A DNA stretch of 64,000 nt, from NCBI RefSeq assembly GCF_900114455.1, contig NZ_FOTC01000001.1:645058-709057 (forward strand), in the 5' to 3' direction. A program made the position numbers and the translations under genes. This stretch comes from Halogranum rubrum. Its GTDB lineage: Archaea > Halobacteriota > Halobacteria > Halobacteriales > Haloferacaceae. The notes below the pieces were generated by a model. It searched no databases. It saw only the letters and a program-made list of their open reading frames with translations, and was not told where the DNA came from. Shown here piece by piece: positions 1-64,000 of this stretch (positions are counted from its first letter, which is position 1; each line of letters begins with the position of its first letter).

Positions 1-1125
1 ACGGTTCCACTCACCATCGAAGACGAGGCCCGGTTCCAGGTCCTCGGTGCGACGACCGACCTTCAGCCAGCCAGTACTGGCGTGGTCACGCTCACGATGG
101 AGAACGTCGGGACGAAGCCCGCTGCGAACGCCCGCGTCGTCCTCACCTCGACGGCCGCGAGTCTCACTTTCGACGGGGCTCCGTCGGGCAGTCGCTACGT
201 TGGGTCGTGGGAACCCGGTGAACAGCGGTCGGTGTCCTACGTCGTCACGGCGGGTGACGCCGTTCGCGCGCAACCCTACACGTTCGAGGTAGTCACGACG
301 TTCAGTGACACCAGTGGCGACACGGTTTCGACCGACCCGGATGCAGTAGGTGTGACACCGCTCGGCCGTATTCCGTTCGGCGTCGACGACGTCCGGTCGA
401 CGCTCGCGGTCGGTGACCGTGGGACAGTCAGTGGAACCATCGTCAACGACGGCTCCGAATCCGTGGACGACGCCGTCGTTCACATCACAACTCCCTCACG
501 GGCGATTACGTTCGTCGAAGAGACGTACCCCGTCGGAACGCTGGACGCGGGCGAACGCGTCTCGTTCGAGTTCACCGGCGACGTCTCCAGGGTAGCCACG
601 GCGGGACCGAGACTCTTCGACGTCGCCGTCAGCTACGAGACGGCGGGGAACAACGAGCGCACGAGCGACGCGTATCGGTTCTCGGCCGACGTCGCTCCGG
701 AACGCGAGTATCTCGCGGTCGAACCCGTCAACGCGACGTTCGACGTCGACTCCAGCAACCGGTTCACGGTTCGGGTGACCAACACGGGAGACGAACCGCT
801 CACCGACGTCGACGCGCACCTCCTCGCACAGGCTCCGCTCTCCAGTGACGCACCCGAGTCGTTCGTCCCCCGGCTAGAACCGGGTGAGTCGGCGCTGCTC
901 AACTTCGAGTTGACCGTCTCGGAGGACGCCGTCGTGAACACCTACGCGGTGGCACTCAACGTCACGGCGGACACGGACGACCGGACTGTCGTCTCGGGTC
1001 CACACTCGGTCCCGGTCGTCGTCACCGAGTCCGAGTCGGCGAGCAGTGACCTCCTCGTACTCGGCGTGGGGACGCTCACTGTACTGGCCGTCCTCGCCGG
1101 TGGGTGGTGGTGGCTCCGACGGTAA
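1..1125 (+). CDS. C-terminal part of a membrane-anchored CARDB/NEW3-like surface protein (5' truncated)
   Basis: The reading frame is open from the first base, so the gene starts before the window; 374 codons are visible. The protein is a chain of beta-rich modules of about 100 residues with the recurring pattern of a conserved Asn-Thr/Asn-Asp-Gly turn and a later LEPGE/LDAGE turn (for example NTGDEPLTDV and RLEPGESALLNF), as in CARDB/NEW3 (COG1361) adhesion modules. It ends in one hydrophobic helix followed by WWWLRR, a stop-transfer anchor, so the bulk should face outside. The composition is acidic and Thr/Ser-rich. Such proteins are often cell-surface or transporter-associated; the specific partner is not visible. 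Function beyond surface display is unknown. Confidence 0.8.
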   Translation, partial: TVPLTIEDEARFQVLGATTDLQPASTGVVTLTMENVGTKPAANARVVLTSTAASLTFDGAPSGSRYVGSWEPGEQRSVSYVVTAGDAVRAQPYTFEVVTTFSDTSGDTVSTDPDAVGVTPLGRIPFGVDDVRSTLAVGDRGTVSGTIVNDGSESVDDAVVHITTPSRAITFVEETYPVGTLDAGERVSFEFTGDVSRVATAGPRLFDVAVSYETAGNNERTSDAYRFSADVAPEREYLAVEPVNATFDVDSSNRFTVRVTNTGDEPLTDVDAHLLAQAPLSSDAPESFVPRLEPGESALLNFELTVSEDAVVNTYAVALNVTADTDDRTVVSGPHSVPVVVTESESASSDLLVLGVGTLTVLAVLAGGWWWLRR

Positions 1126-1185
1126 CTGTCGAAGGCTCCGGAAACGCTCCCTAGAGTTTTGCAGTGTGTCTTCGAGTCACAGACG

Positions 1186-2535
1186 ATGCACGTCGTCGTC
1201 CTCGACATCGATTCGTTGCGGCCGGACCACGTGAGTTCCTACGGGTACCAGTTGGAGACCACGCCCAACATCGACCGTCTCGCGGCGGACGGGACCGTCT
1301 TCTCGACTGCCTACGCGGCCAACTCTCCCTGTATGCCGTCGCGAGCGGCGTTCCTCTCGGGGCGTTACGGGCTGAGCAACGGCGTGACCACGCACGGTCC
1401 GAGGGGCCGCATCCTCCAGTCCCCACACGTCTTGGCGGATACGAAGTACACTCGCGCGTGGTGGACGCTTCCGGAACTGTTCTTCAACAAGCGCGTCCGG
1501 ACCGTCGGCGTCTCCTCGTTTCCGCGTCATCCCGCACCCTGGTTCTACCACCTCTGGCACGAGTTCCTCCATCCGCAGGAACCGGCCGGCAAGCGCGAGT
1601 CGTTCCAGACGCCGCGGGCCGAAACCGTCGCCGACCTCACTATCGACAGACTCCGAGAACACGCAGGCGACGACACGTTCCTGTACGCCCAGTTCTGGGA
1701 CCCGCACACGCCGTACAACCAACCTGGGTTGGGCGAGAGCAAATCCGCCGCGAATTACCCGCTTCCGCCGTATCCGACCGCGGCGACCATCGACGCCCAC
1801 CAGGAGTGGGACACGTGGCATTCGGCCTCACGACGGGGAATCGAAAGCCGCGCCGACCTCGCCGACCTGCTCGCGACGTACGACAACGAGATTCGCTACG
1901 TCGACGAACAGGTCGGGCGCATCGTCGACGTTCTCGAAGCAGAGGGACTCTACGACGACACCCTGCTCGTCGTCACGGCAGACCACGGTGAGGAGTTCGG
2001 CGAACACGGTCTATACAGCGAACACTGGAGCACGTACGAGGGGACCCAACGAATTCCGCTAATCGTTAAACCGCCGGCCGACGCCGCACCCCTTCGGTCA
2101 GAAGTCGACACTCCCGTCACGAACGTCGACATCGCACCGACGATTGCGGACTACGCGGGGTTCGACGCTCCCAAGCGGTGGCAGGGACGGTCACTTCGGT
2201 CGTCGCTCGAAGGTTGTGAAGAATCCCTTCGAGAGTTCGTCGTCGTCGAACACGGTCTCTACACTGCCCAGCGCGCGATTCGGTCCGCAGAGTGGAAACT
2301 CGTTCGCACCTATCACGCCGGGTTGTGGGACGACCGACTCGAGCGCCTCGAGTTGTACAACCTCACAGACGACCCGTGGGAGCAAGAGAACCTCGTGGAC
2401 GACCGGCCGGCACTCGTCGAGGAGTTACGGACGACGATGTTCCAGTGGGTCGAAGAGAAGAGCGGTGTCTCCCAAGACTACCTCAAGACGACGGCCCGAG
2501 AGGGGCCGGCAGGGCTTCGATGGGCGAAGCGGTGA
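1186..2535 (+). CDS. Sulfatase-family hydrolase, Cys-type active site
   Basis: 449 aa, alkaline phosphatase superfamily. The N-terminus has the metal-binding DID motif (D7, D9) and the sulfatase signature CMPSR at residues 49-53, where the Cys would be converted to formylglycine; later come a DPHTPY motif and the metal-binding TADHGEEFGEHG. The C-terminal DDPWEQENL is typical of sulfatases. I chose ATG 1186 because the fold begins at once (MHVVVLDIDSLRPDH); the upstream TTG at 1159 adds nine non-conserved residues. There is no signal peptide, so it is probably cytoplasmic. Substrate is unknown, perhaps a sulfated sugar of the S-layer glycan. No formylglycine-generating enzyme is seen in the window. 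Confidence 0.88.
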   Translation: MHVVVLDIDSLRPDHVSSYGYQLETTPNIDRLAADGTVFSTAYAANSPCMPSRAAFLSGRYGLSNGVTTHGPRGRILQSPHVLADTKYTRAWWTLPELFFNKRVRTVGVSSFPRHPAPWFYHLWHEFLHPQEPAGKRESFQTPRAETVADLTIDRLREHAGDDTFLYAQFWDPHTPYNQPGLGESKSAANYPLPPYPTAATIDAHQEWDTWHSASRRGIESRADLADLLATYDNEIRYVDEQVGRIVDVLEAEGLYDDTLLVVTADHGEEFGEHGLYSEHWSTYEGTQRIPLIVKPPADAAPLRSEVDTPVTNVDIAPTIADYAGFDAPKRWQGRSLRSSLEGCEESLREFVVVEHGLYTAQRAIRSAEWKLVRTYHAGLWDDRLERLELYNLTDDPWEQENLVDDRPALVEELRTTMFQWVEEKSGVSQDYLKTTAREGPAGLRWAKR

Positions 2536-2741
2536 CGGTAGTAGAGCGCCCCTGAGCGGCGAGAAAACCCCCTCGAGAGCCGCTCTCCACTGCTCGCCAT
2601 CGGTACCTCTCGAACTCGACTCGGACTCGGCGTTTGCCCTGGTCGAAGAGCGACTCGACAGAGACAGCGATGCGACGCCGGATGTGGTAACACTGCGAGA
2701 AGAACTGCCTGCGAGCCGACACCTGTGTTTTCGAAGAAGAG
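2536..2741. other. Intergenic region between convergent genes
   Basis: About 200 bases separate the sulfatase end from the receiver-protein end on the opposite strand. Short frames on both strands read through it (minus-strand frame 2483-2722, for example), but none has a recognisable product or a convincing start, so no gene is called. It ends with a near match (GCCTAACTCTT read on +) to a sequence that recurs beyond the ends of other minus-strand genes. Confidence 0.4.
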
Positions 2742-3191
2742 TTAGGCTCGTTCGCGAACCGGCTGTGCGTGCGTGCCGTGTGGGTAGAGCTGTTTCGTGC
2801 GCTGGGCGGGTGCCACGAGTTGCTCGACCGTGTTCAGGAGGCCGCTGAAGTTCGACGGCTTCTGGACGTACGCGTCCGCACCACTCTCGTACGCACCGGA
2901 GATGTCGACGACGTTCTCGGCGTTTCCGAAGAGGACGACTGGTGCAGACGTGATGTCGACCTTCTCGTGGATGTCTTTGAGGACCGACGGGCCGCCTGCG
3001 CCGCCGAACTCTACGCTGACCAACACGAGGTCGGGCTCCTCGTGTGCCACTGCCTCCACCGCCGCGTCTCGACTGTGGACGGTTCGAACGCGCATGGGCG
3101 TTCCACTGGAACGGCACACCTCTTCGAGCAGTCGGCCCGCCAGCGGGTCGTCCTCGACGTAGACGATGTCGGCACAGGTGTCGGATATCAT
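2742..3191 (-). CDS. Stand-alone receiver-domain protein lacking the phospho-acceptor Asp
   Basis: 149 aa. It has a receiver (CheY-like) fold: acidic pocket VEDD at residues 12-15, a beta3 strand DLVLVSVEF, and the conserved Lys in VQKP (K111). Aligned with CheY the phospho-acceptor Asp is replaced by Ser59 (codon AGC), and the usual Thr/Ser after beta4 is Gly (LFGN). It therefore looks like a pseudo-receiver. No output domain follows; the last 25 residues are a basic, likely disordered tail. ATG 3191 was chosen because residues upstream are not family-like. It lies 93 bases downstream of a histidine kinase on the same strand and is probably its partner. Confidence 0.85.
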   Translation of the reverse strand: MISDTCADIVYVEDDPLAGRLLEEVCRSSGTPMRVRTVHSRDAAVEAVAHEEPDLVLVSVEFGGAGGPSVLKDIHEKVDITSAPVVLFGNAENVVDISGAYESGADAYVQKPSNFSGLLNTVEQLVAPAQRTKQLYPHGTHAQPVRERA

Positions 3192-3284
3192 AGTACCACC
3201 ATATCCCCCAGAACACATATGTGATACAGATTGTCCCACCGTTGAAACAGTCTTGCAACAGTCACAGACTGGTGTTTAGACAGT

Positions 3285-4982
3285 TCACAACCGTTTCGCG
3301 TCGTCACAGCGAGGGACGACGACGGTGGCGACGAGGCCCGTTGGGTCGTTCGCTGCGAACCGGATGTCGCCGTCGGCGATGTCGACTCCCCACTTGACGA
3401 TCCACAGTCCGAGTCCACTCCCGTGTTTCAGCGGTGTCTCTATCCCGTCGTCGAGCACGTTCAACTCGTACTCCTCGATACCCGGACCGTCGTCTGCAAC
3501 CTCGATACAGACGTCGTCTCCGGCGTCGACTGCCACCCACACGTGTGGGTTCTCACTCGGGTTGTGTTCGAGAGCGTTCTCGACGAGATTCGAGAGGACG
3601 GGTTCGAGCACCGAGTCGACGACGACTGTCTCGTCGGGGACGTCGAGTTGAATCGTCGCAGCAGGATGTGTGTTGCGGGCGGTGGTGACGCACTGTTCGA
3701 GAAGAGTGGTGAGTGGCACTGGTGACTCGCCTCCCCGCACCTCGTCGAACAGTTCGATAGCGTCTCGACCCTTCTCGCCGATTTCGTCGATTCGAAGTGC
3801 TCGCTTCTTGACGATTTGGGCGTTCTTGTCGTCTGCGAACTGGTCGATGTAGCCGTGGATGATGTTGGTCTCCGTCCGGATGTTGTGTCGAAGGATTCGG
3901 TGGAGAACCGTGAGTCGTTGCTGCTGTCGCAGATGCTCGCGGATGTCGTGGAACCGAATGACTCGTCCGATAGGTGTTCCGCGACCGTTACTGATGGCAG
4001 TCACCGTCACGTCGTACGGGCGGGAGTCGTTTTCGGTGGTAATCGTCAGTGGGCCAGAGAGAGAACCGTCGTCCGGGAGACGTTCGTACTCTGGGATGAC
4101 GGTCTCAGCAGGGGCACCCAATAGGTCACGGCGCTCGATGCCGAGAATGGACACACAGCTATCGTTGACGTCGACGACGTTGTCGTGGACGTCGACGACG
4201 ATAGCGCCCTCCTGCATCCGGTCGAAGAGCAGTTGTCGTGCGCGTCCGTTCGGCGTCGGCACCGTCCCGAGTAGTCCGAAGTGGGTGAGCGCACCTAGGT
4301 AGGCGACACCGGAGATAGAGAACGCGACCGGCGTCGGGTCGATACCTAGCGACGGCAAGAGTCCGGCGAGATACAGGAAGTTGGTCGCCCACGGGACGAG
4401 CAGTCCCACGAACAGAGTCGCACTCTGTCCGCGGAACGTCGAACTCTCGCTCGTGAGTAATCCGAGAAGCGGAACCATCCCACCGATACCGAGGAGGTAC
4501 GTGTAGCCTGCGGCGACCCAGTACCACGCTCCCGCTTCTTCGACCATCACGACGCCAGTTTCGTTGGACGAGAGGGAAACGACGTACAGCAACTGGTGAT
4601 AGTCACTCGTGAGCGCAAAGAGGACGGTCAGGACGGGAACGACGAACAACAGTGCGATGTAGCGGGGACGGATGTACTGGTCACGTCCGGTGTAGTCGAG
4701 AGAAAAGAGGAACCACGAGGCGGGAATCGTCATCACGCCGATCCACGAGAGATCAGTCCAGAGTAAGATTCCCTGTTGAGTCGGTGCCCGAAGCTGAAAC
4801 AGAATACAGGCAGACCACCAGCACTGACCGACTAACAGTCCGACAAGCGGCGTTGCGCCCGGTTCCGGGCGTGCTCGCCAGACCAGAATCGTGGCCGCAG
4901 CACCGATGGCGACCGACGCAGAGAGAACGAGCATTAAGACCTCGGAAGTGACCACGGCTAGGACAAGCATCGCTGCCGGCAT
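3285..4982 (-). CDS. Membrane sensor histidine kinase (7TM-PAS-HisKA-HATPase)
   Basis: 565 aa. Residues about 5-225 form seven hydrophobic helices (histidine-kinase N-terminal 7TM region), followed by a PAS domain at roughly 235-345. A HisKA-like H-box follows, with LRHNIRTETN placing the phospho-accepting His at 366. The HATPase_c domain has N-box ENALEHN, G1 DDGPG and G2 GSGLGL. All catalytic motifs look intact. This architecture is common in haloarchaea and senses membrane or extracellular signals. ATG 4982 gives the longest protein; ATG 4970 is an alternative. The next gene downstream on the same strand is a receiver protein without its Asp, so the real phosphoryl target may be elsewhere. 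Confidence 0.92.
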   Translation of the reverse strand: MPAAMLVLAVVTSEVLMLVLSASVAIGAAATILVWRARPEPGATPLVGLLVGQCWWSACILFQLRAPTQQGILLWTDLSWIGVMTIPASWFLFSLDYTGRDQYIRPRYIALLFVVPVLTVLFALTSDYHQLLYVVSLSSNETGVVMVEEAGAWYWVAAGYTYLLGIGGMVPLLGLLTSESSTFRGQSATLFVGLLVPWATNFLYLAGLLPSLGIDPTPVAFSISGVAYLGALTHFGLLGTVPTPNGRARQLLFDRMQEGAIVVDVHDNVVDVNDSCVSILGIERRDLLGAPAETVIPEYERLPDDGSLSGPLTITTENDSRPYDVTVTAISNGRGTPIGRVIRFHDIREHLRQQQRLTVLHRILRHNIRTETNIIHGYIDQFADDKNAQIVKKRALRIDEIGEKGRDAIELFDEVRGGESPVPLTTLLEQCVTTARNTHPAATIQLDVPDETVVVDSVLEPVLSNLVENALEHNPSENPHVWVAVDAGDDVCIEVADDGPGIEEYELNVLDDGIETPLKHGSGLGLWIVKWGVDIADGDIRFAANDPTGLVATVVVPRCDDAKRL

Positions 4983-4991
4983 ATATCAAAC

Positions 4992-5040
4992 CCAATGACT
5001 ATTGGCAATTCCAAACATAGTTACTATAAAATATATCAAC
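4992..5040 (-). promoter_or_regulatory. Putative kinase promoter with CCAAT/ATTGG inverted repeat
   Basis: Immediately upstream of the kinase start there is an AT-rich block (TATAAAATATAT region, about 5023-5038) that could serve as box A, and a perfect inverted repeat CCAAT-GACT-ATTGG at 4992-5005 between it and the gene. The arrangement suggests an operator near the transcription start. No experiment or second copy supports it. Confidence 0.35.
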
Positions 5041-5115
5041 AATCGACCAGTTTTGAGTGAACCAGTGGCTAACTCTCTGCCGGACAGTGGTAGCGTGAGA
5101 ACGACTCGTCGTGAC

Positions 5116-6057
5116 CTACAGGCCGGCCACCGTCGCCAGTGCGAAGAGGGCGACGACGACGAATGCTTTCGCCTCACCGGCGATTGCGAGTCGTGTGTGA
5201 CGCGTGGTCCGTCCGACAAACGCCGTCACGACGAGGGTGTAGCCGAGACCACCGAGGAGCGCGAGGGACACGGGAGTCGAGAGTACTCCGCGGACGAATG
5301 CGCCGGTGACGAGGGCGACGAGTGCGAGGTTGATACCGTAGAGAATCTGTCGCGTCCGGGCGACGCCGAAGACGACGGGGAGCGTCGAGACACCGATTGC
5401 CTCGTCGGCGAACCGGTCGTGGACGTTCGGAATCTCCGTGTTGACGAACGAGTCGAGAAAGAAGTACACGAAGACGACGGCAGCAGCGGGGGTGAACAGA
5501 CTATTCACGAACGCGAGTGGCAGGAAGACGAGTGAGATTGCCCACGCGAGTGAGACGATGGAGGTGTTGAGCACGAGTACTTCTTTCAACCGCTGGAAGT
5601 AGGTGCCGACCTCCGGAAGCCACTCCGAGGCGTAGAGCACCCAGAACGCGCCCGGAAGGAGCGTGATAGCGAGCGGCATCGGCCCACCGAACAGCGCGAT
5701 AGCGAGAGCTAGTCCGTACGCTGCTGCCGACAGAACCGAGAGGAGCGTCTCGTGTCGGCGGACGAACGCTGACTGTGTCGGGTTCGATACCTCGTCGGTG
5801 TCGACGTCGGCGAGTCGGTCGCCCATGTACACTGCAAACGTGACCAATCCGACTACGAGCGGTGCGGGGTTCGCGGGGAGCGAGAGCGCAATTAAGACGG
5901 TAACAGACTCTGCAAGGGCGATGGCGACGAGATACGCCGAACTGAACAGCAGTGCGTCCTTCGTTCGTCTGGCCGCCGAAAAGAGATGTTCGATGAGCGT
6001 ACGATACGCTGGAGTGACGTTGTCCGCATGGGTCGACTGTGTGGATTGATCAGGCAT
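5116..6057 (-). CDS. UbiA-family prenyltransferase
   Basis: 313 aa, about eight or nine transmembrane helices. The first Asp-rich motif is DRLADVDTDE (D80, D84, D86, D88), and the second is NVHDRFADEAIGVSTLP near residues 213-229, the two Mg-prenyl-diphosphate sites of UbiA enzymes. In archaea members make archaeal ether lipids (DGGGP synthase), heme O or menaquinone. The atypical first motif (GDRLADVD instead of NDxxD) argues for a divergent paralogue of unknown acceptor. An AT-rich upstream segment (about 6105-6135) probably contains the promoter. It stands alone on this strand between the kinase and an ArsA ATPase. Confidence 0.85.
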   Translation of the reverse strand: MPDQSTQSTHADNVTPAYRTLIEHLFSAARRTKDALLFSSAYLVAIALAESVTVLIALSLPANPAPLVVGLVTFAVYMGDRLADVDTDEVSNPTQSAFVRRHETLLSVLSAAAYGLALAIALFGGPMPLAITLLPGAFWVLYASEWLPEVGTYFQRLKEVLVLNTSIVSLAWAISLVFLPLAFVNSLFTPAAAVVFVYFFLDSFVNTEIPNVHDRFADEAIGVSTLPVVFGVARTRQILYGINLALVALVTGAFVRGVLSTPVSLALLGGLGYTLVVTAFVGRTTRHTRLAIAGEAKAFVVVALFALATVAGL

Positions 6058-6208
6058 GGGATACCGACGGCAGAAGTGCGTGAAACGACCAGGTTAATCT
6101 GCCATCTAATTTAACATTATTACATAACAGCATTAAGTAAGTGGTCCCTGACGTCTCGTTTCCCACTCCTCGCTTCGGGTTTCGTCTCAGCCGACACCGC
6201 AGTTCGTA

Positions 6209-7198
6209 CTACTCGGTCACCAGCGACGGGCCGAGTCTCGTGAGCGCGTCGAGGCCGTGAGCTTCGCCTTCCAACTGTGGGACGTGGCTGACGGGGAGGT
6301 CGAATCGGTCGTCGACCTCCTTTCGACGCCGCGCGTGCCGCGCCGCATCGCGCTGGCAGCGGTCACACGAACAGTCGTCGCGGTTCTCGAAGAGGCGGTT
6401 CAACACCATCGCATCGACTGGCACGGAGGCGTTGCGGAGGCGGGCGACGAGTCGCTCGGCTTCCGAAATCGCCATCGATTCAGGGGTGAGGACGACGCGG
6501 AAGGCAGTTCGACTGGGGTCGCGAAGCAGGGCACCGACGGTGTCGACGCGGTCACGAAGCGACGCGACTTCGTCCGACTCGTCTGTCGCTCCCCAGTACG
6601 CGGCGGGACCGAACACCATGCTCCGGGCCGCTCGGGCGGTTCGGTTGACGCGCCGTTGGACTTCGCCGGCGACGCCGAGCGTCTCGCCGAGCACTGCCGG
6701 GAGGTCGAGGAGTCGAAGCGTGTGACCGGTCGGTGCGGTGTCGAAGACGACGTGGTCGTAGTCGGTGTTCGCGTAGCGGGCGATGTACTCCAGTGCGGCC
6801 ACCTCGTCGCCACCGGGGACCAACCCCGCCTCGAACAGTCGTTCCAAGTCATCGTCGCCCAATCGGAGCCCAGCGTCGCGGAACTCGTCGGCGAGTGCTT
6901 CGACCACGCCTCGGTACGCCTCTTGCCCGCGTTCGGGGTCGACTTCGACGGCGTCTACCGAGTCGGTGACCGACTGTGGCTCGCCCGTGAGCTCTCGCTC
7001 GAAGGCGTCGCCGAGCGAGTGTGCCGGGTCGGTCGAGACGACCAGCGTCTTCGCCGCCGGGTCTCGTGTCCCGAGTGCGAGCGCGTGGGCCGCCGCACAG
7101 GTCGTCTTGCCGACACCGCCCTTTCCACCGTAGAGTACCACGTCGGCCGCTCGCTGTCGACCTCGCGCAGATTGTTCTGATTGCTCGGGTCGCGTCAT
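6209..7198 (-). CDS. ArsA/Get3-family ATPase
   Basis: 329 aa. The deviant P-loop YGGKGGVGKTT lies near residues 23-33, followed by STDPAHSLGDAF (switch I), VFDTAPTGHTLRLLDLP (switch II) and a C-terminal CSCDRC cysteine cluster like the CxxC of Get3. This is the single-domain archaeal form. Family members are soluble ATPases that chaperone tail-anchored membrane proteins (Get3) or energise arsenite pumps (ArsA). No arsenic genes are adjacent, so a Get3-like role is more likely. I chose ATG 7198; a GTG lies one codon upstream. Confidence 0.9.
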   Translation of the reverse strand: MTRPEQSEQSARGRQRAADVVLYGGKGGVGKTTCAAAHALALGTRDPAAKTLVVSTDPAHSLGDAFERELTGEPQSVTDSVDAVEVDPERGQEAYRGVVEALADEFRDAGLRLGDDDLERLFEAGLVPGGDEVAALEYIARYANTDYDHVVFDTAPTGHTLRLLDLPAVLGETLGVAGEVQRRVNRTARAARSMVFGPAAYWGATDESDEVASLRDRVDTVGALLRDPSRTAFRVVLTPESMAISEAERLVARLRNASVPVDAMVLNRLFENRDDCSCDRCQRDAARHARRRKEVDDRFDLPVSHVPQLEGEAHGLDALTRLGPSLVTE

Positions 7199-7246
7199 CA
7201 CACCACAAGACGGGCGACACCACTACAAAACTGAGGGTCGCGGAGG

Positions 7247-7807
7247 TCAGTGCTCGGAGTCGTCTAGAATCCGGCCGTGAACGTCGATTTCACCGTTTCG
7301 GATGCGTGTGCTACTGATACGGACGCCGTCTTCGGCGACGACGAACGGCGGCGTGTGAATCTCCAGTGGATCCAGGCCGCTCGCGATTCGATGTTGGTTC
7401 ACCTCGTGGGCGCGACGCTGTGCTTTCGCCTCGGGCGAGGCGATGAGCGCGTCGACGTCGGGGCGGGTCGCAGCGGGGCCGCGCGTGTCTTCCAGCGTGA
7501 TTATCTCGTAGGACGCTGTGTAGGCCCCGCTCAGACGCTCCAACTCCGTTTCGAGGTCGTCGCGCCGAGCCTCGAACGAGCCGAGTAACTCCGCGTGTGA
7601 CCGGTTGCTCCGCGTCTGTGTCGCGAGTTGGGTCGACGTGAGGCCGACGACGACGTGGCCGTCGCCGTCGCCGTCGTGGCTCGCGGTCTGAAACGCCTTG
7701 TGCAAGAGGGCGCGATGCCCGTTGTGAATCGGCGTGAACGTCCCGCCGAGAATCGCGATACGTTCCTGAAGTTCGTTCTGCGGCACAGTCTCGCCGTCGC
7801 AGGCCAC
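7247..7807 (-). CDS. coaD: Phosphopantetheine adenylyltransferase, archaeal type (CoaD-like)
   Basis: 186 aa nucleotidyltransferase-fold protein. GGTFTPIHNGHRALL contains the HxGH ATP site, and near the C-terminus ISSTRIRNGEID is the second signature of the family. The archaeal enzyme adds AMP to 4'-phosphopantetheine in CoA synthesis. The start is GTG 7807; about 15 residues precede the fold. Relative to typical archaeal PPAT, the position after GGTF is Thr instead of Asp and the N-terminus is longer, so a different NMP substrate is possible. Confidence in the fold is high, in the substrate moderate. Confidence 0.82.
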   Translation of the reverse strand: MACDGETVPQNELQERIAILGGTFTPIHNGHRALLHKAFQTASHDGDGDGHVVVGLTSTQLATQTRSNRSHAELLGSFEARRDDLETELERLSGAYTASYEIITLEDTRGPAATRPDVDALIASPEAKAQRRAHEVNQHRIASGLDPLEIHTPPFVVAEDGVRISSTRIRNGEIDVHGRILDDSEH

Positions 7808-7864
7808 TCAGATATAGGTGGAGGAAACGTGACGGCGCGGGACGACGGCGGGACGGCGACGCTT

Positions 7865-8275
7865 CTAGCCGAGTTCGATGCGCCGCTCGACGTCGGTCTC
7901 CACCGAGAAGTGTCGCCCGCCCCGGACGATGTCGGCCCCGTAGAACAGCAACGTGGACCCACCGACCGTCCCGGCGAGGAACAGCATCCACTCCTCACCC
8001 GTGGCCGTACCAGCGAGGATGTGAGGCAGAGAGTTGGCGGGGAGAATCAACGCGAACAGTGCGTACGTGAGTGCGACGAAGTACCGCCACGACACCGACA
8101 CCGGGCCGACCGAGATGCGGGCGACGGTCCCGGCGACGAGTGCCGAGACTCCTGCGAGAATCATCGCCGCAGGGACGACGCTCACCAAGACCGACTGCGG
8201 ACCGAAGAGACCGACGAACCCGGCGACGAGGGCGAGGTCGAACAGTCCCATGTAGACGAACCACGACTGTTTCAT
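7865..8275 (-). CDS. Hypothetical four-helix membrane protein
   Basis: 136 aa starting at ATG 8275 (MKQSWFVYMGL); the frame extends further upstream but without membrane character. Four hydrophobic segments cover most of the length, and the C-terminus (FSVETDVERRIELG) is charged and probably cytoplasmic. I do not recognise the family. It is 57 bases upstream-side of the coaD-like gene's start, on the same strand, so the two could be co-transcribed. Confidence 0.7.
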   Translation of the reverse strand: MKQSWFVYMGLFDLALVAGFVGLFGPQSVLVSVVPAAMILAGVSALVAGTVARISVGPVSVSWRYFVALTYALFALILPANSLPHILAGTATGEEWMLFLAGTVGGSTLLFYGADIVRGGRHFSVETDVERRIELG

Positions 8276-8528
8276 GTGGCTGTGGTGTCGGCGGCCGCTA
8301 ATAGGTCTTGTCGACGGCTGACACGACGGCCTCGGCACACGACGAAGAGCCACAGACGGCTTCGGGGAACTACCTCGTCGAGTACGAGGAGAGGGTGTAC
8401 TGGACGTGGTTCGACATCGACGAGTCGACGGCGACGCCCGGTTAGCACGCCGAGTCTCTCGACTGTCTGCGTACACCGACGCTCGTTATCGACATCCTCT
8501 TGCTCTCGGCGCACACCTCTCTACCGAC

Positions 8529-9569
8529 ATGGTCCTCGTCGACTTTCTCCCGGACACGCCGCTCGTCAACGTTTTCGTCGTCCTCGTCGCGACGGCGTTC
8601 ATCTGGGTCGGCAGCGGGTGGCTCGAAACCTCCGCCGAGGAACTCTCCGAGCACTACGGCCTGCCGCCGGTCGTCCAGGGGTCTATCGTCGTCGCCGTCG
8701 GGTCGAGTTTCCCGGAACTCGCCAGCGTCGTCTTCACTGCCCTCAACGACGTCTTCGACATGGGCGTCGGCGCAATCGTCGGGTCGGCCATCTTCAACAT
8801 CCTCGTCATCCCCGCACTCGCGGGTCTCGCCGTCTCCGACGACCTCGACACCAATCGCACCATCGTCTACAAAGAGGCGCAGTTCTACATGATCGCCGTC
8901 TCGGCACTAGTCGTCACCTTCGCGCTGGCGGTCATCTACAACCCCGTCTCGGGGGCGACAGATGTCGACCTTCTCGGCGAACTCACTCGACCGCTCGCCG
9001 CGATTCCGCTCGCGCTGTACGGACTGTATCTCTTCATCCAGTGGCAGGACGTCAACGACCACGAGGCCGCAGAGAGTACCGTCGAGCGGGTTGGCCGGTC
9101 GTGGCTCTTGCTCGCCGCCGGGTTGGCACTCATCCTCCTCGCCGTCGAGACGCTCGTCGGGAGCGTCGAATCACTGAGTCAGACGTTCGGCATTCCGGAG
9201 TTCCTCGCCGGTGTCACTATCGTCGCGGCGGCGACGAGTCTGCCGGACTTACTCGTGAGCGTCCGGTCTGCCCGCGTCGGAAAAGGTGTCACGAGTCTCG
9301 GCAACGTCCTCGGTTCGAACACGTTCGACCTGCTCGTCGCCATCCCGCTCGGTGTGCTCATCGTCGGTACGGTGACCATCAACTTCGCCGTCGCCGTCCC
9401 GATGTTCGGCGTCTTGACGCTCGCGACGGTCCTCCTCTTTACGTTCCTCCGGACGGACCTCTCGCTGACGTCACTCGAATCGGCGCTGCTTCTCGTCGCC
9501 TACCTCGCGTTCGTCGCGTGGGTCGTCGCCGAGACGCTCGGCTTCTCCGGCCTCATCAAGACGGTGTGA
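8529..9569 (+). CDS. Sodium/calcium exchanger family (CaCA) membrane protein
   Basis: 346 aa. Two inverted halves each carry an alpha-repeat: GSSFPELASVV with GSAIFNILVIPA in the first half, and AATSLPDLLVSV with GSNTFDLLVAI in the second. These are the ion-binding repeats of the Ca2+:cation antiporter superfamily. About ten or eleven transmembrane helices are expected. The start is ATG 8529 (MVLVDFLPDTP); longer frames upstream are not hydrophobic. A second, only distantly similar member is encoded at 28426-29352. It would export Ca2+ or a similar cation using the Na+ or H+ gradient. Confidence 0.9.
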   Translation: MVLVDFLPDTPLVNVFVVLVATAFIWVGSGWLETSAEELSEHYGLPPVVQGSIVVAVGSSFPELASVVFTALNDVFDMGVGAIVGSAIFNILVIPALAGLAVSDDLDTNRTIVYKEAQFYMIAVSALVVTFALAVIYNPVSGATDVDLLGELTRPLAAIPLALYGLYLFIQWQDVNDHEAAESTVERVGRSWLLLAAGLALILLAVETLVGSVESLSQTFGIPEFLAGVTIVAAATSLPDLLVSVRSARVGKGVTSLGNVLGSNTFDLLVAIPLGVLIVGTVTINFAVAVPMFGVLTLATVLLFTFLRTDLSLTSLESALLLVAYLAFVAWVVAETLGFSGLIKTV

Positions 9570-9576
9570 GTGCGCT

Positions 9577-11223
9577 TCACTCGAAGACGAATCGTCGGTA
9601 CCGCCGAAGCGCGTACCACGACGAGAGAAGCGGGAGACCCCCCGTCAACAGCAGATAACAGCCGAGTGCGACGGCGACGGTAGCCGACATCCCGACGCCA
9701 CCGAACAGCAGGAACCACGTCGCCACGAGTCCGAGACTCGACCCGCCGATGACGACGAACGTGAACGCCATCATGACGAGCATCGAGGGAGACACCGACT
9801 CCGTCCCCCATATCTCTCGCGCGTCGTAGATGGGGTACAGACAACCGAGACCCGGCGCGAACAGTGCCGCGGCGAGACACGCGACGACACCGGCGAGCGT
9901 GAAGGCGACGGCCACCTGCGGGAGTCCACGTAGCGTGAGTGCGACGAGCGGGACGAGCGTCGCGACGGGGAGGCCCACGGTGAGTCCGGCGACGATTCGC
10001 CCGTAGACGTAGGTCTTCGGCGACGTCTCCGTGAGGAGCAGCAGTGGAAACTGCGGTCGGTCGTCACCGAGTGGGTTCAGCCCGAACGCGGCCCCCGAGA
10101 GATACGCACCGAGGACGACGCCGAGTCCCGCGAGGAGAATCACCGACGTCTCGCTCCCCGGCCCTGCCTGTGTGAACGTCCCGACGAAGGGACCCGCGAA
10201 GAAGACGATGGTGATGAGGTGGACCAGTTCCTGTGGCTTGCGGACGGCGCGGACGAGGATGCCCCACGCGACGCCACCCGCCTGCGTCCACGCGAACGGT
10301 TTCGGCGGAGCGAAGTGCGTCGTCTCTCGCGGCGTGTCTGGCGACGAGCGACTCCGCTCGCGGGTGACGACGTCGTCTGTGAACCACAGCGTGGTCGCCT
10401 GCCGCTCCGCGAGCACCAGTCCGACCGGCGTCAGCGCGACGAGACCGAGGAGGACGACGAACCCGGTGGCGTCGACTGGACGCGCCAGCGGCGTACCGAC
10501 GAACGCCAGCGAGACGTACTCCACGACGGGACCGAGGGTGAGAACCGACAGCAGCGACTCCAACGAGACGTCCGCCAATGCGAGATACTGGCCGACCAAC
10601 TGCGACCCGATGAGTACGACGAGAAACAGGAGGATTCCACCCACCTGTGCGACGCGTCTGACTCGTGGTAGTCGGCGAAGCAGACGAAGCACGCCGAGTC
10701 CGAGCGCGTACCCCCAGATGGCCGCACAGCACGCGAGTGGGAGCAACACGAGTACGCCCGTGACCAGTAGAGTCGGCGCACCCAGTCCCACCGCGAACAC
10801 GCCTGCGACGAGCGCAACGGGGAGACCGAACCAGAGAGCGAGGCGAGCGAGTTCGGCACCGAGCAGTCCGACGACCACCGCTCGGGGATGCACCGACGTC
10901 AACATCAGCGCTTCCGCTTCGACACCACTGATTCGCTCGACCGTTCGGAGGGCCGCAAACAGCACCAGTACGACGGGGACGAGCGACGCCGCGGGGCCGA
11001 AGAACGGAACCGTGCTCGCCGACTGAGCAGTCCGACCGGCGAAGTAGACGGTCGGGAGCATGAACAGGAGGTTCCCGCCGAGAAACAGGAACGCGACCAG
11101 AAACCCGATGATACGGCGGTTGTCCTGCAGGTACTCGCGGACGCTACGGACGAACTCCGCTCGGGCGATTCGGGTCCCGTGGCGAACGTCGTGGCGAAGG
11201 AGAGAGCGAGACTGGTCGCTCAC
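9577..11223 (-). CDS. ABC-2-type transporter permease
   Basis: 548 aa with about twelve hydrophobic helices in two halves separated by a charged region near residues 285-320. The N-terminus (RIARAEFVRSVREYLQDNRR) is an amphipathic cytoplasmic segment as in ABC-2 permeases. The start codon overlaps by four bases the end of the ATP-binding gene, so the two are translationally coupled and form one exporter. The substrate cannot be read from the sequence. Confidence 0.82.
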   Translation of the reverse strand: MSDQSRSLLRHDVRHGTRIARAEFVRSVREYLQDNRRIIGFLVAFLFLGGNLLFMLPTVYFAGRTAQSASTVPFFGPAASLVPVVLVLFAALRTVERISGVEAEALMLTSVHPRAVVVGLLGAELARLALWFGLPVALVAGVFAVGLGAPTLLVTGVLVLLPLACCAAIWGYALGLGVLRLLRRLPRVRRVAQVGGILLFLVVLIGSQLVGQYLALADVSLESLLSVLTLGPVVEYVSLAFVGTPLARPVDATGFVVLLGLVALTPVGLVLAERQATTLWFTDDVVTRERSRSSPDTPRETTHFAPPKPFAWTQAGGVAWGILVRAVRKPQELVHLITIVFFAGPFVGTFTQAGPGSETSVILLAGLGVVLGAYLSGAAFGLNPLGDDRPQFPLLLLTETSPKTYVYGRIVAGLTVGLPVATLVPLVALTLRGLPQVAVAFTLAGVVACLAAALFAPGLGCLYPIYDAREIWGTESVSPSMLVMMAFTFVVIGGSSLGLVATWFLLFGGVGMSATVAVALGCYLLLTGGLPLLSSWYALRRYRRFVFE

Positions 11224-12077
11224 GCGTCGTCTCCGGTTGTCGACGCCGGGGCGGTCGCTTCTGACGGCTCAGACGACTCGGACGGCTCAGACGACCCGCC
11301 CGTCCCGGATTCTTCCAGTCCCCCTGCGACGTCGGGTCCACTCGTCACCGCGAGGAACGCGTCTTCGAGCGACCCGCCGGCGTCCGTCTGCGCACGGGTC
11401 TTCAGTTCGTCGGGCGTCCCCTCGGCGACGAGGTGGCCGTCGAAGAGCACGCCGACTTCGTCGGCGACTGCCTCGACGACCGGGAGGATGTGTGTCGAGA
11501 GGAAGACCGTGGTGCCGTTGGCGGCGAGGTCGGTGATGGACTCTCGGATACTCCGGGCGGCCCGCGGGTCGAGGCCGCTCGTCGGTTCGTCGAGGAAGAC
11601 GACGTCGGGGTCGTGGAGCACGCTCTGGATGAACGCCGTCTTCTGGCGCATCCCCTTCGAGTACGTCCGGATGCGCTTGTCGGCGTCGTCGGTGAGGTCG
11701 AAATCGGCGAGATACTGCTCGATACGGTCGGTCGCGACGTCGCGCGGGATGTCTCGGAGGTCGGCGCTGTACTCCAGTTGCTCGCGGGCGCTGAACTCGT
11801 CGTACACCGGCGGCGTCTCCGGCAGATAACCGATGTGAGGGACGAACGCACGACGGTTTTCGACGGCCGTTCCAGCGACACGGACAGTTCCCGAAGTGGG
11901 CTTCGAGAGGCCCGTCAGGATGCGCATCGTCGTCGACTTCCCGGCTCCGTTCGGGCCGAGAAAGCCGTAGACGGTGCCGGTCGGGATACTGAGCGAGACG
12001 CCGTCGAGCGCCGTCTCCGACCCGTAGGTCTTGCGGAGGTCGGTCGCTTCGATAGCGAGTGATGTGGTGGAGGGCAT
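11220..12077 (-). CDS. ABC transporter ATP-binding protein
   Basis: 285 aa. Walker A GPNGAGKST, signature YSKGMRQK, Walker B VVFLDEPTSGLDP and the H-loop STH are all present, as in CcmA/DrrA-like export ATPases. After residue about 250 there is a low-complexity acidic tail in which SEPSESSEPSE is encoded by a near-perfect 15-base tandem repeat (about 11265-11297). The downstream permease overlaps by four bases. It powers export or membrane-related transport by that permease. Confidence 0.93.
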   Translation of the reverse strand: MPSTTSLAIEATDLRKTYGSETALDGVSLSIPTGTVYGFLGPNGAGKSTTMRILTGLSKPTSGTVRVAGTAVENRRAFVPHIGYLPETPPVYDEFSAREQLEYSADLRDIPRDVATDRIEQYLADFDLTDDADKRIRTYSKGMRQKTAFIQSVLHDPDVVFLDEPTSGLDPRAARSIRESITDLAANGTTVFLSTHILPVVEAVADEVGVLFDGHLVAEGTPDELKTRAQTDAGGSLEDAFLAVTSGPDVAGGLEESGTGGSSEPSESSEPSEATAPASTTGDDA

Positions 12078-12318
12078 CTGTGAACGTCCCCCGGTTCGAC
12101 GCTCTGGTGCGTATATGTTGGGGTTCGGAGTGTGAGACGACGGTAGTCGTCGACGGCGGTCACATCACCGTACGTCTTCGTGCGGTTCTGGGTTCGAGTA
12201 CCATCAGTGGAGGGCGAGAACGTGTTCGTGTACAAACTCTGGGACCGATATCGCTCTTCTCCCGTGGCTCCGCTCTCGTCGCACGAACGTTCATGCGCCG
12301 CCGCACCGGAGAGAACGC

Positions 12319-12990
12319 ATGACCGGCGTCTACGAACACGCGCTTGGCTCCGAAGCCGACGACCTGCATCCGAAGGTCAGAGACCGTTACGCCGTCGATG
12401 CGGACGGCACGACTGCCTCTGTCGGTCGCGGCACGATGGACATCAGTCGCGGCACGCACGTCCTCCCGGCGCTTTACGCGATGACGCCACGAAACCTCCT
12501 GTTTCCAGAGGCAGGGAAGGGCGTACCGTTCTCGGTGACGACGTTCGGCTGTCGAACCGACGGCGACCACGAGGCACTGGTCACGCGCCGCGAGTTCGCC
12601 TTCCCGCGACGACGACGGCGGTTCGACTCACTCACTGTCTGGGACGACGAGAACGACCGATTGCTCGACTTCCTCGGGACGGGCGGCCTGCTGGTGAGCG
12701 AGCTACGACCCCGTGTCGAGGCGGGTGCGCTCGTCGTCGAGAGCGGCCGACAGTGGCTTCGTCGTGACGACAGCTACCACCGCCTGCCGGGACCACTCGC
12801 GGCCAGCGTCGAGGTTCGAGACCGGTTCGACGAGGTCGACGAGCGGTATCACGTGGTGGCGACCGTCGAGAACACGCTCGCCGGGCACATCTTGAGCTAT
12901 CGGGGAACGTTCACACAGGAGGACCGCGAACGCGGCGACGTCGACACGACGCCGCCGACTGAGAGACTCACCACGCTACCGGCGCAGTGA
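12319..12990 (+). CDS. DUF4166 domain protein
   Basis: 223 aa soluble protein. The N-terminus (ALGSEADDLHPKVRDRY) and the following GRGTMDISRG match my knowledge of DUF4166 proteins, in which a small beta-barrel-like domain of unknown function occurs alone or fused to oxidoreductases. There is no signal peptide or membrane segment. Its end overlaps by 15 bases the end of the convergent membrane-protein gene. The role is unknown. Confidence 0.72.
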   Translation: MTGVYEHALGSEADDLHPKVRDRYAVDADGTTASVGRGTMDISRGTHVLPALYAMTPRNLLFPEAGKGVPFSVTTFGCRTDGDHEALVTRREFAFPRRRRRFDSLTVWDDENDRLLDFLGTGGLLVSELRPRVEAGALVVESGRQWLRRDDSYHRLPGPLAASVEVRDRFDEVDERYHVVATVENTLAGHILSYRGTFTQEDRERGDVDTTPPTERLTTLPAQ

Positions 12991-13644
12991 GGTGGGAGCG
13001 TCCGAGCGTGTCGGCCGCCCCGACTGGCCCATCAGGTAGCCACCGAGTATCAGTAGCCAGAACATCACCGGGTAGACGATCATCCGCTCGGTGCCGTTGT
13101 GACCGATAGGGCCGAATATGGCCGCGTTGCCGCCGTCGCCGATTGCCATGACGACGAGGAACGCGAGGCCGACGACCCCCGCGAGAGCCGACAGCGGCTT
13201 CATCACGCCGTCGACGGCCGTCAGGCTAGCGAGCGCCTGCAGGTTGAAGCAGACGAACGCGACGAGCGCGAACAGACTGTGTACCCCACCGGTGTCGAGC
13301 GGGAACAGACCCGCCCCGGCCGCACCGACGCCCGCGAGGACGAAGAGTCCGAGGAGCCACCGCTTGCCGTGCGTGCGGTAGAAGAGGTAGCCGCCGACGA
13401 CGTTCAACAGGCCGGCGGCGACGAGTGAGGCGTTGAACAGCAGTGCCGTCTCGTCGATGACACCGAGGTCGCTAATCGCCGCACCGTTGAAGTCGTAGCC
13501 CGGTGCCATCGCCGACGCGAGCATGATGACCGTCATGAACTGCGCGGCGAGGAGGGCGAACAGGCCCCCCGCGAGTCGCTCGTTGTCGTACGCGATTCCG
13601 TAGAACGTCGCTGCTTGTCGGTCGTGGGATTCGATGGTAGTCAT
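12976..13644 (-). CDS. DUF998 family membrane protein
   Basis: 222 aa with six hydrophobic helices. The features PGYDFNGAAISDLG after the first helix and FPLDTGGVHSLFALVAF in the middle are characteristic of DUF998 proteins, which are multi-spanning proteins of unknown function common in archaea and actinobacteria. ATG 13644 is preferred over the adjacent GTG. The 3' end overlaps the DUF4166 gene on the other strand. Confidence 0.8.
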   Translation of the reverse strand: MTTIESHDRQAATFYGIAYDNERLAGGLFALLAAQFMTVIMLASAMAPGYDFNGAAISDLGVIDETALLFNASLVAAGLLNVVGGYLFYRTHGKRWLLGLFVLAGVGAAGAGLFPLDTGGVHSLFALVAFVCFNLQALASLTAVDGVMKPLSALAGVVGLAFLVVMAIGDGGNAAIFGPIGHNGTERMIVYPVMFWLLILGGYLMGQSGRPTRSDAPTSLRR

Positions 13645-13730
13645 CACACAATCACCGACTGCTAGTACGCGCCCAGTGACGGTGAGTGACTACGACGGTT
13701 CTCACCGAGAGAGAACGTGGAGAGCCGGAT

Positions 13731-14615
13731 TTACGCCACCGTCTCTTTGGGTGGGCGTCGCGCGGGCCGGTCTCGGGGAGCGAGCAGATAGGCGACGGCT
13801 ACCCCCGTGGGTCCGACCTGCAGCAGAATCTCGTAGCTACTCGCGAACACCAGAAACGGCGGGAGCGTGAACGCCTGAAACAGGAGCGGGACGACGCCTG
13901 CGAACACGAACAACAGACCTCCTGCCAGCAGTGCGCCCCGTCGCCGACTCCCTCGGACGGCTCTGACCAACGGTACGACCGAGCACACGATGAGTAGGCC
14001 GCGGACGAGTTCGAGAACGACGACTTGTTCCATGGGTGGGGTTGCGAGTCCGACGAAGGACGTCTCGTAGTACGGTCGGGTAACAAGTTGGTAGTTCACA
14101 CTCCCGACGACGAGGAACAAGACCACGTAGACGGCAGTGGCCGCGAGAACGCGGCCCAACCACGACGGCCACGGTCGGTCTCGGAGGTCGACCGTCGTGG
14201 TCGTCTCGGGAGGAACGTACAGCCAGGTGATCAACCCAGCCGTGACGAGTGCCGTCAACAGCTGTGAGAGCAGACCACCGGGGAGATTCGCAATCGGCGC
14301 CAACGCTGGCGCGAAGAACGTTCCTTCGAGGAGGAAGCCGACGGCGTTCGAGAACAGCAGCGTGCTCCAGACGAAGAACTGCCACGGCCGTCCGCCCGAG
14401 AGCGACCGTGCGACCGGACCGCAGACTGTGCCGACGACGACGCCAGCAACGACGACACCCCCGAGTACGGCCGTCGCGTCGTCGACACCGATTGCCACCG
14501 GGTACAGCCCGAGCAAGCCCACGATGGCGGGCGACAGTATCTGTACGAGGACGAATCCGCCCCCGACGACGACACCTCGCCAGACCCACCCGAACCGGGT
14601 AATCGTTCTGTTCAT
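13731..14615 (-). CDS. Hypothetical multi-spanning membrane protein
   Basis: 294 aa, about eight hydrophobic helices, short loops and an Arg/Pro-rich cytoplasmic tail (APRDRPARRPPKE). The family is not recognised. It is seven bases downstream of a small membrane-protein fragment on the same strand, and could have been part of one membrane-protein operon with it. ATG 14615 is used; a GTG lies one codon upstream. Confidence 0.7.
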   Translation of the reverse strand: MNRTITRFGWVWRGVVVGGGFVLVQILSPAIVGLLGLYPVAIGVDDATAVLGGVVVAGVVVGTVCGPVARSLSGGRPWQFFVWSTLLFSNAVGFLLEGTFFAPALAPIANLPGGLLSQLLTALVTAGLITWLYVPPETTTTVDLRDRPWPSWLGRVLAATAVYVVLFLVVGSVNYQLVTRPYYETSFVGLATPPMEQVVVLELVRGLLIVCSVVPLVRAVRGSRRRGALLAGGLLFVFAGVVPLLFQAFTLPPFLVFASSYEILLQVGPTGVAVAYLLAPRDRPARRPPKETVA

Positions 14616-14622
14616 CACAACC

Positions 14623-14847
14623 TCACACTGGGGCCGCCTCGAGAGTCAGCGCGATGTAGGCTAACACCAGCAGTGTCGCGTCGTACGTCCCGTGGATGAC
14701 GGCGCTGACGGCGCTGACGGCGCTGACGGCGATGTTCCGGGTTCGCTCGTACGCGAAGCCGACGACTGTGGCCGGTCGTTCGATTTTCGTGCCGCCGATG
14801 ACGAGGCCACCGTACGAGTCGGTCGGTGTTGGTGAGGGAGTGTTCAT
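14623..14847 (-). pseudogene. Remnant of a CPBP (CAAX) intramembrane protease, C-terminal helix only
   Basis: A 74-codon frame. From GFAYERTRNIAV through VIHGTYDATLLVLAYIAL it resembles the last conserved helix of CPBP/Abi proteases, which normally reads YERTGNLxxxxxxHxxxNA. The other catalytic motifs (EExxxR, FxxxH) are absent and the first 25 residues look unrelated. The helix is interrupted by a run of SAV units encoded by three exact 9-base repeats. It is most simply a decayed fragment, but it is intact as a frame and could be a small membrane protein. Confidence 0.5.
14701..14727. repeat. Three tandem copies of a 9-base unit (GGCGCTGAC)
   Basis: Exact copies start at 14701, 14710 and 14719. 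They lie inside the CPBP-like remnant and expand its helix by Ser-Ala-Val units. The unit length keeps the frame, so replication slippage is the likely origin. Confidence 0.9.
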
Positions 14848-15022
14848 ACTAGAGAGTCGTCGCCGGACGGGATGTGGCCTTCTGTGCTTCCCACCGCTCG
14901 GGAACGGAGATACGTGGTGTTACCGTCCCGACGACCGAACCGCTCTCGTTACCGACTCTCACGAGTTGGGAATCGAGACGGTCGATTATCTCCACGAAGC
15001 ACCTCTCAGCTAGTGAAGGACG

Positions 15023-15619
15023 ATGGCCTCGATACTCGTCGCATACGGAACCGGTGAGGGACAGACCGCGAAGATAGCCGAGCGAATCGTCGCCGCGCTG
15101 CAGACCCGCGGCCACGCCACCGACGGCGTCGACGTCGGCGCACGACTCGGTGGTGCGTTCGACGTCGGCGACTACGACGCCGTACTCGTCGGTGCGTCGA
15201 TTCACGGCGGGAGACACCAGTCGGCCGTTCGCCGGTTCGTCGAGACACACCGTGACGCGCTCTCGACACGGCCGACGGGGTTCTTTCAGGTGTGTCTCAC
15301 CGCTGCCAGCCCCGACGAGGAGCGACAGGCAGAGGCGGCCGGATACGTCGACGAGTTCGTCGAAACGACCGAGTGGCGACCGGACCGAATCGCAATATTC
15401 GGCGGGGCGCTTCGCTACTCGTCGTACGGCTTCCTCAAGCGTGCCCTGCTGAAGCGCGTCGCGAGAGACATCGTCGGCGACACCGACACGACTGAGGACG
15501 TCGAATACACCGACTGGGACGAGGTCGACAGGTTCGCCGCCGACTTCGCCGCGTTCGTCGAAGAGCGAGTCCGTATCGACGCAACGAAGACGAAACCACA
15601 GGAGGCAGACGGTGACTGA
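15023..15619 (+). CDS. Flavodoxin-domain protein, HemG-like
   Basis: 198 aa. The FMN phosphate-binding loop GTGEGQTAKIAERI near residues 10-23 and the later ASIHGGRHQ segment match flavodoxin-fold protoporphyrinogen oxidase (HemG)/Flavodoxin_5 proteins. Family members carry FMN and oxidise protoporphyrinogen or act as electron carriers. It overlaps by eight bases the following membrane-protein gene, so they are probably one operon. The actual substrate is not certain, because many archaea use other heme routes. Confidence 0.85.
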   Translation: MASILVAYGTGEGQTAKIAERIVAALQTRGHATDGVDVGARLGGAFDVGDYDAVLVGASIHGGRHQSAVRRFVETHRDALSTRPTGFFQVCLTAASPDEERQAEAAGYVDEFVETTEWRPDRIAIFGGALRYSSYGFLKRALLKRVARDIVGDTDTTEDVEYTDWDEVDRFAADFAAFVEERVRIDATKTKPQEADGD

Positions 15620-16484
15620 GCGACGGGTTTCGGTACCCCGACCGTACGTCGTCGCGTCCGTTACGTCTCTCGTCCTCGCCGTCGTCGCGTCCGGGGTCGG
15701 CCTCCTCGTTCCGGGGGTCTACCGCGACGCCGCGGTTCTGCTTCCCCAACTACGCGGGCAGGACCTGCTCACGCTCGTCGTCGCCTGTCCCGCACTCGCC
15801 GTCTCGCTGTACGCGGCCGTTCGCGGGTCGGTTCGGGGTTACATCGCGTGGATCGGTGTGACTGGCTATCTCCTCTACACGTACGCCACGTACGCGTTCA
15901 TGACCGCGTTCAACGAACTCTATCTCGTCTACGTCGCGCTGTTCGCACTGACGTTCTACACGTTCGTCGGCGGAGTGGTACGCCTCGACGCGACACTCGT
16001 GAAGCGAGCACTCGACGGTCACTCCGTCACCGCGTACGTCTGGTTTCAGATAGTCGTCGCCGTCGCAGTCGGTCTGCTGTGGACTGTCGACGTCGTGACG
16101 GCGATACTCGCAGGTGCGCGCCCAACCGTGCTCGCTGGGACGGGCCTCCCGACACCCGTCGTCCAGTCGCTGGACTTAGCCGTCCTCGTCCCCGCGTTCG
16201 GTCTCTCCGCGTACTGGCTTCGACGCCGTCGGCCGTGGGGATACGTGCTCACCGGCGTACTCTTGGTGAAGAGTGCGACGTTGGGGCTGGCCGTGTTGGC
16301 GATGGCGGTGCTGCAGATGTCCGACGGGCAGTCCGTCGCGCTCCCGATGCTCGTCGTCTTCGGCGTCGTGAGCGGACTCGCACTCGTCCTGACTGGTCGG
16401 TTCGTGTTGGCACTCGAACCGTCGGTGCAGCGCGTCGAGCGGAGTCACGTCTCGCGGTCAGAAGGCGAGTCGAAAGTACGGTAA
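15612..16484 (+). CDS. Hypothetical membrane protein downstream of the flavodoxin
   Basis: 290 aa with eight or so hydrophobic helices and a charged C-terminal tail. It starts at GTG 15612 inside the end of the flavodoxin gene, which indicates translational coupling. I do not recognise the family. A membrane redox partner of the flavodoxin is possible but there is no heme- or quinone-binding motif to support it. Confidence 0.7.
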   Translation: MTERRVSVPRPYVVASVTSLVLAVVASGVGLLVPGVYRDAAVLLPQLRGQDLLTLVVACPALAVSLYAAVRGSVRGYIAWIGVTGYLLYTYATYAFMTAFNELYLVYVALFALTFYTFVGGVVRLDATLVKRALDGHSVTAYVWFQIVVAVAVGLLWTVDVVTAILAGARPTVLAGTGLPTPVVQSLDLAVLVPAFGLSAYWLRRRRPWGYVLTGVLLVKSATLGLAVLAMAVLQMSDGQSVALPMLVVFGVVSGLALVLTGRFVLALEPSVQRVERSHVSRSEGESKVR

Positions 16485-16507
16485 CTCGTTTCGGCGACGA
16501 CGCCGTC

Positions 16508-16732
16508 TCAGGGAGAGATGTCCCGCGCGTTTCTGACCTCGACGTCCGACTCCGCGCGGAGGAGGTCTTCGGCGTCGTAGGCGACCCGCTCGTCTGCGCC
16601 GACTTCGAACACTTCGACGGCGCTGTCGTCGTCGGACCACTCCGCCCGGTAGCCGTCGCGTTCGACGGCGTCGAAGTTCGTCTGCGCGAGGTCGTAGGCG
16701 AGTTTGTCGGGGGTGTCGTCACCGAGAGACAT
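16508..16732 (-). CDS. Small acidic hypothetical protein
   Basis: 74 aa, soluble and strongly acidic, with the composition typical of halophilic proteins (many Asp/Glu/Ala, no Cys). ATG 16732 is the only good start. It lies on the opposite strand between two plus-strand genes and overlaps neither. The family is not recognised. Confidence 0.6.
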   Translation of the reverse strand: MSLGDDTPDKLAYDLAQTNFDAVERDGYRAEWSDDDSAVEVFEVGADERVAYDAEDLLRAESDVEVRNARDISP

Positions 16733-16828
16733 GGGCTATCTGACGCCTCACTCGCCGACCGTCTATCTCTTTCGCCTCGTCGGCCGATGTACGTACATTG
16801 ATAGCCGTCGAGGGTCAGCACAGGAACG

Positions 16829-17704
16829 ATGTGGTTGCAGACACTCGCGGACGTGTGGACGACTCGCCTCTCCGGCTTCCTCGAAGGGGCCGGCCTGTTC
16901 GTCGCGACGGTCACACTCATCTATCTGCCCGGTCGCTTCGTCGTCCTCCCACTGGCGAGACGACTCCTCGACGCCCTGGGGACGAACGACACGTTCGAAC
17001 TCCCGTTTCTGAAGGTGTTTCACGCGGCTATCGCCGTCTTCGCGCTGTTCAACGCCGCCGTCGCCTCCGACTTCACGAGTTTCCTGAAAGCGACTGAGGC
17101 GCTCGTCGCTGGGGCGACCATCGCTATCGGGTTCGCCTCGAAAGACGTCCTGGGGAACTTCGTGAGCGGCATCTTCATCGTCGTCGACCCGAAGTTCAAC
17201 ATCGGCGACTGGATACAGTGGAAGGGGAACGAGGGCATCATCGAGGACATCAGCTTCCGCGTCACTCGCGTCCACACCTTCAACAACGAACTCATCTCGG
17301 TTCCGAACTCGGAGTTGACCGCCAACGCCGTGACGAATCCGGTGGCGAAAGAGCATCTCCGCCTGACGTATTCGTTCGGTGTCGGCTACGACTGTGATAT
17401 CGCGGAGGCGAAGTCGATTCTCGTCGACGAGGCGACGAACCATCCGGACATCCTCGACCGCCCGCGTGCGAGCGTCTTCGTGCAGGAACTCGGCCCGTCG
17501 GCCGTCTCACTGGAGGCGCGGTTCTGGGTTCACCATCCCGCACGGACAGACGTCACGCGGATTCGCTCGGAGTACATCCAGTCGGTCAAAGAGCGCTTCG
17601 ACGCCGCCGGCATCGAGATGCCGTACCCCTACCAACAGCTCACCGGGAGCCTCGAAGTCACCCACCCGGACGACGGTCACGCGACTCACGCTCACAGCGA
17701 GTGA
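16829..17704 (+). CDS. MscS-family mechanosensitive channel
   Basis: 291 aa. Three N-terminal hydrophobic helices end in the pore-lining TM3 (LVAGATIAIGFASKDVLGN), followed by the beta domain FNIGDWIQWKGNEGIIEDIS and RVHTFNNELISVPNS, and then the alpha/beta C-terminal cage domain. This is the compact MscS topology. The channel opens on membrane tension during osmotic downshift, which is relevant for a halophile. It appears to be a single-gene unit. Confidence 0.93.
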   Translation: MWLQTLADVWTTRLSGFLEGAGLFVATVTLIYLPGRFVVLPLARRLLDALGTNDTFELPFLKVFHAAIAVFALFNAAVASDFTSFLKATEALVAGATIAIGFASKDVLGNFVSGIFIVVDPKFNIGDWIQWKGNEGIIEDISFRVTRVHTFNNELISVPNSELTANAVTNPVAKEHLRLTYSFGVGYDCDIAEAKSILVDEATNHPDILDRPRASVFVQELGPSAVSLEARFWVHHPARTDVTRIRSEYIQSVKERFDAAGIEMPYPYQQLTGSLEVTHPDDGHATHAHSE

Positions 17705-17816
17705 CGGTGGCGGCCTTCGTGTACGACACTCTCGGCGTCTCCGTGTGCGTCACTCGTGTGCACGGCGGCCGCGAACTCACAAGCGATTTCTACGGACAGC
17801 CCAGTTGTCGGGCACG

Positions 17817-17990
17817 ATGGATCTCACGCTCGTACTTCTCGCGACTGTGACTGGAATGCTGACTGGCGCTGTGTTCAACGCCGCTGGCGTCCCGATACCC
17901 GCGCCGCCGAACTTCGCCGGTGTGATGGGTGTCGTCGGCGTCTTCCTCGGCTACCGACTCGTGGAGTGGGCGACGGTCGCACTCCTCTGA
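17817..17990 (+). CDS. XapX domain membrane protein
   Basis: 57 aa, starting at ATG 17817 inside a longer frame. Two hydrophobic helices flank PIPAPPNFAGVMGVVG, the hallmark of XapX domain proteins (small inner-membrane proteins of unknown function, often near transporters). The good match over its whole length is why I trust this start. Confidence 0.85.
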   Translation: MDLTLVLLATVTGMLTGAVFNAAGVPIPAPPNFAGVMGVVGVFLGYRLVEWATVALL

Positions 17991-18017
17991 ACGGAGTCGA
18001 CGAGACGCCGGAGTTCG

Positions 18018-18143
18018 TCAGACTGACAGTCGCGGCGTGGCCGGTTCCGGGAGGTGGTCGGCTTCGAGTACGGTCAGTTCGGCGTTCACGCGGCCCAGTT
18101 CTGTTCGAATCTGACTGAAGTTCGGCTGGTCGACTCGTCCCAT
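18018..18143 (-). CDS. Tiny ORF A (41 aa), homologous to ORF B at 19153
   Basis: A 42-codon frame from ATG 18143 to TGA 18020-18018. The protein has a hydrophilic N-terminus and then IRTELGRVNAELTVLEADH and LPEPA. The segment of 28 residues is about 55-60% identical by eye to a second tiny ORF at 19153-19281 on the opposite strand, with RVNAE and LPEPA conserved. Two independent matching frames in intergenic DNA argue for real translation. The predicted structure is one amphipathic helix. The function is unknown. Confidence 0.6.
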   Translation of the reverse strand: MGRVDQPNFSQIRTELGRVNAELTVLEADHLPEPATPRLSV

Positions 18144-18338
18144 ACACCTCGTCTCACTGCCAGCACAGATGAACGAAACTATGAGGGAACGAGAGTGCTC
18201 AATAGAGCTCCAAACCGCTCTGAACCGCTCTGCTCACTGACCGCTCTTGGTAGCCGGTAGCATGCACCTATAGACTGTTTCACAGAGATTAATTCGTCGT
18301 TGCGAACGGCTATCTTCCGAGAGAGTGCTCGTCGCGAG

Positions 18339-18710
18339 TCACTGTGGCGTCGCACCACGTAACTGCCTCTCACCCTCGTCGAAGTGAGTCGTGAGCAACT
18401 CGACGAGTCGGTCGTCGAGGACGGCCTTCGGTGCCGGATCGAGTCCGGGTAACTCCGCTAGTCGACGGCGCGCCGCGTAGAGCAACTCCCGGTTGAGGTT
18501 CGACGCATCGTCGACGACGCGGAGTTCAAGGTCGGCGTCGTCGTCGGGTGGGAAGCCCGAACGCGAGAGGAGGTAGTGTGCAGGGTCTGCTGGACCGGTT
18601 GCTCCTCCATCTTCGATTTCCTCTACTCTCACGCCGTTCACGGCGTTCACGTCGCTGTCTGCGGTACCTCTCCACCTCGGTTCGTGCATCTCGTATTGCT
18701 CTCCGCGCAT
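18339..18710 (-). CDS. Acidic hypothetical protein
   Basis: 123 aa, soluble and acidic, with RRRLAELPGLDPAPKAVLDDRL in its C-terminal half. ATG 18710 is used; ATG 18689 would remove seven residues. Base composition at third positions fits a coding frame. No family is recognised. It is divergent from the next small membrane-protein gene (18818). Confidence 0.6.
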   Translation of the reverse strand: MRGEQYEMHEPRWRGTADSDVNAVNGVRVEEIEDGGATGPADPAHYLLSRSGFPPDDDADLELRVVDDASNLNRELLYAARRRLAELPGLDPAPKAVLDDRLVELLTTHFDEGERQLRGATPQ

Positions 18711-18817
18711 TGTACCGAGTTCACGATTGGCTTACACATCGGGCTGTGGGTTGTATATACCACACACGGTCGGGATGCGTCGAAACACACAGGCACCGTG
18801 GGGACGAAGAGTCGTGT

Positions 18818-18991
18818 ATGGTCAGCAGACTCACGCGAATCGCCCGTGGTATCGACGACGTGACCAGAGCGGTCTGGGATGATTCGGGGACGGTAGTGAA
18901 GGTCCTCATCCTCATCGGTCTCGTGGTGACAGCGCTGGCGATCCCCGTCATTCCGATTGCCGTCGTCGCACGCTACCTCGCGAAGCGGTAA
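18818..18991 (+). CDS. Small single-helix membrane protein
   Basis: 57 aa starting at ATG 18818. An amphipathic charged N-terminus (LTRIARGIDDVTRAVWDD) is followed by one hydrophobic helix of about 24 residues and ends ARYLAKR. Such short tail-anchored proteins are common in haloarchaea, and most have no known function. Confidence 0.55.
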   Translation: MVSRLTRIARGIDDVTRAVWDDSGTVVKVLILIGLVVTALAIPVIPIAVVARYLAKR

Positions 18992-19152
18992 CTAACCACT
19001 TCTGTGCTGTGTGAACGTTCCTCACGGGTATTGGCCGCTCTCCGTACAGATCGTGGGAGTTCTCAGTGAATCGTTTAGGACTGTTCACGTCTGTTTAGCG
19101 GGAAATACCCAGTGCATACCTTAGTGGCATCCAGTCGTACAGTGCGGTTGTT

Positions 19153-19281
19153 ATGCGTCGTACTACCTCGCGGACGGGACCCGCCGACCGCGACTACAGC
19201 AATATCCAGCGAGGACTCAGCCGAGTCAACGCCGAGATGACGATTCTCGTCGCTGGATGCCTTCCAGAACCGGCCGAGTGA
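19153..19281 (+). CDS. Tiny ORF B (42 aa), homologous to ORF A at 18018
   Basis: ATG 19153 to TGA 19281, 42 residues. It contains YSNIQRGLSRVNAEMTIL and ends LPEPAE, matching ORF A over 28 residues. A TTAGTGG-containing AT-rich stretch about 30 bases upstream could be a weak promoter. The frame has strong G/C preference at third positions. The two copies are 1 kb apart on opposite strands, so they are not a simple tandem duplication. Confidence 0.58.
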   Translation: MRRTTSRTGPADRDYSNIQRGLSRVNAEMTILVAGCLPEPAE

Positions 19282-19805
19282 CGGATAGACGCGGCGTCTA
19301 ACGTCGTACCTCTCTCACTGTTCCACTGGATAGCAGTAGCTTCATACAATTCCAGGGACAACAGAGAACTATCCATGCATTTCGCATGGATACCACCGGA
19401 ATGCCACACTCAAACCCACCGGGTACATCTCGGAGGGTGCGTTCCGGTGGGTTCTACACGCAGAGTAACTACGACAGCGTACCCCAGTCGTTCAGCGCTC
19501 CGCTACTGTGCCGCCCGTCGTCACTCGCACACTGATTCTCCGTAGCCATCGACCGCCGCGCAGAGAGTTCTCACGCGACGAGTCACCCGCCGTCGCCACT
19601 CTGTGACTACCACGGCTCCGAATCGACGTGGCAAAACGCTAGGCGGTGGCAGGCTAACTCTTTGTGAGTGACGTTATCTCTACTCTCACGTCGTCGGCTG
19701 CTCCTGGGTCACTGTCGGTCGACGACCACGAGTTCCGTCTTTGGCCAACACCTCGGGACGTAGCCGGCCCATTTTTGCCCTCGTGGTCGAAAGCGCCACT
19801 ACTCA
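19282..19805. other. Long gene-free region upstream of ftsZ, rich in inverted repeats
   Basis: No credible coding frame. It holds a perfect hairpin (TATCCATGC at 19370-19378 with GCATGGATA at 19384-19392), then a 10-base inverted repeat (AACCCACCGG 19413-19422, CCGGTGGGTT 19444-19453), and an imperfect CTGTT/AACAG plus CTGGA/TCCAG stem at about 19318-19365. It also has one copy of GGCTAACTCTT at 19652-19662. The ftsZ promoter should be in its last 100 bases but no clear TATA box is visible. Confidence 0.5.
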
Positions 19806-21044
19806 ATGGACTCACGAGACAACGACGACGGAAGTGAGTGGCCCGACCACGACGAAGAAGCGCTGGAAGCCGAAGAGAGCGAGTGGCCCGACCACGACGA
19901 GGATTCGCTCGAAGACAACGACGACGAGAGTGGCTGGCCCAGCCACGACGGAGAGACACTCGAGGACGACGCGTCGTTCGATGCCTCCGAGTTGGTGTCG
20001 AACGCCGAACGAAAGCGGTCTCCCTCGTCGTCAGAGCCGGGGATGACCGACGAGGAGCTCCTCGAAGTACTGGAGACGCTGGAGACGAACATCACCGTCG
20101 TCGGCTGTGGTGGTGCTGGCTGTAACACCATCAACCGCCTCGCCGAAGTCGGCGTGGAAGGGACGACGCTCGTCGCCGCGAACACCGACGTCCACGACCT
20201 GGTCAACGCGAACGCCGACGAGAAGATTCTCCTCGGTGCAGAGGGGCGGAAAGACCGTGGCCGCGGTGCCGGGTCGATTCCGAAGAACGGCGCGGATGCG
20301 GCCCACGAGAGTCGCCACGACATCCGCGACGCCGTCGAGGACGCCGACATGGTGTTCGTCACGGCCGGGATGGGTGGCGGTACCGGCACCGGGTCGGCTC
20401 CCGTCGTTGCGGCGACTGCCCGCGAGACCGGCGCACTGACCATCAGCGTCGTGACGATGCCGTTCGCCTCCGAGGGACGCGTCCGGATGGAGAACGCGAC
20501 GGGTGGTCTCTCGCGACTCCGCGAGGAGAGTGACACGGTCATCGTCATCCAGAACGACCGACTGCTGGACGCCGTCGGCAACCTCCCGGTCGAACAGGCG
20601 TTCAAAGTCGCCGACGAAGTGCTGATGCGGTCGGTCAAGGGTCTCGCCGAACTCATCACCACCGAGAGCTTCGTCAACCTCGACTTCGCCGACGTCCAGA
20701 CCATCATGGGTCGCGGCGGGATGGCGCTCGTCGGCATCGGCGAAGGCCAGGGCGACTACCGCGCGGACAACGCCATCACCTCCGCACTGCAGTCGCCGAT
20801 GCTCGACGCAGACATCAGCACGGCGACCGGTGTTCTCGTGAACGTCACCGGCGGTCCGGACATGAGCATCGCGGAGGCCGAAGGTGTCGTCGAAGACATC
20901 TACGAGCGCGTCGACCCCGGCGCGCGTATCATCTGGGGTGCCTCCGTCGACGACGACATCGACGACGAGATGCGCGTCATGCTCATCGCGACGGGTGTCA
21001 CGCCGCGCAACCTCACCCCTGAGCGACACGACGCCGAGCAGTAA
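19806..21044 (+). CDS. ftsZ: FtsZ paralogue with N-terminal tandem-repeat extension
   Basis: 412 aa tubulin-like GTPase for division or shape. From about residue 94 it has [15 protein letters not shown], the nucleotide motif GGGTGTGS and the T7 loop NLDFADV, all intact. It resembles the haloarchaeal FtsZ1 class more than FtsZ2 ([21 protein letters not shown]). Residues 1-79 are acidic and contain three copies of an 11-residue unit, [11 protein letters not shown] (11-21), [11 protein letters not shown] (26-36) and [11 protein letters not shown] (43-53). The C-terminus stops soon after the tubulin domain and lacks the usual partner-binding tail. An internal ATG at 20043 would give the bare domain, but the extension has coding-like composition. 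Confidence 0.93.
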
Positions 21045-21273
21045 CTCACAGACAGTACGGCGAACGCAGTTGCGTGCGTCGTTCTTCGACGTCACTCGCA
21101 CTCGATTTCGACCGACTTCGTTGCCACTAGCCGACGAGGTGAGAGGGTTGACGGACGTCGTCGTTCCGAAGAAAGAGCGGAGGGGGAGGGGCGATGAAGC
21201 GGGAGTGGCCGAACTGCGAGCGGGGAGTCGAAGTCGGTTGTGCGTCTCGGTCACGTCGGCGTGTCGTCGGCGC

Positions 21274-21528
21274 TCAGGCCAACTCGACGCGCCACGTCGT
21301 CGCACTCGTGTACGACCACTTCTCGACTTGCATGTCCGTAGCGGACTCGGTCAGTTTCAGCATGAGCGCACCGATCTCCTTCGAGGAGAGGCCGACGTCG
21401 TCGGCGATGAACTTCCCCTTGAAGTAGAGCTCGCCGCCTTTCTCGGCTGCTTTCTCGCGGAGGTAGTTCGCCAGACGAAGCTCTTTGGAGGGCGATTCGA
21501 CGGAGGGTTGTGATGCAGTTGTGCTCAT
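21274..21528 (-). CDS. DUF7123 family small protein
   Basis: 84 aa starting at ATG 21528. KGKFIADDVGLSSKEIGAL and EKWSYTSATTWRVELA are hallmarks of this haloarchaeal family, whose fold looks like a winged helix with a strand hairpin; that makes a DNA- or RNA-associated role plausible but unproven. The longer frame upstream (to 21609) is not conserved-looking. It is convergent with ftsZ. Confidence 0.78.
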   Translation of the reverse strand: MSTTASQPSVESPSKELRLANYLREKAAEKGGELYFKGKFIADDVGLSSKEIGALMLKLTESATDMQVEKWSYTSATTWRVELA

Positions 21529-21725
21529 GGTGACTTCACTTCCCCCAAGGAACTCCGGGGACATATAGTGTCGATAATGTGAAGTCAAATTTCGGCTGAT
21601 TCGTCTCAAATCCGAGTAAATCGATATTCAAAAGACGTTTTACGAAGCTTCGAGACGCTTTATAAAGCTCTGCTAAAGCGTTATCTCTGTCTGCACGGCT
21701 CGACTACCAACTCCCTGTGTGGGGG

Positions 21726-22142
21726 CTATCTGGAGAACACAGAGCGCAAGAATCCGAGTGGTGACCGGTCGGTTCCGGCCGCCGCCGCCGTCTCGGGTTC
21801 CGCGACATCGACGTTGCCGACACCGGTGGACGTCCCTTGCCGTTCGTCCACGGGGTCGCTCGTCAGACCGTCGTCCGACTCCGCAGTCAGCGACGGTTCG
21901 GTCTCGGTTTCGTCGAGTGGTTCGTCTTCTTCGATACGCTCACCGCCGTCCGCGGACACACTCGGCGCGTGTGTCTCGACGTCGGTTCGGGTCCCGGTCT
22001 CCGCGACGACGTTCTCGGTCGAGGCGGGTTCGGGTGCGGTTCCACGGCACGATGGACAGGATCGAACGACTCGGTCGTTGTCTCCGAACACACGTACGAA
22101 GTCGGGCGAAACGTATCCTCCACAGGTTGCACAGTCTGGCAT
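21726..22142 (-). CDS. DUF7563-like zinc-ribbon protein with acidic tail
   Basis: 138 aa from ATG 22142. The first 42 residues form a four-Cys zinc site (MPDCATCGGYVS and SCPSCRG) with the conserved RVFGDN between, as in the short haloarchaeal DUF7563 proteins. The rest is a low-complexity acidic Thr/Ser/Glu tail ending in a hydrophobic LGFLRSVFSR. Usually the domain stands alone at about 45-60 residues, so this is an extended version. Nucleic-acid or protein contact through the zinc ribbon is likely. Confidence 0.72.
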   Translation of the reverse strand: MPDCATCGGYVSPDFVRVFGDNDRVVRSCPSCRGTAPEPASTENVVAETGTRTDVETHAPSVSADGGERIEEDEPLDETETEPSLTAESDDGLTSDPVDERQGTSTGVGNVDVAEPETAAAAGTDRSPLGFLRSVFSR

Positions 22143-22410
22143 TTCTCTTCCCTCCGAATTAGTGTCACGAGTCCATACACAATAAGTATCGAGAACGTAC
22201 GGGCCGGTATGTAGTCCATACTCCGGCAATACAGACGTTCTGGTGTATCAGAATATTTTCCCACCCTGAACTGGCACCGGCTCGAACTCGGCGAAGAGTT
22301 CTCAGCGAACTCACACGCACACGCCGCCAAAGAGGAGATCTTCGTTGTCGTCGAAGACGAAGCGATTTCAAACGACTGTCAGCAATGACGTGGCGGATAC
22401 AGTCCCGACG

Positions 22411-22893
22411 TCAGAACCGTGTCCCATCCGTCTCTCCGGTTGTCTCGTCGGCTTCGGCGTCTTGGGGGGTCCCTTCTTCAATCGTGCTGTATCCAGCAGT
22501 GTCCACCTCGGCTGCCTGTCCCTCAGCGGTCTTGTACGCCTCGTAGATGGAGTAGATCCAGATAGCCGGATACAGTACGAAGCCGATTATCGCGAGCGCC
22601 GAGAGAACGGCGAGGAAACCGCCGACGATGAACGCGATTCCCTTCTCCAACTCGCGGTTGTAAATCTGACCCAGCCCCGGAAAGAGTGCAGAGAGGGCGG
22701 CGGCGACGAAGGGGTTGCCACCTTTGAGCAGGTCGTCGAGCGCAGAGTCGACGGACGACGTTGGTGGTGGCAGTTGACGGACGCCACACTCCGGACAGAT
22801 CTCTGCTCGTGCGCTGATCCGCTCGCCACAGTCACGACAGAACACCGTGTCAGCCTCATCGTGACCTGTTTCTTCTGAGGAGGGCGGTGACAT
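22411..22893 (-). CDS. Zinc-ribbon protein with two membrane helices (TM2-like)
   Basis: 160 aa from ATG 22893. The N-terminal zinc ribbon FCRDCGERISARAEICPECG is followed by GNPFVAAALSALFPGLGQIYN and ELEKGIAFIVGGF, typical of the TM2/PGPGQ haloarchaeal membrane proteins, then a second helix and an acidic tail. Role unknown; proteins of this type are often regulators or stress-associated membrane proteins. It lies 53 bases beyond the end of the lonB gene on the same strand. Confidence 0.75.
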   Translation of the reverse strand: MSPPSSEETGHDEADTVFCRDCGERISARAEICPECGVRQLPPPTSSVDSALDDLLKGGNPFVAAALSALFPGLGQIYNRELEKGIAFIVGGFLAVLSALAIIGFVLYPAIWIYSIYEAYKTAEGQAAEVDTAGYSTIEEGTPQDAEADETTGETDGTRF

Positions 22894-22945
22894 ATGTCCT
22901 CGTTTGGCGGTCTCAATAAAAAATGTCCGTGTTCCACGGCTTCGA

Positions 22946-24967
22946 CTACTGCGGACTCGGACTGCCACCGCGGCCGACGCCGTCGAACACCGTGTCGGTA
23001 AACTCGGCGAGACGGCCCACGAGCGAATCCGTCTCGGGTTCGCCGTCGAGTGCGTGCGCGAGCACTTCGCTGATGTGCGAGACGGGGACGATGTCGACCA
23101 TCTCCCGGTACTCGGCTTCGACCATGACGTCTTGGACGTTCGCCGCCGGGATGATGACCGTCGACATGCCCGCTTTCGCGGCCGCTTCGATCTTGTGCGT
23201 GATACCGCCGACTGGAAGGACGTCGCCGCGAACGGACAGCGACCCGGTCATGGCCGTCGACTGGTCGACACCGATACCCTCCAACGCGCTGATAACCGCC
23301 GTCGCGATGGTGACCGACGCCGAGTCGCCGTCGACACCGCCCTGGCCGGCCTGGACGAACTGGATGTGGACGTCTCTCCCGTGGAGCGTCGTCCCCGAGT
23401 GCTTCTTGATGATAGCCGAGACGTTCTGGACTGCTTCCCGGGCGATGTCTTGGAGTTTTCCCGTCGCGATGACGGACCCCGGCCCTTGTGAGGGCGTCAC
23501 TTCCGCCATCACCGGAAGGACGATACCGGAGTCTTCGCCCATGACGGCGAGACCGTTGACGCGGCCGACGACCGACCCGTCGGCCATCGCGATGTCGTAG
23601 TCCTTCCGGCGTTCGATGTAGCCGTCGGCAATCTGCTGTTCGATACTCCGCGCGCGGCGTTTCGCCTGCAGCACGTGGTCGCGGGTGGTGACCGTCGCGT
23701 CCTCGGACCGCGCTACGTCGCCGGCGACGCGAACCAGACCCCCAAGCGTCCGGAACTCTACGGTGAGTTGTCCTTTCCGCCCCGCGCGGCGCTGTGCTTC
23801 GAGGACGACTTCGGCAATCGCCTCACGGGTGAACGGGGGGAGACGGTCGTCTTTGGCGACCTCTTGAGCGACGAAACGCGCGTACTTCTGGCGCATCTCG
23901 GGCGTGTCTTCGACGGTGTCTTCCATGTACACCTCGTAGCCGTAGCCTTTGATGCGCGAGCGGAGCGCGGGATGTATGTTCACCATCGCGTCAAGGTTGC
24001 CCGCGGCGACGAGCACGAAGTCCGTCGGTACCGGTTCGGTCTTGACCATCGCCCCCGAGGAGCGTTCAGACTGTCCCGTGATGGAGAACTCTCGCTCTTG
24101 CATCGCGGTCAGGAGATGCTGTTGGGAACGGAGGTCGAGCGTGTTGATCTCATCGACGAACAGCACGCCTTTGTTCGCTCTGTGGATGCCACCGGCTTCG
24201 ACCCGGTCGTGACTCGGCGTCTCTAGTCCGCCCGACTGATACGGGTCGTGACGAACGTCGCCGAGTAGGGCACCCGCGTGAGAGCCCGTTGCGTCGACGA
24301 ACGGGGCCGTCGACTCCGAGTCGGTGGAGACGAGGAGGTTCGGAATCAGACCGCTTCTGCGGCGCGACCCGTATCGGAACATGAGAAACAGGATGCCGGC
24401 GGCGAGGATGCCGAGTAACAACTCGCCGGCGACGAGAATCGAGTATCCCAGCACGACGAAGATGATTCCCCACATGAGAAACGACCGGAACTGCCCGGCC
24501 TTGCGCGCTTCCTCTTTGTGTGCCTCGACGATGCGTTTCCCCTTCCCCGACGGGACGGTCCGGACCTTCGGTTTGTTTCCGTCGTTCGGGTTGTGGTAGA
24601 CGAGAACGTCTTGTACCGACTCTTTCGGGAGGAGTTCGGCCATCGCCTTCGAGAGCATCGACTTCCCCGTCCCCGGCGACCCAATCATCATGACGTGGCG
24701 GCGCTGTTGGGCCGCTTTCGTGACGATATCGCGAGCGCGTTCCTGTCCGATGACTTGGTCGATGAGTCGTGGTGGAACCTCGATATCTTCACTCGTCTCG
24801 ATGGCGAGGCCGCCGAGGAGGTCCGTCGTCACGTCGGGGTCAACTGGCGATACGGTTAACGCCGTCTCGGAACCGACAGCCTCACTCTCGGTGCGCCAGC
24901 TATCTGACTGTCGTGTATATGACACTGATTCGTTGGAGGTGGCGTCACTCAGCGGTTCGGCAGTCAT
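22946..24967 (-). CDS. lonB: Membrane-anchored ATP-dependent LonB protease
   Basis: 673 aa from ATG 24967. AAA+ domain with Walker A GSPGTGKS, followed by two transmembrane helices inserted in the ATPase module (about 175-225), a Walker B FVDEINTL, and the C-terminal Lon protease domain with the catalytic Ser in GDSASVT and Lys in [11 protein letters not shown]. This is the archaeal LonB architecture, which degrades misfolded and regulatory proteins at the membrane. In Haloferax it is essential and controls carotenoid/lipid metabolism (established knowledge). The 51 residues upstream of the chosen start are not conserved. Confidence 0.95.
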
Positions 24968-25240
24968 AGAATACTGTCTAGATTGTTTTGAGTGTTGATA
25001 TACTTTCCTCTGACAACAGTCAAGAGACGTGAAAGAAAAGACGGACGTTCCCCAACGAACCCGTATTCGAGTGACTAGAGCAGTTCGCATACGACCCTGG
25101 TACGTCACTTCCGCCGCCACGTTGGCCCGACGCCGATTTGACTTCTCCAGTCGTCCGCGACGATATCTCTACGCAGGTGTGGTCGCATTTCCCCAAGACG
25201 CCGATAGACCTCAACAGTCAGTCGTGGTTCGCGGGTTCGC

Positions 25241-25894
25241 TCACTTTGCGGTGAACCGCCGTTGGCGGAGGACACCGACGGTCACCAGCGCGAACAGTCC
25301 AGTGATGAACACGCTGAGATAGCTCGAAAGGACAGCGGGAGCGACACCGAGCCACGAGACGGCCGTGAGGAGGACGCTGACGGCCGTCGCCGTCCCGTAG
25401 TAGCGATTCGAGTCGTCGCCAGCAGTGAGAGCGGCCGACGCTCTCGCTGTCGCGGACTCGCGGTCAGCGGCACCCTCTTCGTCTGTATTGTCTGTGGCGT
25501 CCGCGGCGCTCGCGACGTCGATGTACCGACGGAACTGCTCGATAGCGGGAGTCGGTTCGACGACGCCGCGACTCTGGTTGTAGTCGATGATGCCTTTGTC
25601 GTCGAGTTTTGGGAGGTGACACTGATACAGCGAGATGTACGCACGCTGTCGTTGGTCGGAGGTGAGCTGTTGGAGTGTCGTGTCGCTCTCCCACGCGGCG
25701 ACGTGCTCGGCGATGGTCCGCATCTCGAACGGTTCCTCACCTTCGTGTGCGAACACGTAGTGGAGGACACGCCGTCTGCGTGCGTTCTGTAGGAGGTGAA
25801 ACACCTCGTCGGCGGGAAGACCAACTGCTGCGGTATCCTGCTCGTTCGTCGATGTCTCCGCGTCGGCCCCTGCCGAGTTACCCTGTGCACTCAT
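25241..25894 (-). CDS. DUF7344 winged-helix protein with two membrane helices
   Basis: 217 aa from ATG 25894. The N-terminal half is a DUF7344 winged helix (DEVFHLLQNARRRRVLHYVF, then RQRAYISLYQCHLPKLDDKG), which would bind DNA. The C-terminal half has two hydrophobic helices, suggesting a membrane-tethered regulator. The same architecture occurs at 33885-34436 and 35392-35916. The upstream region holds two perfect palindromic repeats. Confidence 0.82.
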   Translation of the reverse strand: MSAQGNSAGADAETSTNEQDTAAVGLPADEVFHLLQNARRRRVLHYVFAHEGEEPFEMRTIAEHVAAWESDTTLQQLTSDQRQRAYISLYQCHLPKLDDKGIIDYNQSRGVVEPTPAIEQFRRYIDVASAADATDNTDEEGAADRESATARASAALTAGDDSNRYYGTATAVSVLLTAVSWLGVAPAVLSSYLSVFITGLFALVTVGVLRQRRFTAK

Positions 25895-26399
25895 GTTCCT
25901 GTTCGACCGACTCTTTCCACGAGAGATAAATCGGGTCGTCCGTTCTGGTCGGTTCGGGCCGTTCACTTCGTTCAAACAGGCTCACGTCTGCCGATTTGTG
26001 CCTTTAGAGCGTCGTCCACCCGGTGGACTGTTTCAACGGTCTGCTGTTCGAAACAGTCCGAAACGTGGTGAAATAGTGGTCGGCTCGACGACTGTCTCTC
26101 GTGCCCCCGTTCTGTCGCTATTGAGCACTCCTGTGAGGGACGGTGACACGAACAGCACAAGACATTTATTGTGGCCTGACTGTCTGACTAACACGGAAAT
26201 CGGGCGGTCGCAACAGGTAGACTGGGTAGGGGTACACAGACTGCCTCGCGCTCGTCGCCCGTTTTTGAGTATTTCACCCACCCAGCAGCGGCACGGTTCT
26301 GGACGACGAACGTGGCGAAACAGGACCCGTAGGAGGACCCGAGAGACTGTCAGTGCCGACAGCGGAAACACTATCGGCCAGCCTCGTGACCCCTCGCAT
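25895..26399. other. Divergent intergenic region with palindromes
   Basis: 505 bases between the DUF7344 gene and the GlmU-like gene. No gene is credible, although an overlapping frame runs through it. It contains overlapping palindromes at 26014-26059. The last 60 bases before 26400 show no clear TATA box. Confidence 0.5.
26014..26059. promoter_or_regulatory. Two overlapping perfect inverted repeats upstream of the DUF7344 gene
   Basis: GTCCACC (26014-26020) pairs with GGTGGAC (26022-26028), and GGACTGTTTC (26025-26034) pairs with GAAACAGTCC (26050-26059) across a 15-base gap. They lie about 120-165 bases before the regulator's ATG and could be operators or RNA hairpins. The 9-base half site GACTGTTTC recurs elsewhere in the window. 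Confidence 0.5.
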
Positions 26400-27587
26400 A
26401 TGCAGACAGTCGTTCTCGCAGCGGGCCAGGGTACTCGCATGCGACCACTCACCGAACGTCGTCCCAAACCGATGCTTCCAGTCGCCGACCGGCCACTGGT
26501 CGGCCACACAGTCACTTCGGCCGTCGACGCCGGCGCGTCCTCCATCGTCCTCGTCGTGGGCTACGAGGCCGAAGACGTTCGCTCGTACTTCGGCGACACC
26601 GTCGACGGCGTCGACATCACCTACGCCGTTCAGGAAGAACAGCGAGGGACGGCCGACGCCGTCCGTACGGCCGCGAACCACCTCGACGAGGGGCCGTTCG
26701 TCGTCCTCAACGGCGACGCGCTCTACGACGACCCCTCGCTCGCGTCACTCTACGAAACTGACGCCGCCGTCGGGTCCTACCGCGTCGACGACCCGACGAA
26801 CTACGGGGTGTTGACGACCGACGGCGCTGGGACCGTCACTGGCGTCGTCGAGAAACCCGCAGACCCGCCCTCCGACCTCATCAACACCGGCGCGTACGTC
26901 TTCCCGGCCGAGGCACAGACGTGGCTCGACGTCGGCGAGAGCGAACGCGGCGAACTCGAACTCACAGACGTGCTCGAACGCACCTGCGGCGAGTACGCCG
27001 TCGAGTCGGTGCCGTTCGACCGTTGGCTGGACGTCGGCCGCCCGTGGGAGTTGCTGGAGGCCAACGAGTGGAAACTCGGTGAGTTGGAACGCGATATTCG
27101 AGGCGACGTCGCCGACGGCGCGGACCTGCGAGGGAACGTCGTCGTCGAAGAAGGTGCGACGGTCGAACCCGGCGTCGTCATCGAGGGGCCGACTCTCATC
27201 CGAACGGGCGCGACAGTCGGGCCGAACGCCTACATCCGCGGCGCGACGCTCGTTGGCGAAGGCGCGAAAGTCGGTCACGCCGTCGAGATCAAAAACAGCA
27301 TCCTCATGGAGGGCGCGACGGTCGGTCACCTCTCGTACGTCGGCGACAGCATCCTCGGCCGCGACGTCAACTTCGGAGCCGGAACGAAAGTCGCCAACCT
27401 CCGTCACGACGGCGGCGACGTGAAACTGACCGTGAAAGGCGAACGCATCTCGACGGGTCGCCGAAAACTCGGTGTCATCGTCGGCGACGGCACCAAGACC
27501 GGTATCAACGTGAGTCTCAACGCCGGTGTCGTCCTCTCGACGGACGCTCGCATCCCGCCGGGTGAAGTGGTCACACGCGACCGATAG
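26400..27587 (+). CDS. glmU: GlmU-like bifunctional sugar nucleotidyltransferase
   Basis: 395 aa. N-terminal nucleotidyltransferase domain (VLAAGQGTRMRPLTERRPK, NGDALYDD) and, from about residue 235, a left-handed beta-helix made of hexapeptide repeats that would form the acetyltransferase module (VGHAVEIKNSILMEGATVGH, GAGTKVANLRHDGGDVK). The fusion is the archaeal GlmU/ST0452-type enzyme: it acetylates GlcN-1-P and transfers UMP to make UDP-GlcNAc. The start ATG 26400 gives an immediate fold. A related paralogue sits in the glmU-glmS operon at 32230-33396. Confidence 0.9.
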   Translation: MQTVVLAAGQGTRMRPLTERRPKPMLPVADRPLVGHTVTSAVDAGASSIVLVVGYEAEDVRSYFGDTVDGVDITYAVQEEQRGTADAVRTAANHLDEGPFVVLNGDALYDDPSLASLYETDAAVGSYRVDDPTNYGVLTTDGAGTVTGVVEKPADPPSDLINTGAYVFPAEAQTWLDVGESERGELELTDVLERTCGEYAVESVPFDRWLDVGRPWELLEANEWKLGELERDIRGDVADGADLRGNVVVEEGATVEPGVVIEGPTLIRTGATVGPNAYIRGATLVGEGAKVGHAVEIKNSILMEGATVGHLSYVGDSILGRDVNFGAGTKVANLRHDGGDVKLTVKGERISTGRRKLGVIVGDGTKTGINVSLNAGVVLSTDARIPPGEVVTRDR

Positions 27588-27602
27588 GCCTAATACGCCC
27601 GC

Positions 27603-27821
27603 TCAGTCGAGGTCCGTCTCGGAGAACGAACCGCCGTCATGCCGCCCGCGTTGCCGTTCTTGTAGCAGTAGAGGACGACGCCGGCCTCCTCGTCGACGAC
27701 GCGTTTGATAGTCCCGTTCGGTTGGTCGTCGCGGAGGCGTGCGGCGACGAGTGCCGCTTCCCCAGCCAACCGAGTCGTTCGTGGCGTCTTTGTCGCTCTC
27801 GTCGACGTCGAAGAGTCCCAT
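27603..27821 (-). pseudogene. Small gene broken by two compensating single-base frameshifts
   Basis: The frame starting at ATG 27821 begins well (MGLFDVDESDKDATND) and ends well (FSETDLD), but the middle third is Arg-rich nonsense. In a different frame the middle reads ALVAARLRDDQPNGTIKRVV and DEEAGVVLYCYK, a convincing acidic protein. Removing one base in the GGGG run (27760-27763) and adding one base near 27627-27630 restores one continuous frame of about 73 residues. Either the gene is a recent pseudogene or the sequence has two indels. Related small proteins are, from memory, common in haloarchaea; function unknown. Confidence 0.7.
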
Positions 27822-27946
27822 AGCGAGCCGTGCAGTGCATCTTAAATAACCGCCACGACTGTGTGTCTGTCTGCATCCGGGACACTCGACACTGCGTCGT
27901 CTGCCGAAATCGGCCGTACTAAGTGACGAGACACGGAGGCTGAGAT

Positions 27947-28414
27947 ATGGCAGTTATCGACGTCATCAACGCCCTCATGGGGACCGTTCACCTGCTGTTC
28001 GCCGGTCTGTGGACCGGGAGCGTCCTGTTCACCGCCTACGCGGTGGTGCCGACGGCCGCTACCGGCGACATCAACGCCGAACCACTGGCGACGCTCGTCG
28101 GGAAACTGACCACCATCTCACGTGCGAGTGCGCTCTTCTTGCTCCTCTCGGGCGGTCATCTCGCCGGAACACGCTACACGAGCGAGTCGCTGTTCGGTAG
28201 CACTCGCGGCCATCTCGTGCTCACGATGGTCGCGCTGTGGTTCGTCCTCGCCGTCCTCGTCGAAGTCGGGTCGGGGAAGATGCGAAGTGGACTCAGCGAG
28301 AAGAAGGTTCGGTCGCCTGCACGTGATGCGCGCGGCATCTTCACGGCTGCCGCCGTCGTGGCACTCCTCCTCCTCGTCGACGCGGGGTTGCTGCTCGGCG
28401 GGACTCCGTTTTAA
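27947..28414 (+). CDS. CopD-like membrane protein
   Basis: 155 aa, four hydrophobic helices. VHLLFAGLWTGSVLFTAYAV at the N-terminus and the His in SGGHLAGTRYT are typical of CopD/TMEM family helix pairs in haloarchaea, often mis-annotated as transporters. It may bind a metal or heme. It precedes the CaCA gene convergently and may have no operon partner. Confidence 0.72.
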   Translation: MAVIDVINALMGTVHLLFAGLWTGSVLFTAYAVVPTAATGDINAEPLATLVGKLTTISRASALFLLLSGGHLAGTRYTSESLFGSTRGHLVLTMVALWFVLAVLVEVGSGKMRSGLSEKKVRSPARDARGIFTAAAVVALLLLVDAGLLLGGTPF

Positions 28415-28425
28415 GCGCCTCTCGC

Positions 28426-29352
28426 TCACCCGAACCCGAGTATCCACCGCACCACCTCGGACCCAAGCAGGGCCCCACCTTCGACGCGCGAGAGTCGTCG
28501 TCCCGTCCAGAGCGTGACGACGAAGACGACGACCAGTACGAGGAGCCACCACAACCCATCGAGCGCCGCGGACGTCACCGAGAGCGGTGCGAGCACCGCG
28601 GCGAGTCCGAGCACGCCGAACAGGTTGACGATGTTCGACCCCACGACGTTACCCAGTGAGAGCCCTGCACGTCCTCGGGTCACGGCGAGGACGGAGACGA
28701 CCAACTCGGGCGTCGACGTGCCGATTGCGACGACTGTCGCGCCGATAGTCCACTCGGAGATACCGAACGCCCGTGCGACTGTCGTCGCGGCGTCGACGAG
28801 GAGTGCACCGCTGGCGACGATGACCACGAGTCCGACGGCGAGTTTTCCCGCGGCACGGAGTCCGACTCCCTGCTCTGTCGTCTCCTCTCGCATCCCCGAC
28901 CCGTGGTTTCGGAACAGCGACCAGAGATACACGACCCAGAGGAAGAGCAGGATTCCACCTTCCATCTGCGAGACCACACCGTCGACGGCGGCACCGGCAA
29001 CGATGACCGTCGTGGCGACGAGTGCGACGCCGTCGCGTCTGACGAGCGACCGTGAGACGGGAAGCGCACGGATGAGGGCGACGACACCGAGGACGACGGC
29101 GATGTTGACGATGTTCGACCCCACGACGTTGCCGACGGCGAGGTCTGTGTGTCCGGTCGCGACGGCGTCAAGTGTCACCACCGCCTCGGGGAGGCCCGTC
29201 CCGAACGCGACGACGGTGAGTCCGATGACGAGTTCCGAGACGCCGAACCGTCGGGCGAGTGCGGCCGCACCGCTGATGAGCCACTCGGCACCGAGCCAGA
29301 GACCGACGATACTCCCGACGAGGAGAACAGCAGCGAGCAACAGGTCCATCAT
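28426..29352 (-). CDS. Second CaCA exchanger (calcium/sodium antiporter)
   Basis: 308 aa, about ten helices. Alpha-repeats: GTGLPEAVV with GSNIVNIAVVLG, and GTSTPELVVSV with GSNIVNLFGVLG. This is the YrbG-like branch, closer to bacterial CaCA antiporters than the paralogue at 8529. ATG 29352 or 29349 is the start; the longer frame has a charged, non-membrane leader. Confidence 0.9.
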   Translation of the reverse strand: MMDLLLAAVLLVGSIVGLWLGAEWLISGAAALARRFGVSELVIGLTVVAFGTGLPEAVVTLDAVATGHTDLAVGNVVGSNIVNIAVVLGVVALIRALPVSRSLVRRDGVALVATTVIVAGAAVDGVVSQMEGGILLFLWVVYLWSLFRNHGSGMREETTEQGVGLRAAGKLAVGLVVIVASGALLVDAATTVARAFGISEWTIGATVVAIGTSTPELVVSVLAVTRGRAGLSLGNVVGSNIVNLFGVLGLAAVLAPLSVTSAALDGLWWLLVLVVVFVVTLWTGRRLSRVEGGALLGSEVVRWILGFG

Positions 29353-29493
29353 TCGCTCCGGGACGTGACGTCGTCGGTCGTACTGTGGGGACTCACGGTG
29401 AGGTGACACATGACTGTTGACAGAAGAAGTCGCTCCGGGGGTATTTACGCTTTCTCAACCGGGTGACGGTTCCGGGGTCCGTACACGGGTCTT

Positions 29494-29733
29494 TCAGATG
29501 TCGAGGTCTTGGAACGCTTCGAGACCGGGGAGCTCCTTGACGCCCAGGTTGACGCCTTCGTACTCGCCGACTTCCATCGCTTGCCTGAACGTGTCGACGT
29601 CGGGGTACTCGCGGAAGGTGAGGACTCGGCCCTCTTCGACGGCGAAGACGACTTCGGTAGTGCCGTCGACGAATCGGTACTGGTCTGCTTTCTCTGGGTT
29701 TGGAGTATTTTCTGTCACGGTGTATGTTAGCAT
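29494..29733 (-). CDS. Small conserved-looking hypothetical protein
   Basis: 79 aa, acidic, soluble. It has a compact alpha/beta pattern (EVVFAVEEGRVLTFREYPDV, then a helix) and a hydrophobic C-terminus. The family name is not recalled. It lies 31 bases downstream of the ArsR-like gene on the same strand and may be co-transcribed with it. ATG 29733 is preferred to GTG 29742. Confidence 0.6.
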   Translation of the reverse strand: MLTYTVTENTPNPEKADQYRFVDGTTEVVFAVEEGRVLTFREYPDVDTFRQAMEVGEYEGVNLGVKELPGLEAFQDLDI

Positions 29734-29764
29734 GGAAGCCACATGAACGTGTGCCTCGTTCGTC

Positions 29765-30238
29765 TCAGCGGTACAGGCCGAGGAACGTCTGGAACTGTTC
29801 GTCGTCGAGTGTGAACGCGACTTCGACGCTATTCTCTTTCGCGTTGTACCGTACCTCGTCGAGGTCGATGGTCTGTCGGACCGTCTGGACTGCGTCTGCG
29901 AACTCGTCGCCGGACCCGGACTCCGTAGTCACTCCCTCTTCGTCGACACGGACGGTGATACTGTCCATCGTCGTCCGGTACGCGCCCTTCGTCACGATTC
30001 CTGCCTCGAACTGCGTACACTTCTCGACGAGGCCGAGATCGTGGAGTTGTCGAAGTCGGCGGTAGACTGTCGCCTCGGAGACGTCGCACTGGGCAGCAAA
30101 CTCTTCGACAGTGACGACACCCTGCTTGCCGAGTTGGAGTATCTCGCGGGCGACGGCGTCGCCGAGGATGTCGAGGACCGCTGCCGGGTCGGCGAACGTG
30201 GATTCGTCGGAGTGAGTTTGGTCGGCAGTCATTGACAT
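29765..30238 (-). CDS. ArsR-like winged-helix transcription regulator
   Basis: 157 aa from ATG 30238 (an in-frame ATG follows at 30232). Residues 20-90 form a winged helix: ILGDAVAREILQLGKQGVVTV, then CDVSEATVYRRLRQLHDLG as the recognition helix. A C-terminal ligand or dimer domain follows. It probably regulates nearby genes, including the downstream small gene. Confidence 0.82.
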   Translation of the reverse strand: MSMTADQTHSDESTFADPAAVLDILGDAVAREILQLGKQGVVTVEEFAAQCDVSEATVYRRLRQLHDLGLVEKCTQFEAGIVTKGAYRTTMDSITVRVDEEGVTTESGSGDEFADAVQTVRQTIDLDEVRYNAKENSVEVAFTLDDEQFQTFLGLYR

Positions 30239-30412
30239 AGATCCTGATAGTCTGTATAGTGGCTTAGTCAATCACACCCTTCCGCCGATTCAATGCATAG
30301 TTAAGACTAGGTTTTCTCTCTGCCTCGACCACCGAACTAATCAACAGCGTGGGAAGTTCCGATAAATTGAGGGTTGAGACTGTCTACCGTAGCGCTCTCT
30401 CTCGGTTTTGGA

Positions 30413-32230
30413 TTACTCCACCGTCACACATTTCGCGAGGTTTCGCGGCTTGTCGATGGACCGTCCGAGCTGATTTGCAGCGTGGTAGGCGACCAACTGA
30501 AGCTGAACGTTGGCTGCAACACCTGCCAAATCAGGGTGTGTCTCTGGCACGGTCAACACGTGGTCTGCGAGGTCGACGATGTCCCCGTCGGTGTGGCTGG
30601 TGATGGCGATGACGGGTGCCCCACGCGCCTGTACCTCTTTGGCGTTGTTGAGCGTCATCTCGTCGTCGCGGCCGGTGAAGATGACGAACACCGGAGTGTG
30701 CTCGGTGACGAGTGCGAGTGGACCGTGTTTGAGTTCCGAGGCGGCGAACCCTTCGGCGTGTTCGTAGGAGATTTCCTTGAACTTCAGCGCACCTTCGAGC
30801 GCCACCGAGTGGGCGACGCCGCGGCCGATGAAGAAGTACGCCTCGCTACCGGCGTACGCCTGTGCGACTTCCAGCGCCGTCGAGGTGTCGAGCACCGCTT
30901 GGATGTCACCGGGGAGTCGCGAGATGGATTCGAGCAGGTCTCGGCTCTCTGCACTCGGGGTTCCGGTTACGTCCGCGACGACCCGTTCGCACAGCAACAT
31001 CAGGGCCGTCACCTGCGAGGAGAACGTCTTCGTCGCAGCGACGCCGATTTCGGGACCGGCACGGATGAGCAGGCTGTCGTCACATTCGCGGGTGAGCGAC
31101 GACGCGACGACGTTGGTCACCGCGAGTGTTCGCGCACCGGCACTCCGTGCCCGACGGATGGCGTCGAGTGTGTCTGCGGTCTCACCACTCTGTGAGACGG
31201 CGACGACGAGCGTCGAATCCGTGACCGGTGGGCGCATGAGACTGTACTCGCCCGCCATGAACGCGTAGGCAGGAACACCTCGCGCGGCGAGGAGCGACGC
31301 CGCGTACATCGCGGCGTGGTACGACGTCCCCATCGCGACGAGATGTACCTGCGTGACGCCTGCGAAGAGGTCTTCGTCGAACTCTTCGAAGTCGACCGCT
31401 CCTGTGAGCGTGTTCACGCGTCCCTGCGTCGTGCGTCGGAGCGACTCGGGTTGCTCGTGAATCTCCTTGTGCATGTAGTGGTCGTAGCCCGACTTTCCGG
31501 CCGTCTCGGGGTCCCAATCGATGGTCTCGAGCGGTCGGTCCACCGCCGTGCCGTCGGCGTCCGTCAGTTCGAAGCCGTCGGTCGTGATGCGGATGAAGTC
31601 ACCGTCGTGGAGGTAGCGAACGCGGTTCGTGTACTCGACGAACGCCGGGACGTCGCTGGCGACGTACCACTCGCCGTCACCCTCACCGAACACCAGTGGC
31701 GACCCCATGCGCGTCGCGTAGATGGCGTGTTCGTCGTCGAAGATGGCCGCGATGGCGTACGTACCGTCGAGCAGGTCGACCGCTGCACGGAACGCCTCGT
31801 CGTTCGAGGCCCCGTTTTCGAGTTCTTCCTCGATGAGATGCGGGATGACCTCCGTGTCCGTGTCGCTGGCGAAGTGGTGGCCGCGACGCTGGAGATGCGA
31901 CTTCAGTGCGGAGTAGTTGTCGATGATACCGTTGTGGACGACGGCGACGCTGCCGCGTTCGTCCATGTGCGGGTGGGCGTTGGCATCCGTCGGCGGGCCG
32001 TGGGTACTCCAACGGGTGTGACCGATACCGACGGTTCCCTGTAGGTTCCCTTTCTCGACCTGTTCACAGAGGCGGTCGACTTCGCCCGCGCGCTTGACTA
32101 GGCCGATGCCGTGGCCGTTCTGCAGTGCGATACCGGCCGAGTCGTAGCCACGGTACTCCAGTCGTTTCAGTCCGGTGAGGATGGGTTCGAGACTACCCTC
32201 TTCACGGAGACAGGCGGTGATGCCACACAT
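30413..32230 (-). CDS. glmS: Glutamine:fructose-6-phosphate aminotransferase (GlmS)
   Basis: 605 aa. The N-terminal glutaminase starts MCGITACL (Cys1 becomes the nucleophile after Met removal) with HTRWSTHG; then two SIS domains (SQSGETADTLDAI, THTPVFVIFTGRDDE) and ends KCVTVE, as the family does. It makes glucosamine-6-phosphate from Fru-6-P and Gln. The stop of the upstream glmU-like gene shares one base with this start (TAATG), so translation is coupled. Two codons upstream of this ATG another ATG would leave Cys at position 3, not functional. Confidence 0.97.
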   Translation of the reverse strand: MCGITACLREEGSLEPILTGLKRLEYRGYDSAGIALQNGHGIGLVKRAGEVDRLCEQVEKGNLQGTVGIGHTRWSTHGPPTDANAHPHMDERGSVAVVHNGIIDNYSALKSHLQRRGHHFASDTDTEVIPHLIEEELENGASNDEAFRAAVDLLDGTYAIAAIFDDEHAIYATRMGSPLVFGEGDGEWYVASDVPAFVEYTNRVRYLHDGDFIRITTDGFELTDADGTAVDRPLETIDWDPETAGKSGYDHYMHKEIHEQPESLRRTTQGRVNTLTGAVDFEEFDEDLFAGVTQVHLVAMGTSYHAAMYAASLLAARGVPAYAFMAGEYSLMRPPVTDSTLVVAVSQSGETADTLDAIRRARSAGARTLAVTNVVASSLTRECDDSLLIRAGPEIGVAATKTFSSQVTALMLLCERVVADVTGTPSAESRDLLESISRLPGDIQAVLDTSTALEVAQAYAGSEAYFFIGRGVAHSVALEGALKFKEISYEHAEGFAASELKHGPLALVTEHTPVFVIFTGRDDEMTLNNAKEVQARGAPVIAITSHTDGDIVDLADHVLTVPETHPDLAGVAANVQLQLVAYHAANQLGRSIDKPRNLAKCVTVE

Positions 32231-33396
32231 TAGCACATCACCCCCATCCCGTCGGCGACGGTCCCACTGACCACGACACCTGCGCCGACACGGGCGTGCG
32301 TGCCGACGCTACTCCCTGGGAGGAGCGTTGCGTTCGGGCCGACGACGGACCGGTCGCCGACGACACTGCCGACGTGACGGTCAGCGAACAGTTTTCCACC
32401 GAGCGTCACGTCGGCCCGTCCACCAGGTGAGACGGTTCCAGCCCCGACTTCACAGCCGGTACCAACGATGCTGTCACAGAGGTGTACACTGCCGTCGACG
32501 TGGGTGTCGCTGAAGACGATAGAGTGGTCGATGACCGTTCCCGGCCCGACGTGAACGTTCGCCTGTAGACAGCTTCCGCCGCGGATGACGACACCGGCGT
32601 CGATTTCACACCCGGGGCCGACGATAGCTGGTCCCTCGATGACGACGGAGTTGTGGACGTGTGCGGACGTGGCGACGACGACGTCGGCCTCACGCGTGAG
32701 TATCGTCTCCGTCACCGAGAGCAAGCGCCACGGGGTCGCGGGGTCGAGCCAGCCACCGTTGACGAGCACCGAGGTGACGGGTCCGTCGAGGTGAGCGATG
32801 GCGTCGGTCAGATGTAGTTCTCCGTTTCGGGTATCCGTCCTGTCGAGCGACTCGAATATCGACGTCGAGAAGGCGTAGACGCCCGCGTTGACGAGATAGC
32901 CCTTCGTTTCGACTGGGTGTTCGTCGATGTCGGCGATGACGCCGTCGTCACAGACGACGACACCGTACTCTTCGGGTGTGTCAGAGTGCGCGACGGCGAC
33001 TGTCGCCGCCGGCGTGGTCGCCGCGTAGCGTTCGAGCGTGCGCTCGACGATGTCGGCGTCGACGATGGTGTCACCGTTGAGTACGAGGAAGTCGTCGTCG
33101 ACGTGGCCTTCGGCTTGCTGGAGAGCATGGCCGCTTCCGAGTTGAATCGGCTGGCGGACGTACGTGAGTTCCATCTCGCGGTACGCGTCGCCGAGTCGTG
33201 TCTGGATGCGGTCGCTTGCGTGGCCGACGACGACGACGACACGTTCGATTCCGTTCTCGGCGAGAGCATCGAGGACGTACTCGATGATCGGTCGGTTCGC
33301 GACGGGGAGCATCGGCTTCGGCTGATACGTCGTCAGCGGACGCAGATTTCGGCCTTCTCCGCCGGCGAGAACGACAGCCGAGGTAATTCCGGTCAT
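32230..33396 (-). CDS. glmU: GlmU-like sugar nucleotidyltransferase (operon copy)
   Basis: 388 aa. Nucleotidyltransferase domain (VVLAGGEGRNLRPLTTYQPK, NGDTIVDADIVE) and C-terminal hexapeptide left-handed helix (VHVGPGTVIDHSIVFSDTHV). It is the first gene of the glmU-glmS operon and would make UDP-GlcNAc or a related UDP-sugar. The ordinary GTR in the P-loop-like motif is GRN here, so the sugar phosphate may differ from the copy at 26400. It is preceded by a good Shine-Dalgarno GGAGG six bases from the ATG, unusual for haloarchaea. Confidence 0.88.
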   Translation of the reverse strand: MTGITSAVVLAGGEGRNLRPLTTYQPKPMLPVANRPIIEYVLDALAENGIERVVVVVGHASDRIQTRLGDAYREMELTYVRQPIQLGSGHALQQAEGHVDDDFLVLNGDTIVDADIVERTLERYAATTPAATVAVAHSDTPEEYGVVVCDDGVIADIDEHPVETKGYLVNAGVYAFSTSIFESLDRTDTRNGELHLTDAIAHLDGPVTSVLVNGGWLDPATPWRLLSVTETILTREADVVVATSAHVHNSVVIEGPAIVGPGCEIDAGVVIRGGSCLQANVHVGPGTVIDHSIVFSDTHVDGSVHLCDSIVGTGCEVGAGTVSPGGRADVTLGGKLFADRHVGSVVGDRSVVGPNATLLPGSSVGTHARVGAGVVVSGTVADGMGVMC

Positions 33397-33397
33397 T

Positions 33398-33416
33398 CCT
33401 GTCCTCCCACGACAGG
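33398..33416 (-). promoter_or_regulatory. 5' leader hairpin containing the glmU Shine-Dalgarno
   Basis: On the minus strand a perfect 6-bp stem CCTGTC/GACAGG encloses a loop GTGGGAG immediately before the ATG at 33396. The loop and first stem bases contain GGGAGG, the ribosome site. Formation of the stem would partly hide it, so translation of glmU and, by coupling, glmS could be controlled here. Only the sequence supports this. Confidence 0.5.
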
Positions 33417-33469
33417 TAAACCACGGGTTCCTACAGTCATAGCGAGGAGAGGGGGTGGTACCCGCTTTG

Positions 33470-33475
33470 TTATAA
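33470..33475 (-). promoter_or_regulatory. Putative box A (TTATAA) of the glmU-glmS operon
   Basis: The only TATA-like site in the 90 bases before the gene. A start 24-27 bases downstream would give a leader of about 50 bases, consistent with the leader hairpin at 33398-33416. Confidence 0.5.
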
Positions 33476-33884
33476 GGTGGCTGAACACTCTCGTGTCAAC
33501 GTTAGCTGGTCACTCACCTTTGAGCGTCTCTGTGGCAGGGGCGGCCTGTTCTCCCGTCTGTCCCGCCTACTAACTGTACCCTCGGGTAACGCGACCCTAC
33601 TGCGGTACGCCTCCGGAACTGCTCTCGTGTCATCCGCCTTCGAAACAATCTCTCGTCGACTCTCCGCTGCCGAGACAGCGGACGAACAGCACCGAAAGTC
33701 GGCGTCGAGCGGAGTGCGGTTCCGGAGCGGTGTCGTCGTCACTCTCGGATGTCGACGGCGTTCGTGGTGAGTGCGTGGTCGAGTTGGCTTTGCCGACAGC
33801 TCCTGAGTGGGTGACGACGGTTGCACCGGCCGTAACTCTGGAAGTCGGGTGTCTAAAATAGCGGGGGCGTGTGCGACAGGCTGG
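33476..33884. other. Intergenic region with no clear gene
   Basis: About 400 bases between the glmU promoter and the DUF7344 gene end. Short frames exist in both strands but have no conserved features. I see nothing else, apart from ordinary GC-rich sequence. Confidence 0.4.
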
Positions 33885-34436
33885 TCAGATTTCGAGTGCT
33901 TCGCTGGCGGCGAACACGAGGAGGCTGATAGTGCTCACGATTGCCCACCCGGCGGCGGGGAGCGCAGAGAGGACGGGGGCACCTGCGAGTCCAGCGGCGA
34001 CGAAGAGCGCGACGACCGCTGCAGCACCCATGCGGAACTCGCTGTTCGAGTCGTCGACACTGGGTTCGTCGTTGAGATACGAGTCCAGCAGCTTCGCGGC
34101 CGGACGGAGTGCGATAGTACCTCGGTCTTTGTCGAAGTCGATGACTCCGAAGCTCGCCATCTTCGGGAGATGGCACTGATAGAGACCGATGTACACCCGC
34201 TTCCGCTGACTCGAGGAGAGTGCCTTGATGTCGATTCCGTTCTCCTTGGCTGCGATGTACTCGGACATGTCGCTGAGCTTCACCGTTCCCTCGTTTTCTT
34301 TGAGGAAGTGAAGCGCGTCGCGACGCCGCTGATTCTTCAATATCTCGAAGAGTTCGTCCTTCGAGAGTGTCGGTTCGGTCGGTTGCGTCTCGGCGCTCTC
34401 GCTATCCGTTTCTGCTTGTATACTTTGAAGTTCCAT
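33885..34436 (-). CDS. DUF7344 winged-helix protein with membrane tail
   Basis: 183 aa from ATG 34436. Winged helix: KDELFEILKNQRRRDALHFL, then QRKRVYIGLYQCHLPKMAS. Two hydrophobic helices at the end (AAAVVALFVAAGLAGAPVL and the next). A Glu-rich N-terminal stretch (residues 5-25) precedes the domain. Likely a membrane-bound or membrane-sensing DNA regulator. Confidence 0.8.
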   Translation of the reverse strand: MELQSIQAETDSESAETQPTEPTLSKDELFEILKNQRRRDALHFLKENEGTVKLSDMSEYIAAKENGIDIKALSSSQRKRVYIGLYQCHLPKMASFGVIDFDKDRGTIALRPAAKLLDSYLNDEPSVDDSNSEFRMGAAAVVALFVAAGLAGAPVLSALPAAGWAIVSTISLLVFAASEALEI

Positions 34437-34858
34437 TTCCCTTCCCCTTGGCTGATGGCCGCAACGCTGCCGCATTCAGGGCGCCCCCGCCGTCGCCGGC
34501 GAGAGAGCGAATAAACCTCACATTTTCGTGGAGGTTCTGCGTGTTCGGGCGTGAACCCGGTTGTTCCCCAACAGCTACTACCATTGTTCGGCATACATAA
34601 TTAAATCGTTGACTATTAACTGCACGTGTTGATTATCCTGAGAGGTTATTCTTCAAATTTTGAGTCATTTCAGTCAGAATTTAAGATTGACTGTTGTTCG
34701 TGAACACCCCGGCTACGGCCGTAGATACGGGTCTATCGGCGTTTCTATGGGGACTGCACCACTTGTGCCATTAGAAGAGCGTATGTTCAAAAAGAACCTC
34801 TGTGTGAGTCTCCCATTCTGGCAGAATTACGTGGCTAACTCTTAAGAGAATCTAGAAA
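34437..34858. other. AT-rich intergenic region upstream of the DUF7344 gene
   Basis: 422 bases. 34580-34690 is clearly AT-rich (ATTAAAT, TTGACTATTAA), which should be the promoter area of the minus-strand gene, and the remainder has no gene. GGCTAACTCTT occurs at 34833-34843 and again at 34865-34875 inside the end of the NUDIX gene. Confidence 0.45.
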
Positions 34859-35296
34859 TCATGCGGCTAACTCTTGACAGAGTTGAGAGAGGTAGTCGTC
34901 GAGGGCGAGGGCGAACGGTCGGTTCGTCGGGAGGGCAACCCAAAAGTACTGGAACCGTTGTCCTGTCTCTTCGCCGTCACCTGTCACCACGTGCGTCCAC
35001 TCGTCGCGAGGTTCGGCGACGTCGAAGTGATAGAAATGTCGGACGTACGTCCGTCCTGGTTGGCGTATCCAACGGTCTGTTGCGACTTCTCGAGGTGGGT
35101 CGGTGACGACGAGTCCACTCTCCTCGGCGACTTCGCGACGTACTGCTGCCTGTGGCGACTCGCCGGGTTCGATAGTTCCCTTCGGAATCTGTAACCCGTC
35201 GTGATCCGGCCCCTGGAACACGAGTAGCTCTGTACCCTCGTTGCGCGTGATGTACGCGCAGGCTTTCTGCACACGAGTAGGCTGTCGTCCGAACAT
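34859..35296 (-). CDS. NUDIX hydrolase
   Basis: 145 aa. The Nudix box GTIEPGESPQAAVRREVAEE with SGLV follows the GX5EX7REUXEEXGU pattern. The N-terminus is short and there are no extra domains. It probably cleaves nucleoside diphosphate derivatives such as sugar nucleotides or oxidised NTPs; the closeness to glycan genes is suggestive only. Confidence 0.9.
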   Translation of the reverse strand: MFGRQPTRVQKACAYITRNEGTELLVFQGPDHDGLQIPKGTIEPGESPQAAVRREVAEESGLVVTDPPREVATDRWIRQPGRTYVRHFYHFDVAEPRDEWTHVVTGDGEETGQRFQYFWVALPTNRPFALALDDYLSQLCQELAA

Positions 35297-35391
35297 AGTC
35301 TTCAGTATCGGTGATTCAGTAAAGTTAGCACGTCGCTACCGCGTTCGACGACGGTACGACAGAAGAAGACCCGAAACGTCGGCAGTGAGTG

Positions 35392-35916
35392 TCAGTCGAC
35401 GAACGACAGAAGGCACTGGTTGGCGAGCGTGCGCGTGCGCTGGACGTACTGTGCGACGACGAGTGCCGCGAGCACCAGCGACATGACGAGCAGGAGGCTA
35501 CTTGCACCACCCGAGAACTGTCCGAACGAGAGTGAGACGCCGGCGATAACACCGACCAGCGCGACGGCTGCGTATCCTACGAGCCAGCTGTCGGTCGTGG
35601 CTTCGACACAGTGGTCCTCCAGTGCGTGGCGGTCGAGTGTGAGTTCTCGCTCGTCTTCGTCGTAGTGAACCAGTCCACTATCGGTCAGTGTCGGAAGGTG
35701 TGTCTGGTACAACGAGACGTAGACGCGCTGTCGCTCCTCGTTCGTGACCTCGTCGAGCGTGGTCTCTTCTTCGTTGGCAGCGATCAGTGCGGCCAACTCC
35801 TTCAGGTCGGTCGAGCGGTTCGTCTGATACAGGTGACGAATGATAAATCGGCGACGAGAGTTGCCGAGTATCTGAAAGAGGGTGTCGGTCGAGAGTCCCT
35901 CATCGTCGACCATCAT
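35392..35916 (-). CDS. DUF7344 winged-helix membrane protein
   Basis: 174 aa. Winged helix TDTLFQILGNSRRRFIIRHL and RQRVYVSLYQTHLPTLTDSG, then two hydrophobic helices (WLVGYAAVALVGVIAGVSLS and a second). The third member of its kind in this 11 kb. ATG 35916 or 35913 are both possible. It is a probable sensor/repressor. Confidence 0.8.
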   Translation of the reverse strand: MMVDDEGLSTDTLFQILGNSRRRFIIRHLYQTNRSTDLKELAALIAANEEETTLDEVTNEERQRVYVSLYQTHLPTLTDSGLVHYDEDERELTLDRHALEDHCVEATTDSWLVGYAAVALVGVIAGVSLSFGQFSGGASSLLLVMSLVLAALVVAQYVQRTRTLANQCLLSFVD

Positions 35917-36224
35917 CCGGTGCTGCGCCGTCGACTGGCGCAGGTGCTGTCCGCTTCGTGAGCGGCGAGAGTTTCGGGAAATTCCTCATGTACCATTGAC
36001 TACTCCAACTCAGCGAGGGACTTGGTTATAGTCGGGCTATCGTTCGGTTTGGCACTGGCAACCGTCGCTAGGGCCGTGCAGTCTTTCATTTTCCAAGAAC
36101 TGTCTTCCAGTGTAGTTTCTCTGTTTAATCATCCGTTCTCCAGTGTCGGCGTCGACGCAACCGACAACAGAACGGAGTTCGTGGGTGGCTAACAATATCG
36201 GATGCGGTACTACTCTGGTATCAG
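35917..36224. other. Intergenic region with PadR-gene promoter
   Basis: 308 bases. The box A candidate ACAATATCGG at 36191-36200 is about 28 bases before ATG 36225, fitting a leaderless transcript. Upstream there is an AT-rich block at 36090-36130 and no gene. Confidence 0.5.
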
Positions 36225-36506
36225 ATGAGTCTGTTCGAATTGACCGGCTTCCAGCGGGACCTTCTGTACGTCATCGCGGGAGCAGACAAGCCCTCTGGGC
36301 AGATGGTGAAAGAACGCATCGAGCAAGATATCGGCGAGGTCAAACACGGGAGGCTGTATCCCAACCTCGACACACTCGTGGAGCGTGGCTACGTCAACAA
36401 AGGCCAACACGACCGACGCACGAACTACTACGCAATCTCGGACTCTGGACTGCAAGCGCTACGCGAGCGGCGCTCGTGGGAAAGTCAGTTTCTCGACGGC
36501 GAGTGA
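36225..36506 (+). CDS. PadR-like winged-helix regulator
   Basis: 93 aa. LTGFQRDLLYVIAGADKPSG, then VKHGRLYPNLDTLVERGYVN and RRTNYYAISDSGLQALRER: a PadR winged helix with the family's YPxLxxLxxxG pattern and no C-terminal extension. It is an autonomous regulator lying between the DUF7344 gene and the glycan locus. A perfect hairpin follows the stop at 36550-36568. Confidence 0.88.
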   Translation: MSLFELTGFQRDLLYVIAGADKPSGQMVKERIEQDIGEVKHGRLYPNLDTLVERGYVNKGQHDRRTNYYAISDSGLQALRERRSWESQFLDGE

Positions 36507-36549
36507 CGCCATTCCCGCGACCGCCCCTCTCGTAACCAGGTCGCTGAGA

Positions 36550-36568
36550 GAGTGAGCGCGCCTCACTC
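36550..36568. terminator. Hairpin after the PadR gene
   Basis: GAGTGAG (36550-36556) pairs with CTCACTC (36562-36568), loop CGCGC. It lies 44 bases downstream of the PadR stop. No T-run follows, so terminator is only a guess. Confidence 0.35.
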
Positions 36569-36993
36569 GACTCACGATGCATACTGACAGCCGGTCACAC
36601 CCACAGCCGAACGTCGGACGGGGTGAATGCCGCGATCTTCCTTTTTTCGACAACGTTTCACCGACAGCGACTGCGCCGCCTCGACGCCCGCGCGTGCGAG
36701 ACTGTCGTTAGAGACGTTCGACGAGCGCTGGACCCGCCACCGAGAGTGAACACACTGACCAGGCCGACCAGGCTGACCAGACTGTACACGTCGGCGACGA
36801 ATCGAGAACCAGTCCGCACCGGCGAGACATCACATCCTCACACCGGTTCGGTTCCACTGCGTAGGAGTAGTCTCACGTTGTTCCGCTGTCGGTCCCGGAA
36901 ACCCTTCCCTGTCGTTCGGTTATGCAGCGCCGTCTCTCTGGAAGTCGCCGTATAACAAAGGCTCACACACTGGTGTATTCTCCTACAGACGCA

Positions 36994-37009
36994 CCCCCGT
37001 GATTGCGGG
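36994..37009. promoter_or_regulatory. Short conserved hairpin motif (copy 1)
   Basis: CCCCCGTGATTGCGGG, about 115 bases before the GT2 start. A 14-of-16 match (CCCGCGTGATTCCGGG) occurs at 56475-56490, upstream of the nucleotidyltransferase gene. The CGTGATT core is identical and the flanks remain CCC/GGG, suggestive of a binding site or RNA hairpin. Confidence 0.35.
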
Positions 37010-37123
37010 TGTAGATGCTAATTTATGATATCGACGATACCCCCCCTCGCACCGACGAGACGAACGGTCGAACGTGTCGACTGGCGACCTCCCCAGTCCG
37101 ACCACACAGGAGCGGTGTGACCG

Positions 37124-38227
37124 ATGTATAAGGGAAACACCGTCGCTGTGGTCGTCCCCGCGTACAACGAAGCGGGGTTCGTCGGTGGCGTCATCGACAC
37201 GCTCCCGGAACTCGTCGACCGTGCGTACGTCGTTGACGACCACTCACAGGACGATACCTGGGAGGTCATCTGTCGCCACGCTAGTGTCGCCAACGCGATG
37301 CGCCAGCCGATCAGAGCAGACGGCGGTATCGAAGCGACAGAGTTCGTCACACCCATCCGTAACGCGCAGAACCGCGGTGTCGGCTACTCGATTACGACGG
37401 GCTATCGACGGGCGCTCGAAGACGGTGCAGACGTCGTCGTCGTCATGAACGGTGACGGCCAGATGGACCCGAACATCCTCCCCCGAATCCTCGACCCGGT
37501 CGTCGACGGACTGACCGACTACGCGAAAGGGAACCGCCTCCGCGACAACCCCCACAGCCTGGGGATGAGTTCGTGGCGACTGTTCGGAAACTGGACGCTG
37601 ACGTTCCTCTCGCGCATCTCCAGTGGATACTGGCACGTCTCGGACTCGCAGAACGGCTACACGGCCATCTCGCGTCACGCGCTCGAAACCATCGACCTCG
37701 ACAACCTGTACGAACGGTACGGGTTCTTGAACGACCTGCTCGTGAAACTGAACGTCCACGGACTCCGGGTCGCCGACGTCTCTCACCCGGCACTCTACGG
37801 CGACGAACAGAGTGGCATCAGTTACCCGTCGTTCATCTCGTCGGTGTCGATGCTCCTGTTGCGAGACTTTGTCTGGCGACTCTCGCGGAAGTACGTCTCC
37901 GACCGTCTCCACCCCACCGCACTGTACTACGCACTCAGCGGTGTCAGTGTCCTCGGTGGTCTCTTCGCTCTCCTCTCGTTCGTGGCGAGTGCAGTGGGTC
38001 TCGACACCGTCGACGTCGACTCGTGGGTCCTCCCTGGAACGATGCTGACGAGTGGGTTGTTCTTCCTGTTGGCTGTCTTCGCCGACGCCCGAGAGAACGA
38101 ACACCTACAAGTGTTCATTCCCGAACTGCCCAGCCAGCGCCAGGACCGTTCCGTGGGTCGCGTCGACGTCGGTGTCGCACCACTGTCGTCGACTGCACGT
38201 GACGAGTCAGACGCCGACAGAAGCTAA
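37124..38227 (+). CDS. Glycosyltransferase family 2 with two membrane helices
   Basis: 367 aa. GT-A fold: VVVPAYNEAGFVGGVIDTL and VVDDHSQDDT at the start, and DGQMDP as the metal motif (NGDGQMDP). From about residue 265 two hydrophobic helices anchor it to the membrane, as in dolichol-phosphate glucosyl/mannosyltransferases (AglJ/DPM-like). It likely loads a sugar onto a lipid carrier. It is the first gene of the glycan locus. Confidence 0.9.
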   Translation: MYKGNTVAVVVPAYNEAGFVGGVIDTLPELVDRAYVVDDHSQDDTWEVICRHASVANAMRQPIRADGGIEATEFVTPIRNAQNRGVGYSITTGYRRALEDGADVVVVMNGDGQMDPNILPRILDPVVDGLTDYAKGNRLRDNPHSLGMSSWRLFGNWTLTFLSRISSGYWHVSDSQNGYTAISRHALETIDLDNLYERYGFLNDLLVKLNVHGLRVADVSHPALYGDEQSGISYPSFISSVSMLLLRDFVWRLSRKYVSDRLHPTALYYALSGVSVLGGLFALLSFVASAVGLDTVDVDSWVLPGTMLTSGLFFLLAVFADARENEHLQVFIPELPSQRQDRSVGRVDVGVAPLSSTARDESDADRS

Positions 38228-38519
38228 CCTCGTCGAGCGTCTGTAACGACTTCTTTATTCTGGCACAACAATCTTTAATCACTCGTTAAGCACCGCTGAG
38301 AAGAGCGTTTTCGAGCAGAACGTCGTTTCGAACTGTTCGGTTGAGAGGTTCTGTATCGACTCGATTCGACGGTCTCGTCGGTTCTCGACTGAAGTTAACG
38401 AAAGAATATTTGGCAGAGTCTGAAAATGTTGCACGGCTCTAAAAATATTGCAGAAAAACAGATTGTCGCCAAGTTCAGAATATATTTCAAGACTATCCTC
38501 CTAATTTGATGGGAGGCTT
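38228..38519. promoter_or_regulatory. AT-rich upstream region with box A and a Shine-Dalgarno hairpin
   Basis: 292 AT-rich bases, much poorer in GC than the surroundings. ATATATTT (38480-38487) could be box A. CCTCC (38497-38501) can pair with GGAGG (38512-38516), which lies three bases before ATG 38520. Confidence 0.45.
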
Positions 38520-39494
38520 ATGGGAACATTTATGGGTGGCTTTCGGCAAGGCAGAGGCATGGCACACGAACCGGTAACCGAGTCTCTTCATCGAGACGAG
38601 TCGACGAAGAAATCGCTACTTAAGAGGCGCGAGTACCTCCGCCTCAGCGCAGCTGCGACCGCTGTCGGCGCTGTCACTGGAACGGCACTGTCCGGGTCTG
38701 CAGCCGCACAGCGTTCGGATTCAGAGAGTTTCAACCAGCAATTAAACGCCGTCGACGATCTCGGTATGGACCCTGAAGGGAACGACGCTATCGACACCGC
38801 ACTGATAGAGGAGACCCCATCCAATACACTCATCGAGTTCCCCGCAGGCGAGTATCTCGTCACGGATGCCGTCGTCGCCGACGTCGCCAAACGATTCGGT
38901 ATCGCAGAGAGCGACTCTCCGGGTGACGTCACGTTCACGTTCGCGTCGGCCACCCAGGAGTCGACAGACGCGGAATCGAGTCCCGTCGTCTTGAGCGACG
39001 AGGAGGAGATCGACCTGCCACTCGAAGCGGGCGGAACGCAGACGGCCACCGTACCCGCGGGCGGGCAACCGACCACCTCGACACTCCTGGTGTATCGAGA
39101 GGATTCCTTCGAGATGCACGGCGTCGAACTGGCGGACTCCGAAGCCGAGCGCACGAAGACGCTCAGCATCGTTGGACCCAGCGACGACATCGCCAACTAT
39201 CGGCTGACGGTGACGGGTCGTATCGATGCGGACGACGAGAACGGAACCCAACAGAGTAGCTCACTCCCGTCTTCCAGCGTCGAAGACGCTCTCGGCGACA
39301 CGGTACATCACTACGAGTACACCGGTGAAATCGTCTCGTTCGACCTCGACGGTCCCGCCACTGTCACCGTCGACGACGAACGAGTTACTCCCGAGGACGT
39401 CGTCGCCGATCCGAGCGACCGTCGGCTTCCCGACCTCCTCGTCGTCGATACACGCAAAGAACAGTCCGGCTACGAACTCCGACTCGACGACTGA
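38520..39494 (+). CDS. Tat-exported hypothetical protein
   Basis: 324 aa. The N-terminus contains the twin-Arg motif KRREYLRLSAAATAVGAVTG near residues 36-55, then Ala-rich c-region ending SAAAQ. The mature part is acidic with beta-rich segments and a YEYTGEIVSFDLDG motif; the fold is not recognised. The start could be ATG 38520 or 38559; the former is closer to GGAGG. Its AT-rich upstream region suggests regulation. Confidence 0.75.
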   Translation: MGTFMGGFRQGRGMAHEPVTESLHRDESTKKSLLKRREYLRLSAAATAVGAVTGTALSGSAAAQRSDSESFNQQLNAVDDLGMDPEGNDAIDTALIEETPSNTLIEFPAGEYLVTDAVVADVAKRFGIAESDSPGDVTFTFASATQESTDAESSPVVLSDEEEIDLPLEAGGTQTATVPAGGQPTTSTLLVYREDSFEMHGVELADSEAERTKTLSIVGPSDDIANYRLTVTGRIDADDENGTQQSSSLPSSSVEDALGDTVHHYEYTGEIVSFDLDGPATVTVDDERVTPEDVVADPSDRRLPDLLVVDTRKEQSGYELRLDD

Positions 39495-39862
39495 CCGAGA
39501 CGCCTCAGACCACTAGTCGAGCACTCGGACGACCACCCAGCAACTCGACACAGGGCGCTCCAGAGACCACGACTGCGGAACGCAACCCCATTGCGGACCC
39601 GGTTTGGGTCTCAGGCACCTACGGGTCCACTGCTGTCCACCCACTTGATCGAACCTGTGGTCTCTGGCTGAGAGACGACTCGTGTCGTCCCATCGCAGTC
39701 GCCCCCGCTGGCCGCTTTCGACACACCGAGACAGTCCCGTGTTCGTCTGACACCCGTCCACAGCAGAGTCAGTGCGCACCCACCGACTGTGTCTCGTATG
39801 GGCATCTTTCAAAATACACCGACCACTGTCTAGCGCTGTCTCAACCGTCTACACGGGCGTGT
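39495..39862. other. Convergent intergenic region containing a structured element
   Basis: 368 bases between two converging genes. No credible coding frame. The main content is the inverted-repeat structure at 39560-39667, described separately. Confidence 0.5.
39560..39667. ncRNA. Candidate structured RNA or 3' UTR element
   Basis: CCAGAGACCAC (39560-39570) and GTGGTCTCTGG (39657-39667) form a perfect 11-bp stem. Inside are two adjacent perfect 5-bp hairpins with 5-base loops: CGCAA/TTGCG (39581-39595) and GACCC/GGGTC (39596-39610). An alternative 7-bp stem GGACCCG (39595-39601) with CGGGTCC (39622-39628) excludes the second hairpin. The strand of transcription is unknown; it could be a 3' UTR of the Tat protein gene. 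Confidence 0.4.
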
Positions 39863-41002
39863 TCAATCGAGCGCCGTCACGAGGTCGGCGAACGTCCGGT
39901 GGAACGCGGCTTGTCTCGACACACGGTCGAACGTCTGTCCTCGTCTCCGAGCGTGCGCCGAGTACGTGCGCCGTTCGTCGTCCGACCGGTCGAAGTATCG
40001 TGAGACGCCTGCTGCGAGGGCATCGGGCGTCGGGTCGACGACGAGCGACTCGTCGATTGCACGCGCCTCCGAGGCCGTTCCAGTCGTCGTCGTCACTAGC
40101 GGTGGGAGACCGGCGCACATCCCCTCCAAGGTACTGACGGGGAAAGTGTCCATCCGCGACGGTTGAACGTAGAGTGACGCACCTGCGAACGCATCTGTGA
40201 GGTCTTCGACGTAGCCGTGGACGGTGACACCGTCGGTGGCTTCGTAGGCTCTCGGCTGGTCGCTGCCGACGACGTGGAGTTCCGCGTCGGGGTGGTGCGC
40301 ACGAACGTCGGTCCAGGCGTCGACGAGCATGTCGAACCCTTTGTAGCGTTCGTCGCGGCCGACGGCGACGGCGACGTTTCGGTCGAGTACTGGCTCACAG
40401 GTCTGCAAATCGTCGTACACGTCGGGTTGGACGTACGGGTGGGCGACGCGAATCGGCGTCTCGTCGCCGACGATGTCGCTCGCGAACGACGCCGCGAACT
40501 CGGAGACGGCCATGACACCGTCGATACCCCAGTTCGCCGCGTGTTTGATGGCGGGGACGCCGAAGCGCCCGATGAGCGACTTCAGCGCCGAACTCCCACG
40601 GAAGTCGTCCTGGCCGACGTGGTAGAGGCCGTGGTCCGCACAGAGGTAGATAACGTCCGTGTCGGTCATCGCCCGTCCGACGAGTGCGGCGTACAACGGA
40701 ACCGACCCCTCGACGAGACAGACGTCGTAGTCGGGGAGTTGGAGACCGTTGACCACGTCCTCGACGATGGTTCCCGAGAACGGGCCGGCCGAGTGCTCGC
40801 GGTAGTGGACGAGGTCGGCACCGATAGCCGAGGCGAAGCCTCGGTGTGCGGGATGCGGGTCGAAGTAGAGCATGGCGACGTCGAGGTCGGCCAGGACCTC
40901 GTCTGCGGCCTCGCTACTCTCGACGGACGTCGACGACGACGGTCCCTCGACGGACGCACCGAACGTCGACTTGTCTCTATTTCGCGGCCGCTGAATAGCC
41001 AT
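39863..41002 (-). CDS. Glycosyltransferase family 4
   Basis: 379 aa from ATG 41002. GT-B fold: N-terminal nucleotide-fold (MLYFDPHPAHRGFASA), C-terminal donor domain with VAVGRDERYKGFDMLVDAW and the EX7E-like motif PVSTLEGMCAGLPPLVTTT. The first 40 residues are a Ser-rich leader without membrane helix. It transfers a nucleotide sugar in the cytoplasm. Confidence 0.88.
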   Translation of the reverse strand: MAIQRPRNRDKSTFGASVEGPSSSTSVESSEAADEVLADLDVAMLYFDPHPAHRGFASAIGADLVHYREHSAGPFSGTIVEDVVNGLQLPDYDVCLVEGSVPLYAALVGRAMTDTDVIYLCADHGLYHVGQDDFRGSSALKSLIGRFGVPAIKHAANWGIDGVMAVSEFAASFASDIVGDETPIRVAHPYVQPDVYDDLQTCEPVLDRNVAVAVGRDERYKGFDMLVDAWTDVRAHHPDAELHVVGSDQPRAYEATDGVTVHGYVEDLTDAFAGASLYVQPSRMDTFPVSTLEGMCAGLPPLVTTTTGTASEARAIDESLVVDPTPDALAAGVSRYFDRSDDERRTYSAHARRRGQTFDRVSRQAAFHRTFADLVTALD

Positions 41003-41160
41003 GAGTGTACTTGTGGATAATCGGGGTACGGGTGTAGTTATGAACCAGATAAGAAGACTGTCAACCGTTTCCAACAACTCTTCGAAGCCAACATAATCGC
41101 TCCGTCCGGGCCGCTTCGCCCCCGCGCTGTCGGCGGTTCGCCTGTCGGCGAGAGAGCTTT

Positions 41161-41178
41161 GTAGTATCAGAATACTAT
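41161..41178. promoter_or_regulatory. Inverted repeat with box A in the GT39 promoter
   Basis: TAGTAT (41162-41167) and ATACTA (41172-41177) flank CAGA. The AT-rich right half is about 28-34 bases before ATG 41206, the place of box A in a leaderless gene. The eleven bases GTAGTATCAGA also occur at 56461-56471 in a second inverted repeat. Confidence 0.45.
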
Positions 41179-41205
41179 TGTCCCTCGCCCGAGAGAATTC
41201 GCTTA

Positions 41206-42834
41206 ATGAGAGAGTTAGAGCGGTTCCGCCGTACTCTTCCGCTCGTCGTCGTTCTCGTTGCCGCCGCTGGACTTCGGCTGTACGGACTCGCTGCCGAGAG
41301 CCTGTGGACGGACGAACTGGTCACCGTCGAGTTCGTCGCCGAGATGACGCCGCTCGAACTGCTCGTCCAGATTCCGCAGGTCCAACCGCATCTCCCGCTG
41401 TACTATCTCCTCCTCGACGGCTGGATTGGACTCGCTGGAAACACTCCCGCCTCGATGCGTCTCCTCTCGGCACTGTTCGGTATCGCCGCCGTCGTCGCCA
41501 TGTATCTCCTCGGCCGACGACTCGTCGACCACCACGTCGGCCTCGTCGCTGCGGCGCTCTTGGCGTTCTCGCGGTTCCACATCTACTACGCTCAAGAGGT
41601 CCGGATGTACAGCCTCCTCACGCTCCTCTCGATAGTCTCGTTCTACGCCCTCGTCCGCCTCCGTGAGACACCGACGACCCGACACGTCCTCGGCTACGTC
41701 GTCTCGGCCGGTCTTCTCATCGCGACGCACTTCTTCGCCGTCCTCGTCGTGCTCGCACAGGTGACCTACCTCGTCGTCCGCCTCGACGCGATTGCGGGCG
41801 AGCGATTTCTCGGCCTGCCGACCCGGCGACTCAAACAGGCGTACGCGCTCGGCGTCCTCGTCAGTCCCCTCGTGATTCTCGCCGCCGTCGCTGCTATCGG
41901 CGGCGCACCGCGCTACCACTACATTCCGTATCCCTCTGTCTCGCTCGTCGTCGCCACCCTGACCGACTATCTCGGCTACCCACGCGGGACGAACGTCTTC
42001 GTCGTCACCGGCGTGTTCGTCGCGTTCGTCGGCACCGCTCTCCTCGCAGTCGTCCGCTTCGGCGACGTACGCCGTCTCTCCGTGACCCGCCTCCGCGACG
42101 CTCTCACCAGCGCTCGCTTCGACTCGGACGCGGTGGACCGCGACGCGCTCTCTGTCGCACTTCTCTGGTTCGGTGTCCCGTTCGGCGGACTCGTCGCGCT
42201 CTCGTATCTCGTCACGCCGCTGTTCTGGCCCCGATACACCATCGCCGCCTCGTTGGGTTTCTTCCTCCTCGTCGCACTCGGCGTCCGCAGCGTCCCCAAT
42301 CGCCACCTGCGAACGGCACTCGCCGTCGTCCTCGTCGTCGGCCTCGTCCCCTCCGTCGCGCTCTATCACACGAACACCGACAAAGAGCAGTGGCGGGCCG
42401 TCGGCAACACCATCGACGAACGGGCGGAGTCCGGCGACTTCGTCCTCGTCATGGACCAGATGACCGACTACGGCGTCGAGTACTACGTCGACCGGGAGGA
42501 CGTCACGATGGCGAGCGTCGTCGCCGAGAACTCCGGGACGGGATACGCGCCGACGCCGACGAGCGAGATAGCAAACGTGACAGACGACCACGGCCGGACG
42601 TGGCTCGTCTTCTCGCACGCCTCGGACGCCGAACGACAGCGCGTTCTCGACGTAGTGAACGACACCCGAACGCAGGCGTGGCACCATCAGTTCGTCAAAG
42701 TCGAGGTGTATCTATTCGTGCCCGACGAGTCGGGAGCAGAGACAGCGGCGACGACGTCGACGTTTAGTCACAGCCCAAGACTGTCAGCTGAGTCGGCAAG
42801 TCTAAACGATGGCCGTCGGTCTCTCTCGGTATGA
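41206..42834 (+). CDS. GT39/ArnT-like membrane glycosyltransferase
   Basis: 542 aa with about ten to twelve helices. The first extracellular loop SLWTDELVTVEF holds the Asp-Glu pair typical of PMT/ArnT-type enzymes, which use polyprenyl-phosphate sugars on the outer face. The C-terminal 120 residues form a soluble extracellular domain. It overlaps by four bases the next GT2 gene, so it starts the operon GT39-GT2-flippase-sulfatase. Confidence 0.9.
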   Translation: MRELERFRRTLPLVVVLVAAAGLRLYGLAAESLWTDELVTVEFVAEMTPLELLVQIPQVQPHLPLYYLLLDGWIGLAGNTPASMRLLSALFGIAAVVAMYLLGRRLVDHHVGLVAAALLAFSRFHIYYAQEVRMYSLLTLLSIVSFYALVRLRETPTTRHVLGYVVSAGLLIATHFFAVLVVLAQVTYLVVRLDAIAGERFLGLPTRRLKQAYALGVLVSPLVILAAVAAIGGAPRYHYIPYPSVSLVVATLTDYLGYPRGTNVFVVTGVFVAFVGTALLAVVRFGDVRRLSVTRLRDALTSARFDSDAVDRDALSVALLWFGVPFGGLVALSYLVTPLFWPRYTIAASLGFFLLVALGVRSVPNRHLRTALAVVLVVGLVPSVALYHTNTDKEQWRAVGNTIDERAESGDFVLVMDQMTDYGVEYYVDREDVTMASVVAENSGTGYAPTPTSEIANVTDDHGRTWLVFSHASDAERQRVLDVVNDTRTQAWHHQFVKVEVYLFVPDESGAETAATTSTFSHSPRLSAESASLNDGRRSLSV

Positions 42835-43760
42835 CGGGCCTCGTGAGTGCGGTGATTCCGACGTACAACCGAGCGGCGTACATCGACGGTGCCATCGAGT
42901 GCGTCCTCTCACAGAGCTACGACGACGTCGAAGTCGTCGTCGTCGACGACGGGTCGACCGACGACACTCGCGAGGTGCTCGCCCAGTACGCCGACGACGA
43001 CCGGGTTCGGGTCCTCCACAACGACGAGAACCGGGGCATTCCCTATACGGCGAACCGCGCGCTCGACGCCGCCGAGGGCGACTACATCGCGAGTATCGAC
43101 GACGACGACCGCTGGCACCCCACGAAGCTCGAAAAGCAGGTTGCGGTGTTGGACCGACTGGACGACAGCTACTGCGGCGTCTACACCGGCGGCGTCATCA
43201 GAGATACGGACGGCAACGTGGTTCAGCGAGTGATGAGTCACGACTCGGGTGACGTCTACCCGGAAGTCCTCGTCCGCAACACGATTCTGCCGCACTCCGG
43301 ACATCTCGTCCGCGCTGAGTGTTTCGACGCGGTCGGCGGGTTCGACGAGGCGTTCCCCATCGCCTGCGACTGGGACATCACCATCCGCCTGTCTCGGCAG
43401 TTCAAGTGGGCGTTCATCCCCGAGGCGCTCGTCGAACGAACGCACCACGGTAGCAACGTCACCGGCGACCCGGACTACGACGTTCGCTGTCGCCAGCAGG
43501 TGTGGGAGAAGTTCCGCGCCGACATCGCCCGACATCCAGACATCGAACGGCGGTTCCACGCCGCGTGGGCGCGCGAACGGGGCGTCCGGGCGCTCGAAGC
43601 GGGTGACAGAGTCGAAGCAGTCGTAGCGCTCGCCGAGGCGTTCTCGTCGGAGCCACGCGGCGACCACGCGGCACTGCTCGGTCTCGCACCGTTCGGCCCG
43701 CGTGCACTCACGACCGCACGCAAGTTGCGCGACCGAGTCAAGGGTCTCCGACAGCCGTGA
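42831..43760 (+). CDS. Glycosyltransferase family 2
   Basis: 309 aa. GT-A: VIPTYNRAAYIDGAIE, VVVDDGSTDDT and SIDDDDRWHPTK as the metal motif. No membrane helix. ATGA overlap with the previous gene and GTGA overlap with the flippase prove a tight operon. A cytoplasmic sugar transferase acting on the lipid-linked glycan. Confidence 0.93.
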   Translation: MTGLVSAVIPTYNRAAYIDGAIECVLSQSYDDVEVVVVDDGSTDDTREVLAQYADDDRVRVLHNDENRGIPYTANRALDAAEGDYIASIDDDDRWHPTKLEKQVAVLDRLDDSYCGVYTGGVIRDTDGNVVQRVMSHDSGDVYPEVLVRNTILPHSGHLVRAECFDAVGGFDEAFPIACDWDITIRLSRQFKWAFIPEALVERTHHGSNVTGDPDYDVRCRQQVWEKFRADIARHPDIERRFHAAWARERGVRALEAGDRVEAVVALAEAFSSEPRGDHAALLGLAPFGPRALTTARKLRDRVKGLRQP

Positions 43761-45184
43761 GCCTGGACCGGTCAAGTCTCGCGCTGTACGCCTCTCGCAT
43801 CGTCATCAGCCTCGCCGGGTTCCTCGGCACCATCTACTTCGCCCGCGAACTCGGTGCCTCGGGTCTCGGCGTCTACTTCACCTTCGAGACGGTGGTCATC
43901 GTCCTCGCCGTCTTCGTCCGTATCGGTGTCGACAACGCGGTCATCAAGCGACTGAGCGGTGCCGACGGTGCGCGCCAACGCGGTATCTACCTCGGCGGGG
44001 CGCTCCTCCTCGTCGTCCCGCCGTTTCTCGTGTTGTCTGCAGGTGTCCTACTCTTCGCCCCGCAGTTGAACGGCCTCGTCGAACTGGCCGTCGCACCGCT
44101 CGTGGTACTCACGCTCGCGTTGAGCACCGGTCGCGAACTCCTCATCGCCGTGCTCCGCGGCGAGCGCCGGATTGCGACGAGCGCGTTGCTCGAACTGCTC
44201 GGCGAACTGGTCCGAGTCGTCGCGAGCGTCGCTCTCGTCGTCTCCGGCTACGGCGTCGTCGGTCTCGTCTACGGCTACGTCATCGGACAGGTTGCGGCGG
44301 TTGCCATCGGGACGCCACTGCTCCGAACCCGCCCGCGTCGACCGAGTCGCGAGACGTTCCGGAGCCTGTTCGACTTCTCGAAGTATACGGCGGGGATGCA
44401 GGTGAGCTTCCTCGCGTACAGTTGGATGGACACGCTTCTCTTGGCCATTCTCGTCTCGAAGTCCGCCGTCGGCGTCTACGAGGCGGCGTGGCGGGTGAGC
44501 GCGGTGACGATGCTCGCTGGGCAGGCCATCGGCGCGTCGCTCGCGCCCGCCGTGAGCGACTGGATGTCGTCGGGTGACGTCGAGAACGTCGAACACGCCG
44601 TCGCCGAGGCAATGACCTACGCGCTCGTCCTCGTCGTTCCGGCCGTCGTCGGCGCGGCGCTCCTCGGCGAGGCGGCGATGGGCGTCCTCTATCAGTTCGA
44701 GACGGGCGGACTCGTCCTCACGATACTCGTCACCGGAAAGCTGTTGCAGGCGACGAAAGACATCGTCCAGAGCACGCTCCTCGGCACCGAGAACCAGCGT
44801 GTCGCCTTCTGGGTCAACGTCGTCACGCTCGTCGCGAACTTCGCGCTCAACCTCGTGCTCATCCACTACTTCCAACTCGTCGGCGCGGCGGTGGCGACGG
44901 TGCTCACGGCCGGGACTGCCGCACTCGCGCAGTTGTGGTATCTCCGCCGCGTCATTCGGGTCCGGTTCGACTGGCGGGCCATCGGCTGGCAGGTCGCGGC
45001 CGCACTCGTGATGGGTGTCGTTGTCTACGGTCTCTCTCGGCAGTTCCCGCCGACGACCGTCCCGCGACTGATAGCGACGGTCGGTGTCGGCGCGGCCGTC
45101 TACGGGACTGTCGTCCTCGGTCACGACGGTATGCGAGAGCGGTTCCTCGGCGTCCTCCCCGGCGAGAGAGGCGCGAACGCTTAA
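43757..45184 (+). CDS. Polysaccharide/oligosaccharide flippase (MATE-like, Wzx type)
   Basis: 475 aa, 14 predicted helices. The start YASRIVISLAGFLGTIYFAR is typical of Wzx/RfbX flippases, followed by the usual charged cytoplasmic loops. It would flip the lipid-linked glycan. Start GTG 43757 overlaps the GT2 stop. A second, distinct flippase lies at 54058. Confidence 0.9.
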   Translation: MSLDRSSLALYASRIVISLAGFLGTIYFARELGASGLGVYFTFETVVIVLAVFVRIGVDNAVIKRLSGADGARQRGIYLGGALLLVVPPFLVLSAGVLLFAPQLNGLVELAVAPLVVLTLALSTGRELLIAVLRGERRIATSALLELLGELVRVVASVALVVSGYGVVGLVYGYVIGQVAAVAIGTPLLRTRPRRPSRETFRSLFDFSKYTAGMQVSFLAYSWMDTLLLAILVSKSAVGVYEAAWRVSAVTMLAGQAIGASLAPAVSDWMSSGDVENVEHAVAEAMTYALVLVVPAVVGAALLGEAAMGVLYQFETGGLVLTILVTGKLLQATKDIVQSTLLGTENQRVAFWVNVVTLVANFALNLVLIHYFQLVGAAVATVLTAGTAALAQLWYLRRVIRVRFDWRAIGWQVAAALVMGVVVYGLSRQFPPTTVPRLIATVGVGAAVYGTVVLGHDGMRERFLGVLPGERGANA

Positions 45185-45225
45185 CCGCTCGCCGCGTGTC
45201 CGAGCGAACACTTACGACCCTCACG

Positions 45226-46659
45226 ATGACCCGAAACGTCGTTCTCGTCTGTCTCGATACCGTCCGGAAGGATTTCTTCGACGACTACGCTCCCCGACTC
45301 CGCGCCCGAGCGGACGCCTCCTTCGAGCAGTGCCGTGCGGCGAGTGCGTGGAGCACGCCGAGTCACGCCAGCATGTTCACGGGGCGACTCCCGCATCAAC
45401 ACGGCATCCACACCCACGCGCTGGACTTCACGGCACTCGACCGTGAGGACACCCTGCTCGGTGACCTTCCCGACCACCGGAGCGTCGGCGTCAGCGCCAA
45501 CGTCTACGCCGGGTCGGCCTACGGCTTCGACACGCTGTTCGACGACTTCTGCGACGTCTCGCGCTACCACCGTTTTCCCGACGGACTCGACCCGAGCGCG
45601 TTCATCCGCGAACACGGCGAGCAGGGAGTCGAGACCTACCTCGAACTACTTCGGCAAATACGGGACAGCGACAGTCCACTGAAGAGTCTCGCCAACGTCG
45701 CGCTGTTCCGCGCGAACGACCTCGTTCGACACGGCCCACTGGAGGACTGGCCGGAACTGTTCGACGACGGCGCGAACGTCGTTCTTCGTGAAGCCGAGAA
45801 GCGGTTCGACGACGGCGAGCGTCCGTTCATCGGCTTTCTCAACCTCATGGACGGCCACGAACCGCATCGGGTCACTCGCGGCTACGACGACTCGCTCCAC
45901 GACGTGCCGACGACGTGGACGACCGAGGCGTTCGACAACGGCGACGTCGTCGCCGACCCCGAGGCGTTCGAAGCCGACCTCGATAACTACCGGGCGCTGT
46001 ACGGAACTGCCGTCGACTACCTCGACCGAAAAGTCACGCGGTTCATCGACCGCGTACAGGCCGAAACCGACCGCGAGACGACGTTCGTGATTACGGCCGA
46101 CCACGGCGAGAACCTCGGCACCGAGACCGACGAGGGCCTGTTCGGCCACCTCGCCAGCCTCTCGGAGGGCGTGCTCCACGTTCCACTCTGCATCGTCAAC
46201 GCGCCCGACGGATACCTCGAAACCGTCGACGAGTACGTCTCGCATTTCCGACTCCGCGAACTCGTCGTCGGTCTCGCCGCGGGTGAGACACCGGACGTGA
46301 CGGCGGACCGCATCCCGGCGGAAGTCGTCGGGCTGACGCCGAACAACGCCGACGTCTTCGAGCGTGACCCGGACCACTGGGACCGGATGATTCGCTGCGT
46401 CTACGACGGCGAGACGAAGACGGTATGGGACTCCGAGGGTGGCGTCGACGTGTACGACCTCGACTCCGCTCGACCGTGCTGGCAGTCTCGTCGCGAGCGC
46501 TCCGAGAACCACGACGAGACGCCGACGGTTCCCGACTGGGCACACGACCTGTTCGACGTCGACGTGGAGACGTACAAGCGAGCGGCGAAAGCCGACGACC
46601 ACCAGCGGACCGTCGACGATGACGCCCGCGGCCGACTCGAAGACCTCGGCTATCTCTGA
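45226..46659 (+). CDS. Sulfatase-fold enzyme, Ser-type active site
   Basis: 477 aa. VVLVCLDTVRKDFFDDYAP carries the metal Asp (D11), STPSHASMFTG has Ser43 where Cys-type sulfatases have Cys, and FVITADHGENLGTETDEG is the second metal motif. The C-terminal third is variable. Ser-type members include phosphoglycerol transferases and phosphodiesterases, so this may add or remove a charged group on the exported glycan, but unlike those it lacks a membrane anchor. ATG 45226 is preferred. Confidence 0.85.
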   Translation: MTRNVVLVCLDTVRKDFFDDYAPRLRARADASFEQCRAASAWSTPSHASMFTGRLPHQHGIHTHALDFTALDREDTLLGDLPDHRSVGVSANVYAGSAYGFDTLFDDFCDVSRYHRFPDGLDPSAFIREHGEQGVETYLELLRQIRDSDSPLKSLANVALFRANDLVRHGPLEDWPELFDDGANVVLREAEKRFDDGERPFIGFLNLMDGHEPHRVTRGYDDSLHDVPTTWTTEAFDNGDVVADPEAFEADLDNYRALYGTAVDYLDRKVTRFIDRVQAETDRETTFVITADHGENLGTETDEGLFGHLASLSEGVLHVPLCIVNAPDGYLETVDEYVSHFRLRELVVGLAAGETPDVTADRIPAEVVGLTPNNADVFERDPDHWDRMIRCVYDGETKTVWDSEGGVDVYDLDSARPCWQSRRERSENHDETPTVPDWAHDLFDVDVETYKRAAKADDHQRTVDDDARGRLEDLGYL

Positions 46660-46743
46660 GTGGCCACACTGCGTGCCAACCTATTTCCCGACGGTGGCCG
46701 ACGACTGGGACGTGTCTCGAACGTCCCCCCACTGGAGTGACCG

Positions 46744-48015
46744 ATGACCGTCGCCGTCGTCGGTCTCGGTTACATCGGTCTCCCGACTGCCCTGCTACTC
46801 GCCCGAACCCGTGACGTCGTCGGCGTCGACATCGACGAGGACGTCGTCGCGGCGGTGAACGCCGGAGAACTCCCGTTCGAGGAACCCGGTCTGTCCGACC
46901 TCTTTGCAGACGTCGAGGCGAACGTCTCCGCGCAGACGACCGTCCCCAGCGATGCCGACGCCTACCTCGTCGCGACGCCGACGCCACTCGACGAGGTGAC
47001 GGACGTCGCGAACCTTCAGTACGTCGGCGCGGCCGTCGAGTCCGTCGCGCCGAACCTCGACCCGGGTGACCTCGTCGTGCTCGAATCGACTGTCCCGCCG
47101 GGAACCTCGGAGCGACTCGTCCGCCCGATTCTGGAGCGCGAGGGACCCGAAGACGGCGGCGTCCACTACGCGCACTGTCCCGAACGGGCGTCGCCGGGTG
47201 CGACACTCGACGAGATGGTCCACAACGACCGACTCGTCGGCGGTGTCGACGACGCGTCCAGAGCACGGACGGTCGACCTCTACGACTTCGCCGAGGGTGA
47301 GATTCACCGGACGAACCCGACGACGGCGGAGTTCGTGAAACTCATGGAGAACACCTACCGCGACGTCAACATCGCGCTCGCAAACGAGTTCGCGATGCTC
47401 GGCGAGGAGTACGCTATCGACACGCGCCGCGCCATCGAGTTGGCGAACGAACATCCGCGCGTCGACGTCCACTCGCCCGGCCCCGGCGTCGGCGGGCACT
47501 GTCTCCCGGTCGACCCGCAGTTCCTCACGCAGTCGACGACAGACTCCCGACTCATCTCTGTCGCTCGCGACATCAACGAGTCGATGGCGGTCCACACGCT
47601 CAGACACGTCCGCCGACTCCTCGACGGCACCGCCCACGCCCGCGTGACGGTGCTCGGCGTCGCCTACAAGGGGAACGTCGACGACACGCGGGAGACACCT
47701 GCACTCCGCCTCCTGCGTCTCGCCGAAAACGAAGGATTCGACGTGCGTGCCTCGGACCCCCACGTCGACGCCGCAGACTTCGCGTATCCGCTCTCGGACC
47801 TCGACACCGCCGTCGCCGGCAGCGACTGTCTCGTCGTCGTCACCGACCACGACGCGTACGCGGACCTCGACCCGGAGCGGTTAGCCAGCCAGATGCGCCG
47901 ACCGGCCGTCGTCGACACGCGTGGCGTGCTCGACCCCGAACCGTGGCTCGACGCCGGATTCGCCGTCAGTCGTCTCGGCGACGGGCGTCGCCACGGCCGG
48001 AGCGAGAGGAGATGA
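46744..48015 (+). CDS. wecC: UDP-N-acetylmannosamine dehydrogenase-like nucleotide-sugar dehydrogenase (WecC)
   Basis: 423 aa. Rossmann motif VGLGYIGLPTALLLA, ESTVPPGTSERL, and the catalytic Cys in GPGVGGHCLPVDPQF. The last domain has VLGVAYKGNVDDTRETPA. This is the UDP-GlcNAc/ManNAc dehydrogenase branch rather than UDP-glucose dehydrogenase, and UDP-GlcNAc 2-epimerase is encoded nearby (51553), so the expected product is UDP-N-acetylmannosaminuronate. Confidence 0.9.
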   Translation: MTVAVVGLGYIGLPTALLLARTRDVVGVDIDEDVVAAVNAGELPFEEPGLSDLFADVEANVSAQTTVPSDADAYLVATPTPLDEVTDVANLQYVGAAVESVAPNLDPGDLVVLESTVPPGTSERLVRPILEREGPEDGGVHYAHCPERASPGATLDEMVHNDRLVGGVDDASRARTVDLYDFAEGEIHRTNPTTAEFVKLMENTYRDVNIALANEFAMLGEEYAIDTRRAIELANEHPRVDVHSPGPGVGGHCLPVDPQFLTQSTTDSRLISVARDINESMAVHTLRHVRRLLDGTAHARVTVLGVAYKGNVDDTRETPALRLLRLAENEGFDVRASDPHVDAADFAYPLSDLDTAVAGSDCLVVVTDHDAYADLDPERLASQMRRPAVVDTRGVLDPEPWLDAGFAVSRLGDGRRHGRSERR

Positions 48016-48091
48016 CGCTCGGCGTGACCGCGGGCGCGCCGGTAGCACGTTCACACTTAAGAGACAGTCGGCAGAACAAGACGAGTAACTG

Positions 48092-49894
48092 ATGCGTGAC
48101 GAAGTTCTCAAGCGGTGGGTAAAACAGCCAGAGGCCGCGCCGATGCTCCAGTATCTCCGAGACGCGGAGAAGGAGTCGGCGTGGGAACTACTCGGCGAAC
48201 GCACGCGAATCCTCGACATCGCCTCAGAGTCGAACGTGACGCGCGGACTCGACGGCGAGCACATCACGCGCCTCGACTTCTCGGAGAGCGCAATCGAGTA
48301 CGCCCAAGAGATTCTCGGCGACACCGTCGACCGCTACGAGTGGACCGAACCCGAGGACCCGAAACTCCCGTTCCCGGACGACCACTTCGACGGGGCAGTG
48401 TCGCTCGGTCCCTACGACTGGCGCTTCCTCGACATCGAGACGCTGACCGACGAGGTTCGGCGGGTGACGACGGGTGACGGCCTCTACGTCTTCTCGGTGC
48501 CGACACCGCGTTCGCCGTACCACACCGGCGGCAAGTACCGACAGCGGTACTACACGCCGGACGAAGGCAAGCGCATCTTCTACCCGATGTCCCGGCTAGC
48601 GACGTACGACCTCATCTACCAGTACCCGTTCCGACTCCACGCCCACGGGTCGAACGCACCGGAGTTCGTCCAGCGGCCGATGGTCGACTACGCGAAGGAC
48701 CTCTCGGACCGACTGATGGAACAGGACGACTGGGACAACGCGTCGTACATCGTCTTCGGTGTCCAGAAACTCGACTACGAGCGGTATCTCGACGACGCCC
48801 TCGACTGTCTCTTCCGACCAACGGACGAGAACGGTTTCTGGAACGAAGACGAAGGACGGATGATTCGCGCACTGGACTACGACATCGACGAGTCGGGCGG
48901 GATTCACTGGCGTCCGAACGACGAGAACCAGTGGCGCTACGCGACGTTCGCGCTCATGGGACTCATGCAGTGGCGCGTCTCCGAGGAGGGCGACGACCGG
49001 TACGACGACGAACTCCGCTCGCAACTCGCGTACTTCGCCGACGCAATCGAAGACGAGGCGACGCTCGGCGAGATGCCGAGTTACGGTATCGGCCCGTTGA
49101 CCCTCGCGTTCAGCCTCGCCGACGACGTGTTCGGCGGCGACGAGAGCGACGTCGACCACCTCGCGGTGGCGACGAACCTGTTCACCCACGCCGAGGGCCG
49201 ATTCGACTTCACCGACAGCGAAGACAGTCTCCTCCTCTATGGGTGGACCTATCTCTACGAACGCACCGGCGACGAGGCCGTTCACGACGCTATCGACGGC
49301 GCGATGTACGAGATTGTCGAGCAACAGAACGCTTGGAAGACGCTGTTCTACTTCGACAACCCGACCACACGACGCCACCAGAACCAGATGTACACGCTCT
49401 GGGGACTGTGCCGCGGTATCGAGGTGACTGGCCGGACGGGTTATCTGGAGAACGTCGAGCAGGTACTGGACTACACCATAGAGGAGCGGATGGAAGACGA
49501 CGGGTCGTTCATCTGGGAGGACCCCTCGAACCGCACGCTCGCCGGGATGGAACTCCGCCAGCGACTCGGCGTCCGCGACGGACGGCCGCCGCACTGGGAG
49601 TTCCTCTACGAGTGTCACCAGACGTTCTTCGTCAACGCCGTCGCGCACTACTACGCCGCCGGCGGCGAGAAGAACTACGACAGAGAGGTCGGCGAGGCGA
49701 TGGAGTGGATTTACGCGACGAACACGCGCGGCGTGAATCTGGCCGACGCGAGCGGACTCGGCGTCCCGATGCGCTTCATGACACGCGACGGGCGGATGAA
49801 CGTCGCAGACCAGCAGTTCAAAGGTGCCTACGAAGTCGGGTCGTACGTGATGGCGCTGTCGAACCTGTTGACGGGGACGGTCCGGAGTTCGTAG
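48092..49894 (+). CDS. Methyltransferase-like / alpha-alpha toroid fusion protein
   Basis: 600 aa. Residues about 30-180 look like a class I methyltransferase (ILDIASES, then LPFPDDHFDGAVSLGPYDW), but the SAM-binding glycine loop is degenerate. From about residue 225 to the end is an all-helical alpha/alpha-toroid (repeated YE-RTGDEAVHDAI-like segments), like glycan-processing lyases or hydrolases. The two parts are fused in one frame, not an artifact of a missed stop. A CTTAAGA site about 35 bases upstream of ATG 48092 may be the promoter. Confidence 0.78.
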   Translation: MRDEVLKRWVKQPEAAPMLQYLRDAEKESAWELLGERTRILDIASESNVTRGLDGEHITRLDFSESAIEYAQEILGDTVDRYEWTEPEDPKLPFPDDHFDGAVSLGPYDWRFLDIETLTDEVRRVTTGDGLYVFSVPTPRSPYHTGGKYRQRYYTPDEGKRIFYPMSRLATYDLIYQYPFRLHAHGSNAPEFVQRPMVDYAKDLSDRLMEQDDWDNASYIVFGVQKLDYERYLDDALDCLFRPTDENGFWNEDEGRMIRALDYDIDESGGIHWRPNDENQWRYATFALMGLMQWRVSEEGDDRYDDELRSQLAYFADAIEDEATLGEMPSYGIGPLTLAFSLADDVFGGDESDVDHLAVATNLFTHAEGRFDFTDSEDSLLLYGWTYLYERTGDEAVHDAIDGAMYEIVEQQNAWKTLFYFDNPTTRRHQNQMYTLWGLCRGIEVTGRTGYLENVEQVLDYTIEERMEDDGSFIWEDPSNRTLAGMELRQRLGVRDGRPPHWEFLYECHQTFFVNAVAHYYAAGGEKNYDREVGEAMEWIYATNTRGVNLADASGLGVPMRFMTRDGRMNVADQQFKGAYEVGSYVMALSNLLTGTVRSS

Positions 49895-50172
49895 CTCTCT
49901 GTCGCTTTTGCTCTCGGTCTCTTCTGTGAGGTTCTGTCGAATTTATCCGTGAGTTGACCGTCGAGTGCAGGTGTTCACCTCGCAGATTCGGAGCGTACCT
50001 CACGTCACACTACGAGCGACTCACGAAGCGCGGTGACCCGCGACAGCCACAGCCACGTCCTCCCCAACCGACTTTTGTGCTCCTCGCTCGCTTCGCTCGT
50101 TGTGGTGCTCAGTCGTCCCTCACGCGCCGACCGGCGTGACACGGAGGTCACGCCAGCGCGCGCCACGGTGGG
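49895..50172. other. Convergent intergenic region
   Basis: No gene. It contains the repetitive CGCTCGCTTCGCTCG motif (self-complementary) and the hairpin at 50133-50154. Confidence 0.4.
50133..50154. terminator. Candidate bidirectional terminator hairpin
   Basis: GGCGTGAC (50133-50140) pairs with GTCACGCC (50147-50154) across ACGGAG, with further GCGC bases on the outside. It lies between convergent genes, the usual place of a terminator or processing structure. Confidence 0.4.
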
Positions 50173-51414
50173 TTATTCAGTTCGCCGACCGCTCGCACCG
50201 TTCGCGGTAAGCGACTCGTAGACACCGAGCAACGACTTCCCTTCGTTCGCCCAGTTGTACCGCTCTGCGACGGCCTTCCGGGCGTTCCGTCCGATTTCCT
50301 TCGTTCGCTCTTCGTCCGTCGCAAGCGAGACGACAGCGTCGGCCATCGCGTCGAAGTCGCCGTCGTCGATGACGTGCCCGGAGTCCGTCTCGCGGACGAT
50401 ACGACCCAGTGGGCCGACGTCGGTCACGATGACCGGTTTCTCGAAGGACATGTACTGGAAGAGTTTGTGCGGCACCGTCGTCGACGTGTGGGGGTTCTCC
50501 GTGTGGAGGACGAAACAGACGTCGCTCGCGGCGACGTAGGAGGGGACTTTGGCGAAGTCGACCCAACCGGTGAACGTGATGTGGTCGGCGGCGTCGCTCT
50601 CGGCGGCGAGTCGTTCCAGTCGCTCTTGGTAGGTGTCCTCTCCCGCCGAACCGACGATGAGGAGTCGCGCGTTCGGCACCTTCTCGACCACTGCCGGCAT
50701 CGCGCCGATGGCCGTCTCCAGACCGCGGTGGGGGCCGAAACTCCCCACGTAGGAGATGACGAACTCGTCGTCGTAGCCGAGGTCTTCTAGCTCCGCATCG
50801 TCGAAGCGTGACAGTTCGACGGTGTTAGAGACGACAGAGACCGTCGTCGGGTCTGCGCCGCAGTCGCGCAGGTAGTGTGCGCGGGCCTCCTCGACGACGG
50901 TGATGACGTGGTCCGCCTGGTGGACACAGTTCTTCTCCAGCCGTTTCAGGCGCGGACGCGGCGTGAACGTCTTCTGGACGAGCATCCGCGGGAGTGCCAT
51001 CCCCTTGCGCCACTGGTTGGCCGCCTCCGGATAGTTCTCGTGGAGGTCGGCCACGAGCGGCAAGTCGTACTCGTCGGCGACCGAGAGTCCCGTCTTCACG
51101 AGCGGCAGGTCGTGGATGTGGAGGGCCTCGATGTCGTTGGCCTCGACGAACGCGCGCATCTCACGCGCCCAGATGGTGTCGTGGAGCGTCGTCACGTAGC
51201 GAAAGGTCTTGAGCGTCCGCTGAACGACGTTGTAGACCTCTCGACGGTGGATGCGGGTGACCTCGATGTCCTCGAACCGCTCGCGCTCCGGTTGGCCTGG
51301 CTTGCCGAGACAGAGGAGAAATACCTCGTGACCCGCCGCTGTGAGCGTCCGCGCCTCCTTCTCGATGCGGATGTCGTGTGGGAAGAACCCTCGCAGTGCC
51401 ATTCCGATGCGCAT
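50173..51414 (-). CDS. Glycosyltransferase family 4
   Basis: 413 aa. GT-B fold with GFFPHDIRIEKEARTLTAAGH near the start, VISYVGSFGPHRGLETAI at the donor-domain start and an EX7E-like region around HKLFQYMSFEKPVIVTD. No membrane helix. It is 138 bases downstream of wecB on the same strand, separated by a hairpin, so it may belong to the same transcript. Confidence 0.92.
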   Translation of the reverse strand: MRIGMALRGFFPHDIRIEKEARTLTAAGHEVFLLCLGKPGQPERERFEDIEVTRIHRREVYNVVQRTLKTFRYVTTLHDTIWAREMRAFVEANDIEALHIHDLPLVKTGLSVADEYDLPLVADLHENYPEAANQWRKGMALPRMLVQKTFTPRPRLKRLEKNCVHQADHVITVVEEARAHYLRDCGADPTTVSVVSNTVELSRFDDAELEDLGYDDEFVISYVGSFGPHRGLETAIGAMPAVVEKVPNARLLIVGSAGEDTYQERLERLAAESDAADHITFTGWVDFAKVPSYVAASDVCFVLHTENPHTSTTVPHKLFQYMSFEKPVIVTDVGPLGRIVRETDSGHVIDDGDFDAMADAVVSLATDEERTKEIGRNARKAVAERYNWANEGKSLLGVYESLTANGASGRRTE

Positions 51415-51517
51415 CAGCAGCGCCTCCGCCCGTCGTCCGTCACCAACATCGTCACGCTCGTCGTCGATTTCGTCGCCACAGTCGTCTCCGGGACACGTCT
51501 CTCCATTCGATTGCCTT

Positions 51518-51535
51518 CACTGCCGTCCGGCAGTG
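51518..51535 (-). terminator. Hairpin between wecB and the GT4 gene
   Basis: CACTGCCG (51518-51525) pairs with CGGCAGTG (51528-51535). It lies 17 bases beyond the wecB stop on the minus strand. It could attenuate the GT4 gene or stabilise the wecB message. Confidence 0.4.
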
Positions 51536-51552
51536 GGATAAACACATGCACC

Positions 51553-52665
51553 TTACGCCTCCAGTTCTTCGACGAGCGTGTCGACGATTCGCCGTGCGGC
51601 CTCGCCGTCACCGTACAGCGTCGGCGCGCCGGTCATCTCTCGGCGTTCGTCGTCGTGGGCGCAGAGACGCCGAAGGCGGTCCCCGAGCGCCGTCGGTTCC
51701 ACGAGTTCGTTCACGCCCGCGTCGACCGTCTCCGGCCGTTCGGTGTTGGGCCGAACGGTCAGACACGGCACTTCGAGGATAGAGGCTTCCTCCTGCACGC
51801 CACCCGAGTCGGTGACGACGAGTCGTGCATCCGAGAGGAGCGCGAGAAAGTCGAGATAGTCGAGCGGGTCGACGACGCGGAGCGACCCAGTCGGTTCCAC
51901 GCCTAGTGTTCCGAGGGCGTTCTGCAGGCGCGGGTGAGCCGGGAGAACCACTGGATACGGGGCCGAGTCGAGCGTCTCGACGATGGTCCGGAGTCGCTCT
52001 CGGTCGTCGGTGTTCCGGGGTCGGTGAATCGTCGAGAGGACGTACTCGTCGGCAGCGAGGTCGAATCGGTCGAGTACGTCCGAGGACTCGGCCGCGAGTT
52101 CTCGATGCCGGAGACAGGCGTCGACGACGGTGTTTCCCGTCTCGACGACGCCCTCGGTGAGTCCCTCTGCGGCGAGATTGTCGACGGCCGTCGACGTGGG
52201 TGCGAACAGCCAGTCGCTCACTCGGTCGGCGACGACGCGGTTGACCTCCTCGGGCATCGAGCGGTCGAAACTCCGAATTCCTGCCTCGACGTGGCCGAAC
52301 CGAGCGGTGTGCTTACTCGTCGCGAGCGCGGCCGCGAGGACGGTGTTCGTATCTCCCTGTGCCAAGACAACGTCGGGGTCGCGCGACCGAAGTACGTCAC
52401 CGAGTCCGGCCAGCGCGTCCGCCGTCTGTCGGCTCTGGTCGCTGCTACCGACGTCGAGTGAGACGTCGGGTGCGGGCAGCGAGAGCGTCTCGAAGAACGA
52501 CCCGCTGAGTTCGTCGTCGTAGTGTTGGCCCGTGTGGACGAGTGCGTCGTCAAGCGCGTCGGTTCGTCGGAGGCTCCGAATCACGGGGGCCAGTTTGACA
52601 ATCTCCGGGCGGGTTCCGACGACGACGAGAACAGCCGGCACGTCGTCGCCTGTTGGGTCGGTCAT
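51553..52665 (-). CDS. wecB: UDP-GlcNAc 2-epimerase (non-hydrolysing)
   Basis: 370 aa from ATG 52665. VVVGTRPEIVKLAPVIRSL at the start, HRPRNTDDRERL, and VTDSGGVQEEASILEVPCL with RPNTERPETV are the family's signature segments. It equilibrates UDP-GlcNAc and UDP-ManNAc, feeding WecC. The 46 upstream residues in the longer frame are not conserved. Confidence 0.94.
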   Translation of the reverse strand: MTDPTGDDVPAVLVVVGTRPEIVKLAPVIRSLRRTDALDDALVHTGQHYDDELSGSFFETLSLPAPDVSLDVGSSDQSRQTADALAGLGDVLRSRDPDVVLAQGDTNTVLAAALATSKHTARFGHVEAGIRSFDRSMPEEVNRVVADRVSDWLFAPTSTAVDNLAAEGLTEGVVETGNTVVDACLRHRELAAESSDVLDRFDLAADEYVLSTIHRPRNTDDRERLRTIVETLDSAPYPVVLPAHPRLQNALGTLGVEPTGSLRVVDPLDYLDFLALLSDARLVVTDSGGVQEEASILEVPCLTVRPNTERPETVDAGVNELVEPTALGDRLRRLCAHDDERREMTGAPTLYGDGEAARRIVDTLVEELEA

Positions 52666-52753
52666 TACGTCCACTTCACGGATGAGCGGAATGTACGTTT
52701 TGGAGAGTAGTTCTTGGAGCGTAATCGACAGAGAGAGTACAGCTAAGTGACAG

Positions 52754-52763
52754 GCCTTATATC
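52754..52763 (+). promoter_or_regulatory. Box A candidate of the GT4 gene at 52790
   Basis: CCTTATATCT lies about 30 bases before ATG 52790, the expected distance for a leaderless haloarchaeal transcript. The opposite strand carries the divergent wecB gene. Confidence 0.5.
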
Positions 52764-52789
52764 TGCAGACCGAATAGCACCGACCGGTA

Positions 52790-53956
52790 ATGGTGTCCCC
52801 CACCGACTCAGACCCTCCACTCGATGTCCTCTTTCTGCCGTACTACGACGACAACCCGTATCAACAGGAACTCCGAGCAGCCCTGAACGACCAGCACGTG
52901 ACCGTTCGGACCGGTAACCACGAAGCGCCTCTCCCGCTTCTACAGTCCGTCGTCGGCGACCGGCCGGACGTGCTGCATCTCCACTGGGCACACTCGTTGT
53001 TCGTCATGCACAACAAACTCGTCACACTCGTTCTCGGCCTCAGACTCCTCTTCGAGCTCACGGTGTGCAAACTCATGGGCGTGCCGATCGTCTGGACCGT
53101 CCACAACACGCTCGACCACGAGCGACGCCACCCGCTCATCGAACTGACCGTTCGGCGGGTCGTCGCGCGACTCTGTGACGGGTTCATCACGCACGGGGAA
53201 CACGCACGCGAGGAAGTCATCGACGTGTACGACATCTCCCGCACCGACGCCTCACGTGTCGCCGTCGTCCCACACGGGAACTACATCGGGAGCTATCCCG
53301 ACGACGTCTCCCGTCGAGAGGCGCGCGAAGCGCTCTCGCTCCCCGACGACGCGACGGTCTATCTCCACTTCGGCAACATCCGACCGTACAAGGGCGTCAC
53401 GCGACTGGTCGAGACGTTCGGAGAGATGGACGACCCAGATAGTCACCTCCTGCTCGCGGGACGGCCGCCGACGAACCCCGAGGACAGAGCACGTCTCTTC
53501 GGGTTGTGCGAACGAACCGACCGCGTCCACACCAACTTCGGGTTCGTCCCGGACGACGAGATACAGCACTACTTCGCCGCCAGCGACGCCGTCGTCCTTC
53601 CGTTCGAGCGAGTGCTCACGTCGGGGAGCGCCGTCCTCGCGATGTCGTTCGGGCGGCCGGTCGTCGCCCCGCGAATGGGCTGTCTTCCCGACACGCTCTC
53701 GGAGAAGAACGACCTGCTCTACGACCCCGACGACCCCGAGGGTCTTCGCCGACAGATGCAGCGAGTCCGCGACGAAGACCTCTCTGCCGTCGGGTCGAGT
53801 AACCGCATCCGGGCGATACAGAACGACTGGGGCACCGCCGCCGAACGAACGTACGCCGTCTACTGCGCTGCCGAGCGTGGTGTCGCCGACGTCGCTGTCG
53901 CCGCCGACCGCGCCAGTGCAGCGACCGAGGTCGGGACGGTCTCCGGTGAGGTGTGA
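52790..53956 (+). CDS. Glycosyltransferase family 4-like
   Basis: 388 aa. N-terminal LPYYDDNPYQQELRAAL, HLHWAHSLFVMHNK; donor domain YLHFGNIRPYKGVTRLVE, and EX7E-like FERVLTSGSAVLAMSFGRP. The His-Trp motif places it with GumK/mannosyl-like GT-B enzymes. The C-terminal 25 residues are Ala-rich. It shares the following flippase as likely operon partner (101-base gap). Confidence 0.88.
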   Translation: MVSPTDSDPPLDVLFLPYYDDNPYQQELRAALNDQHVTVRTGNHEAPLPLLQSVVGDRPDVLHLHWAHSLFVMHNKLVTLVLGLRLLFELTVCKLMGVPIVWTVHNTLDHERRHPLIELTVRRVVARLCDGFITHGEHAREEVIDVYDISRTDASRVAVVPHGNYIGSYPDDVSRREAREALSLPDDATVYLHFGNIRPYKGVTRLVETFGEMDDPDSHLLLAGRPPTNPEDRARLFGLCERTDRVHTNFGFVPDDEIQHYFAASDAVVLPFERVLTSGSAVLAMSFGRPVVAPRMGCLPDTLSEKNDLLYDPDDPEGLRRQMQRVRDEDLSAVGSSNRIRAIQNDWGTAAERTYAVYCAAERGVADVAVAADRASAATEVGTVSGEV

Positions 53957-54057
53957 GTGTGGTGAACCGTGATGCAGCGTGACGAGACACCGGTGGCTCT
54001 CGGCCAATCGCTGGCGTTATGGCCACTTGCACACAACGCTGATACCGTGAGTGACCG

Positions 54058-55563
54058 ATGCGCGAGCGACTGAAGCGCCTGCTCGCCACGCTGACCCCCG
54101 GCGGTGGCGTCGGCGAGCAGACCGTCAAGAGCGGCATCTGGGCGTCGCTCGCAAACGGCCTCGGTCGCAGCCTCCAGTTCCTCAAACTCGGCGCGCTGAC
54201 GTGGTTGCTAACCCAAGCGGAGTTCGGACTCGTCGGATTCGCGCTCCTGACGCTCGCGGCACTCCGCCGTATCTCGAAACTCGGCATCGAGGAGGCACTC
54301 ATCGAACACCGCGACGACGACGTCGACGCCTACCTCGACACGGCGTGGACGTTACGGACGCTGCGCGGGGTGGGTATCGGCGCAGTCGCCTTCCTCGCTG
54401 CACCGTTCATCGCCGACTTCTTCGGCAATCCACGGGCCGAACCCCTCATCCAGGCGATGGCGGTGTTGCCGCTCTTGAAAGGACTGGAGAACCCCGGCGT
54501 CATCTACTTCCGGAAGAACCTCGCGTTCCACCGCGAGTTCGTCTACCGCGTCGGCAAGGCGGCGACGATAGCCGTCGTCACCGTCGCCGTGGCGTTCGTC
54601 TATCGCAGCGCGTGGGCGTTCGTCATCGGTGACATCGTCGGAGCGCTCGTCGCGCTCGCTATCTCCTACGCCATCCACGACTACCGACCACGACCCTCGT
54701 TCGACCGCGAACAGTTCGACGAACTGTTCGGCTACGGAAAGTGGATAACGGCGTCGGGACTGCTCGTCTACCTCATCAACGAGGGCGACGACGCGTTCGT
54801 CGGGTGGCTACTCGGTGCGAGCGCACTCGGCGTCTACCAGTTCTCGTATCGCTTCTCGAACGCACCGGCGACGGAGATTACCCACGTCGTCTCGAGCGTC
54901 GCCTTCCCCGCCTACTCGAAACTCCAAGACGACGTAGAGCGCCTCCGCAGCGCGTTCTATCAGGCGCTCACGTTGACGACGGTGCTGTCGTTCCCGACGG
55001 CCGTGGGCATCGTCGTCGTCGCGCCGACGTTCGTCGCGACGTTCCTCCCACCGGCGTGGGAGGAAGCGGCGCAAGTGATGCAGATTCTGGCGCTTTGGGG
55101 GCTGTTGCGGTCGCTCGGCGCGACGACGGGACCACTGTTTCAGGCGGTCGGTCGCCCGGACTACGCGACGAAGATTCAGTTCGGCAAACTCCTGCTCATC
55201 GCCGTGCTCATCTACCCGGCGACACAGGCGTACGGCATCGCGGGGACGGCGGCGGTCATCGTCCTCAACTCCGCACTGTTCTCCGAACCGGTCGCCTCCT
55301 ACGTCGCCGTCCGAACCGTCGACGGCAGTTTCAGACGGTTCTTCCGCGTCGTCGGCTTCCCGGCACTCGCGAGTGTCGTGATGGGTCTCGGCGTCTACGC
55401 CGTCCGTGAGTCACTCGCCCTCTACGAGGGACTCGTCGCCTCCGCCGCACTCGTCGTCGTCGGCGTCGCTCTCTACGTCGCGGCGGTCGGTCTCCTCGAA
55501 CTCGTCTTCGACTACGAGGCACCGGCGGTCCTTCGGTCGGTCGTAGCCACGGCCGGGCAGTGA
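54058..55563 (+). CDS. Polysaccharide flippase (second copy, Wzx/MATE type)
   Basis: 501 aa, 13-14 helices. KSGIWASLANGLGRSLQFLK is the typical first helix of Wzx-like proteins and FFGNPRAEPLIQAMAVLPLL a conserved loop. Not closely similar to the flippase at 43757. It would export a second glycan. Confidence 0.9.
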   Translation: MRERLKRLLATLTPGGGVGEQTVKSGIWASLANGLGRSLQFLKLGALTWLLTQAEFGLVGFALLTLAALRRISKLGIEEALIEHRDDDVDAYLDTAWTLRTLRGVGIGAVAFLAAPFIADFFGNPRAEPLIQAMAVLPLLKGLENPGVIYFRKNLAFHREFVYRVGKAATIAVVTVAVAFVYRSAWAFVIGDIVGALVALAISYAIHDYRPRPSFDREQFDELFGYGKWITASGLLVYLINEGDDAFVGWLLGASALGVYQFSYRFSNAPATEITHVVSSVAFPAYSKLQDDVERLRSAFYQALTLTTVLSFPTAVGIVVVAPTFVATFLPPAWEEAAQVMQILALWGLLRSLGATTGPLFQAVGRPDYATKIQFGKLLLIAVLIYPATQAYGIAGTAAVIVLNSALFSEPVASYVAVRTVDGSFRRFFRVVGFPALASVVMGLGVYAVRESLALYEGLVASAALVVVGVALYVAAVGLLELVFDYEAPAVLRSVVATAGQ

Positions 55564-55619
55564 GCGTCGGGATAAAAAGAACGCGAGTGCAGTCGGCCTC
55601 GCTTCGGTTCGCGGGTCGG

Positions 55620-56375
55620 TCAGTCTTCGAGCGACTCCGCCTGCTGCATCGACGACTGTTCGGACTCGGCCATCAGTCGGCGCTCGGCCTCGTCGCGGTT
55701 CTCCGGGTAGCCGACGTCGATGCGCCAGCCGTCCAGCGGAATCGCCATGATAGAGCGCCCACTGCGAATCAGGAGGTCGATTGCGTCCGGCAGTTCGTAC
55801 TCGCCGCGGTCGGAGGGTTGCACGAGGTGACAGGCGTGGAAGATGGCGGGCGAGAACGTGTAGAAGCCGGTCATCACCAGGTTCGACGGCGGGTCTTCCG
55901 GTTTCTCGACGACTTCGACGATTTCGTCGGCGTCGTTGGTCACACACACCCCGAAACGGGAGGCGTCCTCGTAGGGAACCTCCTCGACGAGGAACGCCGC
56001 GTCGACGTTCTCTTCCTTCTGTGATTGGACGACAGCGTCGAGGTTCGAACGGAAGATGTTGTCGCCGAGCATGAGCATGAAGTCGTCGTCGATGTGCTCT
56101 TCGACGGTCAACAGCGCGTGCGCGAGACCGAGTTGTTCGCGCTGATGTGTGTAGGTGATGGGGATACCGCGGAACTCGTCGCCGTAGTACTCGATGATCT
56201 GTTCGGCGCGGTAGCCGACGACGACGATGAACTCCTCGGCCCCGAGCGTTCGGAGCTCCTCGAAACAGTGTGTGAGGAGGGGTTCACCGTCGACAGTGAC
56301 TAACGCCTTCGGTTTCGTGTCTGTGAGCGGGCGGAGACGCGTTCCCTTCCCTGCGGCGAGGACGACTGCTTGCAT
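55620..56375 (-). CDS. Sugar-1-phosphate nucleotidyltransferase (AglF-like)
   Basis: 251 aa from ATG 56375. VVLAAGKGTRLRPLTDTKPK, MLGDNIFRSNL, and GEYELPDAIDLLIRSGRS are typical of dTDP/UDP-glucose pyrophosphorylases such as haloarchaeal AglF. It makes UDP- or dTDP-glucose as glycan donor. Lacks a C-terminal acyltransferase domain. Confidence 0.92.
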   Translation of the reverse strand: MQAVVLAAGKGTRLRPLTDTKPKALVTVDGEPLLTHCFEELRTLGAEEFIVVVGYRAEQIIEYYGDEFRGIPITYTHQREQLGLAHALLTVEEHIDDDFMLMLGDNIFRSNLDAVVQSQKEENVDAAFLVEEVPYEDASRFGVCVTNDADEIVEVVEKPEDPPSNLVMTGFYTFSPAIFHACHLVQPSDRGEYELPDAIDLLIRSGRSIMAIPLDGWRIDVGYPENRDEAERRLMAESEQSSMQQAESLED

Positions 56376-56459
56376 AACGACCGAAACCACGTACGAGAAG
56401 GGTATTGTTACGCGTCGAATAACAGCCACCCAGGAAATCGGTCGCTCGCAACGAAACCC

Positions 56460-56490
56460 GGTAGTATCAGACTACCCGCGTGATTCCGGG
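56460..56490. promoter_or_regulatory. Overlapping inverted repeats upstream of the AglF-like gene
   Basis: GGTAGT (56460-56465) pairs with ACTACC (56471-56476), and directly next to it CCCG...CGGG (56475-56490) forms a second hairpin. It lies about 85-115 bases before the AglF-like start (minus strand) and carries copies of both motifs seen at 36994 and 41161. Confidence 0.4.
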
Positions 56491-56626
56491 CACCTCGACC
56501 GTCGAGAGCGCGTCCGGAACGACGAAGAACGCCGCCATCTCGGTCGATGGCCGTTTGCTTTGAGCGGAAACGCGCACTCACAACTCACGAACGAAGTGTC
56601 AATGTCGTCGCCGACGTACTCTCTCT

Positions 56627-57760
56627 ATGCGGAGCTACACGGTCGGTCGTATCTGGGACATCCCGATTCGGGTCAACATCTCGCTACTCCTTTTCCTCCC
56701 GATACTGGCGTGGCTCATCGGCAGCGGCCAACAGATTGCCCTCTACACCGGTCTCATCAATCGGTTCGCCCCAGTGCCGTTGGACGTCGCCGTCCTCCGT
56801 GCAGGTGTCGTTCCGTGGGTCATCGGCGTCACCGCCGCCCTCGGCCTCTTCGTCGGCGTCCTCCTGCACGAACTCGGTCACTCGTGGGTCGCTCGGCGCT
56901 ACGACCTCGAAACCGTCTCTATTACCCTGTGGGTGTTCGGCGGTCTCGCTCGCTTCGACGCCATCCCGCGCGCGTGGAACCGCGAGTTCTGGATCGCCAT
57001 CGCCGGGCCGGTGACGAGCGTCCTCGTCGGTCTCTGCTGTGCGGCGCTCGTTCGAGTCGTCCCCAGCCGATTCCCCGTCGTCGTCTTCGTCTTCGGGTGG
57101 TTGGCGGTCGTCAACGTCACGCTCGCCGTGTTCAACCTCCTTCCGGCGTTTCCGATGGACGGTGGGCGAATCCTCCGGGCGCTCCTCGCTCGCTCGCGGC
57201 CGTACGGTGTCGCGACCCGTATCGCCGCTCGAATCGGTGTCACCTTCGCGCTCGTCTTCGCCGTCGTCGGTGTCCTCGCGTTCAACCCAGTCCTCATCCT
57301 CGTCGCGCTGTTCGTCTACGGGGCGGCCACGGCGGAGACCCGACTGAGCCTCCTCGACGACCTCTTGGAGGGGTCGACCGTCGCCGACGTGATGGACACG
57401 TCCGTCGAGACACTCTCTGTCGACGACACCGTCTCGACGTTCGTCGACCTGATGATGAGACGCCACCGAACGGCGTTCCCCGTCGTCGACGAGGGCGCAG
57501 TGGTCGGGTTGGTCACGCTCGACGACCTCAGAGCGCAGCCGCGTACAGACGAGTGGACGACGCTCGTCGGCGACGTGATGGGACCCCCGCCGATGCGTGT
57601 CGATGCGGCCGCAGACGCCTTCGACACGCTCGCCGAACTCGGCGAACAGAACGCGGACTACGCACTCGTCGAAGCAGACGGACGGATAGTCGGCACCGTC
57701 TCCCAGGAGTCGTTTCTCGCCGCTGTCGAGATTCGGCAGGGCATCGGTGTCTCGCGGTGA
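56627..57760 (+). CDS. Site-2 protease (M50) with CBS domains
   Basis: 377 aa. HELGHSWVARR holds the zinc motif (H81, E82, H85), and NLLPAFPMDGGR the third ligand (D178). Six helices, then two CBS domains at about 255-377. CBS-S2P proteins are intramembrane proteases regulated by adenylates. No cognate substrate is evident. Confidence 0.92.
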   Translation: MRSYTVGRIWDIPIRVNISLLLFLPILAWLIGSGQQIALYTGLINRFAPVPLDVAVLRAGVVPWVIGVTAALGLFVGVLLHELGHSWVARRYDLETVSITLWVFGGLARFDAIPRAWNREFWIAIAGPVTSVLVGLCCAALVRVVPSRFPVVVFVFGWLAVVNVTLAVFNLLPAFPMDGGRILRALLARSRPYGVATRIAARIGVTFALVFAVVGVLAFNPVLILVALFVYGAATAETRLSLLDDLLEGSTVADVMDTSVETLSVDDTVSTFVDLMMRRHRTAFPVVDEGAVVGLVTLDDLRAQPRTDEWTTLVGDVMGPPPMRVDAAADAFDTLAELGEQNADYALVEADGRIVGTVSQESFLAAVEIRQGIGVSR

Positions 57761-57835
57761 GTCTCTCGTCCCGACGTGACGTAACCGTTGCAGGGTGCGA
57801 AACAGCTTTGTCGAAACCGTCGAGAGTTACGTCCC

Positions 57836-58696
57836 GTGACGTCGACCCGACGGACGTTCGTGCGCCGTGTCGCTACAGGGGGACTGGCAGTCGCGACACT
57901 CGGCACGGCCGGCGTTCAGGGTGTCCGGTTCGTGACCGGCGGTGAGGAACGCTCGACAACGGACGAGGCGAAGGCGCTCGTCGCCGGCAGTCTCCTCGCC
58001 CTCGCGAGCGACGTACCGGGGGCAAGTGTCGAAGCCCACGGGAGTCTGACGGTCCGAAACCTCGTCGTCGACGGCGCACGCGACCCGGACGTACTCGCGT
58101 TGGCCGACCCGACGCTGTTCGAAGGGCTGGCGACGAACGTGACGCTCTTTGCGACCAACGCGCTGGTACTCGCCTACAACCCGGACTCCGCGTACGCCGA
58201 CGCACTCGACTCCGACTGGGCGAGGACGCTCGAACGCGACGACGTCCGACTGGGGAGAACCGACCCGAAAGCAGACCCACTCGGATATCGCACAGTTCTC
58301 GCCCTCCAGTTGGCGGAGGAGGCCGGTCTGGCCGCGCCCACTCTGCTCGACGACTCGCACGTCTTTCCGGAGACGGCGCTCGTGCGGGCGCTCGAAGCCG
58401 GAAAACTCGATGCGGCGTTCGTCTACACGAACATGGCCGTCGAACACGACCTGCCGTTCGTCGACCTCCCGTCCGCTATCGACTTCTCGGACCCGACGGA
58501 GGCGGACAGATACGCGACGGCGAGTCTCGCCCTCCCGAACCGGACCGTCCACGGCGCACCGATTCGCTACGGTGTGACCGCGATGACCGACGCCGGGTCG
58601 GCGTGGGTCGAGTCGCTGACCACCGACACGACTCGACTTCGTGACCACGGATTCACCGTCCCCGGTGCGTATCCCGTCGACCAGCCTGTCGAGTAA
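57836..58696 (+). CDS. Tat-exported tungstate/molybdate-type substrate-binding protein (WtpA/ModA-like)
   Basis: 286 aa from GTG 57836. The twin-Arg motif TRRTFVRRVATG starts a signal, then GSLTVRNLVVDGARDPDVLALADPT, typical of WtpA-like oxyanion proteins that bind tungstate or molybdate. No ABC permease or ATPase is next to it, so its transporter is elsewhere or lost. Confidence 0.75.
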   Translation: MTSTRRTFVRRVATGGLAVATLGTAGVQGVRFVTGGEERSTTDEAKALVAGSLLALASDVPGASVEAHGSLTVRNLVVDGARDPDVLALADPTLFEGLATNVTLFATNALVLAYNPDSAYADALDSDWARTLERDDVRLGRTDPKADPLGYRTVLALQLAEEAGLAAPTLLDDSHVFPETALVRALEAGKLDAAFVYTNMAVEHDLPFVDLPSAIDFSDPTEADRYATASLALPNRTVHGAPIRYGVTAMTDAGSAWVESLTTDTTRLRDHGFTVPGAYPVDQPVE

Positions 58697-58749
58697 TCTC
58701 TCGACTGCCGAGAGATTGATGCGACGTCGCCTCGAGGTACGACCCAGAG

Positions 58750-59442
58750 ATGTCTGAGATGTCGTTTGCACCCGAGGCCGTCACGACGGTCACGTTCGAC
58801 TCTTACAGCACGCTCGTCGACGTCGACGCCGCCGAACAGGCGCTGGCCGAGCGCGTCGACGACCCCGAACCGGTGTCGAAACTGTGGCGGGCGCGCTCGC
58901 TGGAGTACACCTTCGTCGGCAACCACATCGACGTGTACAAACCGTTCTACGAGGTGAACCGCGACGCGCTTCAGTACGCGCTCGACGCTCACGAAGTCGT
59001 CATCAGTGAGGAAGAGCGAGACGAGATTCTGTCGGTCTACCACGAACTCGACGTCTTCGACGACGTGCGCGACGGTATCGAACGCCTCCGCGATGGCGGC
59101 TACGACTGCTACGTCGTCTCGAACGGCAACCCCGAGATGCTCGACTCGATGGTCGAACACGCCGACATCGGCGACTTACTGGAAGACACCATCAGCGCCG
59201 ACGAGGTGGAGACGTTCAAACCCGACGCAGAACTGTACCGCCACGCGGCGGGCCGAACCGGGACGCCGATTCGGGAGATTGCGCACGTCACGGCCGGATG
59301 GTTCGACGTGATGGGGGCCCAACACGCCGGGATGCAGGGTGTCTGGGTCGACCGGAAGGGGACGCCGTACGAACCGTTCGACGGCGACCCGGACCTGACC
59401 ATCGAGACGTTCTACGAGTTGGCCGACGCACTGGGAGTCTGA
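58750..59442 (+). CDS. HAD-superfamily hydrolase (haloacid dehalogenase type II-like)
   Basis: 230 aa. TFDSYSTLVDVD carries the nucleophile Asp, VVSNGNPEML motif II, FKPDAELYRHA motif III Lys, and HVTAGWFDVMGAQHAGM motif IV. This matches type II haloacid dehalogenase or related phosphatases. Note motif IV lacks the usual second Asp pair. Substrate unknown. Confidence 0.87.
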   Translation: MSEMSFAPEAVTTVTFDSYSTLVDVDAAEQALAERVDDPEPVSKLWRARSLEYTFVGNHIDVYKPFYEVNRDALQYALDAHEVVISEEERDEILSVYHELDVFDDVRDGIERLRDGGYDCYVVSNGNPEMLDSMVEHADIGDLLEDTISADEVETFKPDAELYRHAAGRTGTPIREIAHVTAGWFDVMGAQHAGMQGVWVDRKGTPYEPFDGDPDLTIETFYELADALGV

Positions 59443-59465
59443 GCGGTAAGCGAGGACTCTTTCGA

Positions 59466-60383
59466 CTACCCGGATCGCAGCGGCGTGTCGCCAATCGCGT
59501 AGTTTCCTTCGACTTTCGCTTTCGTGTCGAATCCGGCGAAGAAGGCGTCGCCGTAGCTACGGAAGACGTTGTCGCGGACGGCCACCGACTTCGACTCGTG
59601 GAGGTTGACCGCTCGCTGGACGTCGTCGTGGTCGTGCCACACCTCGCGCGGGGTGGCTCCGTGGAAGTAGCAGTCGGCGACGGTCAGCCCGTGGGCGCGG
59701 CGGCCGTAGAGTTCGACGGGATAGTCTTCTCGACGGCCGTTGCCCTCGATGTAGGCGTCTTTGATGGAGATTGCGGGCGAGCGTACGTCGATACCGTGAC
59801 CGTGGTTCAGCTGCGAGGACCCGCCGAGCATCGCCGTCTTGTAGCCGTCGAGGCGGAAGCCGACGCCCTTGTTGGCGATGGCCTGACAGCCGAAGAACTG
59901 CGTGGCGTGCGGGCCTGCCTCGCTCTCCAACCGAAAGCCGTCGCCGCCGCAGTTCCACGCCTGGACGTTGAACAGACTCGTCCCGTAGCAGTTGTGCTCG
60001 TCGGGAGCGACGTGGACGCCGTCGCCCGCCGCGGTGACGTAGACGTTCGAGATGGAGGTGTACGGCGCACACCGGACGCGGATGGCCGGTGCTCCGCCGA
60101 CGATAGAGAGGTTCTGAATCGTCGGCGCGCGCTTGTAGGTGCGTGCGCCGTGGCCGCAGACGTCGATTATCGGGCGGTCGTCGGCCTCTTCGTGACCCAG
60201 TTGACTGACACCGGGGCCACAGCCTTCGATGGCGAAGGGGCGGTCTTCGTCGAAGACGAGCGGGTACGAGTCGACTGTCGGGTCGTAGCCGTTGAGGACG
60301 CCGATGTGCGTCGCGCCGCCGTCGTAGGTCGCTTGAATCGAGTCGCCGTCGTCGATGATGGCGTCGTAACCGAAGTAGCGCAT
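59466..60383 (-). CDS. Right-handed parallel beta-helix protein
   Basis: 305 aa, nearly all beta-helix with repeated Asn/Gly turns (SISNVYVTAAGDGVHVAP, then LFNVQAWNCGGDGFRLES). The fold is shared with pectate lyases and glycan epimerases. There is no signal peptide or membrane helix, so it seems cytoplasmic or non-classically exported. It is 48 bases downstream of the HTTM gene and probably in its operon. Confidence 0.82.
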   Translation of the reverse strand: MRYFGYDAIIDDGDSIQATYDGGATHIGVLNGYDPTVDSYPLVFDEDRPFAIEGCGPGVSQLGHEEADDRPIIDVCGHGARTYKRAPTIQNLSIVGGAPAIRVRCAPYTSISNVYVTAAGDGVHVAPDEHNCYGTSLFNVQAWNCGGDGFRLESEAGPHATQFFGCQAIANKGVGFRLDGYKTAMLGGSSQLNHGHGIDVRSPAISIKDAYIEGNGRREDYPVELYGRRAHGLTVADCYFHGATPREVWHDHDDVQRAVNLHESKSVAVRDNVFRSYGDAFFAGFDTKAKVEGNYAIGDTPLRSG

Positions 60384-60431
60384 TCTTCGAAGCTACGTTA
60401 TCGAGGGTGATGAACGAGTGGGCCGAGAGCG

Positions 60432-61733
60432 TTACAGTTCCGTCTCGGCGTCGAAGTCGACAGAGCAGACGAAGTGACGACTGCGGTTGGCGGCGACGTA
60501 CTCGTAGATACGCTCGCCGACGGCGGCGACCGGTCGGGTGCCCATCGCCCACGCGAGGGGGGCGAAGACGCGGAGTTGCCGGAGCAGTTCGCGGAACGCC
60601 CAGTAGCCGCGGTAGGCGTTGCCGTCCTCGTCGAACAGGTACATCGCGGTGGTGTAGTCGATTCCCTTCCGGTTTCGGTACTGTTCCGGGAGGTCCGACT
60701 GCGAGTAGAACGTCATCGTGTCGTTCACGTCGAGGAGTTTGAACGGGTAGAGACTGCGCGCACAGAAGTAACAACGCTCGTCGAACACCACGTCTACCCG
60801 ACGACTACTCACGAGACGACGGTACGCCGTGTCCCACGTGAAGAACAAGAGGAAGAAGACGATGGCGTCGCCGAAGAAGATGCCGAGCAGGACGATAGAC
60901 GAGAACTTGAACCCGGCGAGACCGAGGATGAAGGGCGTGATGGACCGCTTTGCGAGCATCGCGACGATGAGTCCCGCTTCGAGTGCGAGAACCGTCGTCG
61001 CCATCACGAAGACGAGTACGGGGTAGTTCACGACTTCCTGACTGAAGGGGAACAGTTGGTCGCGCGTCGCGTGGAACGTCGTGACGATGCGCGAGAGGTT
61101 ATACGGCATGACCCACTCGGGTTGGAACTTCTGGAGGTCTGGGAACAGTTTGTCGAAGGCCGACCCGAAGTAGATGATACCGAGAGCGAGGAGACTGTAC
61201 TTCAGTGCGTCCGCGCGGAACGTCGTCGACGTCGTACTCTTGAGTTGTGTGATGAGCGCGTCCAACGAACGCTGACCCGTCCGGCGGACGCCGTCGGCGG
61301 AGAGTTCGTCCTGTGAGGCGAACAGCGCGAAGAAGAACAGGAAGTACACCGAGATGAAGATGGCCGTCGTCCCGCCGGACCCGTTCATCGAGAACCGAAG
61401 GAGACCGACGTGACCGAAGATGAGTCCCGAGAGGAACCCCGTGAGGCGAATCCGGTAGCCGACGGCAAAGAGGAGCACCGAGACGAGGAGCAGATACTTC
61501 TCGACGACGAGCAGTTGCGGGTAGGTAGTCGGAAAGAGGAACGCGTACTCGTCGAAGGCGACGAAGGGAACCTCCATGAAGATGCCCCAGTCTATCCACG
61601 CCGTCTTCCAGACGACGTAGAACGCGATGACGAGGCGTGCCATTGCGAGATTGACCGGTGAGTCACGCACGGGGTCGGCGACGTAGTTCACGAAGACGGA
61701 CCCGAGCGAGCGGAGTTGCGTGCGCACACTCAT
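60432..61733 (-). CDS. HTTM-domain membrane protein fused to a DCC thiol domain
   Basis: 433 aa. Residues about 25-300 are an HTTM domain with eight or nine helices (related to vitamin K-dependent gamma-carboxylase). From 318 follows a DCC/DUF393 thiol-disulfide domain with the CYFC pair (C321, C324; FDERCYFCARS). The two domains are frequently adjacent genes in other organisms; here they are fused. Overlaps the upstream partner gene by four bases. Confidence 0.88.
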   Translation of the reverse strand: MSVRTQLRSLGSVFVNYVADPVRDSPVNLAMARLVIAFYVVWKTAWIDWGIFMEVPFVAFDEYAFLFPTTYPQLLVVEKYLLLVSVLLFAVGYRIRLTGFLSGLIFGHVGLLRFSMNGSGGTTAIFISVYFLFFFALFASQDELSADGVRRTGQRSLDALITQLKSTTSTTFRADALKYSLLALGIIYFGSAFDKLFPDLQKFQPEWVMPYNLSRIVTTFHATRDQLFPFSQEVVNYPVLVFVMATTVLALEAGLIVAMLAKRSITPFILGLAGFKFSSIVLLGIFFGDAIVFFLLFFTWDTAYRRLVSSRRVDVVFDERCYFCARSLYPFKLLDVNDTMTFYSQSDLPEQYRNRKGIDYTTAMYLFDEDGNAYRGYWAFRELLRQLRVFAPLAWAMGTRPVAAVGERIYEYVAANRSRHFVCSVDFDAETEL

Positions 61734-62479
61734 GCGACGACACCTCCCGTGGCCGTGACGCGTGAGCGAGAATCGATGGACTCGCTCACGACGGATTCAG
61801 TCAGTTCGTCACTGTCGACAGAAAAGTCGAGGACGGTGCCTCGGTCCTCGTGGTATTCGTAGAGCAGTGTCTCGTCGTAGGCGACGACTTCTGTCCCATC
61901 TTCCGACGTGGTGATGTCGATTTGGTAGAGTCGAATCGACGTGAACTCGGAGTACCCGGCGAGTTTCTCGGCCGTCCACGCGTTCGACATCCCGTGGCGG
62001 GGGAACGAAAGGAATCGAGCGGGTGACGCCGCTTCTACGCTCGTGCGACGCGTGTTCGCCCGGTCGAGCAACCACTGGGCGACTTCCGCGTTCTTCTCCG
62101 AAGAGAACTCGTTTTGCATACGGAGTCGGACCAACGAGAGAGCGACACTCCCGGTGTTGAGCGTCGCATCCTCGTCGTACATGAGTTCCGTCCCGTCGGC
62201 GTCGACGACGCGGAAGGCGTACTCCGTCTGCTCGGTGTCTCGGACTTCCGAGAACTTGTGCCACTTGATGACCGGCGCTGGTGTCACTGGTGCGAAGAGG
62301 TTGACCACTAGGAGCAGCACAAAGAATCCCGCGAGGTACGTCGTACGTACCGTCCTGTTACGTGACAACACGATAGCCACGAGTGCGGCGAGGAAGAATC
62401 CGACGACGAACACCGGAACGACGAGGTCAAATATGGGTCTGAGCTGAGAGATTATCTGCAGAGCTACCACGTCGGCCAC
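61730..62479 (-). CDS. HTTM partner membrane protein
   Basis: 249 aa from GTG 62479. Two N-terminal hydrophobic helices, then a soluble domain with VIKWHKFSEVRDTEQTEYAF. ATGA overlap with the HTTM-DCC gene shows a shared operon. In bacteria HTTM proteins have such a small partner; sequence similarity to DUF5819 is weak. The start codon is uncertain. Confidence 0.7.
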   Translation of the reverse strand: MADVVALQIISQLRPIFDLVVPVFVVGFFLAALVAIVLSRNRTVRTTYLAGFFVLLLVVNLFAPVTPAPVIKWHKFSEVRDTEQTEYAFRVVDADGTELMYDEDATLNTGSVALSLVRLRMQNEFSSEKNAEVAQWLLDRANTRRTSVEAASPARFLSFPRHGMSNAWTAEKLAGYSEFTSIRLYQIDITTSEDGTEVVAYDETLLYEYHEDRGTVLDFSVDSDELTESVVSESIDSRSRVTATGGVVA

Positions 62480-62928
62480 AGTATTACGCTCCTCCCCACT
62501 CGGAAGAATCTGGGTTCGACGCCGCTGTATGGCTGTGTGAGTTAGACACTGGGTCGACGTGTGCAACACGATAGGTTCGACACGAATTCATGTATTGGTC
62601 TCGATATATGGATACATAGTTATCAATGGATTTCTCACACCACAATCTGGATTAATGCGACCCTTATTTCAAGAGTGTTGACATCTATCTACTGTCCGAT
62701 ACTCAGAAAGGTCCGCGAGAAGGTGTCACGTCCCGGTTCTGTCTCGATTAGCAGTCTGACCGTCGTCCCGGTAGTTGTTCGAGATGTCGAGGGCACAACC
62801 GCGACCGACGACTGTCGTCGTCACTCATTACCGAGGAGCACACACTGCATAACAAAGCCACTCTCTGCCCTTCTCACGATAAGGACGTGTTGCCGGACGA
62901 TTGTCCGGCGAGACGGATACCACAGGCC
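62480..62928. other. Divergent AT-rich intergenic region
   Basis: 449 bases. 62560-62700 is unusually AT-rich for this genome (TATATGGATACATAG, TTATTTCAAG), and 62892-62909 is a strong hairpin just before the toroid gene. No gene is seen; it could hold promoters for both flanking genes or a remnant of foreign DNA. Confidence 0.45.
62892..62909 (+). promoter_or_regulatory. Hairpin immediately upstream of the toroid gene
   Basis: GCCGGAC (62892-62898) pairs with GTCCGGC (62903-62909), loop GATT. It ends 20 bases before ATG 62929, so it is either an operator around the transcription start or a 5' UTR hairpin. Confidence 0.45.
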
Positions 62929-64000
62929 ATGATACAACTTCCTCCGATTACTGGCCGAGCAGCGTCGAACCTGTTTCGGTCGAAGAACGAGACGAACAGA
63001 CGCTCTCGCTACGGCGAACCGCCAAACGGCGACGACGAGTTGTCCGTCGGTCTCTTGACCGACACCCTCGCGTACGCACGGAACCGCAACTACACCGGCT
63101 ACGACTACTTCGACGGGATGAGCAGCCGGCTCCTCCGAGCACTGCCCGTCGAGAACAAGTGGCTCAATCTGGTCGTCCAAGAGGGCATCAAACGTGCGCC
63201 AATCAACGTCAGACCACTGTTTCTCGTCGAGAAGCGTCAGAACTTCAAGGGCACCGCTCTGTTCGCGATGGCGAACCTGACCGCCTACGAGTTCACCGGC
63301 GACGACCTCTATCTCGACGAGGCGAAGTATCTCGGCGACTGGCTCATCGAGAACCAGTGTGAGGGGTACAGCGGGTTCTGCGGCGGCCACCGCCACGCGA
63401 TGCAACAGTTAGACGAGCGTCGCCCGGCCGAGACGCCGAACATCATCCCGACGTCGTACGCCGTAAAGGCGTTGCTCCGACTCGCGCCGCACGACGAGCG
63501 GTACGCCGAAGTGGCACGGACGGCGGCGGACTTCCTCGTCGAGGACCTTCGGTACACCGAACTCGACGGCGGCGCACGAATCGTCTATCAGCCCCACTAC
63601 ACGGGTGAGTTCTACACCCTGAACGGCGGAGCCATCGGCGCACGGATGCTCGTAGACCTCTACGACTACTTCGGTGACGAAGAGTACCGAGAGAAGGCCG
63701 CTGCCCTGCTCGACTATCTGGCGACGAAACAGACCGACCTCGGCGGGTGGATGTACCGCGACCCGGCGTCGGCGTCACATCTCTCGATGGACAACCACCA
63801 CAACGGGTTCATCATCGAGTCGTACCTCCACTACGACGAGGTCACGGGCGAGAACCGCTACGAAGAGACGCTGTCGAAGGCAGTACCGTTCTACCGCGAC
63901 GTGCTCTTCGACGCGAACGGTGCGCCGAACTGGGACGAAGACAGTTCGTATCCGAAGGATATCCACGCCGTCGCGCAGGGTATCCTCGTGTTCACGAAGT
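62929..64000 (+). CDS. Alpha/alpha-toroid (six-hairpin glycosidase-like) protein, 3' truncated by the window
   Basis: 357 codons visible, starting MIQLPPITGRAAS at ATG 62929. Repeating helical hairpins (for example ALFAMANLTAYEFTGDDLYL, and later GARMLVDLYDYFGDEEYREK) define an alpha/alpha-toroid as in GH88/GH105-type glycan hydrolases. Similar in fold to the C-terminal half of the protein at 48092. There is no signal peptide. It may trim or modify the glycan intermediate in the cytoplasm; similar haloarchaeal genes are often misnamed as antibiotic transporters. Confidence 0.8.
   Translation, partial: MIQLPPITGRAASNLFRSKNETNRRSRYGEPPNGDDELSVGLLTDTLAYARNRNYTGYDYFDGMSSRLLRALPVENKWLNLVVQEGIKRAPINVRPLFLVEKRQNFKGTALFAMANLTAYEFTGDDLYLDEAKYLGDWLIENQCEGYSGFCGGHRHAMQQLDERRPAETPNIIPTSYAVKALLRLAPHDERYAEVARTAADFLVEDLRYTELDGGARIVYQPHYTGEFYTLNGGAIGARMLVDLYDYFGDEEYREKAAALLDYLATKQTDLGGWMYRDPASASHLSMDNHHNGFIIESYLHYDEVTGENRYEETLSKAVPFYRDVLFDANGAPNWDEDSSYPKDIHAVAQGILVFTK

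Follow-up and report, generated by a model that had tools for sequence, protein, structure and literature searches.

Two tiny paralogous genes of Halogranum belong to an unnamed family of haloarchaeal microproteins

The window analysed here, a 64-kb stretch of the Halogranum rubrum genome, contains two tiny genes, A and B, which lie on opposite strands and on both sides of two other small genes (Table 1). The initial annotation of the raw sequence had already described this arrangement, with ATG starts and TGA stops and with both frames free of overlapping genes. Re-reading of the sequence found the frames, of 41 and 42 residues, where they had been placed; only mechanically called GTG or TTG ORFs cross either of them, and the two genes in between are indeed present, as ORFs of 123 and 57 residues which are both also found in H. 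amylolyticum (strain CGMCC 1.10121), the comparison genome from the same genus. The gene order A(-), 123-aa(-), 57-aa(+), B(+) is common to both species.

Table 1. Genes and sequence features around A and B, in positions of the window.
Feature	Position	Strand	Remarks
MscS-type channel gene	16829-17704		neighbour of the A/B locus
XapX gene	17817-17990		neighbour of the A/B locus
Microprotein A	18018..18143	minus	41 aa, stop included in coordinates (MGRVDQPNFSQIRTELGRVNAELTVLEADHLPEPATPRLSV); basis: homologues, syntenic orthologue, purifying selection, conservation island
TATA-like TCATAGT block upstream of A	18178..18184	minus	candidate promoter
123-aa ORF upstream of A	18339..18710	minus	unnamed; homologues in Halogranum, Halocatena and Haladaptatus
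57-aa ORF upstream of B	18818..18991	plus	one hydrophobic stretch (membrane-type); kept in H. amylolyticum
Conserved block upstream of B	19080..19126	plus	CTGTTCACGTC-GTTTAGCGG and TATA-like GTGCATACCTTAGTG; candidate promoter/operator
Microprotein B	19153..19281	plus	42 aa, stop within coordinates (MRRTTSRTGPADRDYSNIQRGLSRVNAEMTILVAGCLPEPAE); basis: homologues, purifying selection, conservation island
RNA-like structured element downstream of B	19368..19454	plus	two adjacent hairpins; conserved, predicted fold
ftsZ	19806-21044		neighbour of the A/B locus

The block upstream of A comprises seven identical bases within an intergenic stretch that is otherwise 44% identical to its counterpart in H. 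amylolyticum. As a conserved TATA-like block is found upstream of each gene, A and B are probably transcribed independently. Homologues of the 123-aa ORF in Halocatena and Haladaptatus, some of them on plasmids, are located near genes for manganese catalase, DUF892 and universal stress proteins, a setting that may point to some stress role of the 123-aa gene; no co-occurrence of the microprotein with these homologues was seen outside Halogranum. In H. amylolyticum a subtilase gene, which is not present in the window, lies between A and XapX (locus L096, 5925-7175, minus strand). The N-terminal extension of FtsZ (19818-19970, plus strand) contains three near-repeats of the WPDHDEExLE type in the window and one in H. 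amylolyticum.

A and B are identical at 16 of 28 positions and positive at 21 of 28 (BLASTP, 35.4 bits). In an all-against-all comparison of the 109 ATG ORFs of 30-70 aa in the window, A and B formed the top pair, with the runner-up at 20.4 bits, and this lead of 15 bits excludes chance as the source of their similarity, in agreement with what had been claimed from the sequence. Apart from A and B, a search of the window with a profile built from the family identified no further members.

A and B were searched against 99 relatives, and with the profile searches that followed the family came to 15 credible members in 9 genomes from three genera of the Haloferacaceae. In detail, the window genome encodes A, B and a further copy, D, and H. 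amylolyticum these three plus C; two members come from genome G020, one from G043, which belongs to the same genus as G020, and the other five from five species of the genus g11, one per species. Credible matches were confined to those 9 genomes among the 119 Haloferacaceae genomes searched, and searches of 101 and 96 genomes from two further families gave no match, an empty result which alone proves little. Weak profile matches within long proteins (loci L027-L041 and L010) and a partial match in genome G010 were discarded after inspection as chance similarities.

The members are about 36-49 residues long. In the family alignment the initial methionine and both prolines of an LPEPA motif are invariant, one leucine and one asparagine are near-invariant, and most members follow the pattern [DN][YF]S-x-I-x3-L-x2-[VL]N-[AS]...LPEPA, from which D departs in both Halogranum species with LPSPV. 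A tree of the 41 alignment columns was poorly resolved; the members linked in an operon with another small gene (see below) cluster in it, weakly. Searches of Pfam, NCBIfam and PHROGs with A and B gave no family even at an E value of 1, the other members gave nothing or weak matches below the cut-off in the family libraries, and in the PDB no significant match was obtained, with two matches at E 0.15 only. No member contains a zinc-binding motif, a known domain or a hydrophobic run, the last being judged by direct reading. A and B are two stand-alone paralogues of a previously unnamed haloarchaeal microprotein family. The suggestion of an unnamed family with dispersed copies has thereby been substantiated, as further homologues exist in haloarchaeal genomes, they show conservation at the codon level and no library names them.

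In most orthologue pairs pN/pS is 0.17-0.35, indicating purifying selection, and the differences fall mainly on third codon positions; this answers the codon-based check which the initial annotation had proposed. In randomisations, amino-acid changes were fewer than under random placement in most pairs (p 0.0002-0.006). The A-A orthologue pair is weaker (pN/pS 0.56, p 0.006), and one distant g11 pair reached p 0.07. Between the two Halogranum species the coding region of A shows 71% DNA identity and its adjoining spacers 44% and 41%, while for B the corresponding values are 73% for the coding region and 54% and 50% for the spacers. In addition, members at unrelated loci retain their own start and stop. 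A and B are judged to be coding from these conservation islands, the codon-level selection and the retained ends taken together, and we consider it highly probable that the microprotein genes are real and under selection.

At eight loci a gene for a DUF7556 protein (PF24433) lies 2-6 bp upstream of the microprotein on the same strand, namely at copy D of the window genome and of H. amylolyticum, in the five g11 species and at one of the two G020 members (G020-B). Seven of these eight pairs adjoin rtcB and are convergent with it. In G020-B the rtcB neighbour is missing, so that the pair appears to outlive its surroundings, and this pairing in two genomic contexts suggests that DUF7556 is a partner of the microprotein. 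A and B do not belong to the operon-linked members, as other genes adjoin them. DUF7556 itself is encoded in 240 of 242 haloarchaeal genomes but is hardly ever accompanied by the microprotein, which is confined to this one paralogous DUF7556 copy; no microprotein was found behind second DUF7556 copies sampled in other haloarchaeal families. In a third Halogranum genome (G002) the rtcB-adjacent DUF7556 gene is kept and the microprotein has been lost or was never present (locus L102, near 5100-5340). The microprotein is therefore dispensable to DUF7556, and the link is real but optional. The arrangement around 18.0 and 19.2 kb had also been taken as a hint of a paired role of A and B; it is kept in two species, yet the recurrent partner elsewhere is DUF7556 and not a second copy. 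No paper on DUF7556 was found in the literature. The link between the microprotein and this nearly universal yet functionally obscure protein offers a testable entry point to both.

AlphaFold2, run on A with the family alignment, predicted a single helix at residues 7-22 with the remainder as coil, at moderate confidence (pLDDT 75, pTM 0.35), and the moment of the helix is only modestly above that of shuffled sequences. For DUF7556 a helix and three strands are predicted. Our preferred reading, to which we assign a probability of roughly 0.45, is that the microprotein is a soluble adaptor peptide whose helix and LPEPA tail bind a partner protein. Such a cytosolic peptide would consist of a variable polar N-terminus, one amphipathic helix ([YF]S-x-I-x3-L-x2-[VL]N-[AS]) and an extended conserved LPEPA tail, with helix and tail docking jointly on the partner. 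DUF7556 would be the probable ancestral partner; that it is the protein bound in particular is suggested by gene order and is less probable than the adaptor function as such. A and B, located outside the DUF7556 operon and each with its own candidate promoter, might supply this binding module under separate regulation, perhaps with the products of the adjoining 123-aa and 57-aa genes as targets. One can go further and imagine a lineage-specific regulatory module. In it the LPEPA adaptor would have been born behind DUF7556, in second place in a duplicated operon, and then been relocated and duplicated; B would by now be tied to a structured small RNA, and the whole would form a small stress-related locus centred on the two divergent small genes. 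We regard this extended scenario as doubtful.

The structured element, 87 bp behind B, has a folding z of about -8 (19370-19460) and is 89% identical in H. amylolyticum, which is above the identity of B itself; one compensatory pair change is observed. It is single-copy in the window genome and in H. amylolyticum, was found in none of 58 other genomes searched and has no match in Rfam. It may constitute the 3' end of B or a separate small RNA. Such a strong and conserved hairpin element directly invites the alternative that the microproteins are leader peptides, of the attenuation type or as upstream ORFs, in which it is translation itself that determines how the downstream RNA folds. We consider this unlikely, because at dispersed loci it is the amino-acid sequence that is under selection and no comparable structure was found near other family members. 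A constant target gene is also lacking, since ftsZ of H. amylolyticum is about 2.5 kb away from the element with opposite-strand ORFs in between, and A precedes the subtilase gene in that species and XapX in the window.

Slightly less probable still is that the peptide is the small toxin or the antitoxin of a pair whose counterpart would be DUF7556 or the 123-aa and 57-aa products. Tiny paralogues at dispersed loci, the clean absence from one species and the two-gene operon layout would all fit such a system. However, the hydrophobic segment typical of type I toxins is absent, no toxin or antitoxin domain was found in the libraries, and DUF7556 is near-universal and usually occurs without the microprotein, while A and B occur without DUF7556.

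The location of A and B had further been read as a hint of mobility, and the corresponding explanation would be that the genes are cargo or passengers of mobile elements (IS200/IS605 or integrated conjugative ones), spread by transposition without a host role. Copy C of H. amylolyticum (locus L097, 5114-5224) does end some 0.1 kb before a tnpB-family gene of the IS200/IS605 type (5324-6256), in AT-richer surroundings of 47-55% GC where another tnpB and a weakly matching TraG/VirB4-like ATPase are found a few kb away at most, suggesting that this one copy may have travelled. For A and B, however, the hint did not hold: they are syntenic in the two Halogranum species, as is D, neither a transposase gene nor element ends flank them, and no repeat joining their surroundings was found. 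Plasmid, phage and viral collections (including IMG/VR) returned nothing or weak chance matches. A and B in the window have thus not moved recently, and with purifying selection on the members as well, mobile cargo is improbable as a general explanation, more so than a toxin or antitoxin.

Finally, the notion of a chance similarity or of a non-coding DNA repeat read as protein, which short GC-rich frames with many overlapping mechanical ORFs could prompt, is refuted to the point of being negligible by the all-against-all control, the conservation islands, selection with its excess of third-position changes, and the 15 homologues with conserved ends, and a DNA repeat as the source of the likeness is ruled out, as none joins A and B.

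Few parts of archaeal genomes are as sparsely annotated as the proteins of fewer than 50 residues. Here a reading of raw sequence without any tools picked out a pair, and from it the analysis arrived at a family that is under selection, shows synteny and has a recurrent partner in an operon. Tiny dispersed paralogous genes are also known from bacterial type I toxins and other membrane microproteins; the microprotein members differ from type I toxins in that direct reading reveals no hydrophobic segment and no antisense RNA was found. DUF7556, the operon neighbour of eight members, is likewise a small haloarchaeal protein to which no function has been assigned, but it has another sequence and another predicted fold, comprising three strands in addition to a helix instead of the single helix seen here, and it is near-universal in the class whereas the microprotein family is found in three genera. 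Comparable in kind are the haloarchaeal C(P)XCG zinc-finger micro-proteins such as HVO_0758 of Haloferax volcanii (PMC10716476). These are likewise soluble haloarchaeal proteins of less than 70 residues, but they are defined by two C(P)XCG motifs. The present family has no such motif; A contains no cysteine and B only one. What is new is therefore the family, whereas its kind, the haloarchaeal micro-proteins, was already known.

What the first reader, a model, noticed from the sequence alone, without database searches (positions are those of the whole stretch)
33398..33475. glmU-glmS leader with a hairpin over the Shine-Dalgarno
The only TATA-like site (33470-33475) implies a 50-base leader ending in a 6-bp hairpin whose loop contains GGGAGG before the ATG. 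Most haloarchaeal genes are leaderless, and glmS is a classical RNA-regulated gene in bacteria. The downstream glmS starts with TAATG, so one switch would control both.
Basis: partly seen in the sequence, partly recalled or inferred. Interest (0 to 1): 0.5.

Follow-up and report, generated by a model that had tools for sequence, protein, structure and literature searches.

The report
Conserved mini-ORF feeding ribosomes to glmU
What looked like an untranslated leader with a hairpin before an amino-sugar operon is more probably a tiny 15-codon reading frame whose stop overlaps the start of glmU; nearly all close relatives keep this layout while the peptide itself changes freely, which suggests that these salt-loving archaea use it only to bring ribosomes to glmU.

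Summary
Of 41 GlmU orthologs found in 170 family genomes (E<=1e-90), 40 have such an ORF (15-41 codons) ending in an NTGA overlap; 39 of these start 33-35 nt after a TATAAC/CATTAC-like box. Controls: 1 of 22 more distant GlmU homologs, 12 of 231 genes of this genome. The peptide sequence looks unselected (codon positions diverge alike, charge as in shuffles), yet the frame has 0 stops against 24 and 23 in the shifted frames, through at least 10 length changes. The hairpin has no general signal (mean z -0.18; 6 six-bp hairpins of 41 against 5.0 expected), only a weak excess where GGAGG exists. Best reading: a near-leaderless "ribosome-delivery" uORF; ribosomes start at its AUG, terminate, reinitiate on glmU and then glmS. 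TSS, translation and coupling are inferred, not shown. Closest known kind: coupled leaderless small ORFs of mycobacteria; the paper searches made here listed no archaeal counterpart, but two key Haloferax papers could not be read.

The parts
33469..33475 (-). TATA-like box (TTATAAC); TATAAC begins 34 nt before the uORF ATG
   Evidence: box-to-uORF-ATG distance 33-35 nt in 39 of 40 orthologs with the uORF; genome-trained promoter score 4.1 at the uORF ATG against -6.6 at the glmU ATG
33393..33440 (-). 15-codon upstream ORF, MTVGTRGLPVVGGQE, its TGA overlapping the glmU ATG (ATGA)
   Evidence: coupled uORF in 40 of 41 orthologs
33403..33407 (-). GGAGG, Shine-Dalgarno-like, inside the uORF, 11 nt before the glmU ATG
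   Evidence: an SD match of 5 nt or more in 18 of 40 orthologs, none of 4 nt or more in 16 of 40
33398..33416 (-).
32230..33396 (-). glmU-like gene (388 aa: nucleotidyltransferase plus hexapeptide repeats)
   Evidence: best NCBIfam model TIGR03992 at 275.5 bits, below its cut-off of 292.1
30413..32230 (-). glmS, its ATG overlapping the glmU TAA (TAATG)
   Evidence: TIGR01135 at 714.5 bits against a cut-off of 418.05; glmS-type start downstream of glmU in 30 of 30 loci checked

Best explanation
The promoter makes an mRNA that is leaderless or nearly so, and whose first AUG belongs to a 15-codon uORF. Ribosomes start there by the leaderless route usual in haloarchaea, reach the UGA that overlaps the glmU AUG, terminate and reinitiate on glmU; the UAAUG at the end of glmU passes them on to glmS. 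The uORF product has no sequence-dependent job: selection keeps the act of translation (an AUG at the right distance from the promoter, an open frame, the NTGA overlap). The uORF thus delivers ribosomes to the amino-sugar operon and can set how many arrive. Shown here: the conserved architecture, the unconstrained peptide sequence, the preserved frame. Inferred: TSS position, translation of the uORF, reinitiation, any regulation.
For: 40 of 41 orthologs have the coupled uORF, in 8 of 9 genera (one search gives the genera); 39 of the 40 have the uORF ATG 33-35 nt after the box while the box-to-glmU distance runs from 78 to 156 nt over the 41. Background: 1 of 22 distant GlmU homologs, 12 of 231 genes of this genome. 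No internal stop in the uORF frame against 24 and 23 in the shifted frames, which hit 22 and 18 of 40 sequences. At least 10 length changes on the tree. Codon positions 1/2/3 diverge alike in the uORF, unlike glmU (27 of the 40 uORFs, in three ungapped subgroups). The promoter score is higher at the uORF ATG than at the glmU start in 39 of 40. Seven named records show it. In H. volcanii leaderless transcripts prevail (PMC4983044) and 9 of 9 close gene pairs tested were strictly coupled (PMC6728339).
Against: No TSS, Ribo-seq or reporter data for this locus. L009 lacks the NTGA overlap (TAG one base before the ATG, ORF start 59 nt after the box); L008's uORF ATG is 43 nt after its box. The box lies about 5 nt further from the ATG than the TATA peak of this genome, and promoter scores of the 40 are modest (-1.0 to 4.6, median 1.8; random sites reach 3.0 at the 95th percentile). 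In L049 the glmU start scores higher than the uORF ATG. NTGA needs only an A after the start codon (87 of 231 genes here), so the overlap alone is weak evidence. That the length changes keep the frame follows partly from how the uORF is recognised. The orthologs are related, so raw counts overstate independence.
Confidence: 0.82

Rival explanations
1. One reading: a folded leader whose hairpin hides the SD of glmU and works as a switch, perhaps for an amino sugar.
For: Perfect 6-bp hairpin around the SD in the window (2% of shuffles with GGAGG fixed) and in the other species of the genus that has the gene (L003, 2%; fold z -2.91); among 15 orthologs with GGAGG, 10 have it in a hairpin loop against 3.2 expected.
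Against: No fold signal over 41 orthologs (mean z -0.18; 3 of 41 below -1.5); 6 six-bp hairpins against 5.0 expected; 16 of 40 lack an SD match of 4 nt or more; the 15 orthologs include near-identical sequences and their stems differ between lineages; nothing in Rfam at a meaningful score.
Confidence: 0.07
2. A regulatory leader peptide: translation of particular codons or residues of the uORF stalls or frees the ribosome (attenuation).
For: Short ORF directly before a biosynthetic operon; cysteine-rich leaderless ORFs of this type were proposed in mycobacteria (PMC4633059 passages).
Against: Codon positions 1, 2 and 3 diverge alike and the length runs from 15 to 41 codons; Lys+Arg and Asp+Glu contents are those of shuffles.
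Confidence: 0.04
3. The uORF encodes a functional microprotein.
For: Conserved start, frame and stop.
Against: Amino-acid sequence unconstrained in all three subgroups tested; composition as in shuffles.
Confidence: 0.02
4. The box is a regulator site or initiator rather than the TATA box, so transcription starts further upstream and the uORF sits within a true 5'-UTR; coupling to glmU may still hold.
For: A TAAC element lies 30-32 nt upstream of the box in 19 of 41 orthologs; an ATAAC[AC]A box also precedes the neighbouring DUF7344 gene in the 18 loci with a hit that were examined.
Against: The element has no counterpart in 21 of 41 orthologs; the constant 33-35 nt from box to uORF ATG in 39 of 40 fits a promoter.
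Confidence: 0.1

Closest known systems
Coupled leaderless small ORFs of mycobacteria (Shell et al. 2015, PMC4633059; passages read)
   Same: Small ORF at or near the 5' end of the mRNA; RTGA overlap with the next gene; linkage conserved while the peptide sequence is not; ribosome delivery proposed.
   Different: Archaeal host and promoter; here the comparison spans 41 orthologs and 9 genera of one gene; there TSS mapping and ribosome profiling exist, here neither.
Termination-reinitiation at overlapping gene pairs in Haloferax volcanii (Huber et al. 2019, PMC6728339; abstract and two sections read)
   Same: ATGA overlap, haloarchaeal host, SD-like motif helpful in some cases and dispensable in others.
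   Different: The pairs described in the sections read are two ordinary genes; here the upstream partner is a 15-41 codon ORF without peptide conservation.
uORFs in long 5'-UTRs of H. volcanii (Babski et al. 2016, PMC4983044; section read)
   Same: ORFs of 15-31 aa before larger genes in a haloarchaeon.
   Different: Those lie in leaders of 150-250 nt and were credited with low isoelectric points typical of real proteins; glmU is not in that table, and coupling or conservation of the layout is not discussed in that section.
glmS ribozyme/riboswitch and other glmS leader RNAs of bacteria (recalled)
   Same: Controls glmS from its mRNA.
   Different: No such Rfam match here, no conserved fold.

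Membership tests
Coupled leaderless small ORF (mycobacterial type) | Stop of the small ORF overlaps the next start as RTGA | tested here: met
   ATGA or GTGA in 40 of 41 orthologs
Coupled leaderless small ORF (mycobacterial type) | Linkage conserved, peptide sequence not | tested here: met
Coupled leaderless small ORF (mycobacterial type) | mRNA begins at the start codon of the small ORF | tested here: inconclusive
   Constant box-to-ATG distance supports it; the box is about 5 nt further upstream than the genome's TATA peak and scores are modest; no TSS data
Coupled leaderless small ORF (mycobacterial type) | Ribosomes occupy the small ORF | not testable with these tools
   No ribosome profiling data at hand; Gelsinger 2020 and Hadjeras 2023 not held
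Termination-reinitiation gene pair (haloarchaeal) | Overlapping stop and start codons | tested here: met
Termination-reinitiation gene pair (haloarchaeal) | A premature stop in the upstream ORF abolishes translation of the downstream gene | not testable with these tools
   needs reporter fusions
Leader-peptide attenuator | Conserved regulatory codons or residues | tested here: not met
   Positions 1/2/3 diverge alike in three subgroups (27 of 40 uORFs); lengths 15-41 codons
Structured leader RNA (riboswitch or SD-masking hairpin) | Conserved fold more stable than shuffles | tested here: not met
   mean z -0.18 over 41; 6 hairpins against 5.0 expected; lineage-restricted excess 10 of 15 against 3.2
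glmS ribozyme | Match to a curated RNA family | tested here: not met
   window 33000-34000, both strands, E-value up to 10

The most novel reading that the evidence does not exclude
Haloarchaea use near-leaderless uORFs without peptide function as adjustable valves: because the downstream gene is read only by reinitiation, amino-sugar synthesis (glmU-glmS) is tied to the state of termination, recycling and leaderless initiation, giving a translational control layer in organisms with few structured leaders. In the window's genus a neighbouring DUF7344 gene shows the same layout (2 of 2 species examined), so the design may recur.
Probability: 0.2. Interest if true: 0.72.

Novelty: new variant of a known kind. 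Interest (0 to 1): 0.5.

Why it matters
Haloarchaea mostly make leaderless mRNAs and seem to lack much of the leader-based control of bacteria. A uORF kept over several genera for the act of translation rather than for its peptide would give them a place for translational control. It would also offer one reason why a Shine-Dalgarno motif can stand before the first annotated gene of an operon in organisms where that motif does little for fresh initiation, and it would mean that a gene such as glmU, which looks leadered, is really a second cistron. It can be tested directly in Haloferax.

Tried and rejected
Rfam search of 33000-34000 gave one sub-threshold miRNA hit. Hairpin conservation was tested three ways and rejected as a general feature, with the weak positive kept. 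Genome-wide class: a promoter-backed scan of 219 genes with free upstream DNA in 400 kb gave 1, 3 and 6 candidates at falling thresholds, and of 37 genes in the window 1, 2 and 2; enrichment at the +1 stop offset is partly trivial, because any start codon followed by A makes TGA. My first two scans missed glmU itself because promoter scores of starts inside the gene were counted as its own; mended. Two candidates were followed: the ortholog of C6:257327-258025 in G001 shows no such uORF; C6:396159-396704 is a piece of a 1327-aa frame. The rest were not followed. Pattern ATAACAA-N26-28-ATG: 5 hits in the genome against 5 for the reversed control; besides glmU, two hits start frames of 322 and 501 or more codons, one a 7-codon ORF, and one a 17-codon ORF ending GTGA before a frame of only 20 codons. 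Peptide attenuator and microprotein: rejected. Paper searches: (8 of 10 allowed); none of the listings showed a conserved leaderless coupled uORF in archaea. PMC10666635, PMC12482152, PMC11456600 and PMC7531240 were searched for terms only. Gelsinger 2020 and Hadjeras 2023 are not held and were not read.

Full report
Observation. The loop is GTGGGAG; the last G of GGGAGG lies in the stem. A 6-bp hairpin arises in 3.2% of shuffles of this stretch, and the fold around the start is ordinary (z -0.49).

What was missed. Between promoter and glmU lies an open reading frame: ATG at 33440, 15 codons, and a TGA at 33395-33393 that overlaps the glmU ATG as ATGA. The TATAAC box starts 34 nt before that ATG. 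A TSS about 27 nt after the box centre would lie only a few nt before the uORF ATG, so the mRNA would be leaderless or nearly so for the uORF.

Conservation. A search of 170 genomes of the family gave 41 genomes, in 9 of 28 genera, with a GlmU ortholog at E<=1e-90; they were chosen without regard to upstream DNA. 40 of 41 carry an ATG-started uORF of 15-41 codons whose stop forms an NTGA overlap with the glmU start. The exception, L009, has a 21-codon ORF ending in TAG one base before the ATG and starting 59 nt after the box. In 39 of the 40 the uORF ATG is 33-35 nt after a TATAAC/CATAAC/CATTAC-like box (one, L008, at 43), while the box-to-glmU distance runs from 78 to 156 nt over the 41. Where several in-frame ATGs exist, the one nearest 34 nt from the box was taken. 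Seven named plasmid records (Haloferax lucentense, H. mediterranei, H. gibbonsii, H. larsenii, H. alexandrinus, Salinigranum marinum, Halobellus limi), 7 of the 8 best hits, all have it; no small gene is listed there in the PLSDB tables, which are incomplete. Halogeometricum limi has it too (L005/L032).

Controls. Of 22 more distant GlmU homologs, 1 has an NTGA-coupled ORF of 10-45 codons; of 231 genes with free upstream DNA in 400 kb of this genome, 12 do. NTGA itself is cheap: 87 of those 231 starts are followed by A. In the 40 uORFs there are 0 internal in-frame stops in 1032 codons; the two shifted frames of the same DNA have 24 and 23 in 992 codons each, in 22 and 18 of 40 sequences. On the tree at least 10 changes of uORF length are needed. 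Each keeps the frame; this is partly built into how the uORF is recognised, but only one of 41 orthologs fails the test.

The peptide is not what is kept. In three ungapped subgroups (13, 7 and 7 sequences, 27 of the 40) codon positions 1, 2 and 3 differ at 0.38/0.40/0.49, 0.16/0.20/0.17 and 0.27/0.33/0.26, against 0.07/0.04/0.38, 0.01/0.01/0.10 and 0.06/0.03/0.35 in 60 codons of glmU. Lys plus Arg is 20.4% against 20.0 +- 1.2% in dinucleotide shuffles, and Asp plus Glu 8.2% against 7.3 +- 0.7%. Start, frame and stop overlap are conserved and the amino acids are free. This argues against a microprotein and against a stalling leader peptide.

Hairpin and SD. Over 41 orthologs the mean folding z is -0.18, with 3 of 41 below -1.5, and 6 have a 6-bp hairpin in the last 50 nt against 5.0 expected. 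SD matches of 5 nt or more occur in 18 of 40; 16 of 40 have none of 4 nt or more. Among the 15 with GGAGG 8-14 nt before the start, 10 have it in a hairpin loop against 3.2 expected, with 6-bp stems in both species of the window's genus that have the gene; these sequences are partly near-identical. A hairpin that hides the SD until a ribosome finishing the uORF opens it is therefore possible in some lineages as an addition.

Mechanism. In H. volcanii the SD of the sod 5'-UTR does not drive initiation (PMC3986360 abstract), although a review passage cites a gas-vesicle gene whose SD did enhance translation there (PMC7531240). 72% of its protein-coding transcripts are leaderless (PMC4983044 passages), and 9 of 9 overlapping or closely spaced pairs tested were strictly coupled, with the SD important to very different degrees (PMC6728339 sections). 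Together: leaderless start on the uORF, termination at UGA, reinitiation on glmU, and again on glmS at UAAUG. glmS follows glmU in 30 of 30 loci checked; the 11 other loci of the 41 were not checked because they were cut short. Each step is inferred from these papers and from architecture; none was shown at this locus. Why the uORF exists, when 21 of 22 distant GlmU homologs do without one, the sequence cannot decide: it may limit or tune supply, or have rescued glmU after its promoter moved upstream.

Weak points. The box is about 5 nt further from the ATG than the TATA peak of this genome (-29 to -26, 195 genes). A promoter matrix trained on this genome gives 4.1 for the window uORF ATG and -6.6 for glmU; over the 40 it gives -1.0 to 4.6 (median 1.8), higher than at the glmU start in 39 of 40, while random sites reach 3.0 at the 95th percentile. 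Relatedness inflates raw counts. The glmU name rests on TIGR03992 at 275.5 bits, below its cut-off of 292.1; glmS is firm (TIGR01135, 714.5 bits).

Is it a class? A promoter-backed scan found few other candidates in 400 kb; the one properly followed up is not conserved in G001. One neighbour is of interest: the DUF7344 gene at 35392-35916 has a 27-codon uORF 34 nt after a TATAAC box, ending ATGA at its start, and G002 has a 21-codon uORF in the same place with the same 34 nt; the other 16 loci examined have a similar box but no such ATG uORF.

Known or new. The closest kind is the mycobacterial coupled leaderless small ORF, for which conserved linkage with a diverged peptide and ribosome delivery were already proposed (PMC4633059 passages; review PMC12548453 passages). 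Termination-reinitiation is known in Haloferax, and 16 uORFs in long leaders were listed there, without glmU. Searches listed no conserved, coupled, near-leaderless uORF in archaea, but two relevant Haloferax ribosome-profiling papers could not be read. Hence: an archaeal variant of a known kind.

Noticed in passing
window 35913-35996 (-), before the gene 35392-35916: Second coupled uORF: TATAAC box (36030-36025), 34 nt to the ATG of a 27-codon ORF whose TGA overlaps the start of a DUF7344 gene; G002 (L098) has a 21-codon uORF at the same 34 nt. 2 of 18 loci have it; the other 16 have a similar box but no such ATG uORF.
   Followed up: partly
L002-L007, L038-L054 upstream of the glmU box: A TAAC element lies 30-32 nt upstream of the TATA-like box in 19 of 41 orthologs, about three helical turns; perhaps a regulator site.
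   Followed up: partly
L091-L108, upstream of the DUF7344 gene: An ATAAC[AC]A box similar to the glmU box precedes the neighbouring DUF7344 gene in the 18 loci with a hit (one of them at 179 nt beside an assembly gap), with leaders of about 70-115 nt in the rest; a shared regulatory motif of the island is possible.
   Followed up: no
window 29765-36506 and L091-L097: The order DUF7344 - (NUDIX) - DUF7344 - glmU - glmS - HTH gene, with a PadR-annotated gene nearby, is largely kept on Haloferax and Salinigranum plasmids; the PadR-like ORF at 36225-36506 in the window was not tested.
   Followed up: no
G000:C6 and other contigs: This genome holds 9 matches to the GlmU query at E<=0.001, so several nucleotidyltransferase paralogs.
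   Followed up: no
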